Part shown: one piece after another, positions 1 to 64,000 of the stretch
Numbering within the stretch: the stretch's first letter is position 1
Layout: every line of letters begins with the position of its first letter
Origin: Thermococcus sibiricus MM 739
Lineage (GTDB): Archaea; Methanobacteriota_B; Thermococci; Thermococcales; Thermococcaceae
Direction of reading: 5' to 3'
Assembly (NCBI RefSeq): GCF_000022545.1
Contig: NC_012883.1
Coordinates: 1,232,276-1,296,275, forward strand
Length of the DNA stretch: 64,000 nt
The notes under the pieces: generated by a model
What the model was told of the DNA's origin: nothing
Database searches by the model: none
Seen by the model: only the letters and a program-made list of their open reading frames with translations
Program-made: the position numbers and the translations under genes

Positions 1-1254
1 AACCAACAAACTGAGGAATAAATAAAATAGAAGGGCTTTACCCCCTCTCATCCTCATTATCAATGTTTTAAAATTAAATACGACATAAATGATTAAAATG
101 AGCTGGATAAAGGCCTCTTTTACAAACAGTATTAAATAATCAAAGTTCGCATCTAATGGCCATTTAGGAAAAGGTATTTTGAAGTAAAGACTTCCAACAA
201 GAAGCCCAATTACCGTGAGACCTAAGTATAAGTAGTTCCTCATAGATTTTGTCGGAAATGCCAAAAACATGAAAAAAGGTATTAAAACAAAATAAGGCCG
301 TATTAAAGCCCCAAAAATGGTGATAAACGATAAAACCCCGGTTCGTTTTATTGATTTAGTGGTTTCTTCAGTAAACATTGCATTCAAAATTATTCCCAAC
401 ACAATTACAAGGATAAATACCTCAAATAGAGATTCATTAAAATTCTCAAGGGAGTGTCGAAAAGTAGGGGATGCGAAAGTAAGGCCGAAAACCAGAAAAC
501 CAAGTTCCCTGTATGACTTTGGAGCAATAAAAAATAATAAAGTTGCAATCAAGAATAACAAGAATAAATGAAGGATAAAAAGGGCCTCTTCACTGGGAGA
601 GTAGATACTGAAATAGAGGCCAAAAACCCATGTTAAAGGGGTCCTCTCCTTACCCAATAAAGCATCTTGAAACGTTGATCTTAAAAATCCTTCATCAATC
701 ATAAACAAATTGGAATTAAAAAACCAAAGAACAATGAGAGCTACTGTTGAAATATAGAAAAAATGAGTGTAGACGCCATTTTTTGAGAAAATGAAAGTAA
801 ATAAAATCACTAGCAAAATACCAATCAAAAAACTCCCATATACTTCCTGAGTTCTAAAGGCGTATTTTTGAGAGAAGGCCCTTTCAATCAAATACATATT
901 CTCCTCACTTCCAGTGAAAAACACCACATTATCAAGAACAATTACTGAAGGTTTCAGTGAAGCTTCATAAGGAAGACCCGTTAAATGCCAGAATTCCATC
1001 ATTTTTGAGTTTTCATACACGTTTCCTACAAGAACAATCGTATCTTCACCCTTTTCCTTGAATCTCGAGAGTTTTTCATCCAAATATTTGGCCCAAGCCT
1101 TAGAATATTCACTTTCACCTGGAAGTACATGGTAACTCCTTCCATTATCAAGAAAACTTTCAAAAGCTTTTTCATTTGGATAAAAGTCTAACTCTGCCGC
1201 TAAAACCGGCTGGAACATCAGCATCATTAGTAAGATTAGTAAAATCTTTTTCAT
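1..1254 (-). CDS. Multi-pass membrane protein, partial (3' end off the left edge)
   Basis: Reading the minus strand from ATG at 1254 gives about 418 open codons with no stop before base 1, so the C-terminus lies outside the window. The protein starts with a signal peptide (MKKILLILLMMLMFQPVLAA), followed by an exposed domain of roughly 120 residues. After that come many hydrophobic segments separated by short charged loops, so it is an integral membrane protein. The first long loop after the first internal membrane segments contains an Asp-Glu pair (FMIDEGFL). That recalls the acidic loop motif of GT-C glycosyltransferases, but this is only a topological resemblance. I do not recognise the family. 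It is followed by about 230 bp before the Mrp gene, which points the same way. Confidence 0.75.
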   Translation of the reverse strand, partial: MKKILLILLMMLMFQPVLAAELDFYPNEKAFESFLDNGRSYHVLPGESEYSKAWAKYLDEKLSRFKEKGEDTIVLVGNVYENSKMMEFWHLTGLPYEASLKPSVIVLDNVVFFTGSEENMYLIERAFSQKYAFRTQEVYGSFLIGILLVILFTFIFSKNGVYTHFFYISTVALIVLWFFNSNLFMIDEGFLRSTFQDALLGKERTPLTWVFGLYFSIYSPSEEALFILHLFLLFLIATLLFFIAPKSYRELGFLVFGLTFASPTFRHSLENFNESLFEVFILVIVLGIILNAMFTEETTKSIKRTGVLSFITIFGALIRPYFVLIPFFMFLAFPTKSMRNYLYLGLTVIGLLVGSLYFKIPFPKWPLDANFDYLILFVKEAFIQLILIIYVVFNFKTLIMRMRGGKALLFYLFLSLLV

Positions 1255-1351
1255 TTACGTCACCAAATCAGAGTATACCACCTTCACAACCCTGTCAAGG
1301 AATAAATAAAAATAAAAGGATTTAAGTTTTGCCCTCAAGCTTTAGGCTCAT

Positions 1352-1405
1352 TGTGATATGCCCCCCACCGTGAATAGCGGGGCTTTCAAAGGATAAGGCT
1401 TTCTA
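1352..1405 (-). mobile_element. Possible IS200/IS605-type end remnant (hairpin)
   Basis: Read on the minus strand, this stretch has the run CCCCGC-TATTCACG-GTGGGG, which folds into a hairpin with a G-U wobble pair only on that strand, preceded by GAAAG. Many archaeal IS605-type elements end in a similar C-rich/G-rich hairpin just before the 3' boundary. No tnpA or tnpB reading frame is present nearby. If the resemblance is real, this is a solo end left after loss or decay of an element. It could also be a terminator-like hairpin downstream of the Mrp gene. Confidence 0.3.
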
Positions 1406-1484
1406 TCTCCCCTCCCTGCTGTATCCCCCGTTTCCACCAAGGAAGACTTAGCAGCAATGAAAATTAAAGAGCAAAAACCCAATT

Positions 1485-2366
1485 TTACTCGCTTTTTGCT
1501 CTTTCTTCAAGTTTTTTAACAAGGTTTTTGGCAATTTCCATAAATGCCCTTGCTGCTGAAGTATCTTCATAAAGCACTATGGGTACTCCATTGTCACTTG
1601 CTTCTCTTGCCTTGGGATCAATGGGGACTTTCCCAATGAAGTCGACTCCTTCCTTTTCTGCGAGTTTCTCTCCACCGCCTTCTCCAAAGAGATCAATTTT
1701 ATTCCCACAATGCGGACATATAAGGTAACTCATGTTCTCAATGACTGCTACATACGGAACCTGCATTTGCTTCATCATGTTAACTGCTTTGCCAGTATCA
1801 AGTAAAGCAACTTCCTGAGGGGTGGTAACTATTATTGCTGCTTCCAAGTTTAAAGTCTGAGTAACAGTCAAAATTTGATCACCAGTCCCAGGTGGAAAAT
1901 CTATTATCATGAAATCTAAATTACCCCACTTAACATCTCCAAGAAGCTGTTTAATGGCCTTTGTAACCAATGCCCCTCTCCATATAATGGGTTGATCCTC
2001 AGGAACCATGAACCCCATACTCATGACTTTAATAGGGGTTGTCTGACCTAAAAAGTCGTTCATGGGAGGTATCATTTCAAAATGACCATCTTCAAGTTTT
2101 TCAGCTAAAACTTCAGCTTTGTCTACACCAAGCATCTTGGCCACATTAGGTCCATGAACATCAGCATCAAGAACTCCTACAAAATATCCCTGCTTTGCAA
2201 GGGCCGCTGCAAGATTTACTGCTACTGTGGACTTGCCTACACCACCTTTTCCGCTTAAAACTGCAATCTTATATTTCCATTGCTTCGCCTTTTCTTTTAT
2301 TCTTTGTGTAAGTGGATCCACGCCCAATCCCGGGACATTAATACTCGGTGGAGTTTTTATCGTCAT
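1485..2366 (-). CDS. Mrp/NBP35 family P-loop ATPase (Fe-S cluster carrier)
   Basis: This 293-residue protein has the deviant Walker A motif SGKGGVGKST (residues 38-47), the FPPGTGDQ switch region near 157-164, and a CPHC pair at 217-220. These mark the Mrp/ApbC/Nbp35 family, which binds a [4Fe-4S] cluster between two subunits and hands it to apo-proteins in the cytoplasm. The start at 2366 follows an AGGTGAT ribosome binding site. It lies just downstream of the POR/VOR cluster on the same strand. Those enzymes are rich in [4Fe-4S] clusters, so a supporting role is plausible but inferred. Length is normal for the short archaeal form. Confidence 0.9.
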   Translation of the reverse strand: MTIKTPPSINVPGLGVDPLTQRIKEKAKQWKYKIAVLSGKGGVGKSTVAVNLAAALAKQGYFVGVLDADVHGPNVAKMLGVDKAEVLAEKLEDGHFEMIPPMNDFLGQTTPIKVMSMGFMVPEDQPIIWRGALVTKAIKQLLGDVKWGNLDFMIIDFPPGTGDQILTVTQTLNLEAAIIVTTPQEVALLDTGKAVNMMKQMQVPYVAVIENMSYLICPHCGNKIDLFGEGGGEKLAEKEGVDFIGKVPIDPKAREASDNGVPIVLYEDTSAARAFMEIAKNLVKKLEERAKSE

Positions 2367-2476
2367 TTTTTATCACCTCAAATTTTAGGTTAATCTAAGA
2401 AAAGGTTCTCACTCTTATAAGCTTTGTCCATAAAATATACAGTGTTATACAAAAATGAATAACAAAAAGAAAAAGC

Positions 2477-3424
2477 TCAAAGAAGTTCAACTTCTTTGCC
2501 AAGTATTCTCCATACCTCTTTAATCTGGTTCTTGAGCTCTTGGATGGCTTCTGGCCTCTTGAAAAGGTGCTTAAATCTGCCTTGGATTTTGAGGTAATCC
2601 TCAATTGGTTTCTTGAACTTTCCATCTTTCGGGAATCTCTGGAACTTTATGTTGTAGAAATCACCATTTTCAATCTCAAATAATGGCCACAAACCACTTT
2701 CAATTGCTAGTTTTGCAATTTCGACAGTTTTCTCTGGCGGAGTCCTCCATCCTGGAACACATGGAGCTAATACTTGAACAAATGCCGGGCCATCAACACT
2801 TGCAGCTTTCTTCATCTTCCTGTAGAAATCATATGGGTCTCCAATGCTTGCAGTGGCCACATATGGGACTTGATGAGCCGCAGCTATAAGAGCAACCCAC
2901 TTCTTTGGCTTGTCTTCGCCAATTGAGTACTTTCCTGGAGGTGACGTGGTTGTCCATGCTCCGTATGGTGTTGATGAAGACCTCTGAATGCCAGTATTCA
3001 TGTAAGCCTCATTATCATACATAAGATAAACTACATTGTGTCTCCTCTCAAGCATTCCTGAAAGGGCTTGGAGACCTATGTCTGCTGTACCACCATCTCC
3101 ACCAATTGCAAGAATCTTTCCTTTTCTACCAAGTTTCTTCCATGCGGCTTCAACACCACTTGCCGCAGCTGCAGCGTTTTCAAATGCCACGTGAATCCAT
3201 GGGGCTTTCCAAGCTGTATATGGGAATACAGCAGAAACAACTTCCATACATCCTGTGGCTTGGGCAATAGCAAATGCGTTTGGATCACCATATTTTTCTT
3301 CCATAGCCTCACTAAATGCCTTTGTGGCAAGCTTCATCACTATAGCAGGGCCACATCCAGCGCATGCGGCATGACCCGGTGCCCAGTATTCGCGAGTTGT
3401 GATAGGGGGCTTTCTAACTGCCAT
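2477..3424 (-). CDS. porB: Pyruvate:ferredoxin oxidoreductase, beta subunit (TPP-binding)
   Basis: PorB carries thiamine pyrophosphate and an iron-sulfur cluster in the four-subunit POR, which oxidises pyruvate and CoA to acetyl-CoA and CO2 with reduction of ferredoxin. The TPP motif GDGGTADIG starts near residue 109 and ends with the conserved YDNEAYMN. Cluster ligands are visible as CAGC at 21-24, and other cysteines follow (for example GC at 58-59). I place the start at ATG 3424. An upstream GTG at 3433 sits inside the GAGGTG ribosome binding site. The last of seven cotranscribed POR/VOR genes, it lies 10 bp after porA. It closely resembles VorB in this cluster, as expected from an ancient duplication. 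Confidence 0.95.
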
Positions 3425-3434
3425 CGTAATCACC

Positions 3435-4619
3435 TCACAAAATCTCCTTCCTCAATCCTATCCAGTTGACTTCTTCAACTTTCTCTCCATCAAGTGCCTT
3501 CTTTGAAATCTCGACAACATCTTCAAGGTTTTCAAAGGTGACATCTCTTCCTCCAAGGCCAATGATAAAGTCAAGCAATATTGGTTTCTCTTTCTCATTT
3601 ACAAGAGCTCTACCTGCATCTGCAAATACTGCTCCACCAATTCCAAAGCTTATATCCTTCTCAAGAATTGCCAAGACCTTTGCTTTCTTTGCTAATGCCC
3701 TGAACTCCTCAATTGGGAATGGCCTGTAAACGGTCATCTTCGCTGCACCGATCTTTAATCCCTCTTCTCTCTTCTTATCAATGAACTCCTTGAGTGTTCC
3801 AGCGAGTGAACCCATTGTGAGAAGAATTATCTCAGCATCATCAGTCTTGTACTCCTCAATCATGTGGTATCTTCTTCCGAACTTCTTCTCAAACTCGTCA
3901 AATGCCTCTGCAATTACTTGTCTCGCGTTCTCCATAGCTTCCCAAACGGTGAACCTTGCTTCCATATAGTGAGCTGGGAACCCAAGAGCACCTTGAGTAA
4001 TTGGCTTAGCTGGATCGAAGTAAGCATGTTTTGGTACATATTCCCCAAGGAACTCATCAACTACCTCTTGATCCGGTATTTCAACTGGCTCAACTGTGTG
4101 GGTCAATATGAATGCGTCAAATCCAACCATAGCTGGAAGCAAAACGCGTTCATCTTCTGCAACTTTGAAGGCTATCAATATCAAATCTAGTGCTTCTTGG
4201 TTATTTTCAGCATAGAACTGCATCCATCCGGTGTCTCTCTCACTTATTGTGTCTTGCCAGTCATTCCAAATATTAATTGGGGCACTCAACGATCTGTTAC
4301 CAATCGCCATAACAATTGGAAGCCTCATTCCAGCTGCAATGAAAAGGACCTCATGCATTAAGGCCAAACCTTGGGAAGCTGTTGCTGTAAAAGCTCTCAC
4401 TCCAGCAGCACTTGCACCAACACATGCAGAAATTGCTGAATGCTCACTTTCAACTTTTATAAACTCAGCATCCATTTCTCCATCAGCAACAAATTCACTA
4501 ATCTTCTCAGGAACGAGAGTTGATGGCGTAATAGGGAATGCAGCTACGACCTTAGGCTTTGCAAGTTTTGCTGCCCATGCAGCGGCTTCATTACCTTTCA
4601 TAACCTTTCTCATTGGCAT
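3435..4619 (-). CDS. porA: Pyruvate:ferredoxin oxidoreductase, alpha subunit
   Basis: PorA (394 residues) is the large subunit that supplies the pyrimidine-binding half of the TPP site. The family signature [10 protein letters not shown] lies near residues 27-36, and the ESEHSA motif near 57-62 supplies the conserved Glu. The stretch [13 protein letters not shown] is also characteristic of 2-oxoacid:ferredoxin oxidoreductases. It is about 40 percent identical by eye to the VorA protein encoded further upstream, and it sits 10 bp after porD. Length matches the known Pyrococcus protein. Confidence 0.95.
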
Positions 4620-4629
4620 TTATACCACC

Positions 4630-4947
4630 TCATTTGGTTTCTCTAACCATTTCAATTGCCTTGGTTGGACATTCATTTGCACAAATTCCACAACCCTTAC
4701 AGTAGTCGTAATCAAAAACTGGATAACTCTCTTCATCCAAATATATAGCAGGTTCTGGACAGAGTGTATAGCATATGAAACATCTAATACACTTGTCTTT
4801 GTCAAACTTGGGCATGAAAACTCTCCATCCACCTGTCTTGTTAACAACGCTACTTCCGGGAATGTAAACTATTGCACCTGTTGTCATCTTTTCACTATAT
4901 TCCTTTTGGACTTTCTCAATATCAGCTTTGAATGGATTTTCCGCCAT
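4630..4947 (-). CDS. porD: Pyruvate:ferredoxin oxidoreductase, delta subunit (2[4Fe-4S] ferredoxin)
   Basis: PorD is the ferredoxin-like subunit that wires electrons from the catalytic subunits to free ferredoxin. Two cysteine clusters are visible: C-x2-C-x2-C-x3-CP (CIRCFICYTLCP) and CKGCGICANECP. I choose the ATG at 4947, which gives 105 residues starting MAENPF, because GAGGTGG lies just upstream and the length then equals that of the Pyrococcus protein. A longer frame from 4986 would add 13 unlikely residues. VorD is a close paralogue with the same second cluster. Confidence 0.93.
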   Translation of the reverse strand: MAENPFKADIEKVQKEYSEKMTTGAIVYIPGSSVVNKTGGWRVFMPKFDKDKCIRCFICYTLCPEPAIYLDEESYPVFDYDYCKGCGICANECPTKAIEMVRETK

Positions 4948-5010
4948 ACATACCACCTCAAATGACTTACACTCTATTTCCCCCAAATCTTTTTATAAAA
5001 AATCTAAAAA

Positions 5011-5946
5011 TCAGCCGAAGATCTCGGCCTTCTTCTTAAGCTCTTCCCATTCCCTAAGCACCCACTCTTGGAGTATTTCCATGTCTTCCTTTGTCATGTA
5101 CTTAAATCTTCCTTGGAGCTTGAGGTACTCTTCAAGAGGCTTTGGCTCTTTCTTGGGCGAAGGCATGTTTAGCTTGTACTTTCCGTTTTCGTATTCGAAG
5201 AGTGGGAAGTATGCTGTCTGGACTGCTAAGCGAGCAAGTTCAATCGTTTTGTCTGTTGGGCTTCTCCATCCTGTTGGACAAGGTGCAAAGAGCTGAATGA
5301 ATGAAGGGCCTTTAATTGTCTTAGCCTTTTTGAGCTTTCTCATAAAATCTTCTGGGTATGCAACGCTCGCAGTTGCAGCATAAGCTGGCTTGTGGGCTAT
5401 AACTATATCAATAACCTTCTTCTTTGGCTTTCTCTCAAGGAAACGCTTCTTTCCGCCAGGAGTATTAGTTGTCCATGCTCCGTATGGTGTTGATGAAGAC
5501 CTCTGAATACCAGTATTCATGTAAGCCTCATTATCATACATGATGTACAATCCATCGTGACCTCTCTCAAGGAACCCACTTAATGCTTGGAGACCAATAT
5601 CTGCTGTACCACCATCTCCAGCCCATCCAACGACCATTACACCATCTTCGCCCTTAACTTTATATCCTTTTGCTTTCAGAGCAGCTTCAATTCCACCTAT
5701 TACTGCACCTGTGGTTTCAAAAGCTGTGTGGAATAGGGGAGCGTTGAAAGCGGAGTAAGGCCATGGCCCAGCTATGATTGTTGAGCAACAGGCCGGAATT
5801 GTAAATATTGTCTTATTTCCATATGCCTTAAGGACGTATCTCAATCCCAGAGCTGCACCACATCCTTGACAAGCTGTGTGTCCAGCATAAAAGTGCTCTT
5901 CAGCAGGAATTGTTAACTTCTTTTTCACATCAGCAGGAATTTCCAT
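5011..5946 (-). CDS. vorB: 2-ketoisovalerate:ferredoxin oxidoreductase, beta subunit
   Basis: VorB is the TPP-binding subunit of the branched-chain 2-oxoacid enzyme, which converts valine-, leucine- and isoleucine-derived keto acids to acyl-CoAs during peptide fermentation. It has CQGC near residue 27, the TPP motif [11 protein letters not shown] and the following [10 protein letters not shown]. The last stretch ([15 protein letters not shown]) is shared residue for residue with PorB. The chosen start, ATG at 5946, follows GGTGAAAACG. It lies 5 bp after the vorA stop, so translation is probably coupled. Confidence 0.94.
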   Translation of the reverse strand: MEIPADVKKKLTIPAEEHFYAGHTACQGCGAALGLRYVLKAYGNKTIFTIPACCSTIIAGPWPYSAFNAPLFHTAFETTGAVIGGIEAALKAKGYKVKGEDGVMVVGWAGDGGTADIGLQALSGFLERGHDGLYIMYDNEAYMNTGIQRSSSTPYGAWTTNTPGGKKRFLERKPKKKVIDIVIAHKPAYAATASVAYPEDFMRKLKKAKTIKGPSFIQLFAPCPTGWRSPTDKTIELARLAVQTAYFPLFEYENGKYKLNMPSPKKEPKPLEEYLKLQGRFKYMTKEDMEILQEWVLREWEELKKKAEIFG

Positions 5947-5951
5947 CGTTT

Positions 5952-7133
5952 TCACCTCTTCAAATGGTACCAGTCAATTTCTTTATCAAGCTCACCCTTT
6001 TCAATTATCTTTTTCATGTTGCTAGCAATTTTTCTCACATCGTTTACTGTTAAGTCTCTTCCCCCAAGACCAACGATGTAGTTCTTCATTATTGGGTTTG
6101 CGTCAGTGTTGTAGAGAATACCTTTAGCTTCATTGAAGAGAATTCCCTCCTGTCCGAATGAGAAGTTCCTATCAAGCACTGCGATTCCTTCTACACTCTT
6201 GGCTAGTTCATAAAGCTCTTCTCTTGGGAATGGCCTGAACCACCTTACTTTTGCAGCACCAACTTTGTATCCTTCACTTCTAAAGATATCAACAGCCTCT
6301 TTTACTGTACCCATAAGTGAACCCATTCCCATGAAGACTATATCAGCGTCCTCAGTCTTATAGAGTTCTATCATTTGACTGTAATCTCTTCCAAATTTCT
6401 CTCCAAATTCTTTGCCCACTTCTTTGATGATTTTCTTGGCTTCTTCCATGGCTTTTGCAATTTTATACCTAAATTCATAATAGTCAGCGGGCGTCCCTAA
6501 TGCACCAATGGAGAATGGGTTATCAAAGTCTGTCAATGAATATAGTGGCTTTCTTGGTGGAAGGAACTCATCTACCTCTTCCTGCTCTAGCATGTCAACT
6601 ATATCATAAGTGTGACTAAGAATAAAGGCACTTTCAATAACCATCACTGGAAGATTAACCTTCTCATGTTCGCCAATTTTGAATGCCATTAAAACACCAT
6701 CATATACTTCCTGATTATTTTCAGCATAGAATTGAAGCCATCCGGTGTCTCTTTGGGCTAGAGAATCAGTCTGGTCATCCCAAACGCTCCATGGTGGTGC
6801 CATTGCTCTGTTAACATCAACCATAACCACTGGAAGTCTTGCTCCAGCGGCCCAGTGAAGCATCTCGTGCATTAAAGCAAGACCCTGGGCTGATGTAGCT
6901 GTGAAAGTTCTTGCTCCAGCAGCTGATGCCCCTATACAAGCAGCCATTGCAGAATGTTCACTCTCAACTGGCACATATTCAAGATTCTCAACTTCTCCAT
7001 TAGCTATAAACTCAGCTATCTTCTCAATGATTGAAGTTTGAGGTGTAATGGGATAAGCGGCTACAACCTCAACTCTTGCATGTTTGGCAGCATAAGCAGC
7101 CGCATAATTACCACTTATAACTTTCTTAGGCAT
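5952..7133 (-). CDS. vorA: 2-ketoisovalerate:ferredoxin oxidoreductase, alpha subunit
   Basis: This 393-residue protein is the VOR counterpart of PorA. It has the AAYPITPQTS motif near residue 27 and the VESEHSAMAAC segment near 56. It is the expected partner of vorB and vorD on either side, and the whole block follows the order vorD-vorA-vorB known from Pyrococcus. VOR and POR share the gamma subunit encoded by porG, so cotranscription keeps both enzymes supplied. The start ATG at 7133 lies 9 bp after the vorD stop and follows GAGGTGAT. Confidence 0.94.
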   Translation of the reverse strand: MPKKVISGNYAAAYAAKHARVEVVAAYPITPQTSIIEKIAEFIANGEVENLEYVPVESEHSAMAACIGASAAGARTFTATSAQGLALMHEMLHWAAGARLPVVMVDVNRAMAPPWSVWDDQTDSLAQRDTGWLQFYAENNQEVYDGVLMAFKIGEHEKVNLPVMVIESAFILSHTYDIVDMLEQEEVDEFLPPRKPLYSLTDFDNPFSIGALGTPADYYEFRYKIAKAMEEAKKIIKEVGKEFGEKFGRDYSQMIELYKTEDADIVFMGMGSLMGTVKEAVDIFRSEGYKVGAAKVRWFRPFPREELYELAKSVEGIAVLDRNFSFGQEGILFNEAKGILYNTDANPIMKNYIVGLGGRDLTVNDVRKIASNMKKIIEKGELDKEIDWYHLKR

Positions 7134-7142
7134 TGTATCACC

Positions 7143-7460
7143 TCACTTTTCTTCCCTTACCATGCTTATTGCCTTGGTTGGACATTCATTTGCACAAATT
7201 CCACAACCCTTACAGTAGTCATAGTCTACTGCAACGTATCCATCTTCCTTAATGTAAATTGCTGGCTCTGGACAGAACTTCCAGCAAATATAGCACTTTA
7301 TACATTTACTTTCATCTACAACTGGCATGAAATTTCTCCAGTCTCCAGTGAAATTTGAAAGTGTAGTTCCAAGTGTTATTGGTGCTTCTGGATATTCATC
7401 AATAGATTTAAACATGATTTTTTTTGCATTTGCCTTCTTCTCCCTGAATAGAGTATTCAA
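7143..7460 (-). CDS. vorD: 2-ketoisovalerate:ferredoxin oxidoreductase, delta subunit
   Basis: VorD (105 residues) is the 2[4Fe-4S] ferredoxin-type subunit of VOR. The cysteine clusters are CIKCYICWKFCP and CKGCGICANECP. The start is a TTG at 7460, supported by GGGGTGAAT eight or so bases upstream and by the conserved N-terminus MNTLFREKK. The gene lies about 40 bp after porG and 9 bp before vorA. Paralogy with PorD is obvious in the second cluster. Confidence 0.93.
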   Translation of the reverse strand: MNTLFREKKANAKKIMFKSIDEYPEAPITLGTTLSNFTGDWRNFMPVVDESKCIKCYICWKFCPEPAIYIKEDGYVAVDYDYCKGCGICANECPTKAISMVREEK

Positions 7461-7500
7461 GATAATTCACCCCTTAAATGGATTTTAAAGGAAGGAAAAA

Positions 7501-8058
7501 TCAAAGTTCATAAACAACAGTCTTTTCGAAAGCTTCTCTTGCAGCCTTAGCGTTCTTTTCTCCAAGCTCTCCAGAGAATGCCTCTTTGATAGCCTCTTCT
7601 ACACTTTCAATCTTAACAATTCCCGTGGCCTTTGCAACTGCACCGAGGATTGAAGTGTTTGTAATTGGCAATCCGAGAATCTCTAAAGCTATTGTAGTAG
7701 CATCAACAAGGGCCAACTTAGCTGGTTTCTTTTTAAGTTTCTCAAGGACCTCTTCCTTGGTCTTTTCAGTGTTTACAATTACCAGTCCACCCTCCTTAAG
7801 ACCAGCAGTTACATCAACTGTGTCCAAGAGGGAAGGATCAAGAACAACCACTACATCTGGCTCATAGATTTGGGTCTTAATTCTAATAGGCTTTTCATCT
7901 ATTCTTGTAAATGCTGTAACTGGAGCTCCTCTTCTTTCAACCCCAAAGAATGGAAATGCCTGTACATATTTGCCTTCTAAGAATGCTCCCTCTGCCAAGA
8001 TGTTTGCAGCTGTAACTGCACCTTGTCCACCCCTACCGTGAAAACGAATCTCTATCAT
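7501..8058 (-). CDS. porG: Shared gamma subunit of pyruvate/2-ketoisovalerate ferredoxin oxidoreductases
   Basis: PorG is the gamma subunit used by both POR and VOR in Thermococcales. The N-terminus [15 protein letters not shown] holds the GRGGQG motif typical of this domain, and the [10 protein letters not shown] segment follows near residue 39. I select ATG 8058 (185 residues), the length of the Pyrococcus protein, because GGGAGG lies about 8 bases upstream. An adjacent ATG at 8061 is equally readable, whereas a longer frame from 8127 adds a low-complexity Asp/Asn tail with no homology. It is the first gene of the seven-gene operon ending at porB. Confidence 0.94.
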
Positions 8059-8165
8059 CATCTCTTCCTCCCAAGTTTTATCATTATCATTTTGGTCATC
8101 GCATTTATTTAGTTTTCGGTATGACAAGAGGTCATTTTCGACATATGTCTTTGAGTAAAAGTGAA

Positions 8166-8180
8166 CAATTTATATGTTTA
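8166..8180 (-). promoter_or_regulatory. Candidate TATA element for the POR/VOR operon
   Basis: On the minus strand this reads ACATATAAATTG, an archaeal TATA-like element about 110 bp upstream of the porG start. A second AT-rich candidate (ACTAAATAAATG, around 8103-8114) lies closer to the gene. The rest of 8128-8336 is a divergent intergenic region without further structure that I can see. The promoter of the phosphate permease gene (CTTTTTAATTTAAAATAA near 8303-8320) is on the other strand. Confidence 0.35.
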
Positions 8181-8357
8181 ATGAATAAACTAATACACCA
8201 AAAGACACAAAATCTGTCTTTATATTTGTAAAGAAGATTAATTCCTCCATCTTTTCTATAATGACTAAAATTATCAAAAACCCCAAGTGACGAGAAAGCT
8301 AACTTTTTAATTTAAAATAACCATACAGACTACATAATGAGCAAGAGGTGGGACCCT

Positions 8358-9320
8358 ATGGAGACACTGATCTTAGCAGCAATCGCAATAGGCTTTTACA
8401 TTGCTTGGAACATTGGAGCCAATGATAGTGCGAATGCCATGGGCACTGCTGTAGGTGCAGGCCTATTGAGTTTCCGACAGGCAACCCTTACCATCACAAT
8501 ATTCGTGGTGCTTGGAGCTTATTTAAAAGGATCAAAAGTCATGAAAACCATAGGAAAAGGCATTGTCCCTCCAGAGTACTTGTCATTAGAACTCGCAATA
8601 ATAGCTCTTCTTGCTGCGGGAACATGGGTAACGATAGCTACCATTAAAGGGCTTCCCGTCTCAACGACTCAATCAATTGTGGGGGGAGTTGTGGGAATAG
8701 GAATAGCAACTAATGCCCCTATAAAATGGGAAACACTTGTTAAAATTGCTGGTGCTTGGGTATTTTCTCCAATCTTAGCAGCACTTTTTGCCCTTATTCT
8801 GTTTAAATTCTATGGAAAACTTGTTAATGATATAAAGAGCCTAGGAAGAATTGAATTTCTTTATAAATGGCTTGCTGTTCTTGGAGGCTCTTACATGGCT
8901 TTTAATTTCGGAGCCAATGAAGTTGCAAACGCAACAGGTCCCTTAGTCGGAGCCGGGTTCTTTGACCCTAAAACTGCTGGAATGTTTGGCGCTCTCAGTT
9001 TGGCCCTTGGAGCGTTTACCTTTAGTTATGCTGTTATATACACTGTGGGTAAAAAGATAACGTCTTTAGGGCCTATATCTGCATTCTCGGCCCAGTTTGG
9101 CTCAGCCATAGCAGTTAGTTTAGCAAATATCTTCGGTCTTCCTGTAAGTTCAAGCCAAGCCATAGTGGGAGGAGTTATAGGTGTTGGGATTGCAAGTGGG
9201 ATGAAAGTGGAAAAAGGAATTATAAAGGATATAGCCATTGGATGGATAGCTACTCCTACTACCGCGCTCATAATAGCTCTTGTGATATTCAAATTGTTCC
9301 AAATTACTGGACTGCTCTAA
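8358..9320 (+). CDS. PiT-family inorganic phosphate permease
   Basis: This is a membrane symporter of the PiT family, which carries phosphate into the cell with H+ or Na+. The two duplicated signature motifs are present: NIGANDSANAMG near residue 18 and NFGANEVANATG near residue 195, at the heads of two inverted halves with about ten membrane segments. I prefer ATG 8358 (320 residues) over the upstream ATG 8337, because the ribosome binding site GAGGTG lies at 8346-8350 just before it. It is transcribed divergently from porG. No phoU partner is adjacent. Confidence 0.9.
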   Translation: METLILAAIAIGFYIAWNIGANDSANAMGTAVGAGLLSFRQATLTITIFVVLGAYLKGSKVMKTIGKGIVPPEYLSLELAIIALLAAGTWVTIATIKGLPVSTTQSIVGGVVGIGIATNAPIKWETLVKIAGAWVFSPILAALFALILFKFYGKLVNDIKSLGRIEFLYKWLAVLGGSYMAFNFGANEVANATGPLVGAGFFDPKTAGMFGALSLALGAFTFSYAVIYTVGKKITSLGPISAFSAQFGSAIAVSLANIFGLPVSSSQAIVGGVIGVGIASGMKVEKGIIKDIAIGWIATPTTALIIALVIFKLFQITGLL

Positions 9321-9335
9321 AAATTAAAATGAAGA

Positions 9336-10613
9336 TTATCTTTTCCTTCTGAACCTAAGCTTTGCTGTAAGGAGCTTTTCTGTTGTGAAGAACCTTGCGG
9401 TTATAACCAAAGTCACTGTGCTTAGTATCCCCAGATACAGAACACTAACATACATGCTGGAATACTGGCCCATCAGCATAGCTCTTGAAGCCAATATTGG
9501 ATGGCTAAACGGTAGTGCAAGTAGGAGATATTTGATAGCCAGAGGGAGAGTCTCTATATCCGCAAACATGAGTATAAAGGTGGGAAAGGCTAGGGGCATT
9601 ATCCCTGCGCTCACCACGGCGTTTGCACTTTTTGTGTCCTCTGCAAAGACTGCAAGCAACATTGCAAAGCTTAATGCGAACGTGATTGCAAGGAACATTA
9701 TAAGGACAAAAAGCGCCGCTCCTTGAGGAGTAACTGTCAAGCCTAGGTCTTCTAGAGAAATTCCAATCTCGCCGGATGAAGATATCATGTTACCAAGATA
9801 GCTTCTCATGCCTATCATATAAGTTACTGCCGCTATTATTCCTATGATAGCCGTCCCAACCATTTTTCCGGCAACAATCGTTATTCTTTTCACAGGTAGG
9901 GTGAGCAGGGTTTCAAGAGTTTTGTTTTCCTTCTCCATTGCCATACTTCCTGCCGACATCTGGGCAACCATTATTATCATTATGAATATTACGATTGGCA
10001 TGGAAAATGATTGTGAGGTTATAAGGCTCGCCACTAGAGAAGGTGGAACAGGAACAATGCGACCTCTAATTACAGTATAGCTCCTTGCATCTATTGGTCT
10101 CAAAATAGCCTCTGGATCTCCTTCCATATTCTGCTGGATCTTCAATTTTGCAAGATAATCATTAATGACAGTTAAAATGGCATTAACTCTACCTTCGCTA
10201 ATCGATTCTCGCATTCCTCCACTTATGCCCTTTACTATCCCATAAATCTCAACTTGAGCTTTTTGATTGCTCTCTATCGATTTAGAGAAATTCTTTGAAA
10301 TAACTACTATCATGTTGTAATCCTCTTCTTGTGCTTTTTTGAGAGCTTCGTCTAAATTCAAGGCCTCTATTATAGTAACCGTAACATTAGGAGCTGCTTC
10401 CAGAGTTTTTATAAGCAAATTACCGTAATCACCCTCATCAAAATTCACAAGAACTATTTTAGTCTCTTCTTGGGCCTGTTGAAAACCTATTTGCATCATT
10501 TGACCTAATGCAGGATAAAGTATGAGAGGAACGACGATTATTCCAAATATTAATCCTTTATCCCTTAAAAGATCCCTGAGTTCTTTCTTAACAATTATCC
10601 AGAAATCGCTCAT
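9336..10613 (-). CDS. ABC-2 type transporter permease (NatB-like)
   Basis: The 425-residue protein has one N-terminal membrane anchor (residues about 20-45), an external domain of about 150 residues and then five or six membrane segments. This is the layout of NatB-type ABC-2 permeases, which work as exporters. The motif MEKENKTLETLLTLPV near 235 is the typical ABC-2 coupling segment. Its start overlaps the ATPase stop by 4 bases (ATGA), so the two are translationally coupled. The substrate is unknown; sodium, small molecules or peptides are possible for the family. Confidence 0.85.
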   Translation of the reverse strand: MSDFWIIVKKELRDLLRDKGLIFGIIVVPLILYPALGQMMQIGFQQAQEETKIVLVNFDEGDYGNLLIKTLEAAPNVTVTIIEALNLDEALKKAQEEDYNMIVVISKNFSKSIESNQKAQVEIYGIVKGISGGMRESISEGRVNAILTVINDYLAKLKIQQNMEGDPEAILRPIDARSYTVIRGRIVPVPPSLVASLITSQSFSMPIVIFIMIIMVAQMSAGSMAMEKENKTLETLLTLPVKRITIVAGKMVGTAIIGIIAAVTYMIGMRSYLGNMISSSGEIGISLEDLGLTVTPQGAALFVLIMFLAITFALSFAMLLAVFAEDTKSANAVVSAGIMPLAFPTFILMFADIETLPLAIKYLLLALPFSHPILASRAMLMGQYSSMYVSVLYLGILSTVTLVITARFFTTEKLLTAKLRFRRKR

Positions 10614-11359
10614 CCAAACACCTCCACTTTCTGCTGTCTTCCGACTATGGACATAAAGACCTCCTCAAGATTTTCTGCCTCATATTTCTCCTTAAGTTCC
10701 TTTGGAGTTCCGATTTCCACGATTACTCCTTTGTTAATTAGTGCTACCCTATCGCAAAGAAATTCAACTTCAAGCATATTATGACTCGAGACCAGAAATG
10801 TTACTCCTTTCTCTCTTGCAAACTGCTTTATTGTTTGTCTTATTGAATAAGCGTTGATTATGTCCAGTCCACTTGCAGGCTCATCTAAGATAGCTAGCTT
10901 GGGTTCAACCATCAAAGCTCTAGCAAGCAAGAGTTTTCTCGTCATACCCTTGGAATAAGTGGATATTTTATCGTTTAACCTATCTCCAAGTCCGCTCAGC
11001 TTAACACCAACTTCTAGCATCTCTTCATAACTCTTTCCAGTCTTTGCATAAAGTTTTGCCATAAACTGAAGGTACTCAATCCCCTTAAGATTTTTATATG
11101 CACCCGCTTCCTCTGGGAGGTAGCTTATGAGTTTTCTAACCTCATCCCCGTCTTTAACGACATCATGACCAAAAACTTCCGCTCTTCCTCCCGTTGGCGT
11201 CAATAAGGTTGCCAGAATCTTGAGAGTTGTGCTCTTTCCAGCACCATTTGGGCCTATAAGCCCGAATATCTCGCCCTCCTTTATCTCAAAGCTTATCCCC
11301 CTAAGGGCTTTGACTTTACCATAATCCTTTTCAAGAGCTTCAACTTTTACGGCTGACAA
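10610..11359 (-). CDS. ABC transporter ATP-binding protein (NatA-like)
   Basis: A 249-residue ABC ATPase. Walker A is GPNGAGKST near residue 37, the signature is YSKGMTRK near 133, and Walker B is LAILDEPASGLD near 155, followed by the switch His in SSHNMLE. It starts at a TTG (11359) preceded by GGAGGTGG at a normal distance. It overlaps the permease gene by 4 bases and lies 26 bp after the XRE regulator, so the transporter is probably regulated with the DUF2178-XRE pair upstream. Confidence 0.9.
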   Translation of the reverse strand: MSAVKVEALEKDYGKVKALRGISFEIKEGEIFGLIGPNGAGKSTTLKILATLLTPTGGRAEVFGHDVVKDGDEVRKLISYLPEEAGAYKNLKGIEYLQFMAKLYAKTGKSYEEMLEVGVKLSGLGDRLNDKISTYSKGMTRKLLLARALMVEPKLAILDEPASGLDIINAYSIRQTIKQFAREKGVTFLVSSHNMLEVEFLCDRVALINKGVIVEIGTPKELKEKYEAENLEEVFMSIVGRQQKVEVFG

Positions 11360-11385
11360 TTTTCCACCTCCAGTGGTTTAGAATT

Positions 11386-11583
11386 TTATTGATCCTCGTA
11401 TATGAATATGTCTTCAATCTTAACTTTAAAAAACTTCGCTATTTTGAATGCTAACCTCAGCGATGGATCGTATTTCCCCTTCTCGATGGCTATGATGGTC
11501 TGCCTCGTGACACCTAATGTCTTGGCTAAATCTTCCTGTGTAAGGCCCTTCAACTCCCTCAGCTCGCGCAGGCGGTTCTTCAC
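11386..11583 (-). CDS. XRE-family HTH transcriptional regulator
   Basis: A 65-residue stand-alone helix-turn-helix protein of the Cro/C1 (HTH_3) type. The core is LTQEDLAKTLGVTRQTII at residues 14-31, with the usual EKGKYDPSL segment after it. The GTG start at 11583 comes immediately after the stop of the DUF2178 gene, with GGTGAT overlapping that gene's end. Small XRE proteins paired with a DUF2178-like membrane protein and an ABC exporter are a repeated arrangement in archaea. The tandem palindromes at 11980-12011 are its likely operators. Confidence 0.9.
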   Translation of the reverse strand: MKNRLRELRELKGLTQEDLAKTLGVTRQTIIAIEKGKYDPSLRLAFKIAKFFKVKIEDIFIYEDQ

Positions 11584-11967
11584 TCAGATCACCCTCGAAT
11601 AGTAGTGTCTGAAGAGGAGATGAAGCGTCAACATGACCGCCAGCACGAGGCCGGCCGTTAGGAAGGCACCTTCCATCTTTGGGTCCGAGAGTTTTCCCGA
11701 CAGCAAGAGCATGGCAACGGCAAGGCTTATGCTCGTTATCTGAAGGGTTCTTCTAGATGCAATTTCGTTTATTCTCAGGGTTCTTTCGTCTTCGAGAATA
11801 AAGCCCTTCTTCTCAAGGTACGAGAAGTAGAGGTTAACGAAAATTGCAGTCAAAGCAAAAGCAATTAAAGAGAGCTCACTTTTTCCTGAGTTCGTGACCC
11901 ATCCCACTATCCAGCCAAGAGCTACAACCGCGAGGAGCGCAGGTAATAACATTTTCTTCTCCTTCAT
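11584..11967 (-). CDS. DUF2178-like small membrane protein
   Basis: About 127 residues with four hydrophobic segments: residues about 8-25 and 29-47, then two after the cytoplasmic EDERTLRINEIASRR stretch. That EDER...EIASRRT stretch between the second and third membrane helices is typical of DUF2178 proteins, which usually accompany XRE regulators. I choose ATG 11967 because GGTGGGA sits 5 bases upstream, while the ATG at 11979 would overlap the operator. It is the first gene of an apparent operon with the XRE regulator and the ABC transporter. The function is unknown; membrane control of the regulator is an inference. Confidence 0.75.
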   Translation of the reverse strand: MKEKKMLLPALLAVVALGWIVGWVTNSGKSELSLIAFALTAIFVNLYFSYLEKKGFILEDERTLRINEIASRRTLQITSISLAVAMLLLSGKLSDPKMEGAFLTAGLVLAVMLTLHLLFRHYYSRVI

Positions 11968-11979
11968 CACTCCCACCAT

Positions 11980-12011
11980 GTAAAGTTTCCTTTACGTAAA
12001 GTTTACTTTAC
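11980..12011 (-). promoter_or_regulatory. Two tandem palindromic operators beside the DUF2178-XRE-ABC promoter
   Basis: Two abutting 16-bp palindromes are visible: GTAAAG-TTTC-CTTTAC at 11980-11995 and GTAAAG-TTTA-CTTTAC at 11996-12011. Both have identical perfect 6-bp arms and a 4-bp spacer. On the minus strand a TATA element (TTTATAAGG, near 12014-12022) lies just upstream, which places the expected transcription start inside the palindromes. A repressor bound there would block initiation. The XRE protein of the same operon is the obvious candidate, giving autoregulation; that assignment is inferred. Confidence 0.75.
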
Positions 12012-12013
12012 AT

Positions 12014-12022
12014 CCTTATAAA
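12014..12022 (-). promoter_or_regulatory. TATA box of the DUF2178-XRE-ABC operon
   Basis: On the minus strand the sequence GTTTATAAGG is a good archaeal TATA element. Its centre is about 25 bp upstream of the boundary between the two GTAAAG/CTTTAC palindromes and about 50 bp upstream of the DUF2178 start codon. Confidence 0.6.
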
Positions 12023-12090
12023 CTTTTTGCATTAATCTCCCAACATCCCAAAGATACTCTAAGCTTCAAGCATCTCAAAGAACCCATTCT

Positions 12091-12471
12091 CTATTTTTTA
12101 AGCCAATGATAAAGCATCGAAATCAGATGTGAATATATTAGGAGTTGCACTGCAACAGAAAAGTATCTACTGAGGAGTTCAAACTCTTTTGTTCCATAAC
12201 TGTTCGCTAATTTCCACACGGAAAATGGTACTATTATTGGAAAAGAGATCTCAATGGTCAAAGTTAAAACTTTCATTTCCTTAATTTCCTCTTCTTCGCT
12301 TTTCTCAATCCCTGCAAGTTTCATTCCTAGATATATAGAAAAGAAAGCTAACATCACAGAGATTACTGCCCATGTAGAGTTTTTAGACCTCACGAAATAA
12401 ACTGTGAGTAAAGCAAACAAAACTATCAAGCTAAAGACAATAAGTCAGACAGGCCAGCGCTTAACCTCCAT
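12091..12471 (-). pseudogene. Membrane-protein gene with an in-frame TGA near its start
   Basis: Translation from ATG 12471 gives MEVKRWPV, then a TGA (12447-12445), and then an open frame of 117 codons that starts LIVFSLIVLFALL and ends ISMLYHWLKK. The downstream part has hydrophobic segments at each end of a charged centre (KSEEEEIKEMK) and resembles the small DUF2178-type membrane proteins next door. A TTG at 12429 could serve as a late start, but it has no clear ribosome binding site. I read it as a gene broken by one nonsense mutation. A sequencing error, or real use of the late start, is possible. Confidence 0.5.
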
Positions 12472-12517
12472 ATAACCATCACCAAAGGATTACTCAAAAT
12501 TAGAGGAAGCAGGAAAA

Positions 12518-12823
12518 TCAAGACCCTTGGAGTTTTTCTTTAATAATCGAAATCCTCCTAAGCTTTGATTTGACTGCGAGCTTGTTGTGATCTACAACTA
12601 TGAACTCCCCAATGCTCTTAACAGCCTTCATGGGTATCAAAAGAAGACCCTCATGATCGGTGACAAATTCACTTGTGTCCAAATTCTCATCTGGTTCAGC
12701 AACTATCACTAAAACTTCTCCGGTATCTTCATCAAAGCTTAAATCATAGAGCCACCCAAGTCTTATTCCGGTATCAGTTATAATCTCCATATCCCTAAGT
12801 TTTGATGCTTTAACCTTTACCAT
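12518..12823 (-). CDS. PRC-barrel domain protein
   Basis: A 101-residue protein made of one PRC-barrel. It begins MVKVKASKLRDMEIITDTG, continues with a GWLYDLSFDEDTGEV strand pair, and ends with a basic IKEKLQGS tail. PRC-barrels occur in photosynthetic reaction centre H subunits, in RimM and in archaeal CdvA-related proteins, and usually mediate binding to RNA or protein partners. The start at 12823 follows GGGGGGTATAAA. It lies alone between the broken membrane gene and cdc48. No enzymatic role is evident. Confidence 0.8.
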   Translation of the reverse strand: MVKVKASKLRDMEIITDTGIRLGWLYDLSFDEDTGEVLVIVAEPDENLDTSEFVTDHEGLLLIPMKAVKSIGEFIVVDHNKLAVKSKLRRISIIKEKLQGS

Positions 12824-12896
12824 TTTATACCCCCCAGCTTTTTACCTATATTGAAAATCAACTTTTTTATATAAAATCTTTTCTAAAAAATTGAAA

Positions 12897-15407
12897 TCAA
12901 AGTGTGAAGTAATCAACCTCTCTGCGTTCCTCTCCTTTAACACCTTTTCTGCTTTCTTCAAATGTTTTGTAATAATCAAGCATGTACCTCGTTATGCTAG
13001 GCTTGACCTTCTTCATCGCGTCCTCAAAATCCCCCTTTGAGACTTTAAGCTTTTCTAAAAATTCCTCTGCTTGATCCTCTACAAGATCTCTCGATGTTAT
13101 CGAAACTGCTCTTCTAAGTGCTACAAATGCTGCCTCTCTAACCAATGCAGCCAAATCGGCCCCACTATAACCTTCAGTTTTCTTTGCAAGTTCCTGTAAG
13201 CTTACATCACTAGCAAGTGGTACCCTCCTCGTATGAACCTTTAATATTTCCAATCTTGCCTTCTCATCCGGTGCTGGGACTAAGATTAACCTATCAAACC
13301 TTCCAGGTCTTAATAAAGCAGGATCAAGAATGTCGGGTCTGTTTGTGGCAGCAATAACCACCACACCACTGTTCTCCTCGATACCATCCATCTCGGTGAG
13401 GAGTTGGTTGATAAGTCTATCTGTGACTCTATCACCTTCACCTCCCCTCATGGGAGCTATTGAATCAACTTCGTCAATAAAAACCACTGTAGGAGCTGCT
13501 TGCCTTGCTTTCCTGAATATCTCTCTAATCCTTTTCTCGCTCTCTCCAACCCACTTGCTAAGTACTTCTGGACCCCTAATACCAATGAAGTTAGCCTCAC
13601 TCTCATTTGCTACAGCTTTGGCTAAGAGAGTTTTACCAGTTCCAGGAGGCCCATAAAGAAGTATTCCCTTAGGAGGAGTGATCCCAAGTCTTTGGAAGGC
13701 TTTGGGATATTTTAAAGGCCACTCGACAGCTTCTTTTAACTCTTGTTTTACGTTTTCAAGACCCCCAATATCATCCCATCTAACGTTAGGGACTTCAATA
13801 AGCACTTCTCTAAGGGCTGACGGTTCTATCATCTTCAAGGCTTCATAAAAATCATTCTTCGTAACTTTAAGTTCCTGAAGAACCTCAGGAGGTATCTTCT
13901 CTTCCTCTGGATTGACCTTACCCTCTGTAATGAGTCTTCTCAACACCACCATAGCTGCTTCTCTCGCCAATGCTGCCAAATCAGCCCCAACAAACCCATG
14001 AGTCTTCTCTGCAAGTTCCTCAAGCATACTATCTATCAATCTGGCCCTTACTTCTTTGTATAGCTCCCCATCCTCCTTCAAAGTAATCTTGATATCACTT
14101 TCCTCTTTTGCATTCTCGATTTTCTGAATCATCTCTTCAATTCTTTCCTTGTCAAATGCCTCTCTATTCTTAAGGCTGTTTAAAACTCTCAAGACGCTCC
14201 TCTTATCATATTCCGGCTCAAGCGGCATTCCTCTTGTGTGGATTTGAAGGATCTCTTTTCTTCCTTGTTTATCAGGAACACCAACTTCAATCTCCCTATC
14301 AAACCTACCCGGCCTTCTAAGGGCAGGATCCAAAGCATCAGGCCTGTTAGTTGCACCTATGACTATCACTTTTCCTCTGCTTTTCAAGCCATCCATTAAT
14401 GTAAGGAGCTGTGAAACCACCCTCTTCTCGACTTCTCCAGTAACCTCTTCCCTCTTTGGAGCTATAGCGTCAATCTCATCAATAAAGATTATGCTTGGAG
14501 CATTCTCTTCTGCCTCTTTAAAGATGTCTCTTAACCTCTCCTCGCTTTCTCCATAGTACTTGCTCATAATTTCTGGGCCATTAATTGCAATGAAGTGAGC
14601 ATTAGCCTCATTAGCAACAGCCTTAGCTAATAAAGTTTTACCAGTACCAGGAGGCCCGTAAAGCAAAACACCCTTAGGCGGTTCAATTCCCAATCTCTCA
14701 AAAAGTTCCGGATGCTTCAATGGGAGTTCTACCATCTCACGAATCTTTTGAACAGCGTCTTTAAGGCCACCAATGTCCTCGTAAGTAACTTCAGGAACTT
14801 TCTCTTCTCTAACTTCTACCGCCTGTGGAAGAACTTCTATTTCTGTATTATACGTTATCTGAACTATGCCCTTGGGAGCAGTATTTACTACAATAAACTT
14901 TAGTTCACCAAATCCCAATGGCAGACTTTCAAAGAAACCCCTGAAGAGCTCATCAAATGGGGAACCTGCATAAATCTCCGTTTCTCTTCCGCTCGCTACT
15001 ACTAAGTCCCCTTTGGTGACTGGCCTACCAAGAAGGTTCCTCTTAACCAGTTCACCAGGAATTTGGAGATATACTCCTCTCTGTGCCGGGGCTAGAACAA
15101 CTTTCCTCGCCTCTTGAACTTCAGCTTTTCTTAAAATAATATAATCCCCTATGCTTACCCCGGCATTTCTCCTTATATAACCATCCATTCTTATTATGTC
15201 AAGCCCTTTATCATCCGGATGAGCATTTTCAGCTATTGCAGCGGTTTTTCTCTCTCCTTCGAGCTCCACTATATCACCTGGTTCAATTCCAAGTTGTCTC
15301 TGATACTTTCTATCGATCCTAACTACTCCTCTACCAACATCTCGCTTAAGAGCCTCAGCAACCCTTAACTTTATTTCATCTTTTACCTCGTCCTTCCCAA
15401 ATATCAT
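12897..15407 (-). CDS. Cdc48/VAT-type AAA+ ATPase
   Basis: An 836-residue double AAA+ unfoldase. An N-terminal double-psi barrel/CDC48_N domain (residues about 1-190) precedes the D1 and D2 rings. Each has Walker A GPPGTGKT and Walker B with the DE pair ([10 protein letters not shown] and [10 protein letters not shown]), and arginine-finger segments [19 protein letters not shown] and the like are present. It probably unfolds substrates for the archaeal proteasome. ATG 15407 is chosen because the upstream GTG 15416 falls in the GGTGAT ribosome binding site. D1 contains a roughly 50-residue charged insertion, as in other Thermococcales Cdc48 proteins. It overlaps nothing but follows the next gene closely. 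Confidence 0.95.
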
Positions 15408-15412
15408 TTCTA

Positions 15413-16177
15413 TCACCTTTTTTTCTTTTTATGAATTTCAATAGCCTCTTCTAATGTTAAATTCCCTTTTGCAACTTCTCGGGCAAGTCTAGATGAAATA
15501 GTGATCATACCATTACTTAATTCTCGACTTCTTGTTTTTATATAATCAATTTCTCCTTTAGTGGGTTCACCCACATGCATCAATTCCCCAATTGTAGTTT
15601 CTCTCCCATCTCTTAAAGCTATGTTGATAGATGCCACAATATCCTGAACCTGCGATGCCTCAAGCCCACCGATCTTTGGAGTAGTCCTCCGTTCATTAAC
15701 CAAAAAAATTGGAAAATCTTCACCAAGGATATTTGCGAGATTTTTAAGCATTAAACTTCTATATCTCTTTGCACCATGCCCTATCTTAACTCTTGCTCCT
15801 GGATATTTTTCCAACAGGTTAAGGATAACATCAATATCTTTCGGACTTTTTAAATGATGTACCTCAATAACCCTATTATCAGCAACAACTGCTACTCCAG
15901 GCCTTTCTCCAGGGTCTATAGCTATGTATATGTTTTTAAATCTCTCCCTTCCCTCAAGCTTGTTTAAGAGGGAATCTATAAAATTTTCATTCACAACTGC
16001 TATCTTAACCGGAAAGTTAATCGCATTATATTCCTCTTCACTGGTCAAAACAACTTCTACATCAAAAGGAATCTCATCCCTAAGTCTAAGACTGTAAAAA
16101 GGTATCCCATAATCTCGCAAAACCTTTGTGGCCATATAATAGACCCTCGCATTTTCAGTGACAATTGCTACCCTCAT
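15413..16177 (-). CDS. Conserved archaeal protein with an RNase H/RuvC-like fold
   Basis: A 254-residue protein. Its middle carries an RNase H-fold signature [16 protein letters not shown] (near residues 86-101), with acidic and basic residues spaced as in the YqgF/RuvC branch, and a later [15 protein letters not shown] segment. The N-terminal 70 residues look like a Rossmann-type domain. The best guess is a nuclease-fold protein of unknown substrate. It sits directly upstream of cdc48 with a few bases between them, an arrangement known from Pyrococcus. I choose ATG 16177 over the TTG 16183; the transcript may be leaderless. Confidence 0.65.
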
Positions 16178-16357
16178 GTTCAATGATTTGAAAGATATAA
16201 TTAAAAAGATTAGGGAAATTTAGATAAAAGTACAAAAACGTACCGGAATCATTTAATTTCCCTATAAACAGCAATATTCACAAAAAATTTTGAATAAACT
16301 TTATAAACCCTTGATACTCAAATAAGAATGCCCCAGAGTAGGGCAGGGGTGAGGTCT

Positions 16358-16522
16358 ATGCAACCTCCAAAGAAAAAGAAAGTTGAAGACTTTGAAGAAG
16401 AGGAAGAAATCTTAGAAGAAGACTGGGAAGATGAATTTGATGAGGACTGGGAGGAAGACTGGGAGGAGGAAGAAGACTGGGAGGATGAAGACTGGGAGGA
16501 AGAAGACGAAGACGATTGGTAA
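16358..16522 (+). CDS. Small extremely acidic Trp/Glu/Asp-rich protein
   Basis: A 54-residue protein starts MQPPKKKKVEDFEEEEE. After it, almost every residue is Glu or Asp, broken by six regularly placed tryptophans in EDW or EEDW units, and it ends DEDDW. ATG 16358 is supported by GGTGAGG just upstream; an earlier ATG at 16328 would add ten residues. A TATA element (CTTTATAAACC, near 16301-16312) lies in front. The lysine patch plus acidic tail suggests a nucleic acid- or protein-binding polyanion, possibly disordered. The function is unknown. A similar acidic, aromatic tail ends the protein at 62668-63108. Confidence 0.75.
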   Translation: MQPPKKKKVEDFEEEEEILEEDWEDEFDEDWEEDWEEEEDWEDEDWEEEDEDDW

Positions 16523-16602
16523 ACACCTCCATCCCATACTTAACCTTTTCACCTTTCCAAATCTTTATTAACCCTCTTCTACTTTTTTACAATGGTGGTT
16601 GG

Positions 16603-17805
16603 ATGGCATTTTTGAAAGTAGTTCCTCTGGAAAGGGCCTTAAACATAGTAAATTCATTGCCATTAAATGCAAAAATAGAAGAGATACCTCTTGAAAATGC
16701 CCTTGGAAGAATTTTAGCGGAAGATGTAACCTCTCCAGTAAACGTGCCCCCTTTTGATAGGGCCACTGTAGATGGATATGCCGTGAAAAGTGAAAACACG
16801 TGGAATGCAAATGAGAGTAACCCAGTCCGATTGAAAGTCATTGGAGAAGTTCATGCCGGCGAAGAGCCCAATATAGAGATAAACAGTGGTGAAGCTGTCT
16901 ACATATCCACTGGAGCTGTTCTTCCCAAAGGAACAGATGCAGTTATAGAATTCGAGATTGTGGATAGGGAAGGAGATGAAGTGTTAATCTACAAGCCGAT
17001 TTATCCCCAAGCCGGGGTCATGAAAGCTGGAACAGATATCCCCAAAGGAAAACTTCTTCTAAAAAAGGGAATGAAACTTGGATTTAAAGAGACAGCTTTG
17101 CTGTCTGCAGTAGGTCTTGAAAAGGTAAAAGTGTTTGCAAAACCTAAGATCGCAATAATCAGTACTGGGAATGAGGTAATTTTGCCTGGAGAAGAATTAA
17201 AACCCGGTAAGATATATGATATAAACGGAAGAGCCCTCAATGATGCGGTTAAAGAACTTGGAGGCGACCCACATTTTCTCGGAATAGCAAGAGATAATGA
17301 AGAGAGTCTAAGAACCAAGATCCTAGAGGGTTTGAAATATGATATAGTTCTGCTAAGTGGTGGAGCCAGCGGCGGGACTAGAGACCTCACAGCGTCAATA
17401 ATAGACGAACTGGGAGAAGTAAGAATACATGGGATTGCAATTCAGCCCGGAAAACCTACAATAATAGGTGTGATAAATGAAAAGGCTATTTTTGGACTGC
17501 CAGGTTATCCAACAAGCTGTTTAACGAATTTTACGCTTTTAGTAGCTCCTTTAATAAGAAAACTCCTCGGTGGAGAGTTTAAAATAGAGTACACAAGGAA
17601 AAGGCTCACCCACAAAGTGTTTTCCGTCAAAGGTAGAAGACAGTTTTTACCAGTTAAAATCAAAGAAGAAACTGCAATACCAATAATGAAAGGCAGCGGC
17701 GCTATTACAAGTTTCATAAACGCAGACGGTTTTGTGGAGGTTCCCGAAAATGTTGAAATTTTAGAAGAAGGAGAGGAAGTCAACGTAATTCTCTTCAAGT
17801 TCTAA
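16603..17805 (+). CDS. moeA: MoeA-type molybdopterin molybdenum/tungsten transferase
   Basis: MoeA inserts Mo or W into adenylated molybdopterin. In Thermococcales the metal is mainly tungsten, for aldehyde and GAPOR enzymes. The protein has the MoeA N-terminal PFDRATVDGYAV motif near residue 50, the GTDAVIEFE segment, and the MPT-binding domain. That domain has STGNEV near residue 185 and LLSGGASGG near 245, followed by KPTIIGVINEKAIFGLPGYPTS. ATG 16603 (400 residues) is preceded by GGTGG; the longer frame from 16516 overlaps the acidic gene by a few bases and lacks conservation. Thermococcales often have two MoeA paralogues, so I cannot say which this is. Confidence 0.88.
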   Translation: MAFLKVVPLERALNIVNSLPLNAKIEEIPLENALGRILAEDVTSPVNVPPFDRATVDGYAVKSENTWNANESNPVRLKVIGEVHAGEEPNIEINSGEAVYISTGAVLPKGTDAVIEFEIVDREGDEVLIYKPIYPQAGVMKAGTDIPKGKLLLKKGMKLGFKETALLSAVGLEKVKVFAKPKIAIISTGNEVILPGEELKPGKIYDINGRALNDAVKELGGDPHFLGIARDNEESLRTKILEGLKYDIVLLSGGASGGTRDLTASIIDELGEVRIHGIAIQPGKPTIIGVINEKAIFGLPGYPTSCLTNFTLLVAPLIRKLLGGEFKIEYTRKRLTHKVFSVKGRRQFLPVKIKEETAIPIMKGSGAITSFINADGFVEVPENVEILEEGEEVNVILFKF

Positions 17806-17882
17806 CTTGATTTTCTGGTATCCCCCCTTTTCCCGGATAAACTTTTAAATAACTCTCCCGTTATTAGGGTAGGTGAAGAGAA

Positions 17883-19250
17883 ATGATTGACATAAAGCTC
17901 ATTCGTGAAAATCCCGATCTCATAAAAGGGGATCTTATAAAGCGTGGAGAGCTTGAGAAGCTCCGATGGATTGATGAAATCCTTGAGCTAGATAAAAAAT
18001 GGAGAGAAAACCTAAAAGAGATCAATAATCTCCGAAGAGAACGTAATAAACTAGCTATTGAAATAGGTAAGAGAAAGAAAAGCGGAGAAGCTATAGATGA
18101 GCTCATAAAAAAGAGCGATAATATTGCAAAGCGCATCGAAGAGATTGAAAAAGAGAACAATATTATTAGGGAGAAAATTGATTATTACCTATGGCGACTT
18201 CCAAACATAACTCATGAAAGCGTTCCAATTGGAAAAGATGATACCGAAAATGTTCCAATTCGCTTCTGGGGTAAAGCAAGGGTTTGGGAAGGGCATTTAG
18301 AAACTTTTCTAGAGCAAAGCCAGGGAAAAATGAAATATGAAACTATCACCTGGAAACCTGAACTCCATGCAGATTTATTGCCTAAAATCGGTGGCGCCGA
18401 TCTAGAAAGAGCTGCAAAAGTTAGTGGTGCAAGATTCTTCTATCTATTAAACGAGCTAGTTATTTTAGACCTTTCACTAATAAGATTTGCATTAGATAAA
18501 CTCATAGAAAAAGGTTTTATCCCGGTGATCCCCCCATATATGGTGAGAAAGTATGTGGAAGAGGGAGTCACCAGTTTCGGGGACTTTGAAGATGTCATAT
18601 ACAAAATCGAAGGGGAGGATTTATACCTAATTCCCACTTCAGAACATCCCCTTGCAGGAATGCATTCAAACGAGATTCTCGATGGACACAACTTGCCTAT
18701 TCTTTATGCTGGCGTAAGCCCTTGCTTTAGAAAAGAAGCTGGGACTGCAGGAAAAGACACTAAAGGGATCTTCAGAGTGCACCAATTCCATAAGGTGGAA
18801 CAATTTGTGTATGCAAGGCCGGAAGAAAGCTGGGAATGGCATGAAAAACTTCTCCAAAATGCGGAAGAGATATTCCAAGCCCTTGAAATCCCATACAGGA
18901 TTGTAAACATATGCACCGGAGATTTAGGGTACGCTGCAGCCAAAAAGTATGACATTGAAGCATGGATGAGTGCACAGGGTAAATTTAGAGAAGTGGTAAG
19001 CTGCTCAAATTGCACTGAATGGCAGGCCAGAAGATTGAACATAAGGTTTAGAGACAAACCGAATGAGAAACCTCGCTTTGTTCACACTCTCAACTCAACA
19101 GCAATAGCAACTTCAAGGGCAATAGTGGCGATTATAGAAAACTTTCAAGAAGAGGACGGGACTGTTAAAATACCAAAGGCTCTCTGGCCATACACTGGCT
19201 TTAAAGAGATTTTACCAGTTGACAAAAGAGAAAAGTGTTGCCAAAGCTAG
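17883..19250 (+). CDS. serS: Seryl-tRNA synthetase
   Basis: A 455-residue class II aminoacyl-tRNA synthetase. The N-terminal coiled-coil arm (about residues 30-105, rich in Lys and Glu) clamps the long variable arm of tRNA-Ser. Motif 2 is recognisable in FRKEAGTAGKDTKGIFRVHQF, split here by its central loop, and motif 3 is near residue 402 (LNSTAIATSRAI). The start ATG 17883 follows GGTGAAG, and a TATA element AACTTTTAAATAAC lies near 17839-17855. The C-terminus ends with CCQS. It is convergent with rnp4, with only 2 bp between the genes. Confidence 0.95.
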   Translation: MIDIKLIRENPDLIKGDLIKRGELEKLRWIDEILELDKKWRENLKEINNLRRERNKLAIEIGKRKKSGEAIDELIKKSDNIAKRIEEIEKENNIIREKIDYYLWRLPNITHESVPIGKDDTENVPIRFWGKARVWEGHLETFLEQSQGKMKYETITWKPELHADLLPKIGGADLERAAKVSGARFFYLLNELVILDLSLIRFALDKLIEKGFIPVIPPYMVRKYVEEGVTSFGDFEDVIYKIEGEDLYLIPTSEHPLAGMHSNEILDGHNLPILYAGVSPCFRKEAGTAGKDTKGIFRVHQFHKVEQFVYARPEESWEWHEKLLQNAEEIFQALEIPYRIVNICTGDLGYAAAKKYDIEAWMSAQGKFREVVSCSNCTEWQARRLNIRFRDKPNEKPRFVHTLNSTAIATSRAIVAIIENFQEEDGTVKIPKALWPYTGFKEILPVDKREKCCQS

Positions 19251-19252
19251 TA

Positions 19253-19615
19253 TTATTGTTTTTTGGCCTTTCTCCTCTCTTTCTTCTCCCTTAGGTACGG
19301 ATACCGCATGATATGCCCACATTCGAGGCACTTTATAACCACATGAGGCATCCTTTTCTGTCTTAGTCTAACTCTAGCATTAACACCAGGAACAAGAAAA
19401 GAGTGACACTTTTTACAATATCTTCTCTTCCATTTTCTGGGCATTCTTACCTTGGCCTTTTGTTGCACAGCCAGTGCTATTTCAACATATCTATTGGCAA
19501 GCTCTTTATCATAAGCAAAAACTCTCTCTGCTAAATTAAAAAGGATATCTATTCGCTCCAAGGCAATTTTTTTCTTCTCACGTTGCTCTTTTCGTCTAGA
19601 GAACTTTTTTGACAT
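19253..19615 (-). CDS. rnp4: Ribonuclease P protein component 4 (Rpp21 family)
   Basis: This 120-residue protein is the Rpp21/Rnp4 subunit of archaeal RNase P, which binds Rpp29 and the catalytic RNA and helps mature tRNA 5' ends. It has a basic N-terminus (KFSRRKEQREKKK), a helical region, and a C-terminal zinc ribbon with YCKKC (about residue 67) and KCLECGH (about residue 95). The basic tail KKERRKAKKQ ends it. The start follows GGTGGGAAT. It lies 10 bp after the OB-fold/MCM-tail gene, so the two are probably cotranscribed. Confidence 0.92.
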   Translation of the reverse strand: MSKKFSRRKEQREKKKIALERIDILFNLAERVFAYDKELANRYVEIALAVQQKAKVRMPRKWKRRYCKKCHSFLVPGVNARVRLRQKRMPHVVIKCLECGHIMRYPYLREKKERRKAKKQ

Positions 19616-19624
19616 ATTCCCACC

Positions 19625-21172
19625 TTACCATTCTATAGACCTGAGCTTTCCTGAAACAGGTTCGTAAATATAACCTGCCAATAGGAGCTTCTCAACTGTT
19701 TCCTCCGCATCTTTATACTTAAAACCTCTGCGTAGCAGTTCATTTATAAACTCTTCCCGTGTAACCTCTCCAGTAACACTTGTTGCAGATAAATCCCGAA
19801 ATATGTTAAGAGCCCTTTGTGTTCTTACATCTCCTGTCACATATTTTTCATAATCCCTTTCCAATTTCATGAGCAATTCAGGATGATCCTTTATAACCAC
19901 CGCCCAGTCATTAAGTATTGCCTCATTTACTTCCCTAACTTCCCTAGCTATGCGCCTTGTAGGCTTACCATAGAACCTTGCAGCTGCTCCAAATACTCTT
20001 GTATTAAGATAATATCTCCTTTTTATATTGAAAAGGCCTTCTGGAGTTCCACTTAGTGGCCCAAATGTCTCTGGATACTCTCTCCTACCTTCTTCAATCC
20101 ACTCCATAAACTCTTCCCTTAGAGGAGAAAGCTTCCCCACATTCATGGATTTAAGTATCTCCCGATTAATGAATATTGTCACAATAAGATTCGGAATTAA
20201 CTGCATGAACTCTTTATTATTTTCAAAATATGGTTTTTCTTCTTCTGGAATGAGAACAAAGGGAGTTTCTGAAATTTTTGCTAAAATATCAGTAGGATCC
20301 GGCTCTTTGTTTTCTGGGAGAAGCCCAATTAACTCTTTATTGCTTATACTACTTTCAACTTGCTTTGGCAGCTTAGAGAGTTCCTTTTTATTCCGGGGAA
20401 TATAATATTTCATCCCCCTATTGTTCGGACTTCCAAGCCTAAAATCTAGCCCTAAAAGAGGGTCATCAACTTTAAGAACAACTTTTTTATTCGAATGAAA
20501 CCGAATTTCCCATGGAAGATTAGAGTAGAAATATCTGAGAGCTTCCCAGAGGGCCAGCAGCCCAGAATCCTCCTTGTATTTATATACAGTAAAGTCGAAA
20601 CCCTCTCCCCATTTACCAAACTGTGTATCTAACTCCACTCCAAGAATGTATGGAACTCCATAAAGAGAATATAAGAGTGCTTTTTGCATCTCATTTCTAA
20701 GATAAATTGTTCTCTCAAATAAGCTAACAATCTCTCTCCGGCTTAATGCAAATTCTTTGTAATTTTTCCAGTATTCGGAGTAATCTCTTCCCTCAATCTC
20801 CTGTACGTGCACCATCCGTAAAGTGCCAAACGGATACGCATCAATTATACCCTTGACAACTACATAACTTCCCGGCTTAACTTCTCCTGAAATTTTAGTA
20901 GTTTCTGGTGTAATTCGAAGTACCAGATACGTCCTAAAATCATTTGCATTCAAATTCACAAGTTCAGAAGGAGGAATAGGAGATAAAATACAGTACATGG
21001 CATCTCTAGGAGCATTTGGAGGTTTTCTGCCAATGAAAAACCCAGAAATTTCTATATCATCACCATTTTTTGCTGCTTGTAGTTTCATCTGGAAACCTCT
21101 AACCCTCTTACCCGGCTCCAATGCTTCCCTGATTTTTTCCATTCGAAGAAGTTCGAGTATCTCAGGCCTCAT
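19625..21172 (-). CDS. OB-fold protein with MCM-like winged-helix C-terminus, function unknown
   Basis: The N-terminal part of this 515-residue protein (about residues 30-130) looks like an OB fold, with strand-rich segments such as KPGSYVVVKGIIDAYPFG near 98. The last 65 residues (TREEFINELLRRGF...AEETVEKLLLAGYIYEPVSGKLR) read like the winged-helix tail of archaeal MCM helicases. The middle has no Walker motifs that I can see. The likely role is binding of single-stranded nucleic acid, in replication or repair, but this is inference. It is cotranscribed with rnp4 and starts about 24 bp from a symmetric TATA box, so the mRNA is probably leaderless. Confidence 0.6.
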   Translation of the reverse strand: MRPEILELLRMEKIREALEPGKRVRGFQMKLQAAKNGDDIEISGFFIGRKPPNAPRDAMYCILSPIPPSELVNLNANDFRTYLVLRITPETTKISGEVKPGSYVVVKGIIDAYPFGTLRMVHVQEIEGRDYSEYWKNYKEFALSRREIVSLFERTIYLRNEMQKALLYSLYGVPYILGVELDTQFGKWGEGFDFTVYKYKEDSGLLALWEALRYFYSNLPWEIRFHSNKKVVLKVDDPLLGLDFRLGSPNNRGMKYYIPRNKKELSKLPKQVESSISNKELIGLLPENKEPDPTDILAKISETPFVLIPEEEKPYFENNKEFMQLIPNLIVTIFINREILKSMNVGKLSPLREEFMEWIEEGRREYPETFGPLSGTPEGLFNIKRRYYLNTRVFGAAARFYGKPTRRIAREVREVNEAILNDWAVVIKDHPELLMKLERDYEKYVTGDVRTQRALNIFRDLSATSVTGEVTREEFINELLRRGFKYKDAEETVEKLLLAGYIYEPVSGKLRSIEW

Positions 21173-21195
21173 ACAAAAAATTATAGACCGTAAAG

Positions 21196-21203
21196 TTTAT
21201 AAA
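21196..21203. promoter_or_regulatory. Symmetric TATA box between 5S rRNA and the OB-fold gene
   Basis: The octamer TTTATAAA is its own reverse complement. It lies about 23-30 bp upstream of the 5S rRNA 5' end on the plus strand and about 24-31 bp upstream of the ATG of the minus-strand gene at 21172. Both distances suit archaeal TBP/TFB initiation, so one element may serve both directions. Confidence 0.55.
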
Positions 21204-21225
21204 GGCTGTGCTGAGAGTTAGTATC

Positions 21226-21351
21226 GGTACGGCGGTCATAGCGGCGGGGTCACACCCGGACTCGTTTCGACCCCGGAAGTTAAGCCCGCCAGTGATCCCG
21301 GCGGTACTGCCCTCCGAGAGGGGGCGGGAAACCGGGGACGCCGCCGGCCAC
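21226..21351 (+). rRNA. rrf: 5S ribosomal RNA (unlinked copy)
   Basis: The sequence has the archaeal 5S pattern. The 5' strand GGTACGGCGGTCATAGCGG pairs with the 3' strand CGCCGCCGGCCAC to form helix I. The conserved GAAGTTAAGCCCGCCAG segment follows loop C, and the loop E region contains GGGGGCGGGAAACC. It is about 126 nt and very GC-rich compared with its surroundings, as expected in a hyperthermophile. Thermococcales carry 5S genes away from the 16S-23S operon. The exact ends may be off by 1-3 bases. Confidence 0.95.
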
Positions 21352-21420
21352 TCAACAAACGTCTTCTGTAGTCAAAACTCAAAGAAGAGAATTTTCAACA
21401 TAAATTTAAAAAAGAAGAGA

Positions 21421-21822
21421 TCATTCTTCTCTTTCACATAGTTCTAAGAGAACTCCACCAACACTTTTTGGATGTACAAAAGCTATTTTTGCCCCACCGA
21501 CACCTATTCTAGGTGTCACATCAATTAACCTAAAGCCATTTTCTTTTAGTTTTTGTAAGTGTTCTTCAATATTATCAACACCAAGAGCTATGTGATGAAT
21601 TCCCTCTCCTCTCTTCTCTACAAATTTTGATACAGGTGAATCTTCTGTCGTCCCCTCTAAAAGCTCAATCCTCGTTTCACCAGCGTGGAATATTGCAGTT
21701 CTAACCTTTTGATCCGGTACCTCTTCAATTTCCTCAACTTTTAACCCAAGGCTTTCCCAAATCTTAATGGCCTCTTCAAGATCCCTAACAGCAATACCAA
21801 TGTGGTCAACTTTCTTTATCAT
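21421..21822 (-). CDS. mce: Methylmalonyl-CoA epimerase
   Basis: A 133-residue vicinal oxygen chelate (glyoxalase-fold) protein that interconverts the 2R and 2S forms of methylmalonyl-CoA. It has two beta-alpha-beta-beta-beta modules. Metal-binding residues are visible in [16 protein letters not shown] (His near residue 7), [12 protein letters not shown] (His near 76) and the C-terminal LLELCE Glu. Its start overlaps the meaB stop by 4 bases, so it follows meaB translation. With meaB and the mutase subunit it forms the propionate/odd-chain acyl-CoA branch to succinyl-CoA, which suits peptide fermentation. Confidence 0.92.
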
Positions 21823-22778
21823 ACTTTCACCCCCAAGGCTTTTTCCAATACAAGGTCCGCAGCAGAGTAAGGATCAATTTCCCTTTTAGCAATCATTTCA
21901 ATTAGAACTGCTATGTCATCTTCTCCCATTTTCTCTCCAATTTTTCTCGCGATTTTGCTAGAAACAATAGCCTTAATTTCTTCCCCTACTCTAAACTTCC
22001 TCTTCTCCTCAATCTTACCGCTGTTCAATAAGAACTCTCTGTGTTCGTTAATTGCTCCCCAGAGCTCGTCAACTCCTTTGTTAGTAAAAGCAATCGTCGA
22101 AACTACCGGTGGCCTCCATCCGCTCTTTTGCCATTTATCTTTTTCTAAATCAAGCATGAGTTCAAGCTCGAACATTGTAGCCTCTGCACCCTCTTTATCG
22201 GCCTTATTGACTACAAATATATCCGCTATTTCCATAAGGCCCGCTTTTATTGCTTGGATATCATCCCCCAATCCCGGAACGGTTACCAAAACCACTGTAT
22301 CAGCAGTCTTTACAATATCCACTTCTATCTGACCAACGCCAACGGTTTCTACAAAAATAATATCACAACCATAAGCGTCGAGTATTTTTATTGCATCATT
22401 TGTAGCCTTGGCAAGGCCTCCAAGAGAACCTCTAGTGGCCATGCTTCTTATGAAAACCCCCGGGTCTGTAGAGTGTCTTTGCATTCTTATTCTATCTCCA
22501 AGAAGTGCACCACCAGTAAAGGGAGAAGTGGGATCTATTGCAATAACTCCAACTATATTGCCCTCATCCCTAGCTTTTTTAATAAGCTTATCAACAAGTG
22601 TTGATTTTCCAGAGCCCGGAGGACCTGTGATTCCGATTATGTAGGCTCTTCCGGTCTTAGAGTAGATTTTCTTAACTATTTCTCTGGCTTTTTCTTCATC
22701 GTTTTCTACCAGGGTAATTAGTCTTGCAGTTGCTCTTTTGTCCCCTTTAAACATTCTTTCAATTAAGTCATCTATCAT
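21819..22778 (-). CDS. MeaB/ArgK-type GTPase, methylmalonyl-CoA mutase chaperone
   Basis: MeaB protects and reloads the cobalamin enzyme methylmalonyl-CoA mutase. This 319-residue protein has the G1 motif [12 protein letters not shown] near residue 51, [12 protein letters not shown] (G3-type switch III region) near 146 and NKAD near 193. ATG 22778 is preferred to the GTG 22787, which forms part of the ribosome binding site. Family members also occur as lysine/arginine/ornithine transport kinase annotations (ArgK), which are now considered wrong for this context. It lies between the mutase B12-binding subunit and the epimerase gene. Confidence 0.92.
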
Positions 22779-22822
22779 GTTTATCACTTGGATTAATTAT
22801 CCAAAGAATAAAATATAAATCT

Positions 22823-23257
22823 TTAGCTTTCCTCTCTGAACTTCTTCAACTTCGGCACGTTTTCATCAATAAATCCTATAATTTCCTCAATTGGACTTCC
22901 GGGGCCAAAAACTCTACCAACACCCATTTTTTCTAGTTCTTGAGCATCATCTGGTGGTATTATGCCTCCTGCAAGGACAAGAACATCTTCATTAGCTTTT
23001 ATCCCTTTTTCTTCCAAAAGCTTAAGGATCTTGGGTATGAGAACCATGTGAGCTCCAGACAGAATACTAAGACCCAGAACATCTATATCCTCCTGAACCA
23101 CGGACTCTGCAATCTGTTCTGGAGTTTGTCGTATCCCTGTATAGATAACTTCAAAGCCAGCGTCTCTAAGGGCCCTTGCTATAACTTTTGCTCCTCTATC
23201 ATGACCATCTAATCCCGGTTTGGCTATTAGAACTCTAACCTTTGAGCGCTTAACCAT
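22823..23257 (-). CDS. Methylmalonyl-CoA mutase, cobalamin-binding (C-terminal) subunit
   Basis: A 144-residue B12-binding domain of the mutase. It carries the lower-axial histidine motif DGHDRGAKV (residues about 16-24), preceded by VLIAKPGL. The later SILSGAHM and GGIIPPDD segments are also standard. In Thermococcales this domain is a separate polypeptide and the large substrate-binding subunit is encoded elsewhere; the latter is not in this window. ATG 23257 follows GGTGGTGA. The gene leads a meaB-mce operon, with 44 bp to meaB. Confidence 0.92.
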
Positions 23258-23393
23258 ATTCACCACCAGCTTTCATTAGAGTGGAATAGTATTTAAACGT
23301 TGTCAAACCTAAAGGTTAAAGTTTACATTGGATATTTTATCCATATAGTGCAAGACTTTTAAATTCTTAAAACCCAATACACTGAGAGTTAAA

Positions 23394-24044
23394 ATGATGG
23401 ACCTTCACACCCATACCCGATTTTCCGATGGAATTGGAGATATAAGGGACAACATTGCCGAGGCAGAGAGAAAAGGCCTAAGAATAGTAGGTATAAGCGA
23501 CCATATCCACTTTTTTACTCCTCATGTTTTGAACTCATACCTTTCTTTAATAAACCAAGCCAAAAAGGACAGTGAAACAATTGTACTGGCAGGCATGGAG
23601 GCTAACATCCTCCCAGAAGGGGTGGATATTACCGATGACCTGCGGAAAAGGCTCGACTATGTAATAGCCTCAGTTCATATGTATTTTAATCCCGGGAGTC
23701 ATCATAAATACCTAGAGCTTGTGAAGACAGCTATCCAAGATGAAAACGTTGATATAATCGGCCACTTTGGAAATGTTTTCTCGTATATTGGGCATCCTTC
23801 GATAAAAGATTACAAAGAAATAATCGACCTTGCTGAAGAGTATGGGAAGGGTTTTGAGATAAGCACGCGTTATAGGGTTCCCGAGTTAGATTTTATAAAG
23901 TTCTGCATAAAAAGAGGAGTAAAACTCGTTTTTGGAAGCGATGCTCATCAACCTAAAGATGTCGGAAACATCAATTGGGGCCTGAAGGCCTTTAAACGGG
24001 CCGGAGGCAAAAAGGAGGACTTAATATTTTCTGAACTTTTATGA
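23394..24044 (+). CDS. PHP-domain metal-dependent phosphoesterase (HisJ-like)
   Basis: A 216-residue PHP superfamily protein. Typical metal ligands are seen in MDLHTHTRFSDG (residues about 2-13), ISDHIH near 37, SVHMYF near 94, GHFG near 122, and the C-terminal FGSDAHQP near 181-188. The closest functional relatives are HisJ-type histidinol phosphatases, and many archaeal homologues have other or unknown substrates. ATG 23394 and the adjacent ATG 23397 are both possible starts. A TATA-like element (ACTTTTAAATTC) lies near 23351-23362. The 3' end overlaps the maf gene by 6 bases on the opposite strand. Confidence 0.82.
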   Translation: MMDLHTHTRFSDGIGDIRDNIAEAERKGLRIVGISDHIHFFTPHVLNSYLSLINQAKKDSETIVLAGMEANILPEGVDITDDLRKRLDYVIASVHMYFNPGSHHKYLELVKTAIQDENVDIIGHFGNVFSYIGHPSIKDYKEIIDLAEEYGKGFEISTRYRVPELDFIKFCIKRGVKLVFGSDAHQPKDVGNINWGLKAFKRAGGKKEDLIFSELL

Positions 24045-24599
24045 AAAACTAAACCCAAGCCTCTCAAGTTCCACAATTATCTTCATTGGGAATCCAATGA
24101 CATTATAGTAATCCCCTTTTATCCACTCGACTAAAACCCCACCTTTGCCTTGAATTCCATAAGCCCCTGCTTTGTCGAGAGATTCTCCCGTAGAGACATA
24201 CCACTCTATTTCATCTTTATCAAGTTCCCTGAACTTTACTTTGGTAACTTCATGTCCTAAGATTTCCTTTCCTTCGTGTATTATACAATACCCGGTTATT
24301 ACTTCGTGGACTTTCCCACTGAGAAGCCCAAGCATTTGTTTAGCTTCTTCTGGAGTTTTTGGTTTACCCAATATTTTGCCATCGAGCGTTACTACTGTAT
24401 CGGCTCCTATAACAGTGCCATCATGTTCTTTATAAACATCCCAAGCTTTCTTTCTCGCAACTTCGATTACATGCGCTATAGAATCTTGAAAGTTAGATTC
24501 TTCACTAATCTGACTTGGGATTACATCAAAGTCTCGGAAGAACCTTCCAAGAATCTCCCTTCTTCTTGGACTTTGAGAGGCGAGTATAAGCTTCATCAA
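24039..24599 (-). CDS. Maf-family nucleotide pyrophosphatase
   Basis: A 186-residue Maf protein. Family hallmarks are the N-terminal LASQSPRRREIL near residue 6 with the catalytic arginines, IGADTVVTLDGKILGKP near 66, and GKAGAYGIQGKG-type sequence (here DKAGAYGIQGKGG) near 143. Maf enzymes hydrolyse the alpha-beta bond of dTTP/UTP or modified nucleotides to keep them out of DNA or RNA. Either of two adjacent methionines may start it (24599 or 24596). It is convergent with the PHP gene and diverges from the C/D sRNA upstream. Confidence 0.9.
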   Translation of the reverse strand: MMKLILASQSPRRREILGRFFRDFDVIPSQISEESNFQDSIAHVIEVARKKAWDVYKEHDGTVIGADTVVTLDGKILGKPKTPEEAKQMLGLLSGKVHEVITGYCIIHEGKEILGHEVTKVKFRELDKDEIEWYVSTGESLDKAGAYGIQGKGGVLVEWIKGDYYNVIGFPMKIIVELERLGFSFS

Positions 24600-24633
24600 A
24601 AGGCACTTAAAGTATAAAGATTATAAAAATTTC

Positions 24634-24690
24634 GGGCGATGAGGATAATTTCGCTAGCTGAAGAATGATGACTACCCTCGCAGCTGAGCC
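24634..24690 (+). ncRNA. C/D box sRNA (2'-O-methylation guide)
   Basis: All four boxes are present. C is ATGAGGA (24639-24645, one change from ATGATGA), followed by a 12-nt guide, D' CTGA (24658-24661), a 3-nt spacer, C' ATGATGA (24665-24671), a second 12-nt guide and D CTGA (24684-24687). GGGC and GCC form the terminal stem. TATA elements (AAGTATAAAG, TTATAAAAAT) lie in the 25 bp upstream. The D' guide pairs 10 bases with UAGCGAAAUU of 23S rRNA. By the N+5 rule the target would be C1942 in E. coli numbering. I do not recognise the target of the second guide. Confidence 0.88.
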
Positions 24691-24697
24691 AAAAAAG

Positions 24698-26506
24698 TCA
24701 AGGAGAGGCCCAAATCTCTATTCCGGCTTCTAAAACCCTTTTAAGCTCCCTACCAATAGGGGTATTCTTATTAACCTTAACTAGACCCTTTCTAGATGGG
24801 GTTGCAGTAAAGATGTACTGTTCATCTGCAAAGAACTTAAGAGGCTTCTTTGCAAAATCTGGTGAGACTGTAAGCACTATTTGCTTTTTCTTTTCTTCTA
24901 TTTGAACTGATATTCTCTCTGTTGGCATTTCAGCCATTTTTTCATCGAAACTTCTGACATCAATGCTTATACCGAGCTTTTTCTCTATCTCTGTTATTCT
25001 CTTTCCTTTTTTACCGATAATCGTTGGGATATCAAATTCATCTGCATATATTATAGCTTTATGCGGGCTTGCAAGTTCTACCTCCGCATAAACATCTGGA
25101 AGGAATTTTTTGATTTCCTGTTTAAGTCGCTTTTCAGCTAATTTCATTGCAGGCGGTTTTTCTTTTTTCTTAACTGGGACAACACTTATCTCTTCACCGT
25201 AGGTGTATATCTCATATTCAAGCTCATCGGTCATGAAATCTCTGACTTCAATCACAGGTCTTGCCAAATCTTCCTCCGTCATCCCCGTGGGGACTTTAAC
25301 CTTATACTCCAAAGTAAGAACTTTATCTACATTTCCAGCCTTGATGAATATCACTGTATCAACTATTTGTGGGATCATTCCAAGCTCTACTCTCCCAATG
25401 AACCTCTGGACAGCGTCTATAGGCTTTGTAGCATGTACAACACCTACCATTCCTACCCCGGCCAACCTTAGATCAGCGTAAATCTTAAAGTCGCTTGTTT
25501 TTCTCATTTCATCGAATATCGTATAATCTGGCCTTACAAGGAGGAGTACATCCCCTGTTTTTTCCATTCTCCCACCAAGTGCAGTATACTGAGTTATTTC
25601 CTCACTTACTTGGAGGTCTCGTGGCTTTTCCATGGTTTTGACGATCTTGCCCGTAGAAGCGTAGTATTCAGCTAAAGCCTGTGCAAAAGTTGTCTTTCCT
25701 TCTCCAGGAGCACCCGCTATTATTATCCCCTCTGCTTTGTCGGTTAAGCGTTCCAAAAGTTTTTCTGGGAGGTCATAATCTTCAATACTCAGCTTGGTTA
25801 TTGGCCTGACTGCAGTAATTTCTATCCTATCAGCAAATGGAGGTTTTGCTATGACTATGCGGTAATTCCTTAACTGCACCACTGTTGCCCCCGGTTCATC
25901 AAGCTCTATAAATGACTCCGGATCTCTCCTAGCTCTTTCAACAATATCATCAGCAATTTTCTCAAGTTCCTCATCCACAAGCGCCTCATCTCTAATAGGG
26001 ACAAGCCTCCACTGACCAGGTTTTCCTTTTTTGGCTAATGGCATTATACCTCCCTTTAGATGGACACTCATAGTATACTCATCGAAAAAGTCTTCAAGAC
26101 GGTGTTTTATCTCTTTTTTAGCTTCAAGATAAATTACCTCAACGCCCTTCGCTATTGCAACATCCCTCTGTACTTGATCACCTGTTATGAGAGTAGCATT
26201 TAGTTCTCTGGCTACTTCTCTTATTATATGGTCAATTTCTCCCGATTTTGCTCTCCTGATTTGCCAGAGGTCTGGTCTCTCGCCATAAAATTCCAGAAGA
26301 ATTCTCTCATTTTCAGCTAAATTTCTAAGCTTTTTTAATTCCTCTAATCCAGTATGACCAATAGCCTTCCCCTCATTAGCCTGATGTTCTATTTCAGCCA
26401 CAACAGCTTCTGGAATAACCACCTTAACTTTCTCATTAATTCCATCTAAATACTGTGTTAGCCTCCCATCCACTATTACACTCGTATCAACAACAAATAC
26501 TTTCAT
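24698..26506 (-). CDS. PIN-domain ATPase with KH domain (PINA family)
   Basis: This 602-residue protein is built like archaeal PINA. The N-terminal PIN domain has FVVDTSVIVDG near residue 4 and TGDQVQRDVA near 110. The central VirB11-like secretion-type ATPase has Walker A GAPGEGKTTF near 265 and an FDEMRKTSDF region near 337. A KH-like segment with GKKGKRI lies near 510. Sulfolobus PINA forms hexamers, moves Holliday junctions and works with Hjc and Hjm. A similar role is likely here but unproven. ATG 26506 follows GGGGTGAG. No other PINA-linked genes are adjacent. Confidence 0.85.
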   Translation of the reverse strand: MKVFVVDTSVIVDGRLTQYLDGINEKVKVVIPEAVVAEIEHQANEGKAIGHTGLEELKKLRNLAENERILLEFYGERPDLWQIRRAKSGEIDHIIREVARELNATLITGDQVQRDVAIAKGVEVIYLEAKKEIKHRLEDFFDEYTMSVHLKGGIMPLAKKGKPGQWRLVPIRDEALVDEELEKIADDIVERARRDPESFIELDEPGATVVQLRNYRIVIAKPPFADRIEITAVRPITKLSIEDYDLPEKLLERLTDKAEGIIIAGAPGEGKTTFAQALAEYYASTGKIVKTMEKPRDLQVSEEITQYTALGGRMEKTGDVLLLVRPDYTIFDEMRKTSDFKIYADLRLAGVGMVGVVHATKPIDAVQRFIGRVELGMIPQIVDTVIFIKAGNVDKVLTLEYKVKVPTGMTEEDLARPVIEVRDFMTDELEYEIYTYGEEISVVPVKKKEKPPAMKLAEKRLKQEIKKFLPDVYAEVELASPHKAIIYADEFDIPTIIGKKGKRITEIEKKLGISIDVRSFDEKMAEMPTERISVQIEEKKKQIVLTVSPDFAKKPLKFFADEQYIFTATPSRKGLVKVNKNTPIGRELKRVLEAGIEIWASP

Positions 26507-26605
26507 TTTTCTCACCCCTCACGGCGCCTCAACTTAACCTCTCTGTTTATAACCTTTTGGTAAAAGTTCATAAAGGTTTAGGAGAATTTTATTAGGGGGA
26601 CAATC

Positions 26606-27319
26606 ATGAGAAGAATTATTGCAGTAGCCTCCGGTAAAGGTGGAACAGGAAAAACAACATTAGTATGCAATTTATCGATAGCTTTGGGCCTATTGGGAAA
26701 AAAAGTCTGTGCTGTGGATGCAGATTTGACCATGGCAAATCTAACCTTATATTTTCGCTTAGAGGACACAAGCAAGACTCTTCATGATGCTTTAATGGGA
26801 GAGATAGAGATTAATGAGGCAATTCACACTACCAGATATGAATTCGTGTATTTAATTCCTGGAGCCCTTGACTGGGAACACGTGGCCAAAGCTGATCCTC
26901 GAAACTTCCCTGAAATCATTCCTAAAATAAAAGATGATTTTGACTATGTAATCATAGACTGCCCTGCAGGATTGCAAATGGATGCTTTGAGTGTTATATT
27001 TGGCGGGGAAGAGATAGTGCTAGTAACAAATCCAGATATAACCAGTATAGGCGATGCAATGAAAGTGGGAGCGATCCTAAAGAAAGCCGGCAAAAAAGTT
27101 TTGGGATTTATTTTCAACCGTTATGAATCACAAAAAAATGGTATCTCTCCCGAGTTAACAGAAGATCTAATGGAGTTTCCCCTTTTAGGAGTTATTCCAG
27201 AGGACTCAACAGTTAGAGAAGCAACTCTAGAGGGAGTACCAGTTGTAATATATAACCCAAAAGCAAAAGCAAGTCAAGCAATAATTGAGCTTGCACAAAG
27301 ATTTGAAAGAGGAGAATGA
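26606..27319 (+). CDS. MinD/ParA-family ATPase
   Basis: A 237-residue deviant-Walker P-loop ATPase. The Walker A' motif is ASGKGGTGKTT near residue 9, the Walker B segment is YVIIDCPAGL near 112, and the switch IPEDSTVREA follows near 195. MinD-like proteins of Thermococcales have been studied as relatives of cell division site selectors, but archaea lack MinC/MinE, so the role is uncertain. The start follows GGGGGAC. The C-terminus lacks an obvious amphipathic membrane-targeting helix. The gene points away from the PIN ATPase, with about 100 bp between the two starts. Confidence 0.88.
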   Translation: MRRIIAVASGKGGTGKTTLVCNLSIALGLLGKKVCAVDADLTMANLTLYFRLEDTSKTLHDALMGEIEINEAIHTTRYEFVYLIPGALDWEHVAKADPRNFPEIIPKIKDDFDYVIIDCPAGLQMDALSVIFGGEEIVLVTNPDITSIGDAMKVGAILKKAGKKVLGFIFNRYESQKNGISPELTEDLMEFPLLGVIPEDSTVREATLEGVPVVIYNPKAKASQAIIELAQRFERGE

Positions 27320-27487
27320 ATTTAAAGATCTCATGAACATTATCATACCTGTGAATTAATCCAAATTCAACAAATCTCACTTCCAACAAATTTCCGTTCA
27401 TTCATGAATTGCAAAAATGAACCCTTTTACAAGGAGAAACAGGGAAATTTTTTAGCTTCTTCTTACCTAAAAAAGCCGGTGAGAAAA

Positions 27488-28933
27488 ATGTGCCTAATAG
27501 CGGGAGGACGAGACAAAAATATAAAATCCAAATTAATAACGATGATAAAATCAGGCCAACATAGAGGAAGAGATTCCTTTGGGGTTTGGACTAATAGAGG
27601 AATATTAAAAAGTGAAGACTTTTCTGAAGTGAATGAAATACCCGACGGAGATATTGGGCTATTGCAGTGTCGTCTTGCTATGACTGGCTCGAAATCCTTC
27701 ACTCAACCTTTTTACAATGAATTTATCCTGATCCATAATGGCGAAATCTACAATCACAAACAGATGAGAGGATTTCTGGAAAGTAAGGGAGTTGAATTTG
27801 AAAGCGATGTGGATACTGAGGTGATTTTACGTTTCTTAGAGTTTTTGATTGAGATGAATAAACCCATATCTCAAGCCGTAAGTGAATTAATGATAGCTCT
27901 TAACGGTGACTATGCAGTTGCCTTTTCCGATAAGGAAAATATTTACCTCTTCAGAGATCCAATGGGAATTAGGCCATTATATTATTCCCCAAACGGTTTT
28001 TTTGCCTCTGAAAAGAAAGTATTATGGAAAATAGGAGAAACCGCAATTCCCGTAAACCCCGGCACACTTATAAAAATTTCTGCAAACAAAATCGAGGCTT
28101 TTGAGCTTTTAAGTCCTTTAGAACTAAAAGGAAAATTATTCAATCATGAAAAAGCCAAACTAGGCATCCAAAAGGGCTTAGATTATTCCACGAAGCTAAG
28201 AAGTAGTAAAAGGGTGAGAGTACTATTTTCTGGAGGCCTGGATAGTTCCTTAATTGCCCTCCTCGCGAAAAAGTATTCAAAGGAAGTTATACTTTACACT
28301 GCGGGGGCTGAGGGAAGTCCTGACTTAGAATGGGCTAGAAAAGTTAGTGAGCAACTGGACTTAACACTAAAAGAATATGTATTTGATCTAGAGGAGGTAA
28401 AAGAAGCTCTTTATCCTGTTATGTTCGCAATAGAAGAACCAAATGCCATGAACCTTGCAATAGGAATCCCAATGTATTTTGCAACAAAACTTGCAGCTGA
28501 AGATAGGATAAAAATTCTTCTAAGTGGCCAAGGGGCCGATGAACTTTTTGGTGGATATGCGAAATATATCACTAACCCTTCACTTATGGAAAAAGATCTA
28601 ATTAAGATGGGGGAGAAAAACCTTGCGAGAGATGATAAGATTGCCATGCTTAATGGTGTAGAAGGGAGATTTCCTTTCTTGGACCTTAACTTAGTTAGAG
28701 CCGGCCTCAGAGTGCCTAAGAAATATAAAATCAACAATGGAACCAGAAAAGCAATTTTAAGAGAAGTTGCTCTTGAACTTGGCCTTCCCAAAGAAGTTGC
28801 ATACAGGGAGAAAAAGGCCTGCCAATATGGCACTAATGCCCAAAAACTCCTCACAAAAATTGCTAAACAAGAAGGGTTCAAACTTTCCCAATTTGCTGAA
28901 AAGCTTTTTAAAGAAGTATTTGAACAAAGATAA
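27488..28933 (+). CDS. asnB: Asparagine synthase (glutamine-hydrolysing) type protein
   Basis: The start must be ATG 27488, because the second residue is the glutaminase nucleophile Cys2 (MCLIAGG). A longer frame from 27404 would bury it. The N-terminal class II amidotransferase domain (about residues 1-200) has QHRGRDSFG near 23, LLQCRLAM near 59 and IHNGEIYNH near 80. The synthetase domain has the PP-loop LFSGGLDSSL near 247 and LLSGQGADELFGGY near 342. The domain order and 481-residue length fit AsnB-type enzymes, but related enzymes amidate other acids. A promoter-like stretch lies in 27320-27487, the gap after MinD. Confidence 0.85.
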   Translation: MCLIAGGRDKNIKSKLITMIKSGQHRGRDSFGVWTNRGILKSEDFSEVNEIPDGDIGLLQCRLAMTGSKSFTQPFYNEFILIHNGEIYNHKQMRGFLESKGVEFESDVDTEVILRFLEFLIEMNKPISQAVSELMIALNGDYAVAFSDKENIYLFRDPMGIRPLYYSPNGFFASEKKVLWKIGETAIPVNPGTLIKISANKIEAFELLSPLELKGKLFNHEKAKLGIQKGLDYSTKLRSSKRVRVLFSGGLDSSLIALLAKKYSKEVILYTAGAEGSPDLEWARKVSEQLDLTLKEYVFDLEEVKEALYPVMFAIEEPNAMNLAIGIPMYFATKLAAEDRIKILLSGQGADELFGGYAKYITNPSLMEKDLIKMGEKNLARDDKIAMLNGVEGRFPFLDLNLVRAGLRVPKKYKINNGTRKAILREVALELGLPKEVAYREKKACQYGTNAQKLLTKIAKQEGFKLSQFAEKLFKEVFEQR

Positions 28934-29077
28934 ACGATTTTAAACCTTTCTTAACTTTCTTAACACTAAAAAGTTTTCCCAGAGGAGATAAATGAACAAA
29001 CAAAAACTAAACAAGACGATTTCATGAAAAAAGCTTAAATAGTAGTTATTCATTAATTATAACTGAGGTGATAAGCC

Positions 29078-30241
29078 ATGATGGAGAAAAAAGTATTAGT
29101 ATGGCTGTTTAGTGCTTTGCTTTTAGGTAGTATAATACCATTATCACAGGCACAGAGCACTTCAATAGTAATCTTGGTAAGTGACAACGAAGCAGATTCA
29201 GCGCTTGCAGAGGAACTTGCCACCTTGCTGAATGCAAGCGTAGTAGTAACAACGTGGGGAGTTTACGACCCCAATGTAACTGCAGAAATAATGATTTACG
29301 GTCCAGATAAAGTCATAATCATAGGCGGCCCTGATGCTGTTCCAAGAGATTACGAAACTGACTTGAAAGAGCTAGGAATCATTTATGTAAGATGGTATGG
29401 TGGGGACAGGTATAGGACTAACCTTGATGTCATCCAAAACGCATTGGAAGAGTACCCAGAACTCTTTGAAAACGTTAAAATAATTATTGCACATGGAAGA
29501 GATTTAGGAGCAATCAAACTGGCAAAGGGCATAGAAGGAAAGAAGTTCATCATATACGTGGACAACAACCTGACGAACACAACTGAAGTACTCGGAACTC
29601 TGGTCAAAACCAGGAACGTTATAATACTCAAGAGCCAATTAATGAACAATGGGACTGCCGAAAGGATAAGGGAGCGCATTAGAGAAAGGGTCAGGGACGG
29701 AAACATTACTGAAGAGAACTTAGAAGTAACACCAGAAATGGCGTGGCAAGCAATAGAATTTGCGATCAACAGGACAGAAACTGCAAAAGAAATGCTTGAC
29801 AACCTAACCATTCCTGCTGCAACAAAGCTTTTAGAACTCGCAGAAGAGAAAATACAAATAGCCAACGAAAGTTACAATGAAGGTAACTACGGAAAAGCCT
29901 ACGGACAGGCAATAGCTGCAAAAGCCCATGCAGAAGCAATAATCAAACTGGCCAGTAAAGAATGGAAGAACGTTTTGCATGCTAGAGTAAACACTCAACT
30001 TGAAAGAGAAATCCACAAACTCGAGGTTAAAATCAAAGTCCTTGAAAAAGCTGGAATAGATGTAACTGAAATAAAAACCAGATTAGAAAGTGCAAAAAAC
30101 GCAATCCAAAGCGCAGACTATGAAACAGCCAAGGAACTCATTGAAGAAGCCAAGAATATGCTCAGGGATGCATTCATACAGGGAAGGGGAAAGATAAGAG
30201 GGATGAACCTACCCGGTGGAACGGGTAGAGGCCGACCATAG
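29078..30241 (+). CDS. Secreted protein with cell-wall-binding-repeat-2-like domain and helical C-terminus
   Basis: A signal peptide (residues 1-25, ending SQA) opens this 387-residue protein. Next comes a CW_binding_2-like domain with VIIIGGPDAVPRDY near residue 93 and WYGGDRYRTN near 114, the repeat known from surface proteins. The rest is alpha-helical, with TPR-like repeats near 245-355 (AEEKIQIANESYNEG, LESAKNAIQSADYETA) and a short Gly/Arg tail. The start ATG follows GAGGTGATAA. TATA-like AAGCTTAAATAG lies near 29031-29042. It is probably an extracellular or S-layer-associated protein; a partner is not identified. Confidence 0.75.
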   Translation: MMEKKVLVWLFSALLLGSIIPLSQAQSTSIVILVSDNEADSALAEELATLLNASVVVTTWGVYDPNVTAEIMIYGPDKVIIIGGPDAVPRDYETDLKELGIIYVRWYGGDRYRTNLDVIQNALEEYPELFENVKIIIAHGRDLGAIKLAKGIEGKKFIIYVDNNLTNTTEVLGTLVKTRNVIILKSQLMNNGTAERIRERIRERVRDGNITEENLEVTPEMAWQAIEFAINRTETAKEMLDNLTIPAATKLLELAEEKIQIANESYNEGNYGKAYGQAIAAKAHAEAIIKLASKEWKNVLHARVNTQLEREIHKLEVKIKVLEKAGIDVTEIKTRLESAKNAIQSADYETAKELIEEAKNMLRDAFIQGRGKIRGMNLPGGTGRGRP

Positions 30242-30275
30242 AAAGGCTTTTTACTTCTCTTCTATATTTTTATTC

Positions 30276-31379
30276 ATGAAAATTTTGATAATTGGACATT
30301 ATCCCCCACACAAGGGTGGTGTTGCTAGCCATACTAATAACTTAGCTAAAGAATTAAGAAAGAAGCATGAAGTTCACATATTGACTTATGGACCAATCAA
30401 ACCTCGAAAATTTGAAAGAGAATTTGTTCATCAAATAAAAGTTCCTCAAATCTTTGGTTTGAGAGGCATTTTGTTTACTCTCCTGGCAGCGCTCAAAATA
30501 ATCAAACTGCAAAAGAGAATTAAATTCGATGTTATTCACGCCCACTATGTTGGAACCACAAGTTATGCCGGAATTCTTGCAAAAGAAAAGTTAAGTGTGC
30601 CTGTGATTGTTACAGCCCATGGAAGTGACCTTGATTTTATGTCGAACCTACCTCTCGGAAGGTACTTTGTTAAAAAAAGCCTATCAAAAAGTGATTTAGT
30701 AATAGCAGTAAGCCACCATCTTCAGAAAAAAGCAATATCAATGGGAGCAACAAAGATAAGAGTAATCCCCAATTCTATAAAAACCATAAAAAAAGAAGAT
30801 GCCAAAAGGGAGTATATAACCTTTATCGGTGCCTTGACACCATATAAAGATCCCCAAACATTCATAAAACTTGCTAAACAGTTTCCTCATGAGAAGTTTC
30901 TTGTTGTGGGAGACGGTCCATTAAGAATGGATCTTGAAAAACAAGCCCCAAAAAATGTCAAATTCTTAGGGTATAAAGAAGATGTCGGAGGTATTCTATC
31001 AAAAACCAAACTTCTAGTCGTCCCCTCCTTAAGAGAGGGTTTTGGACTGGTGATTATAGAAGCCAACTCTCTTGGAGTGCCTGTTATTGGAAGAGCTGTT
31101 GGAGGTATAAAAGAACTCATTCGAGAAGGCAAAAATGGATACACTTTCAAAACTTTTGAAGAACTTGTAGAAAAAGTTGAGATTTTATTGTCCAATAAAA
31201 AAGCTTTAAAAATGGGAAAAATAGGGAAAACCATCAGCAGCCAATATAGTTGGGAAAGAATCAGACATCTCATTGAAGAGAGTTATAGAAAAGTATTGGG
31301 TGAGAGAAATGACAATTGTAATAAACATGCGAGAAAAGGTAGATTGGAAGAAAATCAAAGTAGCTGCGAGATTTATTAA
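30276..31379 (+). CDS. Family 4 glycosyltransferase
   Basis: A 367-residue GT-B fold glycosyltransferase. The N-terminal nucleotide fold has HYPPHKGGVASH, and TAHGSDLDF near residue 112 is the acceptor side. The donor-binding C-terminal domain has VVGDGPLRMD near 208 and SLREGFGLVIIEANSLG near 250, including the E-x7-E motif that retaining GT4 enzymes use. It probably transfers a sugar from a nucleotide donor to a lipid or glycan. ATG 30276 follows no clear ribosome binding site, so it may be leaderless; TATA-like TTCTATATTTTTATTC is close upstream. Its last 24 codons overlap the next gene. Confidence 0.85.
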   Translation: MKILIIGHYPPHKGGVASHTNNLAKELRKKHEVHILTYGPIKPRKFEREFVHQIKVPQIFGLRGILFTLLAALKIIKLQKRIKFDVIHAHYVGTTSYAGILAKEKLSVPVIVTAHGSDLDFMSNLPLGRYFVKKSLSKSDLVIAVSHHLQKKAISMGATKIRVIPNSIKTIKKEDAKREYITFIGALTPYKDPQTFIKLAKQFPHEKFLVVGDGPLRMDLEKQAPKNVKFLGYKEDVGGILSKTKLLVVPSLREGFGLVIIEANSLGVPVIGRAVGGIKELIREGKNGYTFKTFEELVEKVEILLSNKKALKMGKIGKTISSQYSWERIRHLIEESYRKVLGERNDNCNKHARKGRLEENQSSCEIY

Positions 31380-32334
31380 AGAATCTAAGCTGGTGGCATT
31401 CCCTACAGAGACTGTGTATGGGCTTGGAGCTGATGCTCTCAATGAAGATGCCGTAAGAAAGATATTTCAAGCCAAGGGCAGACCTCCGGATAACCCGCTT
31501 ATAATACACATAGCCAATTTCGAGCAAATTTATGAACTTGCACGAGAGGTACCTGAAACAGCTAAAATATTGGCCCAGAGATTCTGGCCAGGCCCTCTAA
31601 CACTAGTGTTACCTAAAAAGGACGAAGTACCATACGTTACCACAGGAGGATTGGAAACTGTAGCGATAAGAATGCCAGATCATGAAATTGCTCTTGCTTT
31701 AATACAATCAAGTGACCGACCGATTGCTGCTCCTTCTGCAAATATTAGTGGAAAACCAAGTCCTACTTTAGCAGAACATGTCGTTGACGATTTCTATGGA
31801 AAAATAGAGTGTATAATAGATGGAGGAGAAACCAAAATTGGAGTAGAATCCACTGTGGTAGATTTAACCACACATCCTCCAATGCTCCTGAGACCTGGTG
31901 GATTACCCCTTGAGGAGATAAAAAAGGTTATTGGCAAAGTTAATGTGCACCCAGCAGTTAAGGGAAAGCCCATAAAATTGGCAAAGGCTCCTGGAATGAA
32001 ATACAAGCACTATGCCCCAGAGGCCCAGGTAATAGTAATCGAAGGTGAGCGTGAACAAGTCACTAAAAAAATCAAAGAACTCATTAAGGAGTATAAAAAA
32101 CAGAAAATACGTGTGGGGGTCATGGCAACAGGAGATTTCTATGAAGCAGATGCTTACTTCAATATTGGTGAAAATGAAGAGGAAATAGCTCGTAATTTAT
32201 TCAAAGCTTTAAGAGAACTCGATAAGAGTGGAGTAAATGTAATATTGGCCGAAGGGATAGAAGAGAGAGGTTTAGGCCTTGCTGTGATGAATAGACTCAA
32301 AAAGGCTGCAGGTTACAGAATTATTAAAGTATGA
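31309..32334 (+). CDS. L-threonylcarbamoyladenylate synthase (Sua5 family)
   Basis: Sua5 makes threonylcarbamoyl-AMP for the universal t6A37 modification of ANN-decoding tRNAs. The catalytic YrdC domain (residues 1-215 or so) has AFPTETVYGLGADA near 31 and KGRPPDNPLIIHI near 57. The C-terminal Sua5 domain (MKYKHYAPEAQV near 229) marks the long form. ATG 31309 follows GGGTGAGAG. The 71-base overlap with the glycosyltransferase frame is long, so one of the two ends deserves a check. Length is 341 residues, normal for the family. Confidence 0.93.
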   Translation: MTIVINMREKVDWKKIKVAARFIKESKLVAFPTETVYGLGADALNEDAVRKIFQAKGRPPDNPLIIHIANFEQIYELAREVPETAKILAQRFWPGPLTLVLPKKDEVPYVTTGGLETVAIRMPDHEIALALIQSSDRPIAAPSANISGKPSPTLAEHVVDDFYGKIECIIDGGETKIGVESTVVDLTTHPPMLLRPGGLPLEEIKKVIGKVNVHPAVKGKPIKLAKAPGMKYKHYAPEAQVIVIEGEREQVTKKIKELIKEYKKQKIRVGVMATGDFYEADAYFNIGENEEEIARNLFKALRELDKSGVNVILAEGIEERGLGLAVMNRLKKAAGYRIIKV

Positions 32335-32448
32335 ACTGTTGGAAATTCTTCAATCATTAAAGTATTCATTTGTACATGGGAGAAATTGTTAAATATCTTA
32401 AGGTAGAAAAGATTATGCTAAATCAGAAACTATTTCGGGGGTGTCCCT

Positions 32449-33633
32449 TTGATCCCAGGTATAATAAGATCTAGTCCGGGAGAGCTGGAATTAGCAGGAA
32501 AAACTATGATAACTAAAGGAGAGTTCAAAAAGGGAATAAATCTTCTAATAAAATCAGCCAGAGAATATGAATTTCAAAAACGGTTTTTAGATGCTGCGAG
32601 GATGTACCGGTATATTGGAGACCTAATCCTTAATGTTAATCCCCAGGATCTAAAGGATGCAAGGCCTTTTCTTCTTAAGAGTGCCTATCATTACTTGGAT
32701 ATCTTAGAACGAGAAATTGAAGCAGATAATCCCAACCTAGAGCTTTTAGATGAGTTTTGCTCTAATGTCTTAAGAGTATTTGAGATCCTTGGAGAGAAAG
32801 AGAAATTTGAGAAATATGCTAAAGAATTTGGGGTTATGTACAAAAACTTAGGAGACACCAAATTAAAAGAAAAGAACATTCAAACGGCCATAATGTCTTA
32901 TGAAACTGCTCGAAGGTACTACAAAATAATCCACTACAAGGAAGGAATTGAAGAGACAGTTAGTATCCTACTCGATCTTTTTGGAAAGGGGGCCGAAATC
33001 TTTGTAAGTAAAAAAGAATACCAAAAAGCGGGGGATACCTTTTTTAAACTCGGATTCATTGTAAAGGACGTCTTCGGATACGACTCCCATTTTATGGAGC
33101 TAATGGAAAACGCTGGAAGAAACTATGAGCGGGCCAGTAAAGAATGGTACAGTAAAGGAGATCTTTATACTACAGCTAAAATGCTTCTAAATGCGGAATA
33201 CTCCTACTTACTAGCTGATAACGCTAAACGAGTGAAATTAGTAGGATTAAATGCAAGTAAGATGTTCTATCAGCTTGTAGAAGAGTATAGAAGAGCAAGA
33301 TTTGTAAATGAACTTGGAGAAGCATTATTAATGCTATCTGAGGCTTTATTTGGCATTGATAAACTATTAGATGGCCTTAAAACGTACAAAAGCCTCATGA
33401 TAGAGTCCGAAGTAGGTTTAGAATATAAATATCATATAAGAAGAGCCCTCATGTTGTATCTGGCAGCAAAAGAAAAAAGCAAGAACTACTTAGAGTTCGT
33501 GGAGCAGATGGAATTCTATGCAAAAAGGGAAGCTTATGCACAGGCAATTGAGATAGCAGAACTTGTCTTCGAAACGAGATATCCTGAAATTAAAAAAGGC
33601 CTTCAAAAGGTGGAAGGCCTTAGTCCGGAATGA
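32449..33633 (+). CDS. TPR/SNAP-like helical repeat protein, function unknown
   Basis: A 394-residue all-helical protein rich in Tyr, Ala and charged residues. It has several TPR-like pairs (for example AGKTMITKGEFKKGINLL near residue 16 and EYQKAGDTFFKLGF near 190). The pattern recalls alpha-SNAP- or TPR-type solenoids, which mostly serve protein binding. The start is a TTG at 32449 preceded by GGGGGTGT; the N-terminal methionine would be followed by IPGII. A gap of 114 bp separates it from Sua5. It ends by overlapping the opposite-strand winged-helix gene by 14 bp. No partner is evident. Confidence 0.7.
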   Translation: MIPGIIRSSPGELELAGKTMITKGEFKKGINLLIKSAREYEFQKRFLDAARMYRYIGDLILNVNPQDLKDARPFLLKSAYHYLDILEREIEADNPNLELLDEFCSNVLRVFEILGEKEKFEKYAKEFGVMYKNLGDTKLKEKNIQTAIMSYETARRYYKIIHYKEGIEETVSILLDLFGKGAEIFVSKKEYQKAGDTFFKLGFIVKDVFGYDSHFMELMENAGRNYERASKEWYSKGDLYTTAKMLLNAEYSYLLADNAKRVKLVGLNASKMFYQLVEEYRRARFVNELGEALLMLSEALFGIDKLLDGLKTYKSLMIESEVGLEYKYHIRRALMLYLAAKEKSKNYLEFVEQMEFYAKREAYAQAIEIAELVFETRYPEIKKGLQKVEGLSPE

Positions 33634-33826
33634 ATTTCTTTCGCCTATACCCTCTCTTTCGGGCATCTCTTAAGAAAAATATCTCTTCAACAAGTTCATT
33701 TTCCTTCAGAATTTTCAATGCATACCGAACAGTTCTTTCGGAAAGGCTTGTTTTTCTGGCTAACTCTTTAGACGAAATCGGTCTATCATCTAAAGCCCTA
33801 AAAACCTGAAGGGCTGACCTTGGCAA
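33620..33826 (-). CDS. Small winged-helix DNA-binding protein
   Basis: This 68-residue protein has a winged HTH. The core SSKELARKTSLSERTVRYALKILKENELV is split across residues 18-46 (helix-turn-helix SSKELARKTSLSERTVRYAL), followed by a basic wing RKRGYRRKKF. It is probably a transcription regulator. The TTG start at 33826 is the best available, but its ribosome binding site (GGGGGG, about 12 bases upstream) is far, and the frame is open to an upstream TGA at 33845-33847, so an ATT start upstream is possible. A TATA element (CTTATAAAG, near 33881-33889 on the minus strand) is in front. Confidence 0.65.
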   Translation of the reverse strand: MPRSALQVFRALDDRPISSKELARKTSLSERTVRYALKILKENELVEEIFFLRDARKRGYRRKKFIPD

Positions 33827-33840
33827 AGCAAAGTAAATCC

Positions 33841-34210
33841 CCCCTCATCACGACCACCAAAAAATGGTAAAATAACAGCTTTATAAGTGTTTTGAAAGAG
33901 GCAATGAGACTCTTAAGATAAGCTTGGCATCACCTCCAGAAAATTATAAGCCGCAAAGAAGCTTTCCGACAGCTTTGGACACTTTATTATTAAGTTTCTT
34001 TTTATTCTTCATTCTTCTTCTTTTGAGGCTTTTATTGGTTCTCTAAATCAATCTTGAAACAGAACAAGATATCTCACTTAACATTTAGCGGTATGCGAAG
34101 CCCATAAGGGCTTTGGTGAGCGAACCACATATTCACTGTTAGCAGACCCGAAGGGCAAGGTGCGAGGCATCGCAGAGTGTCCACCGTCGACACAGTTCAT
34201 AATCATTTTA
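33841..34210. other. Gap between the wHTH gene and the GIY-YIG gene
   Basis: 370 bp contain no convincing gene. The left part (33841-34080) is AT-rich. It holds the winged-helix gene promoter and a short minus-strand start GGAGGTGATGCC near 33930-33941, which reads only five codons before a stop. The right part, 34085-34200, is GC-rich and is described separately. Confidence 0.6.
34085..34200. repeat. GC-rich imperfect tandem repeat / candidate structured RNA
   Basis: This 116-bp stretch is clearly richer in G and C than its surroundings. On the minus strand, two units align loosely. One runs CGCACC, GCCCTTCGGG, GCTAA, AGTGA. The other runs CGCTCACC, GCCCTTATGGG, GCTAA, AGTGA. Each GCCC...GGG part can fold into a short hairpin. 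It lies directly downstream of the GIY-YIG gene stop at 34211 on that gene's strand. No known RNA family is recognised. It could be a 3' UTR structure, a guide-like RNA or a repeat from an element. Confidence 0.45.
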
Positions 34211-34921
34211 CTACCTATTTTTAACCCAAGTTTTAGTTTTTCTGATCAGTTTTTCAATAACTGGCATATCTTCCTCGGTTATCCCTTCTGCGTTAAGATG
34301 CTGTATAATCCACAATCCTGATGTCCGTATTTCTTTCTTTGGTGAATAATTACCAAGCCAATTCATTGATGGTTTACATATTGTGCATTTGGACACAGTA
34401 CCGATAAGTTTGCTTTCAAGTCCTTTGCTTCCAATTCTTTCCTTTTCGTCTTCAATAATTATGAACCTAAAAAAGAAATTTTTTCTAAGTATTTCTGTAA
34501 TCTGCTTCTCAATAGATTTTTCTTTTTCTATGTCTCTTAAATGACTGTATTTGTCTCTATTGGTTCTAGGTGTGAAATCTATTTCCCATACTTTTAAGTA
34601 AGGGTCTTTATTTTTATTGAGCAGAGCTCTTCCTATATTCTTTCTAAAAATGCTTCTATCGGAAGGTTTTGGATTATTTCTGCCAAAATCCATTTTTTTC
34701 TCATTGATTAAAAAATGCTCTGCTATTCGATTTCTGAAATTATTTCCTTTATGTGTGCCTATGCGAACTAGTCTTAACTTTTCGCCACCATGACCCCATA
34801 TTTCCCCTTTTTCATAAAAGAAATAAATCCCATTAAGAGGTAATGATTCTAATCTAAATGGATATTTAATTAATGGTAGCTCCTCTAGTATTTCATGTAG
34901 CCACTTGCATTCTTCACTCAT
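34211..34921 (-). CDS. GIY-YIG superfamily nuclease
   Basis: A 236-residue protein with the GIY-YIG fold. NGIYFFYEKGE (near residue 30) is the GIY strand and RLVRIGTHKG (near 50) the YIG strand. Next come an Arg/His pair (FRNRIAEH, near 62-69) and the helix SDRSIFRKNIGRAL near 89. A later Glu in GLESKLIG (near 171) is followed by SMNWLGNYSP. The invariant Glu and the NWLG Asn are in the catalytic order of R.Eco29kI-like enzymes. It is translated from an ATG that overlaps the DUF6884-like gene by 8 bases, so the two act together. The AT-rich surroundings suggest transfer. Confidence 0.72.
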   Translation of the reverse strand: MSEECKWLHEILEELPLIKYPFRLESLPLNGIYFFYEKGEIWGHGGEKLRLVRIGTHKGNNFRNRIAEHFLINEKKMDFGRNNPKPSDRSIFRKNIGRALLNKNKDPYLKVWEIDFTPRTNRDKYSHLRDIEKEKSIEKQITEILRKNFFFRFIIIEDEKERIGSKGLESKLIGTVSKCTICKPSMNWLGNYSPKKEIRTSGLWIIQHLNAEGITEEDMPVIEKLIRKTKTWVKNR

Positions 34922-35345
34922 TTTTTGTCACCTGATTAATTTCAGATAGATGCGTAAATAATTTCACATTTAATCCCTTACTCCCTACTTCTTCTATCAA
35001 TTTTTTATACAATTGATGGAACCGTCCAGGATTATGATAAAACCAGATTTCGTCGTATCCTGAAAGCCGTTGGATGAAATTATTAACTAAAATTTGAAAT
35101 TCTTCTGGTGTTACCTTACTTGGGTGCTTGTCGTACCACTCGATTTTATCTTGTGGGAGAACTATACCGTATTTGTCGGAAAATATTGCCCAGTCAACTC
35201 CTTTATCTTTACATTTTTTAACAAAACGCTGAAGTGGTATTGCAGTATATAGCCTATCAGGAGTAACTTTCTTTTTTGTTCCACGAAGAGAATCATCTTT
35301 TTTAGCTGAACAATGAGTAATATATATTCTTTTTCTTTTACTCAT
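34914..35345 (-). CDS. DUF6884-like protein
   Basis: A 143-residue protein that follows the DUF6884 pattern. It has YITHCSAKKDD near residue 8 (family SCSKKK), DRLYTAIPLQRF near 30-41 (family LYTASPLF) and WAIFSDKYGIVLP near 52 (family W-ILSAKYGLL-P), followed by DKIEWYD. DUF6884 occurs in phage and defence or base-modification contexts; its biochemistry is not settled. It is the first gene of the two-gene unit and overlaps the GIY-YIG gene by 8 bases. Upstream lies an AT-rich spacer. The assignment is by motif recall, so it is moderate. Confidence 0.65.
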   Translation of the reverse strand: MSKRKRIYITHCSAKKDDSLRGTKKKVTPDRLYTAIPLQRFVKKCKDKGVDWAIFSDKYGIVLPQDKIEWYDKHPSKVTPEEFQILVNNFIQRLSGYDEIWFYHNPGRFHQLYKKLIEEVGSKGLNVKLFTHLSEINQVTKNE

Positions 35346-35678
35346 TTTTAGCCTCCCCTCAAACCTAATGGACTCTTAATCTTACTCAAACCTTTCATTA
35401 GTAATGTAACTATAAATCTTTTTTGTTTTTAAATTTTGATACTGTCAGAACAACTGTAGTCCTACCTTCCCTGCTTTCAACACCACCTCGTAAACCAAAA
35501 ATACCACTATCCCGTCAATTGCGATGAAATTTCTCTGTTTTTGTTTGGGTGAAAAGATTTTAAGGCTAAAACCACCCAGTATATAATGGTTTCAGCCCTT
35601 ATTTTCCCTCTTTCTTCTGAAGTATCATCAGAGGTTTAAACCTACCCCCCACCGCTTATCCCAAAAGTATGGAGAAAT
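35346..35678. other. Gap upstream of the DUF6884 gene
   Basis: 333 bp without a gene that I can support. It is AT-rich on the left with the promoter of the DUF6884-GIY-YIG pair. Near 35640-35660 a run CCTACCCCCCACCGCTTATCCC resembles the C-rich run at 1361-1370, so a decayed IS605-type end is conceivable but weak. I see no RNA gene. Confidence 0.4.
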
Positions 35679-36098
35679 TCAGGATTGTTGTCTTAGAGCA
35701 ACCCTAGGCAAGGGGATAGGATACGGAATCCTCATTTCCTTTGAAACAACCATTATCAATGGAGTTATCTCATTTGTGATAAAGTTTACTATCTCTGCGA
35801 ACATTTCTGAAGGAATCCTTTTTTCTTTCTCCCAACCATCGAGTATTTCATCAATTTTTTCCTTTTGTGGTGGAAGGTAAAAGACAGCTCCACTTACAGA
35901 CGCTCGAGCAATTTCTGGGTTATAACCTATTTGATACGTGAAAAGAACCTCTATACCATTTACTTTACCTGAAGGAGTCTTTATCTCACCCAATCTTACC
36001 TCTTCAACCTTTGGTGAAAGATTAATCTCTACTTTACCTGCAACTCCTCCTTGCTTTTCTATTTCAACTTTGGTAATGTTAACACCAAACACAGGCAT
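35679..36098 (-). CDS. Conserved hypothetical protein, possibly SecB-like fold
   Basis: This 139-residue protein begins MPVFGVNITKVEIEKQGG. It has four alternating strands (KVEINLSPKVEEVRLGEI, IEVLFTYQIGYNPEIARASVSGAVFYL), then helices, and ends ITNEITPLIMVVSKEMRIPYPIPLPRV. The strand/helix order and the final helix with a Pro-rich PYPIPLP tail resemble SecB-type chaperones. The resemblance is by pattern only and should be tested by structure prediction. The start follows GGAGGTGTAA. It faces the nucleotidyltransferase gene across an 84-bp divergent promoter. Confidence 0.55.
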   Translation of the reverse strand: MPVFGVNITKVEIEKQGGVAGKVEINLSPKVEEVRLGEIKTPSGKVNGIEVLFTYQIGYNPEIARASVSGAVFYLPPQKEKIDEILDGWEKEKRIPSEMFAEIVNFITNEITPLIMVVSKEMRIPYPIPLPRVALRQQS

Positions 36099-36182
36099 TT
36101 TTACACCTCCTTTTCAACAATCACTGTGAAGTTATTAAAACATATCGGTGAGACTTAAAAGGAGATATGCAAATCATCAACC

Positions 36183-36890
36183 ATGCCAAGAGAAAAAGTT
36201 GTTAGAGTGTGGGATGAGAGGGAAGTTGTTTATTCTCTCAAAAAATGGAGAATTCTAAAAGAAAAACGAGAGAAAGCGTTGCAGATTATGAAAAAGCTGG
36301 CCCAATTCGATCCTCATGTTTATGGGAGCGTTGCTCGAGGAGATGTGAGAAAAGACAGCGACATAGATATTGTTATTCCTTACAAAGTGCCAAGTTTTCT
36401 GATTGAACACGCTCTGGAGAACATGCCTTTTCAAAAGAAGAGAATCGTGATGGCCACTCCATGGCATTTGATAAAGGGTCACATTGAGATTGATGATGAA
36501 ACAGTAATAACTTTCCCTTTGATTAATCCGAATGATAGAGAGATTGAATTCTACAAATGGGGTGGAATGATAGATATTAGAGGGATTCAGACAAATTCAA
36601 GGGTTCCAGGAGTGAATAAAAAGTTAATCCTTATAATACCCAGTGAAAATGGCCACATAGAAAAAGAAGTGATGGGAAGAGAAAATGAAGTGGCAAAGGT
36701 TCTAGGAGTCAGTATTAAGCTTGTGCAAGAGAGAGTCAAGATACTCACAAGAAGAGACTCCATTGGAAGAACAGGAATCTATCTCAATGAAGAAGTTCCG
36801 GATTGGATGAGCTTTGAAGAGGCCTTGAAAAGAATAGCCGATAGAGACCCCAACATCAGAAGAAAGATCAAAGAAAGCGGCGGGATTTGA
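36183..36890 (+). CDS. Nucleotidyltransferase-domain protein (Pol beta superfamily)
   Basis: A 235-residue protein with the core motif VYGSVARGDVRKDSDIDIVI near residues 44-63 (split here by the helix), which includes the G-S and D-x-D metal residues of the Pol beta nucleotidyltransferase fold. The C-terminal half ends in a helix-turn-helix-like stretch. Archaeal COG1665-type proteins of this kind have unknown substrates. Its ATG has no clear ribosome binding site; a TATA-like GACTTAAAAGGA lies upstream, so it may be leaderless. It ends 57 bp before tRNA-Gly. Confidence 0.75.
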   Translation: MPREKVVRVWDEREVVYSLKKWRILKEKREKALQIMKKLAQFDPHVYGSVARGDVRKDSDIDIVIPYKVPSFLIEHALENMPFQKKRIVMATPWHLIKGHIEIDDETVITFPLINPNDREIEFYKWGGMIDIRGIQTNSRVPGVNKKLILIIPSENGHIEKEVMGRENEVAKVLGVSIKLVQERVKILTRRDSIGRTGIYLNEEVPDWMSFEEALKRIADRDPNIRRKIKESGGI

Positions 36891-36947
36891 AAATATCTCA
36901 GCGAAAGATTTATAAAGCGTCTGCAATTGATTATCTACCGGACTTGT

Positions 36948-37025
36948 GCGGTGGTAGTCTAGCCTGGTCTAGGACAGCGGCCTGCCACGCCGCGGGCCCG
37001 GGTTCAAATCCCGGCCACCGCACCA
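36948..37025 (+). tRNA. tRNA-Gly (anticodon GCC)
   Basis: The acceptor stem GCGGTGG pairs with CCACCGC. The anticodon stem GCGGC/GCCGC holds the loop CTGCCAC, giving anticodon GCC. The T loop is GGGTTCAAATCCC, and the 3' CCA is encoded (37023-37025). A TTTATAAA TATA box lies at 36909-36916, 32-39 bp upstream. High GC in the stems suits hyperthermophily. No intron is present. Confidence 0.97.
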
Positions 37026-37118
37026 CAATCTGCTTCTAAAGCTTTTTCATTACCCAATGTCCAAAAAACTAACATTTGGCCATTTTATGCATAATATGAA
37101 AAATACAAGAAAAAAGAA

Positions 37119-38627
37119 TCAATAGAGCTGTAACTCATTTATTGCATCTTTTAAGATATCTATTGCCTCTAGCTCCATAAGAAATGCTTTCCTAATATTG
37201 TAGAGCTTCGGCATAACCCCTAACTGCATCCTTCTGAGGATTTCCTCTAGACTATCGCATCTCCAAGCATCTAAAATCAAGTCCGTAGCATTATTATGAA
37301 GTTCCAGAGCCATCTCTAGAGTTTCGTTATCAACATCCAAAGACACTGCAGTGCTGTAAAGCTCTTCAAAAATGTCATAATACATGAAAAACCAAGATGT
37401 CCATGTATGGGCCATTAAAATATAAGGATTCCCCGTAATTGGTAGAATAGGTCCAAACTGAGGTTCAGGTATTTTTATTGCCATTAAAAGAATATCGCCA
37501 CCTGACCATCCAGCCACTACGATATTTCCATTTGGTACAACATCAACAGAGTGAGCAGCATCGTAAGAGCCTCCATCGTAGATGTAGTTCCATTTCACAT
37601 TTCCTGAACTGTCTAGGACTAAAACCCAAGCATCCATGTTTGATGCACCAAAACTATTAGTGTAGCCCACAAGCACAATGCCTCCATCGGAAAGAACTGT
37701 AATTGAATTAACCCCATCTTCTCCTGATCCTCCAAATTGCTTTTGCCATATTATGTTCCCATTGCTATCAAGACGGATGACCCAAGCGTCATTATACTCT
37801 CCATTTTCCGTTTGACCTGCAACCACAATGTCCCCATTAGGAGCAACTGCCACAGCATAAGCTATATCCTCATTATTTTTATCGAATGTCTTCTGCCACT
37901 TTAAGTTGCCATTCTCATCAAGCCTAAGAACCAAAAAATCCTTGGCATAATCGTTCCCCGAATCTCCAGCTACTATGATATCCCCGTTAGAGGCCATTGC
38001 AACCGCCCATGCTTCGTCATTTTGGCTTATATCATAAGTCTTATTCAATTTTACGCTAGCGTTTTTGTCAAGCTTGAGAACCCAAACGTCTTCCTCAGGT
38101 AATTCCTTACCCCCATACGTTTGTATTTTACCGACGACTATGACGTCTTCGCTGGGAGTAATAATCGCGTCTAAAACGACATTTGCATCAGGCACAGAGT
38201 AGTAATAATGTTCCAAATCATTTCCTTCACTGTCAAATCTCGAAATTGTTAAGCTATCTGGATAAAGACCCATGAATGCGTAGCTGTATCCTACTGCCAG
38301 GGTGTCCCCATTTGGAAGGACCTTAACTGCGTAAGCAACATCGCTATATGTCAAAGTCCTGTTCCACTTGAGAGTTCCATTCTCATCGGTTTTAAAAATC
38401 AAAAAGTTCGAATGCCACCAATCAAAATACGTATGTCCTGCAACTATAATCTCTCCATCTGGGGTAACATCTACCAAACTGCCACCACTTGTACTGCCAA
38501 AAGTATAAGTTTCATGCCAAAGGACTTCATAATCATTCCCTGCTTCTACTTGAGGCATTCTGCAAAAAATTCCAAATAACAAAGCCAATAAAAATAAAGC
38601 CCAACACCTCTTCACTTTTCCTCTCAT
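37119..38627 (-). CDS. Secreted seven-blade beta-propeller protein with helical C-terminus
   Basis: A signal peptide (to about residue 28, ending VEA) precedes seven blades of about 50 residues. Each has a core like AVAVAPNGDIVVAGQT followed by an aspartate-rich turn (LDENGNLKWQ) that ends with Trp. The blades are the same type as in the 974-residue protein at 59573-62497. After residue 385 the last 115 residues are helical, with no CGP-CTERM motif, so this protein is free or bound by other means. The start follows GGGAGGT. It may bind a ligand or partner at the cell surface; the substrate is unknown. Confidence 0.85.
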   Translation of the reverse strand: MRGKVKRCWALFLLALLFGIFCRMPQVEAGNDYEVLWHETYTFGSTSGGSLVDVTPDGEIIVAGHTYFDWWHSNFLIFKTDENGTLKWNRTLTYSDVAYAVKVLPNGDTLAVGYSYAFMGLYPDSLTISRFDSEGNDLEHYYYSVPDANVVLDAIITPSEDVIVVGKIQTYGGKELPEEDVWVLKLDKNASVKLNKTYDISQNDEAWAVAMASNGDIIVAGDSGNDYAKDFLVLRLDENGNLKWQKTFDKNNEDIAYAVAVAPNGDIVVAGQTENGEYNDAWVIRLDSNGNIIWQKQFGGSGEDGVNSITVLSDGGIVLVGYTNSFGASNMDAWVLVLDSSGNVKWNYIYDGGSYDAAHSVDVVPNGNIVVAGWSGGDILLMAIKIPEPQFGPILPITGNPYILMAHTWTSWFFMYYDIFEELYSTAVSLDVDNETLEMALELHNNATDLILDAWRCDSLEEILRRMQLGVMPKLYNIRKAFLMELEAIDILKDAINELQLY

Positions 38628-38953
38628 GTTGAGACCTCCCGCTTCAGCTTAAGAATCACTATTAACAATACCTCTACCAACCCCCATCCAGAAGAGTTAG
38701 TAGGGATAAGTTAATAATGACATTTACTGTTATGTAGCTTGAAATATAAAAACCTTTGTTATTTGTCCAAATTATATTTACAAATTTCCAAGATATAGTG
38801 TGAATATTCTTTCATAAATAATAAAAAAATTATAACACCAATAACTAAGATGAGAGCTTAAAAGGCATACATCCTAAGGTATTACAAAAATTATAATCTA
38901 AGCCTTCCCATATCTTGAGTGAGTATATTAATGTCCAAGATTCTCACTGTAAT
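38628..38953. other. Intergenic region between propeller and cupin genes
   Basis: 326 bp of very AT-rich sequence. On the minus strand it carries a TATA-like element (TTTTTATATTTC near 38743-38754) for the propeller gene. I see no open frame of note, RNA or repeat. Confidence 0.6.
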
Positions 38954-39280
38954 TTAATCTCCTTTACTCTTCAATACTGCAGGTTCGAACATCAGCACAT
39001 AGGAAGGTTCTAAGGCCTTAGGACAGTGCTCCACACCTCTCGGTACAAGGGCCATTTCTCCTTCATGTAGAACTATATCCGGAAAATCCCTTAACTGAAT
39101 AACTATGCTCCCCCGGTATACGTAGAAAAGCTCATCTTCATTTGTATGCTTGTGCCAGTGATATTCACCATTAAAGAGAGCCATTCTAATTACATACTCG
39201 TTAATCCGCGCCACCTCAATTGGAGACCATGGCTTTTCAATTTCCTTGAGTTTATTATCCAGATTAATTTTGGGAATCAT
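38954..39280 (-). CDS. Cupin-domain protein
   Basis: A 108-residue single-domain cupin. The metal-binding motif 1 is WHKHTNEDELFYVYRG near residues 42-57 (His, His and Glu), and motif 2 begins with EMALVPRGVEHCP near 74-86, where His is a metal ligand. Small cupins of this type bind Fe, Mn or Ni and act as isomerases, dioxygenases or decarboxylases, so the substrate cannot be stated. The ATG at 39280 follows GGGGTGAT. Downstream lies the methylthioadenosine phosphorylase gene on the opposite side of a short gap, same strand. Confidence 0.85.
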   Translation of the reverse strand: MIPKINLDNKLKEIEKPWSPIEVARINEYVIRMALFNGEYHWHKHTNEDELFYVYRGSIVIQLRDFPDIVLHEGEMALVPRGVEHCPKALEPSYVLMFEPAVLKSKGD

Positions 39281-39325
39281 GATATCACCCCTAACTGGAA
39301 GCTAAAGTAAAAAGGAAATACAAAA

Positions 39326-40126
39326 TCAGCCTGTAGCTCCTTTCAATGCATCTTTACAAGCACATCTTCTAATCCTTGGAATGTGCTCTACAGCTTTCAT
39401 CAAAAGGAGCTTAATCTCCTCGCTCTTCTGCTGCATAAGTTCAACAACTTCTGAATGAGTAAGCTTAGTTTTGCTTATCCCTGCACCGTAGTTAGTCACT
39501 ATAGCAACGCTAGCATAGCACATTTCTAGTTCTCTAGCTAAGATGGCCTCAGGTGATTGTGTCATCCCTACTACATCGGCACCCAATATTCTCAAGGCCC
39601 TAATTTCAGCCCTTGTTTCAAACCTAGGTCCTTCCATTGCAGCGTAAGTTCCCCTTGGATGGTAGCTGAAGCCAAGCTCTCTTGCAGCTCTAATTAAAGA
39701 GTCCCTAAGCTCTGGACAGTATGGATCTGTGAAATCCACATGGGCCACAAAATTCCTCTCATGAGGCGCATCTTCGCCATCATAGAATGTGTACGTCCTA
39801 TTCTTGGTAAAATCTATCAGTTGATCCAGTATTACAAAATCCCCAGGTTTCATGGCCTCATTCACCGAACCAACTGCAGAGGTTGCGAGGATCCTTTCCA
39901 CGCCAAGCTCGTGCAGACCCCATATGTTCGCACGGTAATTTATTTTATGTGGGGGAACACTATGTTTCTCTCCATGTCTTGCTAGGAAAGCTATTTCCTC
40001 TCCTTTATATGTACCTATTTTGACCTTAATATTTCCATAAGGAGTCTTTATCATCTCTTCCCTTAGGTTTTCTAGAAGTCTTGGATCATATACACCTGAA
40101 CCTCCAATTATAGCTATCCTTGGCAT
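39326..40126 (-). CDS. mtnP: S-methyl-5'-thioadenosine phosphorylase
   Basis: MTA phosphorylase cleaves methylthioadenosine, the by-product of polyamine synthesis, into adenine and methylthioribose-1-phosphate. The protein has GGSGVYDP near residue 8, ATSAVGSV near 87 and AAMEGPRFETRAEIR near 167, which contact phosphate and ribose. ATG 40126 is preferred (266 residues), because GGTGGTG lies close upstream. The C-terminal CAC pair (RRCACKDALKG) resembles the CXC motif reported to stabilise the Pyrococcus enzyme through disulfides. Purine nucleoside phosphorylase activity cannot be fully excluded. Confidence 0.9.
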   Translation of the reverse strand: MPRIAIIGGSGVYDPRLLENLREEMIKTPYGNIKVKIGTYKGEEIAFLARHGEKHSVPPHKINYRANIWGLHELGVERILATSAVGSVNEAMKPGDFVILDQLIDFTKNRTYTFYDGEDAPHERNFVAHVDFTDPYCPELRDSLIRAARELGFSYHPRGTYAAMEGPRFETRAEIRALRILGADVVGMTQSPEAILARELEMCYASVAIVTNYGAGISKTKLTHSEVVELMQQKSEEIKLLLMKAVEHIPRIRRCACKDALKGATG

Positions 40127-40168
40127 TAAAACACCACCAGAAATAGTTAAAATAAAGAACATTTAAAC

Positions 40169-41215
40169 CTAATGTTGCTCCTCCAAAGCCTCTTCTATTG
40201 CCAACCTAAGGATCTTGACTAAAATCTCTTCCAAAAGCCTTGAGTTCCACTTCGGGTCCTTTACATTCATAACGGCATCTATTGCTTTATCAAGATCTCC
40301 CTGCCTCAGATATCCCATAGCAATTTCCCCAAATGCCAATGAGGCCAAATAATCGTCTTTTATCTTGCTAGCCTGCTCAATTGCCTTTTCTCTCCTCCCG
40401 ATTCGATTGAAAAATGCTACCACTTTTACCTGAACATTCTCATCTGGTACTTTTTCAGCAATTTTTTCCACTAAATCTGCATATTCTCCACTCGGAGACT
40501 CGATCAAAAGACCCAACAACTCCCTCGATACTGCCTTTAATTCTTCTTCTCTTAATGCATCAAGAAACTTGGAGAGATACTCCGGGAATTTCATAAGGTC
40601 TTCAGCAATTTCCATGATCAGCTTCTCTCTATCTCCTTCTATGGTGTTAAATATTTCCAGGGCATTTTCAATTTCCTCTCTTTTTATATGAAACTTCAAA
40701 ATCTCTGATTTCGCTTTAGAGCTCCAAGGCTCGTCAAGAAGTTCTTTTGAAATTTGAATGGCATCTTTAAGAATTCCTGCAGATAGATAAGCCTTAAGAA
40801 TCGAAAGTAAAGTTTCATTTCTTATTCTACTGTCATCAATTAACAACGCATAGGAAAGCGCCGGCTTAAGAATTCCGAGTCTCAACATTGACTTTATCAT
40901 TTTTTCCAAATTTCTATCTCTGCTTTGTGGAGGTGCCCCTTCAAGAAGCTCTACTACTCGAGCAAAGACCCGAGCAGCAGAATTCTTGTTTGCTCCCCCT
41001 ATATATGTTCCTACATTTATAAGGAGATCAACAAGTTCATCTAGGTCTTCAATAGCCTCAGCACCCGCTAAAGACTTTCTAAACGCTTCCAAATACCTAG
41101 GATCCTCTATGCGATAAAGTTCCAAACCAATACGAGCATAAGTAAGTGCCCTAATCTTCGGATCTGTGATGATCTCCACCAAATCGAAAATACTTTTAAT
41201 AGTCTCATCTTCCAT
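40169..41215 (-). CDS. Alpha-solenoid (HEAT/TPR-like) protein, function unknown
   Basis: A 348-residue all-helical protein with repeated helical pairs of about 35 residues (for example DPKIRALTYARIGLEL near 18 and EKAIEQASKIKDDYLASLAF near 285). No catalytic motif is seen. Such solenoids usually serve as binding scaffolds. It starts at ATG 41215 and lies just before the MTA phosphorylase gene on the same strand, with about 40 bp between them, so they may be cotranscribed. The end, ALEEQH, is strongly acidic. Confidence 0.65.
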   Translation of the reverse strand: MEDETIKSIFDLVEIITDPKIRALTYARIGLELYRIEDPRYLEAFRKSLAGAEAIEDLDELVDLLINVGTYIGGANKNSAARVFARVVELLEGAPPQSRDRNLEKMIKSMLRLGILKPALSYALLIDDSRIRNETLLSILKAYLSAGILKDAIQISKELLDEPWSSKAKSEILKFHIKREEIENALEIFNTIEGDREKLIMEIAEDLMKFPEYLSKFLDALREEELKAVSRELLGLLIESPSGEYADLVEKIAEKVPDENVQVKVVAFFNRIGRREKAIEQASKIKDDYLASLAFGEIAMGYLRQGDLDKAIDAVMNVKDPKWNSRLLEEILVKILRLAIEEALEEQH

Positions 41216-41356
41216 AACCCATCATCAAATAGAATTGCATAGAAAAATATTTAACACTTTTGAATTGGACTTGACTGCATCCCAAAGAACGAACAAAAAC
41301 TTATAGTTTTATGGCTATAAAATAAATGTCGTAAAAAAATACGTCAAAAAACGAAA

Positions 41357-41566
41357 TCAGCTAAGGTCGTCATATACTACACTAACAACTTCTCCGTCAT
41401 CCAAAGAGACAAAGCTGACTTTCATTTTTTTACCTGTCTTAGGGTCAACTACAACGAAATCAGGGTTCTTAAGATATTCACTAGAAGGAACATGCCAGAC
41501 ATCGTCGTAATGAAGTTTTAACTCCTTCATAAACTTCCTCAAATCTTTCTTAATCATAGTTGGCAT
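41357..41566 (-). CDS. Small hypothetical protein
   Basis: A 69-residue protein beginning MPTMIKKDLRKFMKEL and ending VVSVVYDDLS. ATG 41566 is chosen because GGTGAT precedes it by about 4 bases. The middle (HYDDVWHVPSSEYLKNPDFVVVD) contains no known motif. It is probably real because the codon pattern and the ribosome binding site are good, but no family is recognised. Confidence 0.55.
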   Translation of the reverse strand: MPTMIKKDLRKFMKELKLHYDDVWHVPSSEYLKNPDFVVVDPKTGKKMKVSFVSLDDGEVVSVVYDDLS

Positions 41567-41648
41567 AGATATCACCATTAAAATATACAACTCTAAGGTA
41601 TAAAAGGTTTTCTAATCGGTTTTTGTCAAGATTGATATCGTCAAATGT

Positions 41649-42494
41649 CTATATACATAGCATGGCTCCCTGCGGAACCCGCAACTCTCTTGAAATGGGC
41701 ATGCACTTTGCTTTTAAGAGATAAAATATTCTTCTGTCATTACTTTCGTTCAAGGTCTCAAAGTTGGCCTGCCCCTTTGCTATAATTACATCCGCACTAT
41801 CAAAAATCTCTTTGAATCTCCCCGAAATCCTATCCAATGGAACTCCCACAACTCCAAAACCCGTAGAAATTATCTCTCCAACTTCTTGAAGACCAGCTAC
41901 TCTTAACTCATTCACTGTAGCATCATTAATAAGCGGTTGCTCTTTCCCTGCGATATATATCTCCAAATCAGGAAAACTTTCTTTAATTTTCTTCAAAAAG
42001 AGTTTATCAAAATATATCTCTCCACAATTATCAGTGAGGTATAAAAGCACTCTTGCATTTTTAAGTGTCTTAAAAAGCTCTTCTGAGTTATCCACATATA
42101 AATCCTCGTTAATTAAGTGTATAATGTCCCGCTCTATTTTTTCTGGAGAATAGCCTACTGCAAAATCAATGATATTCCCAACTATTGCTAGTTTAAGGGC
42201 AGTCTTGAGATCAATTTCTAGATTTTTTGTAATATTCTCCAAAATCTTTTTTGCAATCTCATTTGATCTTTCCTTGTATTCCTTAAAAGGGTCTTCAATT
42301 CCCAAGAACTTATAAAGTTCAGAAATTATTTCACTAGCAACTATTCCAGAGATTGAATCTTCTTTAAGTTTGCCCATAAGCTTTGCCGAGAAAACCGCTG
42401 CTGTTTTCCTCTTTTCTAAGTCGTCAGTTGTCATCTCAATTATTCTTTGACACTGGTTGGCAATGCACATAAAACATTCGTAATGAATTCTCAT
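41649..42494 (-). CDS. DUF89-family metal-dependent phosphatase (damage-control type)
   Basis: A 281-residue DUF89 protein. An N-terminal CFMCIANQC stretch near residue 7 precedes helices. The catalytic part has LLYLTDNCGEIYFDK near 152-166 and the DVIIAKGQANFETL segment near 241-254 used for metal binding in the family. DUF89 enzymes hydrolyse damaged sugar phosphates and related metabolites. The short archaeal form lacks the C-terminal methyltransferase part. The start ATG 42494 follows GGAGGATAAG. Its genuine substrate is unknown. Confidence 0.82.
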   Translation of the reverse strand: MRIHYECFMCIANQCQRIIEMTTDDLEKRKTAAVFSAKLMGKLKEDSISGIVASEIISELYKFLGIEDPFKEYKERSNEIAKKILENITKNLEIDLKTALKLAIVGNIIDFAVGYSPEKIERDIIHLINEDLYVDNSEELFKTLKNARVLLYLTDNCGEIYFDKLFLKKIKESFPDLEIYIAGKEQPLINDATVNELRVAGLQEVGEIISTGFGVVGVPLDRISGRFKEIFDSADVIIAKGQANFETLNESNDRRIFYLLKAKCMPISRELRVPQGAMLCI

Positions 42495-42688
42495 TTCTTA
42501 TCCTCCTTAAATCTAGATTGTTACAACATGTTTAAAAAAGTGTTTATCAAACATTTGTTCGGAGAATCAAAAATGAAGCTGCCTTTCTTGCAAGGGAGAG
42601 GCTTCCATGCAGTAATAGCAATTACATCAATCATCAGTGCTTTTAATGTTCTCATATTGGGAAAAGAGAGAAGAGGAATAAAGTTAAC

Positions 42689-42796
42689 TCAATATAAGTG
42701 TTCAATATATGAGAGTTCTTCAATTACTGGCTTTTTCTTTTTCCTTTCAAATTCTCTAAGATAGAGGTAATCATAAAGTCTTGAAATAATCTCCAT
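42689..42796 (-). CDS. Possible 35-residue small protein
   Basis: On the minus strand, ATG 42796 follows GGAGGTGAG at a good distance and opens a 35-codon frame. It is read as MEIISRLYDYLYLREF, then ERKKKKP, and then VIEELSYIEHLY before TGA. The Arg/Lys and aromatic pattern resembles small binding peptides, and a TATA-like element (GTTTTTAAGC near 42857-42866) is upstream. It is too short to prove by eye. A divergent arrangement with srp54 may share this region. Confidence 0.45.
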   Translation of the reverse strand: MEIISRLYDYLYLREFERKKKKPVIEELSYIEHLY

Positions 42797-43106
42797 TTCT
42801 CTCACCTCCAAACCCTTTTCTTTATTTTCTCAATCAATATTAGCGTTATTGAGCTTAAAAACGTTTTCAGTTCTATTATGGTCCTAAATGAACAATAAAA
42901 TCCAAAATTCTCAGAAAAAAAGCTAAATGAGTGGATTTAATCTTCAATGTACAAACTTGGAGAAGCAAAAAGGTTTCAAAAGTGTTTTTTTAGACAAATG
43001 CATACATTTTTTGCTTTTGGAATATTGTCACTTAAGATACTTATATGGATCTTACTGTTTCAAAAGAGATATAAACCCACATACACCTTTTATGTATGGT
43101 GGGAAA
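42797..43106. promoter_or_regulatory. Divergent intergenic region before srp54
   Basis: 310 bp without a gene. A TATA element (GAGATATAAACCC near 43068-43080) precedes the srp54 ATG at 43107. The word TTTCAAAAG occurs twice (near 42973 and 43059), without an obvious pattern. I see no RNA gene. Confidence 0.5.
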
Positions 43107-44453
43107 ATGGTATTGGATAAACTGGGACAATCATTGAATAATGCATTGAAAAAACTTGCACGTGCCAGTACTGTGGATGAGGCTCTTGTGAGAGATGTTG
43201 TTAGAGATATTCAGAGAGCACTAATAACAAGTGATGTTAATGTTCGTCTTGTTCTTGATTTAACGAAAAAAATAGAAAAACGGGCCTTAGAAGAAAAACC
43301 TCCTGCAGGTGTTTCTAAAAAAGAGCATATAGTGAAAATAGTCTATGAAGAACTTACAAACTTTTTGGGGAAAGAGGCCAAACCTGTCGAAATAAAAGCA
43401 AAACCAACTGTTCTTTTAACTGTAGGAATTCAAGGATCCGGAAAGACTACGAGTGTGGCAAAGCTGAGCCGATATTTCCAAAAACATGGATATAAAGTCG
43501 GAGTAGTATGCTCAGATACATGGCGTCCTGGTGCATACCAGCAACTTAAACAGCTTATAGAACCATACGGAATTGAGGTATTCGGAAATCCGGAGGAAAA
43601 AAATGCCATAAAACTCGCAAAAGAGGGTGTGGAATACTTCAAAAAGAAAGGAGTAGATGTAATAATAGTTGACTCTGCAGGAAGACATAAGGAAGAAAAA
43701 GGCCTTATTGAAGAAATGAGACAGATAAGCAACACTATAAATCCCCATGAAGTAATCCTTATAATAGATGGCACAATTGGACAGCAAGCATACAACCAAG
43801 CTCTGGCTTTCAAAGAGGCCACTCCAATAGGGTCAATAATAGTCACAAAACTTGATGGCTCTGCAAAAGGTGGAGGGGCCCTATCCGCAGTGGTCGCCAC
43901 TGGAGCACCCATAAAATTCATAGGAGTAGGGGAAAAGATAGATGACCTTGAGCCCTTCGATCCAAAAAGATTTGTTTCCAGACTTTTAGGACTCGGAGAT
44001 ATTCAAGGATTGTTAGAGAAATTTGAAGAATTGAGTAAGGAAGTAGAGTTCAAAGAGGAAGACATGGAAAAATTCCTCAAAGGAAAATTCAATCTCAAAG
44101 ACATGTACGCCCAGCTTGAGGCCATGAAAAAAATGGGGCCTCTGCAACAAATTCTAAAAATGATCCCCGGAATGGGATATTCCCTCCCTGATGAAATGGT
44201 AAGAATGAGTGAAGTCAGATTAAAGAAATTTAAAGTCATAATGGACTCCATGACGGAAGAAGAGCTTGAAAATCCTGAAATAATAAACTATTCACGAATA
44301 AAAAGAATAGCCCGAGGATCAGGCACAACTACGAAAGATGTAAAAGAATTGATTAATCAATACAATCAAATGAAAAAGTTCTTTAGGAGTATGGACAAAA
44401 GAAAATTGGCCAAGATGGCCAAGAGGTTTAACATGGGAGGGTTTGGTATATGA
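43107..44453 (+). CDS. srp54: Signal recognition particle GTPase SRP54
   Basis: SRP54 binds signal sequences and 7S RNA and delivers ribosomes to FtsY at the membrane. The N and G domains contain GIQGSGKTTSVAKL near residue 105, DTAGRHKEEK-type switch (here DSAGRHKEEKGL near 187) and TKLDGSAKGGGALS near 246. The methionine-rich M domain is at the C-terminus (about 300-448; here MEKFLKGKFNLKDMYAQL and MKKMGPLQQI). The start ATG 43107 follows GGTGGG and yields 448 residues, close to the Pyrococcus protein. A longer frame from 42927 reads into a non-homologous leader. It overlaps the next gene by 4 bases. Confidence 0.96.
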   Translation: MVLDKLGQSLNNALKKLARASTVDEALVRDVVRDIQRALITSDVNVRLVLDLTKKIEKRALEEKPPAGVSKKEHIVKIVYEELTNFLGKEAKPVEIKAKPTVLLTVGIQGSGKTTSVAKLSRYFQKHGYKVGVVCSDTWRPGAYQQLKQLIEPYGIEVFGNPEEKNAIKLAKEGVEYFKKKGVDVIIVDSAGRHKEEKGLIEEMRQISNTINPHEVILIIDGTIGQQAYNQALAFKEATPIGSIIVTKLDGSAKGGGALSAVVATGAPIKFIGVGEKIDDLEPFDPKRFVSRLLGLGDIQGLLEKFEELSKEVEFKEEDMEKFLKGKFNLKDMYAQLEAMKKMGPLQQILKMIPGMGYSLPDEMVRMSEVRLKKFKVIMDSMTEEELENPEIINYSRIKRIARGSGTTTKDVKELINQYNQMKKFFRSMDKRKLAKMAKRFNMGGFGI

Positions 44454-44689
44454 TAGAGGTTTTCGTCTTGATTATTGTTAAACCCGGAAACGAAGACGTA
44501 GTATACGAGAAGTTAAGTAAACTCCCTCAAGTTAAAGAAGTCTACAAGGTCTATGGAGAATATGACATCATAATTCGAGTTGAAGTAGAGAACATTAAGG
44601 GCCTTGATGAGTTTCATGACAATGTACTAAGGCGAATAAACGAAATAGAAATGACTGAAACATTAATAGCTAGCTCCTACGGGAGCTGA
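44450..44689 (+). CDS. Stand-alone Lrp/AsnC effector-binding domain protein
   Basis: A 79-residue protein corresponding to the RAM/AsnC_trans_reg domain without a DNA-binding part. It begins MIEVFVLIIVKPGNEDVVYE and has YGEYDIIIRVEVENIKGL near residue 36. Such stand-alone domains bind amino acids and may modulate full-length Lrp proteins. The ATG overlaps the srp54 stop by 4 bases, so it is co-translated with SRP54; the functional reason is unclear. An Lrp regulator occurs 2 kb downstream. Confidence 0.85.
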   Translation: MIEVFVLIIVKPGNEDVVYEKLSKLPQVKEVYKVYGEYDIIIRVEVENIKGLDEFHDNVLRRINEIEMTETLIASSYGS

Positions 44690-44701
44690 GGTGATAAAAA
44701 G

Positions 44702-45226
44702 GTGAAAAAAAGATGGGTAGCTACGGTATATCTAGACACCCTTCAGATTGAAAGTGATCCTTCTTTTAAATTTACATGCCTACCAAAGTGTGCTAGGTGT
44801 TGTATTGAATTCGACATTCCACTAAGAGATGAAGATATTGCCAAAATAGAAGAGCTCGATTATAATGCATGGGAGTTTGTAGATTATGAGAAAATGTTCT
44901 ACCGGGGCGACAAGTTCTTGGGATATGGATTGAAAAAACGGCCATTTGATGATGGTTGTGTCTTTCTTGGAGATGACTACAAATGCAAGATTTACTCTCA
45001 TCGCCCCCTTGCATGCAGACTTTATCCATTTGTTTTAATCAGACATGGTATGAACCTAGAGATATATGTTAAAGAAGATTCCTTTTGTAAAGGTATTAAT
45101 AATCCTAATGGGGAATCAATTACGGGCAATTTTATCATTCAATACTTTGGAAACGTCATTGAAGAATATAGACACAAGTTAGGCATTTCAAATAACCATT
45201 ATAAACCAAAAAATCTTATAATTTGA
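44702..45226 (+). CDS. YkgJ-type cysteine-cluster protein
   Basis: This 174-residue protein has CLPKCARCC near residue 25 and a second cluster, DDGCVFLGDDYKCKIYSHRPLACRLYPF, around 80-107. The Cys-x8-Cys-x-IY-x2-RP-x2-CR arrangement is the YkgJ family pattern, and the cysteines probably bind a metal or Fe-S cluster. The function is unknown; family members are called Fe-S cluster or zinc proteins. It starts at GTG 44702 with GAGGTGAT upstream. It probably belongs to the srp54 operon. Confidence 0.75.
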   Translation: MKKRWVATVYLDTLQIESDPSFKFTCLPKCARCCIEFDIPLRDEDIAKIEELDYNAWEFVDYEKMFYRGDKFLGYGLKKRPFDDGCVFLGDDYKCKIYSHRPLACRLYPFVLIRHGMNLEIYVKEDSFCKGINNPNGESITGNFIIQYFGNVIEEYRHKLGISNNHYKPKNLII

Positions 45227-45289
45227 GCTCTAACCGAAACATATTTATACATTTTTCTGTCAATACTATATACCAACGGGGGTGAGAAC

Positions 45290-46003
45290 TTGAGTCAAAT
45301 AGAGTCTGTCAAAGAAAAACTCCGAGTTATTAGGGTTCTAAGGCTTTTGAAAAAGAATTATACTTATGAGGAACTATCACGAATCACCGGTCTTCCTATT
45401 ACAGTCTTAAACAGGTACGTGAGAGGAAAAGTTCTCCCGAGCACACAAAGGACGAGAGAACTGATAAAAATTCTCTCACCCTATATGAATCTAGAAGAGG
45501 AAGTAAAACGTAGAATAATATTCGATAAACACGGGCTATTTGACAATTTGAAAATTCTTAGTGACAACGATCTAATGAACCTTATAGCAGAGAGTATTGC
45601 TTCAAAGTATAGAGACAAGAAAATAGACAAGATACTTACAGCAGCTACAGATGGTATTCCCCTGGCAATTCATATTGGAAATGAACTTGGAGTTGACGTT
45701 GTATATGCCAAGAAAAAGAGAGAAGTGGGTGTAGAAAAGTTCTATGAAGTAAATTATGTCTCAAGTTCCTCAGGAAGTATTATGACACTCTATCTACCTC
45801 ATTGGGCCATTAAAAAAGGAGAAAATATACTCATAGTTGATGATGTAGTGAGAAGTGGAGAGACTCAAAAAGCTTTGCTAGAGATGTGTAAACAGGCCAA
45901 TACTACTCCAGTTGGGATGTTCTTCCTTATAAGCGTCGGTAACGTGATTGATAGAATAAAAGAGGAATATAAGATTCCTGTAGATGTCATGATTCACCTT
46001 TGA
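45290..46003 (+). CDS. HTH-phosphoribosyltransferase transcriptional regulator (GfcR/PyrE-like)
   Basis: A 237-residue protein with an N-terminal HTH (KNYTYEELSRITGLPITVL near residues 24-42) and a C-terminal phosphoribosyltransferase fold with the PRPP loop LIVDDVVRSGETQKA near 181-195. This is the archaeal HTH-PRTase family related to haloarchaeal GfcR, which senses phosphoribosyl metabolites and controls sugar or nucleotide genes. It is not expected to be an active orotate transferase. It starts at a TTG (45290) with GGGGGTGA upstream. The next gene follows closely and may belong to the same unit. Confidence 0.85.
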   Translation: MSQIESVKEKLRVIRVLRLLKKNYTYEELSRITGLPITVLNRYVRGKVLPSTQRTRELIKILSPYMNLEEEVKRRIIFDKHGLFDNLKILSDNDLMNLIAESIASKYRDKKIDKILTAATDGIPLAIHIGNELGVDVVYAKKKREVGVEKFYEVNYVSSSSGSIMTLYLPHWAIKKGENILIVDDVVRSGETQKALLEMCKQANTTPVGMFFLISVGNVIDRIKEEYKIPVDVMIHL

Positions 46004-46029
46004 ATTTATTAATTTTGGAGGACCACGTT

Positions 46030-46380
46030 ATGGAACCCGAAAATATTCACAGAGAAGATAGATTTATGATATATAATGTAATGGGAAAAAGCATAATGGT
46101 AGAGACATACCTAAATGAGAAATTTAAATTCATCTGCCCAATTGAAGAATGTGGAGAAAACATAGAAATTGAGGGAGTTATAAAAATAGTATCTTTGGAA
46201 GAGTATAAGCAAGTTCTTAAAGAAACTGTCAAAAAGAATAAAGAATTCGAAGTAATAAAAACTCTAAACCCTACTCCACTAATTTTTGATGGAACAGTGA
46301 ATGGAAAGAGAGTGAAACTTCCAGCGGAGAGTGTTCAAAGTCTTGCTAAACGTTTTGTAGATACCTTCCTAAACCTCTAA
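46030..46380 (+). CDS. Conserved hypothetical protein
   Basis: This 116-residue protein begins MEPENIHREDRFMIYNVMG and has a beta-rich middle with FICPIEECGENIEIEG near 40-55 and a C-terminal KLPAESVQSLAKRFVD near 95-110. No family is recognised. ATG 46030 follows GGAGGAC; an upstream frame from 46000 would overlap the regulator. Its 3' end overlaps the convergent Lrp gene by 12 bases. Confidence 0.6.
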   Translation: MEPENIHREDRFMIYNVMGKSIMVETYLNEKFKFICPIEECGENIEIEGVIKIVSLEEYKQVLKETVKKNKEFEVIKTLNPTPLIFDGTVNGKRVKLPAESVQSLAKRFVDTFLNL

Positions 46381-46812
46381 CGTGAAATCCTCTTTTACCA
46401 CATCCATGGCAACATGGGTGTAGGTTTTTTCCACACCATCTATTCTGAGAAGCTTTTTTACAAATTTGTTCATATCTTCTCGTCCTCTAAATTTTGCAAT
46501 CACTATTATGTCATATTCACCAGTTACATCATATACACAGGCCACATGAGGATCACTAGCTATCTCCTTCTCAATTTCAATTATTCTTTTCCCCTGAGCC
46601 CTGACCCCTATGATTGTTGTCAAATCGTATCCCAACTTATTATAATCAAGTTTTGGTGCGAACCCCAGGATTACCCCTTCCTCTTCCAGCTTTTTAAGTC
46701 TGTTATAAACTGTACCAACAGCAATGCCTAACTTCTTGGCTATTTCCCTGTAAGACAACCTAGCATCTTTTTGAAGAATTGAGATTATCTTTCTATCCAG
46801 TTCATCTACCAT
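46369..46812 (-). CDS. Lrp/AsnC-family transcriptional regulator
   Basis: A 147-residue feast/famine regulator. It has an HTH (LSYREIAKKLGIAVGTVYNRLKKL, residues 20-43 or so) and a RAM effector domain with YDVTGEYDIIVIAKF near 95-109. These proteins bind amino acids and form octamers on DNA. The start ATG 46812 follows GGGAGGGA; an upstream GTG in the ribosome binding region is unlikely. A perfect palindrome at 46868-46887 lies upstream of its promoter and may be its site. Confidence 0.9.
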   Translation of the reverse strand: MVDELDRKIISILQKDARLSYREIAKKLGIAVGTVYNRLKKLEEEGVILGFAPKLDYNKLGYDLTTIIGVRAQGKRIIEIEKEIASDPHVACVYDVTGEYDIIVIAKFRGREDMNKFVKKLLRIDGVEKTYTHVAMDVVKEDFTLEV

Positions 46813-46867
46813 TTTCCCTCCCACCAGAGAAAAATTTGAAGAATACTTTAAATACTCTTGGATTTTT

Positions 46868-46887
46868 GTTAAACAGAAAAGTTTAAC
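46868..46887. promoter_or_regulatory. Perfect palindrome GTTAAAC-N6-GTTTAAC between Lrp and tRNA-Arg
   Basis: The 20-bp site has perfect 7-bp arms (GTTAAAC at 46868-46874 and GTTTAAC at 46881-46887). It lies upstream of the Lrp TATA-like stretch (GAGTATTTAAAGTATTC, reading the minus strand at 46841-46857). It also lies 7 bp before the tRNA-Arg TATA box (TTTATAA at 46894-46900). The obvious candidate binder is the adjacent Lrp protein; this is inference. Confidence 0.6.
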
Positions 46888-46929
46888 ACAAGATTTATAA
46901 GAGAGGATGGAAGGATAGAAAACGGGAGT

Positions 46930-47007
46930 GGACCGGTAGCCTAGCTAGGATAGGGCATCGGCCTCCTAAGCCGAGGGTCCCGGGTTCAAATCCCGGCCGG
47001 TCCGCCA
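46930..47007 (+). tRNA. tRNA-Arg (anticodon CCT)
   Basis: The acceptor GGACCGG pairs with CCGGTCC. The anticodon stem TCGGC/GCCGA carries loop CTCCTAA, giving anticodon CCT (reads AGG). The T loop is GGGTTCAAATCCC, and CCA is encoded at 47005-47007. A TTTATAA box lies 30 bp upstream. No intron is present. Confidence 0.97.
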
Positions 47008-47115
47008 GAACATCTTTTCTGCTACCTTGAACGTGAATACAATTACCTGCTCTCTAAACAAGAAAACCTCGATAAAGTTAAAAGTCTCCCCATGCATTCT
47101 CTCTTGGTGATGCTT

Positions 47116-47319
47116 ATGATCAAGATTAAGGTCATTGGAAGAAAAATCGAGAAAGAGCTGGAATACCAGAAGGGCATGAAAGTCAAAGACATTCTCAAGG
47201 CTGTGGGATTCAACACAGAAAGTGCCATAGCAAAGGTAAACGGAAAGGTGGCTTTAGAAGATGATCCTATTAAAGACAACGATTACGTTGAAGTCATTCC
47301 AGTCGTGTCTGGAGGTTGA
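47116..47319 (+). CDS. MoaD/ThiS-like ubiquitin-fold sulfur carrier
   Basis: A 67-residue beta-grasp protein (MIKIKVIGRKIEKELEYQ...) ending in the essential VVSGG, the C-terminal Gly-Gly that is adenylated and thiocarboxylated by E1-like enzymes. In archaea such proteins supply sulfur for molybdopterin/tungstopterin, tRNA thiolation or sampylation. ATG 47116 follows GGTGATG; the upstream ATG codons at 47092 and 47110 lack conservation. It lies about 110 bp after tRNA-Arg. Confidence 0.88.
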   Translation: MIKIKVIGRKIEKELEYQKGMKVKDILKAVGFNTESAIAKVNGKVALEDDPIKDNDYVEVIPVVSGG

Positions 47320-47412
47320 ATCGGCCTCTATATTCCAAACCTATTCCTAATCCTTCCAAATTTTGGAGAATTGTTTCCACCAAAACCATAAAATGGTTAA
47401 AAAAGAGAGAAA

Positions 47413-48606
47413 TCATCCAAGCCTTTCCTTCATAAACTTCTCTAAATTGTCCATGGCCTCTTCTAATACTGGCACTGGCGCTAAGAATATTGAGCGGAAG
47501 TGCATTTCTCCACCTTCTCCAAAGCCAGACCCGTGAACAAAGAGCACATGAGCGTTGTGGAGCACATCAAGGACAAACTCCTTGTCGCTCTTCCATGGCC
47601 CCTCTTCAATCTTGGGGAAGATGTAGAATGCTCCTTGTGGTTTTTGTGTGCTTATTCCAGGCATTTCGTTGAGGCGTTTATAGATGTAATCTCTTCTTTC
47701 TTTAAGCTTCGCCATATACTCTTCTAGGTAGTCCATTGGACCTCTAAGCCCAGCTATTGCTGCCTTTTGGGCCGGAGTGTTTGGACAGAGCCTTATCCTT
47801 GCGAGCTTCCCTATTGCTTCTCTAACTTCAGCAAGTTTGTTCTCTGGATCTATGAAACACATATAACCTAATCTCCATCCCGTTGCGAAGTAAATCTTCG
47901 AGAGACCGTTCATGACGATAACGGGAACGTCCTTGGTCAATGAGCTCGGAGAAACGTGTTTTCCTTCGTAGGTCATGAAGTCGTAGATTTCATCGCTTAT
48001 TATCGGTAGATCATACTCTCCAGCGAGGTCAATTATCTCTTGGAGAGTCTTCTTTTCATAGAGCGCTCCAGTTGGGTTGTTCGGGTTTATAACAGCTATT
48101 GCTTTGGTCTTGTCAGTTACCTTCCTTCTCATGTCATCTACATCTGGTTGCCATCCTTCTTCTTCGATGGTTTTGTAAGCCTTGGGAACACCCCCATAAA
48201 ACTTAACTAAGCCAACATATGGTGGATAGCTTGGCCCGGGAATTAGTATCTCTTCCCCACCGTCTATAAGGGCACCAAAGATAAATTGCAAAGCTTCCGT
48301 AACAGCCGCTGTAACTTGAACATCTTCGGGAGTTATATCTACACCATTTTTCTTTTTTTCCCTTTCAACAATAGCTTCTCTAAGCTCCTTATCTCCTTCA
48401 CTATCACCATAATAATTGTGGCCTTCCATTATTGCTTCACAATAGGCCTTTTTCATGTGTTCTGGTGGCTGAAAATCAAACTTTACCGGATCGCCGATGT
48501 TAAGTTTTATAATTTTTATTCCCTGCTTTTCGAGTTCTCTTGCCGGGAGAACAACATCTCTAATGGCATATTCAATGCCCATGGCCCGGTTTGATGGTCT
48601 AATCAT
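47413..48606 (-). CDS. Alanine aminotransferase (AlaAT, PLP-dependent)
   Basis: This 397-residue class I/II aminotransferase matches Pyrococcus AlaAT in length and many segments. Examples are RLNIGDPVKFDF-like KLNIGDPVKFDF near 38, HNYYGDSEGDKELREAI near 66, NPNNPTG near 178-184 and NGLSKIYFATGWRLG near 238, with the PLP lysine. Its reaction is alanine plus 2-oxoglutarate to pyruvate plus glutamate. In these organisms it disposes of pyruvate nitrogen as alanine, beside POR. I take ATG 48606 with GGAGGTG just upstream; a longer frame from 48711 includes a non-coding leader. Confidence 0.9.
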   Translation of the reverse strand: MIRPSNRAMGIEYAIRDVVLPARELEKQGIKIIKLNIGDPVKFDFQPPEHMKKAYCEAIMEGHNYYGDSEGDKELREAIVEREKKKNGVDITPEDVQVTAAVTEALQFIFGALIDGGEEILIPGPSYPPYVGLVKFYGGVPKAYKTIEEEGWQPDVDDMRRKVTDKTKAIAVINPNNPTGALYEKKTLQEIIDLAGEYDLPIISDEIYDFMTYEGKHVSPSSLTKDVPVIVMNGLSKIYFATGWRLGYMCFIDPENKLAEVREAIGKLARIRLCPNTPAQKAAIAGLRGPMDYLEEYMAKLKERRDYIYKRLNEMPGISTQKPQGAFYIFPKIEEGPWKSDKEFVLDVLHNAHVLFVHGSGFGEGGEMHFRSIFLAPVPVLEEAMDNLEKFMKERLG

Positions 48607-48725
48607 AACAACACCTCCACATAAATCATGAGGATATTGTTTTACAACCATAAAAATTTTTCCTAAATTACAATTGAGTTTATATTTTGGAGATAGCTTT
48701 AAAAGAAGCAAAACATAGCTACTTC

Positions 48726-48784
48726 AGGCGATGACGATTAGCAAGCATGCTGAGAAGTGATGACGTGAACACCCTCTGAGCCTT
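48726..48784 (+). ncRNA. C/D box sRNA (2'-O-methylation guide)
   Basis: The box order is complete. C is ATGACGA (48731-48737, one change), followed by a 12-nt guide, D' CTGA (48750-48753), a 3-nt spacer, C' GTGATGA (48757-48763), a second 12-nt guide and D CTGA (48776-48779). A GGC...GCC terminal stem brackets it. The guides are TTAGCAAGCATG and CGTGAACACCCT. I could not name the targets with certainty. A TATA-like AGCTTTAAAAGA lies near 48697-48708, about 25 bp upstream. It lies between AlaAT and HypD. Confidence 0.85.
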
Positions 48785-48898
48785 TGTATTTCTCTTAGAG
48801 AAAATTTATCCAATATCCGCACTTTTTTCTAAATTGGTTAGAATGGATGTCAATAGTAAAAACTCTCATTAAAAGAGAGGCAAAGAAACAAAAACAGC

Positions 48899-50008
48899 TT
48901 AAAATAGCGCGCCGTATTTGTAAAATATTTGACAAGTACCCTCGTAGGAAACCATACACGGCCCAACAGGATTTCTCGGCGTGCACTTCTTTCCAAACAG
49001 TGGACATTGCGTTGGCAATGCCAGTCCCCTAAGCACAGCTCCACATATGCATCCCTTCTCCAGATCAGGCAGCTCTGGGGGCTCGACCTTATAAAATGTC
49101 CTTATTTCAAAGTCTTTGTACTCATCCTTAATTTCCAAACCGCTTTTAGGTATTATACCCAATGCCCTCCACTTTGCATCAACGGTATCAAAAAGCATTT
49201 CCATGGTTTTTTGGGCCTCAACATTCCCCTCATATTTTACAACTCTTGTGTACTGGTTCTCTATTTTCGTTTCGCCTTTTCTTATTATTCTCAGAAGCAT
49301 GAATACGGCCATAAGAAAATCCACAGGCTCGAATCCAGCCACAACCTGGGGAACCCCATATTCCTTTGTTATATACTCCCACCCCTTTACACCTATTATC
49401 GTAGAGACGTGGCCCGGATCAATAAGTCCATCAAAAACCGTTCCCTGTTTGATTAAAGCCTCAACGGCTGGAGGAGTTAAACGATGAACAGAATATATCT
49501 TAAAATTACTAACGTCTTTCTCGATCACTTCTTTTAATACTCCAGCTGCTGGTGCTGTTGTAGTTTCAAATCCGGGAGAAAAATGAACCACAAGGTGGTT
49601 ATTTTCTTTAAGGGCCATCTTATATGAGTCATATATCGAATAAACAACTCTAACATCAAAATCTTCGCTTTTTAAATCTGCAAAACTTCCAATTGCGGTC
49701 GGGATTTTATACATATCCCCAAACGTAGTTAAAATTATCTCTTCGCCTTCTTCTCTTGCTCTGCGCATTATTTCCATCATAACCGCTATGTCCTCTGCTG
49801 GAGTTATACAAACGGGACAGCCCGGCCCACTCATCACTTTGACATTTTCAGGCAGAAGGGATCTTATTCCGCTTCTAGTTACCGTGTCCTCGTGAGTTCC
49901 ACAAACATGCATTAACTTCACTTCTCTCCCGATTTTTTCTGCTTCTCTCCTTATACCCTGCAGTATTCTCTGGGCTAAGTCTTTATCATGAAAAATTGAA
50001 AATTCCAT
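48899..50008 (-). CDS. hypD: Hydrogenase maturation protein HypD
   Basis: HypD with HypC assembles the Fe(CN)2CO unit of [NiFe] hydrogenases. The 369-residue protein has CGTHE near 36, GPGCPVC near 64 for the reactive cysteines, FEPVDFL near 222, and a C-terminal Fe-S domain with CICGAVLRG and FGKKCTPRNPVGPCMVS. ATG 50008 is chosen; the frame start at 50014 is a GTG inside the ribosome binding region (GGAGGAGTGATC). It overlaps or abuts hypC, so the two are made together. Confidence 0.96.
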   Translation of the reverse strand: MEFSIFHDKDLAQRILQGIRREAEKIGREVKLMHVCGTHEDTVTRSGIRSLLPENVKVMSGPGCPVCITPAEDIAVMMEIMRRAREEGEEIILTTFGDMYKIPTAIGSFADLKSEDFDVRVVYSIYDSYKMALKENNHLVVHFSPGFETTTAPAAGVLKEVIEKDVSNFKIYSVHRLTPPAVEALIKQGTVFDGLIDPGHVSTIIGVKGWEYITKEYGVPQVVAGFEPVDFLMAVFMLLRIIRKGETKIENQYTRVVKYEGNVEAQKTMEMLFDTVDAKWRALGIIPKSGLEIKDEYKDFEIRTFYKVEPPELPDLEKGCICGAVLRGLALPTQCPLFGKKCTPRNPVGPCMVSYEGTCQIFYKYGALF

Positions 50009-50010
50009 GA

Positions 50011-50235
50011 TCACTCCTCCATTGCTTTCATAACCTCTTCCCAGGCCTTCAAGCTTTCTAAGGCTGCCTTTTCATCCATCTTCTCAATTGCAAATCCAGT
50101 GTGCACTATAACATAATCTCCCACTTTAGCGTGTGGGACAAAATCTATCCTAACCTCTCTCTTAACTCCACCAAAATCAACCATAGCAACGTTATCCTTA
50201 ATTTCAATAATCTTAGCAGGGATTGCCAGACACAT
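50011..50235 (-). CDS. hypC: Hydrogenase maturation chaperone HypC
   Basis: HypC (74 residues) starts MCLAIPAKIIEI, with the conserved Cys2 that becomes N-terminal after methionine removal and binds iron or the hydrogenase large subunit. The GGVKREVRIDFVP segment near 20-34 is standard. The start ATG 50235 follows GGTGAGAAAA. It lies 2 bp before hypD. No hypE, hypF or hydrogenase gene is in this window. Confidence 0.95.
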   Translation of the reverse strand: MCLAIPAKIIEIKDNVAMVDFGGVKREVRIDFVPHAKVGDYVIVHTGFAIEKMDEKAALESLKAWEEVMKAMEE

Positions 50236-50311
50236 TTTTCTCACCTAATCGGGAATATAAAAAAGGTTTTTAATTCTTTTTAAAACCATAAGTTGTTCAC
50301 AAAATTGAGTA

Positions 50312-51187
50312 TCATATGAGGCCAATTTCTATCAGAGTCTTTTCTATGTCCTCCAAGGCCTTCTCATCAAGAGGGAGTGCTGGCATTCTGGGATATCCAA
50401 CCTCAAGGCCACGCATCCTCATTGCCTCTTTTATGGCACTTATCTGGTTATACTTCTTAACAACAACCTCGTTAAGATAGTTTACCATGAGCTGAAGCCT
50501 TCTTGCCCGTTCGTATTTTTGTTCGCGAAAAGCATTGTATAATTCCACGCAAAGTCTTGGGGCAACGTTTGCTACTGCCACTACTGCACCATGTGCTCCT
50601 AAAACCCAAGAAGGATACATGAGGTCAGCAGTTCCTGCTAAAATACTAATCTTTCCCCCAACTCTTCTTATAAGTTCTGCAATTCTGCCTATTGACCCAC
50701 TTGAGTCTTTTATCCCAACTATATTAGAGTGTTCTTCCACAAGCTTTTCCACAACATCAATATCTATATTTATTGTTGTGAACTTGGGGACATTATAGAG
50801 CAAAATTGGAGCCTCAACTTCATAGGCAATCCGGGAATAGTGTGCAAAAAGCTCTCTTACATTGGGTTTAAAGTAATATGGGGGTGCTATAAGCAACCCA
50901 TCAACCCCTATATCCCAGGCTTCCTTTGCAAGTTTTATAGTTTCTCTCGTTGAATTTTCAGCAACCCCAGCTATAACAGGAAGCGATGACTCTTCCCTTA
51001 CAATCTTCAGAACTTTTAATTTTTCTTCAAAATTAAGGTATGGAAACTCACCGTTACTTCCCAAAGTAACTAGTCCATTAAGCTTAGCATCAACAAAGTA
51101 ATGGACAAGCTCACGAAGCATTTCTTCATTTATTTTTTCTTCTTCATCGAAAGGAGTTATATGAGGAACAAATACACCTTCAATCAT
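50312..51187 (-). CDS. DapA-family aldolase (dihydrodipicolinate synthase/N-acetylneuraminate lyase type)
   Basis: This 291-residue class I aldolase has the Schiff-base lysine in VGIKDSSG near 158-165 and the conserved tyrosine in LYNVPKFT near 131-138. GLVTLGSNGEFPYL near 37-50 is the substrate-phosphate/carboxylate loop. The family includes lysine biosynthesis and 2-keto-3-deoxygluconate aldolases, and its members cannot be separated by eye. ATG 51187 has a TATA-like stretch close upstream and may be leaderless. It diverges from the myo-inositol kinase gene. Confidence 0.82.
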   Translation of the reverse strand: MIEGVFVPHITPFDEEEKINEEMLRELVHYFVDAKLNGLVTLGSNGEFPYLNFEEKLKVLKIVREESSLPVIAGVAENSTRETIKLAKEAWDIGVDGLLIAPPYYFKPNVRELFAHYSRIAYEVEAPILLYNVPKFTTINIDIDVVEKLVEEHSNIVGIKDSSGSIGRIAELIRRVGGKISILAGTADLMYPSWVLGAHGAVVAVANVAPRLCVELYNAFREQKYERARRLQLMVNYLNEVVVKKYNQISAIKEAMRMRGLEVGYPRMPALPLDEKALEDIEKTLIEIGLI

Positions 51188-51241
51188 GCAGCATCAATTT
51201 AAAAAAGGCCTTTACCTAATTAAAGTTTACGGGTGAGAAAA

Positions 51242-52096
51242 ATGGATTGCTTAGTGGTAGGCCACATGACACATGACATAATATTAAGAGGAAGCAAGAA
51301 GATTGAGAGGGCCGGTGGTGGTGCTTATTATTCAGCTCTTGCTCTTTCCAAGTTTTGTAATGTACTGGTTCTAACGAAAGTGGGAAAGAGTTTCCCCATA
51401 TCCTGGTTGGAAGAGCTTGAGGCCCGAGGTGTCTCCGTTATAATAATTCCATCGGAGAAGAGCACAGTATATAAATTACATTATACAAGCGAAAATGGGA
51501 GAACTCTTGAACTTTTATCAAGAGCAGACCCCTTCTATCCGGAGGAACTCCCCAAAGAGAAATTCGATATGGTTCTACTGAATCCTGTTGCAAATGAAAT
51601 ACCTCTGGATGCTTTAAATAGCTTTAAGGATAAGTATCTCGCTATAGACGTCCAAGGATTCATTAGAGAAATAAAAAACATGAGAGTGAGGCTAAAAAAT
51701 ATAGATGCAAGTTTCTTAAAACCAGCAAACATTATTCATGCGGATGTTAATGAATTCCAGCGCCTAAAAAATATGAATCCCAAAGAATTTGAAGTTTTAT
51801 TAATATCCAATGGACCTGAAAGTGGAATTGCATACCACAGGGGGGATAAGTACATATATAAACCCCTGAAAAAGAAGATTAAAGAATCTACCGGGGCCGG
51901 TGATGTATTTCTGGCTGTTTTTTCCTACTTATACAAAAAATACTCTTTTATTCAGGCACTAAAAATGACCAATACATTTACAGCCACGTTTTTAGAGAAA
52001 AGAGATTTCAATTTTTCTCTTGATGAAGTTGCAGAAAAGTCTAAATTCATAGAGGTCAAACGGATAAACGATGAAGAAGGTGAACCCCATGGATAG
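51242..52096 (+). CDS. PfkB-family kinase, likely myo-inositol 3-kinase
   Basis: A 284-residue ribokinase-fold kinase with GGGAYYSALALS near 25-36 and the catalytic STGAGDVFLAVFSY near 217-230 (anion hole and Asp base). The N-terminus MDCLVVGHMTHDII and length closely match the Thermococcus myo-inositol 3-kinase as I recall it. That enzyme makes inositol 3-phosphate for phospholipid or di-myo-inositol phosphate metabolism. Other PfkB sugars are possible. ATG 51242 follows GGGTGAGAA. The 3' end overlaps the Nudix gene by 8 bases. Confidence 0.72.
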   Translation: MDCLVVGHMTHDIILRGSKKIERAGGGAYYSALALSKFCNVLVLTKVGKSFPISWLEELEARGVSVIIIPSEKSTVYKLHYTSENGRTLELLSRADPFYPEELPKEKFDMVLLNPVANEIPLDALNSFKDKYLAIDVQGFIREIKNMRVRLKNIDASFLKPANIIHADVNEFQRLKNMNPKEFEVLLISNGPESGIAYHRGDKYIYKPLKKKIKESTGAGDVFLAVFSYLYKKYSFIQALKMTNTFTATFLEKRDFNFSLDEVAEKSKFIEVKRINDEEGEPHG

Positions 52097-52622
52097 ATAC
52101 ATCCTCCTTGTGAAAACACCACAAGGATATAAAATCGATTCACTAAGAAATGAGATCGAAAAAGTTGTGAAAGAGAACTATCCTCTAGTTAAAGTAGAGA
52201 TGCACCGATGCATTGGATTGACTGTAGATCTGGTAATTTTATACAAAGGTGGCATAGTGCTGATAAAACGCTTTAATGAACCATATAAAGACTATTGGGC
52301 CCTTCCTGGAGGATTTGTAGAGTATGGGGAAAAAGTAGAAAATGCTGCTATAAGGGAAGCTAAAGAGGAGACCGGGCTAGATGTGGAGTTAATAAAACTC
52401 ATTGGAGTTTACAGCGATCCAAAAAGGGACCCAAGAGGCCATACTGTCACCACTGCATTCCTAGCCAAAGGAAAAGGTGTACTAAGAGGAGGCGATGATG
52501 CGGGGGAAGCCAGAGTTTTTAGTTTTGAGGAAATTAAAGAGATCAAACTTGCTTTCGATCATGGAAAGATAATAAAAGATGCGTTGAGAAGTTTGGGGGA
52601 GAAAAATGATAGAGGGTATTGA
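52089..52622 (+). CDS. Nudix hydrolase (ADP-ribose pyrophosphatase-like)
   Basis: This 177-residue protein has the Nudix box with GGFVEYGEKVENAAIREA and EETGL, matching G-x5-E-x7-REU-x-EE-x-GU, near residues 75-97. The flanking FNEPYKDYWALPG and VYSDPKRDPRGHTV segments match ADP-ribose pyrophosphatases. Start ATG 52089 overlaps the kinase stop by 8 bases. It overlaps the next gene by 17 bases, so the three form a tight unit. Substrate specificity is not assigned. Confidence 0.88.
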   Translation: MDRYILLVKTPQGYKIDSLRNEIEKVVKENYPLVKVEMHRCIGLTVDLVILYKGGIVLIKRFNEPYKDYWALPGGFVEYGEKVENAAIREAKEETGLDVELIKLIGVYSDPKRDPRGHTVTTAFLAKGKGVLRGGDDAGEARVFSFEEIKEIKLAFDHGKIIKDALRSLGEKNDRGY

Positions 52623-52959
52623 ATTTGGAAGAATAATTATAAACGGACAGAAATATAAGCATGATATCGTTATTTATCCCTCCGGAAAGATTGAAAAGCG
52701 CAAAAAATGGCTTTCAAAAAAGAAGCATGGGACAAGCCACAAACTTGATCCAGATGAACTTAGAGAATACCTAAAAGAAGATTTTGACGTTCTTTTAGTA
52801 GGCACCGGCATTTATGGCCTTCTTTCTCTCCTAAGCGAGAGTAAGGCACTAGTAAGAGACAAAGAAATCCTCGAAAAGCCTACGAAAGAGGCTGCCGAGC
52901 TTTTCAACGAACTTAAAAGCAAAAAGAGAGTTCTTGCGATTTTTCACATCACTTGTTAG
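52606..52959 (+). CDS. Mth938-like domain protein
   Basis: A 117-residue protein with IEFGRIIINGQKYKHDIVIYP at the start (split here), LLVGTGIYGLLSL near 65-77 and the NELKSKKRVLAIFHITC end. These are the features of the Mth938/DUF498 fold. Its function is unknown in archaea, and the eukaryotic relative is a mitochondrial respiratory complex I assembly factor. It overlaps the Nudix gene and faces the ABC permease gene with a 4-base 3' overlap. Confidence 0.82.
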   Translation: MIEGIEFGRIIINGQKYKHDIVIYPSGKIEKRKKWLSKKKHGTSHKLDPDELREYLKEDFDVLLVGTGIYGLLSLLSESKALVRDKEILEKPTKEAAELFNELKSKKRVLAIFHITC

Positions 52960-54431
52960 TGTTTTTTTGCCATAATAAACAAGATAAAAAGTATTCCCAA
53001 CGCAATCCCCTGACTTACAAAGAGGTGTTTTAACCCAAACACAAGAGGGGCTGCAATAAGTGCAAAAACAATCCCCACAATTATTATCATAAAAATCATG
53101 TACAGCCAACTAAGCTCTGGTATACCTATATCCTCCCCGGTGTAACGGAAAAGATAAAGCATTGTTATGGATGCTGAGATCAGAGGAAGCATGAAAGCAT
53201 AAGGTAACAACAAAAGAGAATCAACATCATAACGTGCCCCAAAAATCACAATTAAAACTCCAATCGTTATTGGAACTATCGTCATGGAAAGTATTTTTGA
53301 TAGCATGAACTCTCTTTTCCTTATTGGAAGTGTTTTTAAGAGCTCAAGAACATTTCCTTCAACTTTTAAGACTGCATCTGCCCCAGCAACTGAAAAAAGG
53401 CCTATCATGAACAAAACTACCAAAACATTAAGCAGTGAAAGTTGACCCTTTCTAAAAGCATCTACGATCGTCGGAAGAACCATATAGAGGGGAATTAGAA
53501 ATGCAACCAGCATAGCCGGTTTTCTAACAAACATCCGAAAGTCCTTCAAGGTAAGAGCAAGGAGTTTATTTGTAATCTTTGCTTTAAACTTAGAAACGAA
53601 AATCTTCTCCGAAACCACTGGAGGTTCAAGTATTTTCTTCCAAACCGCTCTTAAAGTTAAATAATAAACCGGTGCAATTATAGCAACGTATACCATTAAC
53701 AACCCTGCACTTCTAGAAGGTTCAAAAATCGATGCTACAGAAAAGGGATAAGCAATGAAATACTTTCCAATGATCCTTGCAACTTCTTCTGAATGCTCCC
53801 TTATGTAGTACTGAAGGTAATTCATCGCCATGAACATTCCAATAAACAATAGGAAAAATACTGCTTTGACTAGACTCTTTAACGTATGCCCTTTTCCGGC
53901 TCTCTGGTGAACCTTAAGAGCAAAAAAATTCACTATAACAAGTCCCAGCGCATGGCCCAAAAACAGGCCTATGAAAACCCATAAAAGGGCCAGTGTACCT
54001 TCAAGTGGATATTTTGCCATTATAACGAATACACTTGGTAGAATTACTCCCAAAGCAGGTGATATCTCAAGAAATAAAAGTCCACTGAGGTACTTGGAAC
54101 CCAATCTTATAGGCAAAGCCTCCAGAGGTTTAAAGAGGCCTATGGAAAGCACATAAGAAGCTTGAATTGCAGTTACATACATCGCAAAGACAAACGGAAG
54201 AAGGGCTAGAGAAACCATTAAAGATGCTAAAACAAGCCTATCATTTGTGAAAACAAATGTGGATGCCATCAAAAGGCCGAATGGAATAAATCCGAATGTT
54301 TGTACTCCCAAACCTCTTTTTAGGCTCATGGCGTTTTTAATAGCCTTTTTAAATTGTTTTTCATCATTCACAACTAGAGGGTTCCGTTTGGCAATTTGAT
54401 AATGAAGCTCGCGATAGAGAATCCTAATCAT
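52956..54431 (-). CDS. ABC-2 type transporter permease
   Basis: A 491-residue protein with about twelve hydrophobic segments and long loops. It has the typical coupling stretch LELLKTLPIRKREFMLSK in the middle of the second half (about residues 366-383). The first half has the equivalent KPLEALPIRLG segment. It is an exporter permease fused of two ABC-2 units. It starts at ATG 54431 (frame from 54440 GTG lies in the GGTGGG ribosome binding site) and follows the ATPase gene closely. Substrate unknown. Confidence 0.82.
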   Translation of the reverse strand: MIRILYRELHYQIAKRNPLVVNDEKQFKKAIKNAMSLKRGLGVQTFGFIPFGLLMASTFVFTNDRLVLASLMVSLALLPFVFAMYVTAIQASYVLSIGLFKPLEALPIRLGSKYLSGLLFLEISPALGVILPSVFVIMAKYPLEGTLALLWVFIGLFLGHALGLVIVNFFALKVHQRAGKGHTLKSLVKAVFFLLFIGMFMAMNYLQYYIREHSEEVARIIGKYFIAYPFSVASIFEPSRSAGLLMVYVAIIAPVYYLTLRAVWKKILEPPVVSEKIFVSKFKAKITNKLLALTLKDFRMFVRKPAMLVAFLIPLYMVLPTIVDAFRKGQLSLLNVLVVLFMIGLFSVAGADAVLKVEGNVLELLKTLPIRKREFMLSKILSMTIVPITIGVLIVIFGARYDVDSLLLLPYAFMLPLISASITMLYLFRYTGEDIGIPELSWLYMIFMIIIVGIVFALIAAPLVFGLKHLFVSQGIALGILFILFIMAKKH

Positions 54432-54440
54432 CAGACCCAC

Positions 54441-55202
54441 CTAAAGTGTACCTTTTAAGGCCTGTACAATGTTGTAAACTTCATCCTTACTCTCAGTTAG
54501 CTTAAGGAAAATATCCTCAAGATTTTCCTCATGGGCCCTTTCTTTTAGCTCCTCCATGGTGCCCTCTACTATAATCTCCCCTTTATATATGAGTCCAATT
54601 CTGTCGCATATCATCTCTGCCAAAGGGAGAATATGAGTTGAGAAAATTATGCTCCTACCCTCTTTCTTAAATTCCAGTAACAATTCCCGTAAAATTCGAG
54701 CGCTTTTAGGATCAAGGCCATTCATGGCCTCATCCAAAATTAAAACCTGCGGATCATGGAGCAAGGCAGATATAAGGGAAACCTTCTGTTGGGTCCCAAA
54801 ACTCAGTGTCCCTATAAACTGATCCAGATATTCTTCAATACCAAAAGCTTCAACAAATTGACTTACTCTCTCTTCAAGTTCCTCTTTGGGGATCCCTCTA
54901 ACACTCCCTATGAAATTAAAAAACTCCCCTGGAGTCAGGCTTTCATATAACACTGGTATCTCAGGAACATACCCTACCATTTCTTTAACTTTTATTGAGT
55001 CTCTTGTGGGATCAACACCATCTACCAGAACTTGACCAGACGTAGGCCGCACTATTCCCACTAAAATTTTCATAGTAGTAGATTTTCCACTTCCATTTGG
55101 GCCTAATAATCCATAAATCTCCCCATTATTGACTCTAAAACCAATACCATTAAGTACAATTTTCTCTCCAAACTTTTTTAGAAGTCTCTCCACCTCAATC
55201 AT
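54441..55202 (-). CDS. ABC transporter ATP-binding protein
   Basis: The 253-residue ATPase has Walker A GPNGSGKST near residue 35, signature LSFGTQQKVS near 130 and Walker B VLILDEAMNGLD near 152-163. STHILPLAEM follows with the switch histidine. Its stop is 10 bp before the permease start. The start ATG at 55202 has no strong ribosome binding site; the upstream sequence has a TATA-like TTATAAGTGG near 55236-55245. It is probably an exporter pair of unknown substrate, separate from the NatAB-like pair at 9.3-11.4 kb. Confidence 0.9.
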   Translation of the reverse strand: MIEVERLLKKFGEKIVLNGIGFRVNNGEIYGLLGPNGSGKSTTMKILVGIVRPTSGQVLVDGVDPTRDSIKVKEMVGYVPEIPVLYESLTPGEFFNFIGSVRGIPKEELEERVSQFVEAFGIEEYLDQFIGTLSFGTQQKVSLISALLHDPQVLILDEAMNGLDPKSARILRELLLEFKKEGRSIIFSTHILPLAEMICDRIGLIYKGEIIVEGTMEELKERAHEENLEDIFLKLTESKDEVYNIVQALKGTL

Positions 55203-55324
55203 ATTATTACACCTTGTTAAGAAAGAAATACTTCCACTTATAAAGTTTTTGAAGGAGATCTGTAGACCATTTTAAAAGAAAAATTTTGGAAAAAAATATA
55301 ACCCCCAAAGAGAAACGGGATAAC

Positions 55325-56839
55325 ATGAAAATACTTCTTGTTACTGGAAGGGTAGCAGAGCCAATCGTGCGAAAATATGGAAAAGGGTGCGATGTTTTTG
55401 TGTGCCCTATTAGTGTTGCAGCCTTTTTAACTCCTAAAATGATAGCAAATTACCTAATAAAGGGCAACATAAAAGGTTATGACCTAATTTTGATCCCAGG
55501 GCTTGTTAGAGGGTCTACCGAAGAAATTGAAGAAGCTACAGGTATACCAACATTCAAGGGGCCCAAATACGCTCATGACATCCCCCAAACTCTTGAGGCC
55601 ATTAAAAATGGGTTTAAACTAAGCAAAAAGGTTCCTGCAGATGAGCTCTTTCAGATGAATGCCCTAAAGAAAGTCGAAGATATCAGAAACAAGACAAAGA
55701 ACAAGAATTACATTGAAAATGCCCTTAAAAAACCATATAACCTTCTAATTGGAAACCTGCCTGTTGGGTTTGACTTCCCCCAAAGAATAGTGGCAGAAAT
55801 TGTTGATGCTCCAAAGCTTAGCGTGGAAGAAATTGTAAACAAGGCCCTTTATTATCTCAAAAGCGGTGCAGATGTAATTGACATAGGAATGATAAGTGGG
55901 GAAGAAAACCTTGATTTCATTGATTTACTCCCTGAAATAAGGGAAAAAATAAAAGAGAATGGCTTTGATGTCCCGATTAGCTTTGATTCCTTGAATGAAA
56001 AAGAACTTGAAAGGGTCTCAGAACATGCGGACCTATTGCTAAGTATTGATGGGAGCAACCTTGAGAAACTTGTTACAAAGACTCCGGTAGTTTTGATTCC
56101 CACAAACCAAAAGACCGGGTATTTCCCCCAAAAACCTGAAAATAGAGTTAAATTCCTGGAAAAGCTCAAAGAAAATGCTATCCAGCTCGGCTATAAAAAT
56201 ATTATTCTGGATTTGATCTTAGAGCACGTGCCATACTTAGGCCGCTCTATTTCGGCTTTTCAACTTTACCGTGAGAGAAATCCAAATGACGTTCTTTTAG
56301 CAGGAGTAGGAAATGTCGTAGAGATGATAGATGCTGATAGTGTTGGAATTAATTCCCTTCTAGCTGGAATCACTGGTGAGCTCAAGGTATCCTTGCTTTT
56401 AACCACCGAAGTAAGCCCAAAATGCCAAGGCAGTGTTAAAGAGCTAAGACGGGCCATAGATATGATGCTCTTCAATATTCCTAAAGATCTGGGCTTTGAC
56501 CTGCTCATCCTCAAAGAGAAAAAGCGTGAAGAGATCACATATGAAATAAACTCTCCCATCCTGGAAGCTAAGCAACGAGAGATTAAGCTAGAGGATATTT
56601 ATTTCCGCATTTTCATTAAAGAAGGTAAAATATGGGTTATAGCACACAGAGGTACAAAACAGGTGTTGACAATGGTAGGGGAAAATCCAGATGCAATAAT
56701 TGATACGATTCTTGAGCACTTTGAGATTTCCCCACGGCATGCTTTTTACCTAGGAAGAGAACTGGAAAAAGCAAAAACGGCCCTCAAACTAAAACGAAGG
56801 TATCTACAGGAAGGTGAACTCTTTAAAGACTTTTACTAA
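55325..56839 (+). CDS. Dihydropteroate synthase-related protein
   Basis: A 504-residue archaeal protein whose centre has the pterin-binding TIM barrel. Signs are GADVIDIGMISGEEN near 179-193, VPISFDSLNEKELE near 217-230, SIDGSNLEKL and the later GVGNVVEMIDAD near 328-339. The N-terminal 150 residues and C-terminal 120 residues are additional domains found in archaeal homologues. It may act in the pathway to modified folates (tetrahydromethanopterin-like), but activity is unproven. ATG 55325 is chosen; the frame from 55286 overlaps promoter-like sequence. Confidence 0.78.
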   Translation: MKILLVTGRVAEPIVRKYGKGCDVFVCPISVAAFLTPKMIANYLIKGNIKGYDLILIPGLVRGSTEEIEEATGIPTFKGPKYAHDIPQTLEAIKNGFKLSKKVPADELFQMNALKKVEDIRNKTKNKNYIENALKKPYNLLIGNLPVGFDFPQRIVAEIVDAPKLSVEEIVNKALYYLKSGADVIDIGMISGEENLDFIDLLPEIREKIKENGFDVPISFDSLNEKELERVSEHADLLLSIDGSNLEKLVTKTPVVLIPTNQKTGYFPQKPENRVKFLEKLKENAIQLGYKNIILDLILEHVPYLGRSISAFQLYRERNPNDVLLAGVGNVVEMIDADSVGINSLLAGITGELKVSLLLTTEVSPKCQGSVKELRRAIDMMLFNIPKDLGFDLLILKEKKREEITYEINSPILEAKQREIKLEDIYFRIFIKEGKIWVIAHRGTKQVLTMVGENPDAIIDTILEHFEISPRHAFYLGRELEKAKTALKLKRRYLQEGELFKDFY

Positions 56840-56868
56840 GAATTCAGGAGTCGAAATGCTCAGTACTC

Positions 56869-57165
56869 TCAATCCACATTCTCCTCAAAGAGATGAATTT
56901 CGGGTTTTCTGAACTTTTCTTCAAGCTCCGCTCTTTTAGTTCTTATCAGTTCAAGAAGGCCCTGAATATCCTGGTTTTGTGGATATTTTTTTCGAAGGCT
57001 CACTAACATCCCCTCAAGAAAGCCTAAAATTGCTACATTTACAAAGTCTTCTCCTTTTTTAGTCGAAAGTTCTCTTTGAAGGATTATAAAGGAGTCTATG
57101 GTTCTCAGAAGATCTTTCTCCCCAAGTTTTTCACATAGAGCTTTAACTTTTTCAGCTTCTTCCAT
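56869..57165 (-). CDS. Small helical hypothetical protein
   Basis: This 98-residue helical protein begins MEEAEKVKALCEKLGEKDLL and has ILGFLEGMLVSLRKKYPQNQD in the centre, ending EIHLFEENVD. It has no known motif. The start ATG at 57165 follows GGTGATAAGTC and lies 6 bp after the TatD stop, so it is probably cotranscribed with TatD. Confidence 0.6.
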   Translation of the reverse strand: MEEAEKVKALCEKLGEKDLLRTIDSFIILQRELSTKKGEDFVNVAILGFLEGMLVSLRKKYPQNQDIQGLLELIRTKRAELEEKFRKPEIHLFEENVD

Positions 57166-57171
57166 GACTTA

Positions 57172-57933
57172 TCACCTCAAATCTATCCCAAAGAACATTA
57201 AAGTGTTTTTATCTGTTACACTTTCCACCTCTTCAACCCCCACACCTTTTATCGCTGCTATTTTTTCAACAGCCACTCTAACATAAGTAGGCTTGTTCTT
57301 TTCACCTTTAAACGGACTCATGTATGGGGCATCTGTCTCCACAAGAATATTCTCGATATCAAGAACCTTTGCAACAGTTTCAACTTCAGGAATGAACGTT
57401 ACACCAGTATTTATCCCGACTAAGTGAGAATTTTCGACAATTTCTTTCGCAGTTTCCACATCCCCACTATAAGAATGAAAATATGCCACAAGGCCCTTTC
57501 TTTGAACCATTTCAAAAGCTTCTCTTTCTGCATCCCTAGCATGTATAACTACTGGTAAATTAAGATCCTCTGCAAGGGTTAAAAAATGGTCAAATATTGC
57601 CTTTTGATTTTCTCTTTCCTTTTCAGTCCCAGCATAGTAATAATCAAGGCCTATTTCACCGATAGCCACTATTTCATCCTTTTTGGCCCAAATAAACTCT
57701 TCCACCTTCTTAACCCTTTCCCAGTTACCCCTTTTCGCTTCGTTAGGCGCAAATCCTAAGGTAGGGAATATAAAGCCAAAATAGGGCTCCAGAAGTTCCC
57801 AGCTTTTCCATACACGGAACTTTCTATACTCTGTTATAGAATCCACTATCGCTTTCAGTTCTTTTTTACTCTCCTCTACAATAAGAGGAACATTTTTCTT
57901 AAACATCTCTACATGTGCGTGAGCATCTATCAT
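57172..57933 (-). CDS. TatD-family metal-dependent hydrolase
   Basis: A 253-residue TIM-barrel hydrolase. The N-terminal metal motif is IDAHAHVEMF, with GEIGLDYYYAG near residue 94, VVIHARDAEREAF near 129, YFHSYSGD near 150 and LVETDAPYMSPF near 197-208. TatD proteins act as metal-dependent DNases or phosphoesterases. ATG 57933 is preferred because GGAGGG lies upstream; the longer frame from 57954 has no support. It leads a pair with the small helical gene. Confidence 0.9.
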   Translation of the reverse strand: MIDAHAHVEMFKKNVPLIVEESKKELKAIVDSITEYRKFRVWKSWELLEPYFGFIFPTLGFAPNEAKRGNWERVKKVEEFIWAKKDEIVAIGEIGLDYYYAGTEKERENQKAIFDHFLTLAEDLNLPVVIHARDAEREAFEMVQRKGLVAYFHSYSGDVETAKEIVENSHLVGINTGVTFIPEVETVAKVLDIENILVETDAPYMSPFKGEKNKPTYVRVAVEKIAAIKGVGVEEVESVTDKNTLMFFGIDLR

Positions 57934-58005
57934 CTTTTGCCCTCCTAACGCCATAGGCTAACTCATAGAAAAGTTTTTCTATTTAACTACACTAACAAAT
58001 AAAGG

Positions 58006-58269
58006 TTAGAATTTGAATTCGTCTCCTAAACCTCTCTTTTTCCATACCACTTTTCCATCTTTCTTTATAACAGCTAAAATCCTATGATAGGGAATTTGTG
58101 TATCTTCAATGAAAAAATAACCGTGGCCGAGGGTTATCATTTTCACCGGTATCTTTTTTATGTTGCCATAAGTCCCTCTATGCTCAATGACGATGTAATA
58201 ATCCTCTTCATTTTCTCGTGCATCATATTTAATTTTGGATAATACTTCCTTCACGAAACCTTTTCTCAC
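58006..58269 (-). CDS. DUF504/MJ1316 family protein
   Basis: An 87-residue protein with YYIVIEHRGTYG near 24-35, KKIPVKMITLGHGYFFIED near 39-57 and IPYHRILAVIKKDG near 60-73. These match the MJ1316 RNA cyclic group end recognition domain (formerly DUF504). Eukaryotic relatives recognise 2',3'-cyclic phosphate ends, which suggests an RNA-end role. The GTG start at 58269 overlaps the upstream hydrolase stop by 4 bases. No ligase is adjacent. Confidence 0.88.
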   Translation of the reverse strand: MRKGFVKEVLSKIKYDARENEEDYYIVIEHRGTYGNIKKIPVKMITLGHGYFFIEDTQIPYHRILAVIKKDGKVVWKKRGLGDEFKF

Positions 58270-58955
58270 CTAAGAGCCCCCAATACTTTTTTAATTACTT
58301 CCAAGTTTTCATGCCATTTCATTATAACCTTGCCATGACCAGATAAAGCCACATCAACTTCAAAAGTGCTTAGTACATTTATGGAATTTATTAACTCCTC
58401 AAAGTTGCCCGTTGGTAAATCAGTTCTCCCCACTGTTCGGTTAAATACTGTGTCTCCTGTAAAGAGAATTCTCTCCTCAGGCTCATAGAGACAAATACTC
58501 CCAGCAGTATGACCAGGAGTGTGGATAACCTTAAGTTTTTTCCTCCCTATCTGGAGTTTATCACCGTCTTCTAATTTTAACTCAACTGTCTGGGGCTCAA
58601 AACGCCTTCCATAGGCATAAGAAAGAACCACGTAATCATCTCCTTTCTCTAGAACATCTGCAGCAATTCTATGAGATGCAAAAATAACACTAACACCCAT
58701 CTTTTCGAGGAATTCTTTAAATCTTTTATTTCCCCCAACATGATCAAAGTGCTCGTGAGTGTTAAGGATAGTAACTTTTTCAAGGCCTTCAAGATAATTC
58801 TCCCTCTCAAGTATCTCAAAATACCTATGCCAATAAACTCCAGTACCCGTATCCACAATAAGACCCTCATTTTCATCCCGAAAGAGGTAAATATTTGAAT
58901 CGTATCCTATGCCTGTAAGCATGAGAGTATTAGGGGGTATCTCTATAGGAATCAT
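58266..58955 (-). CDS. Metallo-beta-lactamase-fold hydrolase
   Basis: A 229-residue MBL-fold protein with NTHEHFDHVGG near 69-79 (motif HxHxDH), HTPGHTAGS near 143-151 and FTGDTVFNRTVGRTDLP near 163-179. The small size resembles glyoxalase II-like enzymes. The substrate is unknown; thioesters are common for the family. ATG 58955 is supported by GAGGTGAAG; the TTG at 58979 overlaps the sRNA-like sequence. Its stop overlaps the DUF504 start, so they are co-translated. Confidence 0.87.
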   Translation of the reverse strand: MIPIEIPPNTLMLTGIGYDSNIYLFRDENEGLIVDTGTGVYWHRYFEILERENYLEGLEKVTILNTHEHFDHVGGNKRFKEFLEKMGVSVIFASHRIAADVLEKGDDYVVLSYAYGRRFEPQTVELKLEDGDKLQIGRKKLKVIHTPGHTAGSICLYEPEERILFTGDTVFNRTVGRTDLPTGNFEELINSINVLSTFEVDVALSGHGKVIMKWHENLEVIKKVLGALR

Positions 58956-58972
58956 GTTCTTCACCTCAAAAA

Positions 58973-59041
58973 GGCTCAAGGGGGGACCGCATCCTCATCC
59001 GAGGGTTTGTCCCGTCAGGAGGGATGAATCTCTTCATCGCC
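58973..59041 (-). ncRNA. Probable C/D box sRNA
   Basis: On the minus strand, GGC and box C ATGAAGA (59037-59031) are followed by a 12-nt guide and D' CTGA. A longer spacer of about 16 nt leads to C' ATGAGGA, a 12-nt guide, and a D-like TTGA closed by GCC (58975-58973). The shape GGC-GATGA ... TGA-GCC and the 12-nt guides match the two other sRNAs. The D box is TTGA rather than CTGA, and the D'-C' spacer is unusually long, so it may be a variant or partly decayed. Targets unknown. Confidence 0.5.
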
Positions 59042-59572
59042 TGGGAGTTGGGAATGTCTCCTTTAACTAAATATTCCAATTTCAAATGAGTTTTACCATC
59101 GATCATTTCAATATTTCATCTGCCTATTTATAACAATTAACCATTAATTTATCCTCACACATATCCATCATGCAATATTGCTACCAACCATTTATTTTTT
59201 ACTACTACTTTTTCGTCGGGCTCAAGGTGCCTCCTCACAGATTTTGAAAGCTTAGGGTTTTCCATAACATTCATATTTTTACACATACTTCTCTTCGGGG
59301 TTTGTCTTATATTACTCTTTCCATGCTCTATAGCATCATCGGATAGCCATAGCGAACGTTGAGACTCTGGAAGAGGTGAGCTCCCACATTATCATGATGG
59401 AAAATTTTAGTGATATCTTCTTCTCGAAGTACGTGACAAAAGCACAAATTACCTTTTCTATCTGATTTATATTTATGCCTTATTTTAGTCAAGTTTTTTT
59501 AGTCAGAATATAAACCGAAATTTTTAAATAAAATAATGACTAATCTTGCAAAATTAAAGGAGGTTTTACGTC
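59042..59572. other. Intergenic region before the surface-protein locus
   Basis: About 530 bp. It holds a promoter-like TATA stretch (ATTTTTAAATAAAA near 59520-59533) for the surface gene and a weak minus-strand frame at 59155-59265. The rest is AT-rich without a repeat or RNA that I can support. Confidence 0.5.
59155..59265 (-). pseudogene. Degenerate small ORF
   Basis: On the minus strand an open frame from about 59385 reaches a stop at 59155. From ATG 59265 it reads MENPKLSKSVRRHLEPDEK and then VVVKNKWLVAILHDGYV. The phrase LEPDEKVV is similar to the start of some PH-like domains. It lacks a ribosome binding site, so I list it as a possible relic only. Confidence 0.2.
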
Positions 59573-62497
59573 ATGAGTAAAAAACATAAAGTTAAGTTTG
59601 AAGAAAAAATAAAATCCCCCGTTATTATACTCTGGATTGTTTTGCTTTTTGGGGCGCTCACAATAATACCAAAAGAAGCGAAAGCCGAAAATACGAACTG
59701 GTGGGTCAAAACATACGGCGGGAGTGGAAATGATTATGCTTGGCCAGTTGCAATTGCTCCAAACGGGGACTTGATTGTAGCAGGCTACACTCAAAGTTTC
59801 AGCGATTCTGATTGGGGTGACGTTTGGGTTCTCAGGCTTGATGCTAATGGTAACGTGAAATGGCAGAAGACCTACGGCGGGAGTGACGTGGATTCCCCTG
59901 TCGCAGTTGCCATAACTCAGAATGGAAATATCGTCGTGGCGGGCTATACTAACAGCTTCAGTGATGGCTATAGTGACGTTTGGGTTCTTTGCTTGGATGG
60001 AAGTGGTAATGTGAAATGGCAGAAGAGTTATGGGGATTGGCACGACGATGAGGCCACTATGATTGCCCTAACTCCGAATGGTGACGTGATTGTAGTGGGC
60101 TTCACTGTCAGTTTCGGCGCCGGTTCCAGTGACTTTTGGGTTCTTCGTTTGGATGAGAATGGTAACGTTAAGTGGCAAAAAACTTACGGCGGAAGTGGTG
60201 AAGAGGAAGCTGAAGCTGTTGCAATCACTCTTGATGGAGACATCATAGTAACAGGCTGGACTAACAGCTTCGGTGCTGGTTATGAGGATATTTGGATTCT
60301 CAGGCTCGATAGCGGAGGTAACATTAAATGGCAAAAAACCTACGGCGGAAGTGATGATGAGAGGCCCGATGCGGTTACCATTGACCCAAATGGTGACATC
60401 ATAGTGGCAAGTTATACTGGCAGTTTCGAGAATGGCGATTTTTGGGTTTTTAAACTCGATGGAAGCGGCAATATCAAATGGCAAAAAACTTACGGTTTGT
60501 GGGGCGATATGGGAGTTTGGGCAATTGATAAGATGAGTCCAAATGGTATTGCTATTGCCCCGAATGGAGACATCCTACTGGCTGGATGGGATTTGCTGAG
60601 GTTAAGTCCCAATGGAGAAGTCAAGTGGGCAAAGGACATAGGTGGTGGGGGTATTAAAGTCCTCTCCGATGGAACAGCAGCGTTGGCAGGCACTCTTTGT
60701 AAAACAACAGAAGATCTTGATGTCGATTGTGATGTCACAGCCGTCTGGTTTAATGTTGATGAAGTTCCCAACTACTCAGGCGAGATATGGGATCAGAATA
60801 TAATCGTCGAAGTCTACGAGATCAATGCTGTAGTACAAACAACTAATGCCGCAGTGAAAGACTCAAACGCCAAAATCCAAGACACTAATGCTGACGTTTA
60901 TGATACGAATGCGGAAGTAGAAACCCTGTGGTCTTACACTCCTATAAACCCCTCGACAACAAAAACCACCACTACAACAGCTACCACGACAACGTCCACT
61001 TCTTCAAATGAAAAAACAAATTGGTGGGTCAAAACATACGGTGGAAATGGAGTTGATTGGGGCAATGCAGGTGGCCTTATTCCAAACGGAGACGTGATAG
61101 TGGCCGGAGGAACTGAAAGCTTCGGTGTCGGTTACGAAGACTTTTGGGTCTTGAAACTTGATAAAGGAGGAAACGTTAAGTGGCAGAAGATTTACGGTGG
61201 AAGTGGAAGTGAATGGGCCATATCTGTTGCAACTGCAGATAATGGGGACAGCATAGTGGCAGGTTTCACCAACAGCTTCGGGGCTGGCTATGATGACGCT
61301 TGGGTTCTTAGACTTGATGCAAACGGTAACGTTAAGTGGCAAAAAACCTACGGCGGAAACGACGATGACTTAATTCGTGCAGTTACTACCGCACCAAATG
61401 GAGATATAATTGCAACAGGCTACACTTACAGCTTTGGCGCTGGGTATAGTGACTTTTGGGTTCTTAGGCTTGATGAGAATGGGAACGTGAAATGGCAGAT
61501 GACTTACGGTGGAAATGATGAGGATTATCCAGTCGCCATTGCAGTTGCTCCAAACGGTGAAATAATCGTAACAGGCGCGACTTTAAGTTTTGGCGCTGGG
61601 GGAACTGATGTTTGGGTCCTTAGACTTGATGCTAATGGTAATGTTAAGTGGCAAAAAACCTACGGAGGAAGTGCTGATGAAGAAGCTTACGCGGTTGCTG
61701 TCGCTGAGAACGGGGATATTATAGTGGCAGGCGACACTATGAGCTTTGGCGCTGGTGGGGCTGATTTTTGGGTTCTTAGACTTGATGCAAACGGAAACAT
61801 AAAATGGCAAAAAGCTTACGGTGGAAGTGGAGATGAAGACGCCTGGGCGATTGCAATCGTTGAGAACGGCGATATAATTGTTACAGGCGAGAGCAACAGT
61901 TTCGGTGCTGGTTACTACGACGCTTGGCTTCTTAGACTTGATGCAAATGGTAACGTTAAGTGGCAGAAGACTTACGGTGGAATTGATAATGACGACATAG
62001 CTCGTGCAGTTTTAATCGCTGAGAACAGCGACTTAATTGTAGCAGGAGCTACTTACAGCTTCAGCGTTAGTGAAGCTGATGGTTGGGTTCTCAGACTTCC
62101 ACCTGATGGAAACCTGCAGAACTGTGAGTTCTGCAGGGATTCAAACGCCCAAGTGTCTGAAACGAGTGCTGAGGTTTCTACCTCTGCTGCAGTGGTAGGT
62201 CAGAGTAACGCTGTTGTGAAGGATACAATTGCTGAAATTTATGATACGAACGCCAATGTGAAGACTTTGTTAGCTTATGCTCCTCCTAAAGATACAACTA
62301 CGTCCAGCCGGACGACCACTAGTTCGACCATAACTTCTTCAACTAGTACAAGCCAAGGGTATGGTACTACAACTACTGAAACTACCGAAGAGGGGGATGG
62401 CTTTGAAGTGTCAGTAACATGTGGTCCAGCGGCTTTCCTTGTCCTCATCCTCATTGGTGGGGCTGTTGCCAGGATTAGAGGAAGAAGAGACGATTGA
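59573..62497 (+). CDS. Large secreted double seven-blade beta-propeller with CGP-CTERM anchor
   Basis: A 974-residue surface protein. A signal peptide (residues 1-40) is followed by propeller 1 (about 43-400, seven blades with TYGGSGxDx...AIAPNGDxIVAGYT...LDANGNVKWQ repeats). A coiled-coil-like segment (VVQTTNAAVKDSNAKIQDTN) and a Thr-rich linker (near 460-485) come next. Propeller 2 also has seven blades, and a second coil/Thr-Ser linker follows. The end has CGPAAFLVLILIGG and RIRGRRDD, the CGP-CTERM signature (Cys-Gly-Pro, transmembrane helix, basic tail), so it is processed and kept at the cell surface. The start ATG follows GGAGG. Blades are near-identical at DNA level. Confidence 0.88.
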   Translation: MSKKHKVKFEEKIKSPVIILWIVLLFGALTIIPKEAKAENTNWWVKTYGGSGNDYAWPVAIAPNGDLIVAGYTQSFSDSDWGDVWVLRLDANGNVKWQKTYGGSDVDSPVAVAITQNGNIVVAGYTNSFSDGYSDVWVLCLDGSGNVKWQKSYGDWHDDEATMIALTPNGDVIVVGFTVSFGAGSSDFWVLRLDENGNVKWQKTYGGSGEEEAEAVAITLDGDIIVTGWTNSFGAGYEDIWILRLDSGGNIKWQKTYGGSDDERPDAVTIDPNGDIIVASYTGSFENGDFWVFKLDGSGNIKWQKTYGLWGDMGVWAIDKMSPNGIAIAPNGDILLAGWDLLRLSPNGEVKWAKDIGGGGIKVLSDGTAALAGTLCKTTEDLDVDCDVTAVWFNVDEVPNYSGEIWDQNIIVEVYEINAVVQTTNAAVKDSNAKIQDTNADVYDTNAEVETLWSYTPINPSTTKTTTTTATTTTSTSSNEKTNWWVKTYGGNGVDWGNAGGLIPNGDVIVAGGTESFGVGYEDFWVLKLDKGGNVKWQKIYGGSGSEWAISVATADNGDSIVAGFTNSFGAGYDDAWVLRLDANGNVKWQKTYGGNDDDLIRAVTTAPNGDIIATGYTYSFGAGYSDFWVLRLDENGNVKWQMTYGGNDEDYPVAIAVAPNGEIIVTGATLSFGAGGTDVWVLRLDANGNVKWQKTYGGSADEEAYAVAVAENGDIIVAGDTMSFGAGGADFWVLRLDANGNIKWQKAYGGSGDEDAWAIAIVENGDIIVTGESNSFGAGYYDAWLLRLDANGNVKWQKTYGGIDNDDIARAVLIAENSDLIVAGATYSFSVSEADGWVLRLPPDGNLQNCEFCRDSNAQVSETSAEVSTSAAVVGQSNAVVKDTIAEIYDTNANVKTLLAYAPPKDTTTSSRTTTSSTITSSTSTSQGYGTTTTETTEEGDGFEVSVTCGPAAFLVLILIGGAVARIRGRRDD
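59700..62090 (+). repeat. Tandem blade-coding repeats, about 150 bp each
   Basis: The blade region is made of roughly 14 repeats of about 150 bp in two blocks (59.70-60.67 kb and 61.02-62.09 kb). Repeated words include GTTAAGTGGCAAAAAACCTA and variants. The linker segments flanking the two blocks are also similar, so the gene grew by internal duplication. Assembly of such a repeat should be verified. Confidence 0.7.
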
Positions 62498-62667
62498 GGG
62501 GCGTTTTACACGCTCCCCTACTCAATTTTAGTAGTATTCAAGATTTGAATAGTAAAATATTTCTCAATAATCGAAAAGTTTATTAATAATATTACGTAAC
62601 ATGTCAAAAGCAAAGCCTGTCCCGCTTTCCTTTTCTGCGAGATGGGTTTGCCTTGGTGGTGCATATA

Positions 62668-63108
62668 TTGAAAAAATACTACCTTGCGGGCATAGTGATT
62701 TGGATAACAAGCCTGCCTTTGGCGTTATGCCAGGATAGCGAAGACTATCTGACGGGGTTTAGTGTAGAGGGTCCTTTTGTAGGTGTTGTGCTGATAGGTG
62801 CACTTCTCTTACTGCTCTGGCTAATCAAAAAATACTTGATCAAGTTACTCCTAGCCTCCATTGTGGCCGTGACCCTTGGAGGCGTTGGGTATTTGATCAG
62901 TTCAATGTTCCTCCAGGAGCTTGCAGTTCCGTTAGCGGTGGGATTCTTCATTCTTGGCCTCGTAGTGTCTCTGAAGATGCCTAAGGCTAAAGGCACGAGT
63001 GTTGTTAGGACATCGCTTGGAGGCAGTGACGACGAGGACTGGTCCTTTGATGATGAGGAAGACGAAGATTATGAATTTGATGATGAGGAATGGGACTGGG
63101 ATGATTGA
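62668..63108 (+). CDS. Small membrane protein with strongly acidic tail
   Basis: The chosen TTG start at 62668 follows GGTGGTG, giving 146 residues. An N-terminal signal-like helix is followed by three or four hydrophobic segments (VGVVLIGALLLLLWLI, LLLASIVAVTLGGVGYLI, LAVGFFILGLVVSL). The last 35 residues are acidic with Trp/Phe/Tyr (SFDDEEDEDYEFDDEEWDWDD). It lies 170 bp after the propeller gene and 42 bp before the next gene, so it may be in one transcription unit. The function is unknown; the tail pattern resembles that of the protein at 16358. Confidence 0.6.
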   Translation: MKKYYLAGIVIWITSLPLALCQDSEDYLTGFSVEGPFVGVVLIGALLLLLWLIKKYLIKLLLASIVAVTLGGVGYLISSMFLQELAVPLAVGFFILGLVVSLKMPKAKGTSVVRTSLGGSDDEDWSFDDEEDEDYEFDDEEWDWDD

Positions 63109-63150
63109 GAGGGTGGAGTTTAGTTTGAAAATGAAAGGAGGAGGGATTTT

Positions 63151-64000
63151 ATGAGAAAAAGTAAGGTTTACCTGGTTGTATTAATCCTTTTGACCTCGGC
63201 ATTTCCCATTGGCATGGTTTCGGGTTCAGAGCTCCCCGACTACGCGCCAACGCCCAGTGAGCTTAATGCAATCGGTATTGAGGTTACAGATGTTGACCGA
63301 ACTCCTGATGGAGTTACATTTGAGGGAACTTTCCAAGTAAATAATCAGTATGAACCGCAGACGACCGAAGTAAAAATAGCAATCTTTGAGTACGAAAACC
63401 CTGAAAAAGCTAGAGAAGAGTTTAAAAAGTCCATAAATACCCTCATAAGTGGTTGTTATGAAAACAAGAAGATCCACTGGGAAGGAGAGATGGCGAACCA
63501 TGAGTGGGTGGACGGTACATTTATCGCAAAGCACGTTGAGAAATACGGAACTTCTAACAGTTCTACATGTTACATGTTCTTTATACTCAAGCATGCGAGA
63601 TCCGGCTATATTTTCGGGGCAGCAACGAACCACGAAGCTCTCTACACGTATGGGAAGTACGTTATCTTTGTGGGAATATACGGAGGATGGAATGACTATG
63701 ACTCAATCCTCACTAACCCCCAGAAGAGCTACATATATGTGGTTTGCTCTGAGAGCGAATGTACGGGTGCTGTGGACGAAGCTAAGTACCAGGCGTATAT
63801 GAATCTATTAGAAGAACGTAACAAAGCTGTAAAGCTCAAGGCAGAGAGGCTTACCAAGAGCGTGGTTGATTTAGTTTTGAAGCATATAGAGAGTACCTCC
63901 CCAGAAGGCGGATATTCCGTTAGGATAACATCACCCCGGGACGGGGCGACGCTCAGGCAGCTCTTCGACGGCTACTTCACAATGTCCCTTTGGGCGGACG
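63151..64000 (+). CDS. Secreted protein, partial (runs off the right edge)
   Basis: ATG 63151 is preceded by a strong AGGAGGAGGG. The first 283 codons are open to the end of the window. A signal peptide (LILLTSAFPIGMVSG region) is followed by an exposed domain with several Cys pairs (SGCYENKKIHW, STCYMFFILK, CSESECTGAV). A helical stretch ends near LVLKHIES, and the fragment SPRDGATLRQLFDGYF begins what may be another repeat or Ig-like domain. It is probably part of the surface locus with the propeller. Family not recognised. Confidence 0.75.
   Translation, partial: MRKSKVYLVVLILLTSAFPIGMVSGSELPDYAPTPSELNAIGIEVTDVDRTPDGVTFEGTFQVNNQYEPQTTEVKIAIFEYENPEKAREEFKKSINTLISGCYENKKIHWEGEMANHEWVDGTFIAKHVEKYGTSNSSTCYMFFILKHARSGYIFGAATNHEALYTYGKYVIFVGIYGGWNDYDSILTNPQKSYIYVVCSESECTGAVDEAKYQAYMNLLEERNKAVKLKAERLTKSVVDLVLKHIESTSPEGGYSVRITSPRDGATLRQLFDGYFTMSLWAD

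Follow-up and report, generated by a model that had tools for sequence, protein, structure and literature searches.

A mobile gene pair of Thermococcus sibiricus encoding a DUF6884 protein and a likely divergent GIY-YIG nuclease, with a possible role in modification-dependent restriction

The gene pair

The window (the whole stretch of DNA analyzed, 64,000 nucleotides from Thermococcus sibiricus MM 739) carries two small genes on its minus strand, here called M57A and M57B, whose frames share 8 bases, as a preliminary description of this DNA had reported.

34914-35345, minus strand: M57A, a DUF6884 protein of 143 amino acids (open frame, read as an ORF)
34211-34921, minus strand: M57B, a GIY-YIG-like protein of 236 amino acids (open frame, read as an ORF)
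34914-34921, minus strand: the 8-base overlap of M57A and M57B (read off the sequence)
35346-35455, minus strand: candidate promoter and leader of the pair (sequence reading only)

The overlap suggests that translation of the two genes is coupled, and AGGTGA, which resembles a ribosome-binding site, stands immediately upstream of the M57B ATG. By the same kind of reading, the candidate promoter region contains an AT-rich TATA-like element, AAAGATTTATAG, and a ribosome-binding-like GGGGAGG.

A recent insert holding two genes

33905-35680, no strand: lineage-specific insert (~1.8 kb) holding M57A and M57B alone; right limit approximate
33906-33981, minus strand: remnant of an IS, namely the 3' end of its transposase gene and a degenerate terminal inverted repeat (by sequence identity)

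The pair was gained on a recent insert of ~1.8 kb. Compared by blastn with the closest relative (G082, with flanks ~95% identical), homology ends at 33904 and restarts at 35701, the insert taking the place of 27 bp in that genome; the last codons of the neighboring gene seem to be retained at the right limit. All nine same-genus relatives compared are missing the insert, and in eight of them ~0.1 kb separates the two flanking genes (one of the HTH type, the other at 35679-36098). A GC content of 34-36%, against ~39-40% in the surroundings, bears out the AT-rich patch of the preliminary description, and so does the gene content its remark that no methyltransferase is adjacent: the insert holds M57A and M57B and nothing that would serve as a cognate methyltransferase.

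At the left edge of the insert, 33906-33921 forms a degenerate terminal inverted repeat with 2 mismatches, and the stretch 33906-33981 is 86-89% identical to transposase 3' ends or IS ends of three other Thermococcales genomes. The tRNA-Gly gene (36948-37025), the only element above threshold in an Rfam scan, had been named as the neighbor of the accessory patch. We reject it as integration or attachment site: it lies outside the insert, separated from the insert's end by ~1.25 kb and by two conserved genes.

As a separate observation, in the ninth same-genus relative (G077; L051:1814-3753) a broken transposase occupies the same intergenic site, and a second transposase splits the TPR-like neighbor gene; this spot seems to be prone to insertion.

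Distribution and selection

Among 94 Thermococcales genomes, a protein search recovered M57B from one and from none of the other 93; the M57B family model matches 1 of 115 genomes of the phylum. The closest relatives are genes 81% and 80% identical and in the same order in a metagenome-assembled genome of the Thermoplasmata, another phylum (L002). Between the window and this locus dN/dS is 0.11 for M57A and 0.10 for M57B, the mark of purifying selection, which keeps both genes functional. Because of this identity and a dN/dS of ~0.1, M57A and M57B appear to have travelled jointly between phyla; a same-order pair with these values on either side of a phylum boundary is more than a chance coincidence.

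General collections had little to offer. Neither protein was matched in the phage search or by NCBIfam, the plasmid search left M57A unmatched, and in PHROGs M57B was unmatched and M57A drew weak matches to unnamed families alone. One further match, at L026, was set aside as a spurious reading within GC-rich DNA.

A catalogued candidate family

The pair is of a kind already catalogued, as PDC-M57, a candidate of PADLOC-DB 2.0.0 (models PDLC04712-04714). Both halves are listed there, which agrees with the earlier suggestion of a defense candidate. The two families are the same, and here they are adjacent and overlapping; the PDC-M57B profile matches M57B at E=5.3e-66 over practically its whole length (residues 1-226 to profile positions 1-209 of 211), whereas M57A represents a divergent branch, with a weak PDC-M57A match (E=1.1e-3, residues 5-95) that is mirrored by a like score for the 80%-identical L002 protein. 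PDCs are candidate defense systems that come out of a "guilt-by-embedding" approach (a preprint by Payne et al., cited in PMC12988326), and the majority have yet to be tested by experiment. Our full-text literature search found no paper in which PDC-M57 was named or tested.

M57B, a likely divergent GIY-YIG nuclease

GIY, YIG, Arg/His, Glu and Asn motifs had been read in M57B in nuclease order, a claim that survives in part. Across 13 homologues Y33 (of "GIY"), R53, G55, T56, R65, H69 and E169 are invariant, so that the first Tyr, the Arg/His pair and the Glu stand. The Tyr of "YIG", on the other hand, is replaced by Arg (V-R-I-G-T-H), and the proposed catalytic Asn is unconserved, the invariant signature at that place being W-L-G; the same alignment rules out both as conserved features. 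An AF2 model (pLDDT 90) runs beta-beta-alpha-alpha...beta-alpha, the order of elements known in GIY-YIG domains, with R65 and H69 lying on the first helix and E169 where the late helix opens.

Profile comparison points the same way. In hhalign, M57B against canonical GIY-YIG domains scored 30.3 (probability 51%), with GIY-RIG-R-H aligned exactly; the maximum in 100 column shuffles was 18.0 (0/100 reached 30.3), and the reversed profile gave 12.5. Swapping query and template lowered the probability to 18%. For scale, the archaeal DUF123 profile, a clan-mate, reached 52% against the same canonical set, and a direct comparison of M57B with DUF123 gave no signal in the GIY region. Pfam returned no M57B match above threshold and GIY-YIG clan matches below it. 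Although the M57B model is a confident one, Foldseek searches with it brought up no GIY-YIG structure (the lowest E values were 3.4 in the PDB and 0.5 in BFVD), and PDB sequence searches, single and profile, yielded chance matches only. The fold proposed in the preliminary description is thus backed by profile comparison and not by structure comparison. On the motifs and the profile comparison, with the structure searches giving no confirmation, M57B is likely a divergent GIY-YIG nuclease.

M57A, a distant relative of YaaA and DpdC

M57A scores 30.1 bits as a protein and 29.5 in a genome scan against Pfam DUF6884 (PF21818), for which the gathering cut-off is 30 bits, and a profile of DUF6884 genes that stand unpaired in Thermococcales matches it at E=8.6e-13. 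The DUF6884 pattern read earlier holds for C12, K16, S56 and G60, and Y71 is retained as well; where the family has LSAxxG, M57A reads FSDKYG. With this replacement, M57A may bind without the usual chemistry.

A profile search of the PDB ranked YaaA first (5caj, E=0.017). As to a YaaA-like "cantaloupe" fold, the AF2 model of M57A (pLDDT 73) did not recover YaaA among the top 50 Foldseek matches (best E 0.01); the likeness to nucleoside 2'-deoxyribosyltransferases suggested there (E 0.01, TM 0.44) is weak, and we do not rely on it. Taken at the level of sequence, M57A looks like a distant member of the YaaA/DpdC kindred. Pfam's curators see DUF6884 as related to YaaA, which binds DNA; Bacillus subtilis YfjM, a DUF6884 protein, is one of the proteins found to bind abasic or RNA-base lesions, and has been modelled flipping a nucleotide into its own pocket (PMC11701544). 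DpdC, another DUF6884 member, is required for formation of dADG in 7-deazaguanine-modified DNA (PMC11888242), and together with our own DpdC matches this upholds the link to base modification drawn in the preliminary description. For example, the protein in the M57A position at L025 matches two profiles, DpdC (E=3e-36) and PDC-M57A (5e-5), and the DUF6884 proteins of L100, L101, L104 and L023 match both profiles at E <1e-3. Most activities known for DUF6884, or encoded next to it, thus deal with unusual nucleic-acid bases.

Pairing and fusion across loci

We surveyed 22 M57B loci from Thermococcales, Thermoplasmatota, another archaeal MAG, haloarchaeal plasmids and viral contigs, using a DUF6884 profile built solely from Thermococcales genes unpaired with M57B. 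At 18 of them a DUF6884 gene lies next to M57B, is fused to it or is found a few genes away, so the pair is kept together, a point on which the preliminary description had staked its system. Adjacency holds at nine (the window, L002, L023, L024, L027, L028, L031, L033 and L063), in pairs that usually overlap and that span Thermococcales, Thermoplasmatota and viral contigs; the 8-bp overlap recurs in L023, and 4-bp ATGA overlaps occur in L031, L033 and L063. At five more (L005, L007, L020, L022 and L025) the DUF6884 gene lies within a few genes. The remaining four are fusions, two with the GIY part first (L029, 466 aa; L030, 591 aa) and two with DUF6884 first (L034, 420 aa; L035, 599 aa). Assignments at L030, L035, L025 and L007 combine weak profile matches (E 0.004-0.02) with C...K and S-A motifs read in the sequence, with extra support from a PADLOC match for L025 and L007 and from annotation for L007. 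No DUF6884 gene occurs in the stretch examined around M57B at L003, L006 and L008, or at L021 up to the end of the record, which cuts the locus.

In a small tree of DUF6884 proteins, GIY partners fall on at least three branches, which suggests that the pairing originated, or was swapped, more than once. The independent fusions and recurrent overlap are strong evidence that M57A and M57B form one functional unit. The compact two-gene unit on accessory DNA of the preliminary description is thereby sustained, with the lineage-specific insert and carriage by mobile DNA. One locus, L027 (G284), has the same DUF6884-M57B pair twice, at 4298-5441 and 17388-18531, ~13 kb apart.

The pairing bears on two other readings. 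Homing is a frequent role of GIY-YIG enzymes, and M57B might be a selfish nuclease, either free-standing and of the homing type or a weapon of viruses or plasmids against competitors, with M57A providing the targeting. Homologues on viral contigs and plasmids and the IS relic at the edge of the insert would suit such an element; the constant partner and the fusions in both orders would not, and neither an intron, a broken target gene nor an insertion site conserved between the window and L002 is present, so that we consider this quite improbable. A toxin-antitoxin-like arrangement, in which M57A neutralizes a toxic M57B, would fit small overlapping genes on mobile DNA, but natural one-chain fusions, stand-alone M57B loci (L003) and the kinship of M57A with enzymes that act on DNA render it very improbable indeed.

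Neighborhoods of homologues and of unpaired DUF6884 genes

Genes near M57B homologues include Cas4-like, DndB/DpdB-like, methyltransferase, HerA, HNH (type IV-like), NACHT-HsdR and SIR2 genes; these are small raw counts from a survey of archaeal genomes, plasmids and viral contigs. In the window and L002, no defense gene sits beside the pair. At L025:4631-7450 (G324), M57B appears to share an operon with three other genes, for a 135-aa protein, a DUF6884 protein of the DpdC type and an HNH endonuclease resembling type IV enzymes. On the viral contig L034 (4701-8701), QueC, the DUF6884-GIY fusion, a SIR2-like gene and a nucleoside-deoxyribosyltransferase-like gene follow in a row, and the vicinity of L023 holds a DpdB/DndB-like gene and a methyltransferase.

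Some of these neighbors could speak for a miniature modification and restriction system, in which M57A, being DpdC-like, would alter a host base to mark self and M57B would cut unmarked DNA: the DpdC homology, the QueC gene adjoining the L034 fusion, and the DpdB/DndB-like gene with a methyltransferase near L023. Yet DpdC requires preQ0 already inserted by DpdA/DpdB, neither of which is in the insert or beside most pairs, and the altered LSA motif may mean that catalysis is lost. We regard such a system as distinctly unlikely.

Unpaired DUF6884 genes of Thermococcales have immediate neighbors of two identifiable kinds:

L101:1270-2799 (G076), L104:1342-2865 (G048) and L100:368-1770 (G071): DUF6884 gene with a TGT/DpdA-like gene (PADLOC DpdA, E 1e-16, 2.5e-16 and 7e-9, respectively)
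L099:650-1893 (G029) and L102:1450-2858 (G011): DUF6884 gene with an AGOG N-glycosylase/DNA lyase gene (E 6e-27 and 3e-25, respectively)

The first arrangement is a candidate archaeal 7-deazaguanine DNA-modification operon, judging from gene content.

Several further associations were seen along the way. A conserved ~280-aa protein accompanies DUF6884 at L096:577-1902, L098:1465-2791 and L105:1471-2797, with no Pfam match in the two scanned (L096 and L098). On the Haloarcula plasmids L005, L006, L020, L021 and L022, M57B lies inside a conserved plasmid block, with an ArdC-like gene upstream, an HNH gene that converges on it and overlaps its 3' end and, downstream, usually DUF6610 and sometimes DUF6884. 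The L025 protein also led to DUF6884 genes on enterobacterial plasmids; in the one neighborhood read, no GIY-YIG gene is annotated.

Proposed function

We propose that the pair is a mobile two-protein DNA nuclease, a member of the candidate system PDC-M57 acting in type IV-like, modification-dependent restriction, a reading whose chances we put at about even. M57A would bind DNA and inspect, or flip out, a base outside the ordinary A/C/G/T set, and would then recruit M57B, whose GIY-YIG site (Tyr33, Arg65/His69 and a metal-holding Glu169) would nick or cut nearby; both molecular roles are taken from the respective families. The target would be the modified DNA of an invading virus or plasmid, and because restriction would depend on modification, no methyltransferase would be needed. 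As the most concrete candidate target we suggest a 7-deazaguanine-type base, given the DpdC kinship of M57A, its DpdA-linked relatives and QueC beside the L034 fusion, few loci though these are.

The main rival is DNA repair: M57B would nick at a damaged base or ribonucleotide that M57A recognizes, the two forming an accessory base-excision or incision module useful in a hyperthermophile. Lesion binding by YfjM (PMC11701544), the AGOG glycosylase genes next to DUF6884 genes in Thermococcales, and the rank of YaaA, an oxidative-stress DNA-binding protein, as top PDB profile match all lend themselves to this account. A housekeeping repair function, however, should be more widespread than a pair that one Thermococcales genome in 94 carries and that sits on a recent insert, and would not readily explain carriage by viral contigs and plasmids or the often defense-like neighbors of homologues; we think repair unlikely. 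Modification-dependent restriction is favored over it because the pair is mobile, patchy and virus- or plasmid-borne, with defense-like neighbors in homologues. The signs of mobility are the insert, the IS relic, the viral contigs and the haloarchaeal plasmids; carriage by viruses and plasmids also fits counter-defense or competition between elements.

Comparison with known systems

CMoRE / PD-T4-3, a type IV enzyme, joins a GIY-YIG nuclease to a modification-sensing domain (PMC12923530), and offers a direct precedent for the division of labor between sensor and cutter. It resembles the pair in uniting a GIY-YIG nuclease with a modification-sensing part so that a methyltransferase is not needed (PMC12923530). 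Unlike the pair, it is a single protein, its sensor domain is unrelated and recognizes 5hmC/5ghmC, and its motif reads GIYxY-YIG (PMC12923530); the proposed sensor of the pair is DUF6884, and the second Tyr is Arg in M57B.

The Dpd system (DpdA-K) shares with the pair a DUF6884 protein, DpdC, that acts on 7-deazaguanine in DNA, and at L025 a DpdC-type protein takes the M57A role. The insert, in contrast, lacks DpdA and DpdB, and the partner is a GIY-YIG nuclease, to our knowledge not among the known Dpd components. YfjM of B. subtilis and YaaA of Escherichia coli are likewise DUF6884 or distantly related DNA-binding proteins, and the flipping of a nucleotide at a damaged site proposed for YfjM recalls what we propose for M57A. 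Both are known as single genes, and neither is known to have a GIY-YIG partner.

Significance

As far as the literature searched shows, what is new here is the Thermococcales insert, the two-way fusions, the DpdC-type member at a homologous locus and the DpdA and AGOG neighborhoods of sister genes. The fusions in two orders, the DpdC-type protein of L025 and the DpdA- and AGOG-linked relatives give rise to a testable model of a base reader joined to a cutter. Should the pair prove to be a repair enzyme, DUF6884 would gain a function. A bolder possibility, which we judge unlikely, is that this is the first restriction system to read 7-deazaguanine in DNA, a DpdC-derived and perhaps catalytically altered DUF6884 protein recognizing the base and the GIY-YIG nuclease destroying the DNA; if so, a viral anti-restriction modification would itself become the target of a GIY-YIG nuclease. 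Whether host enzymes attack 7-deazaguanine-modified viral DNA has been posed as an open question (PMC5567051). If the pair is such an enzyme, it would answer that question and yield a thermostable tool for mapping modified bases.
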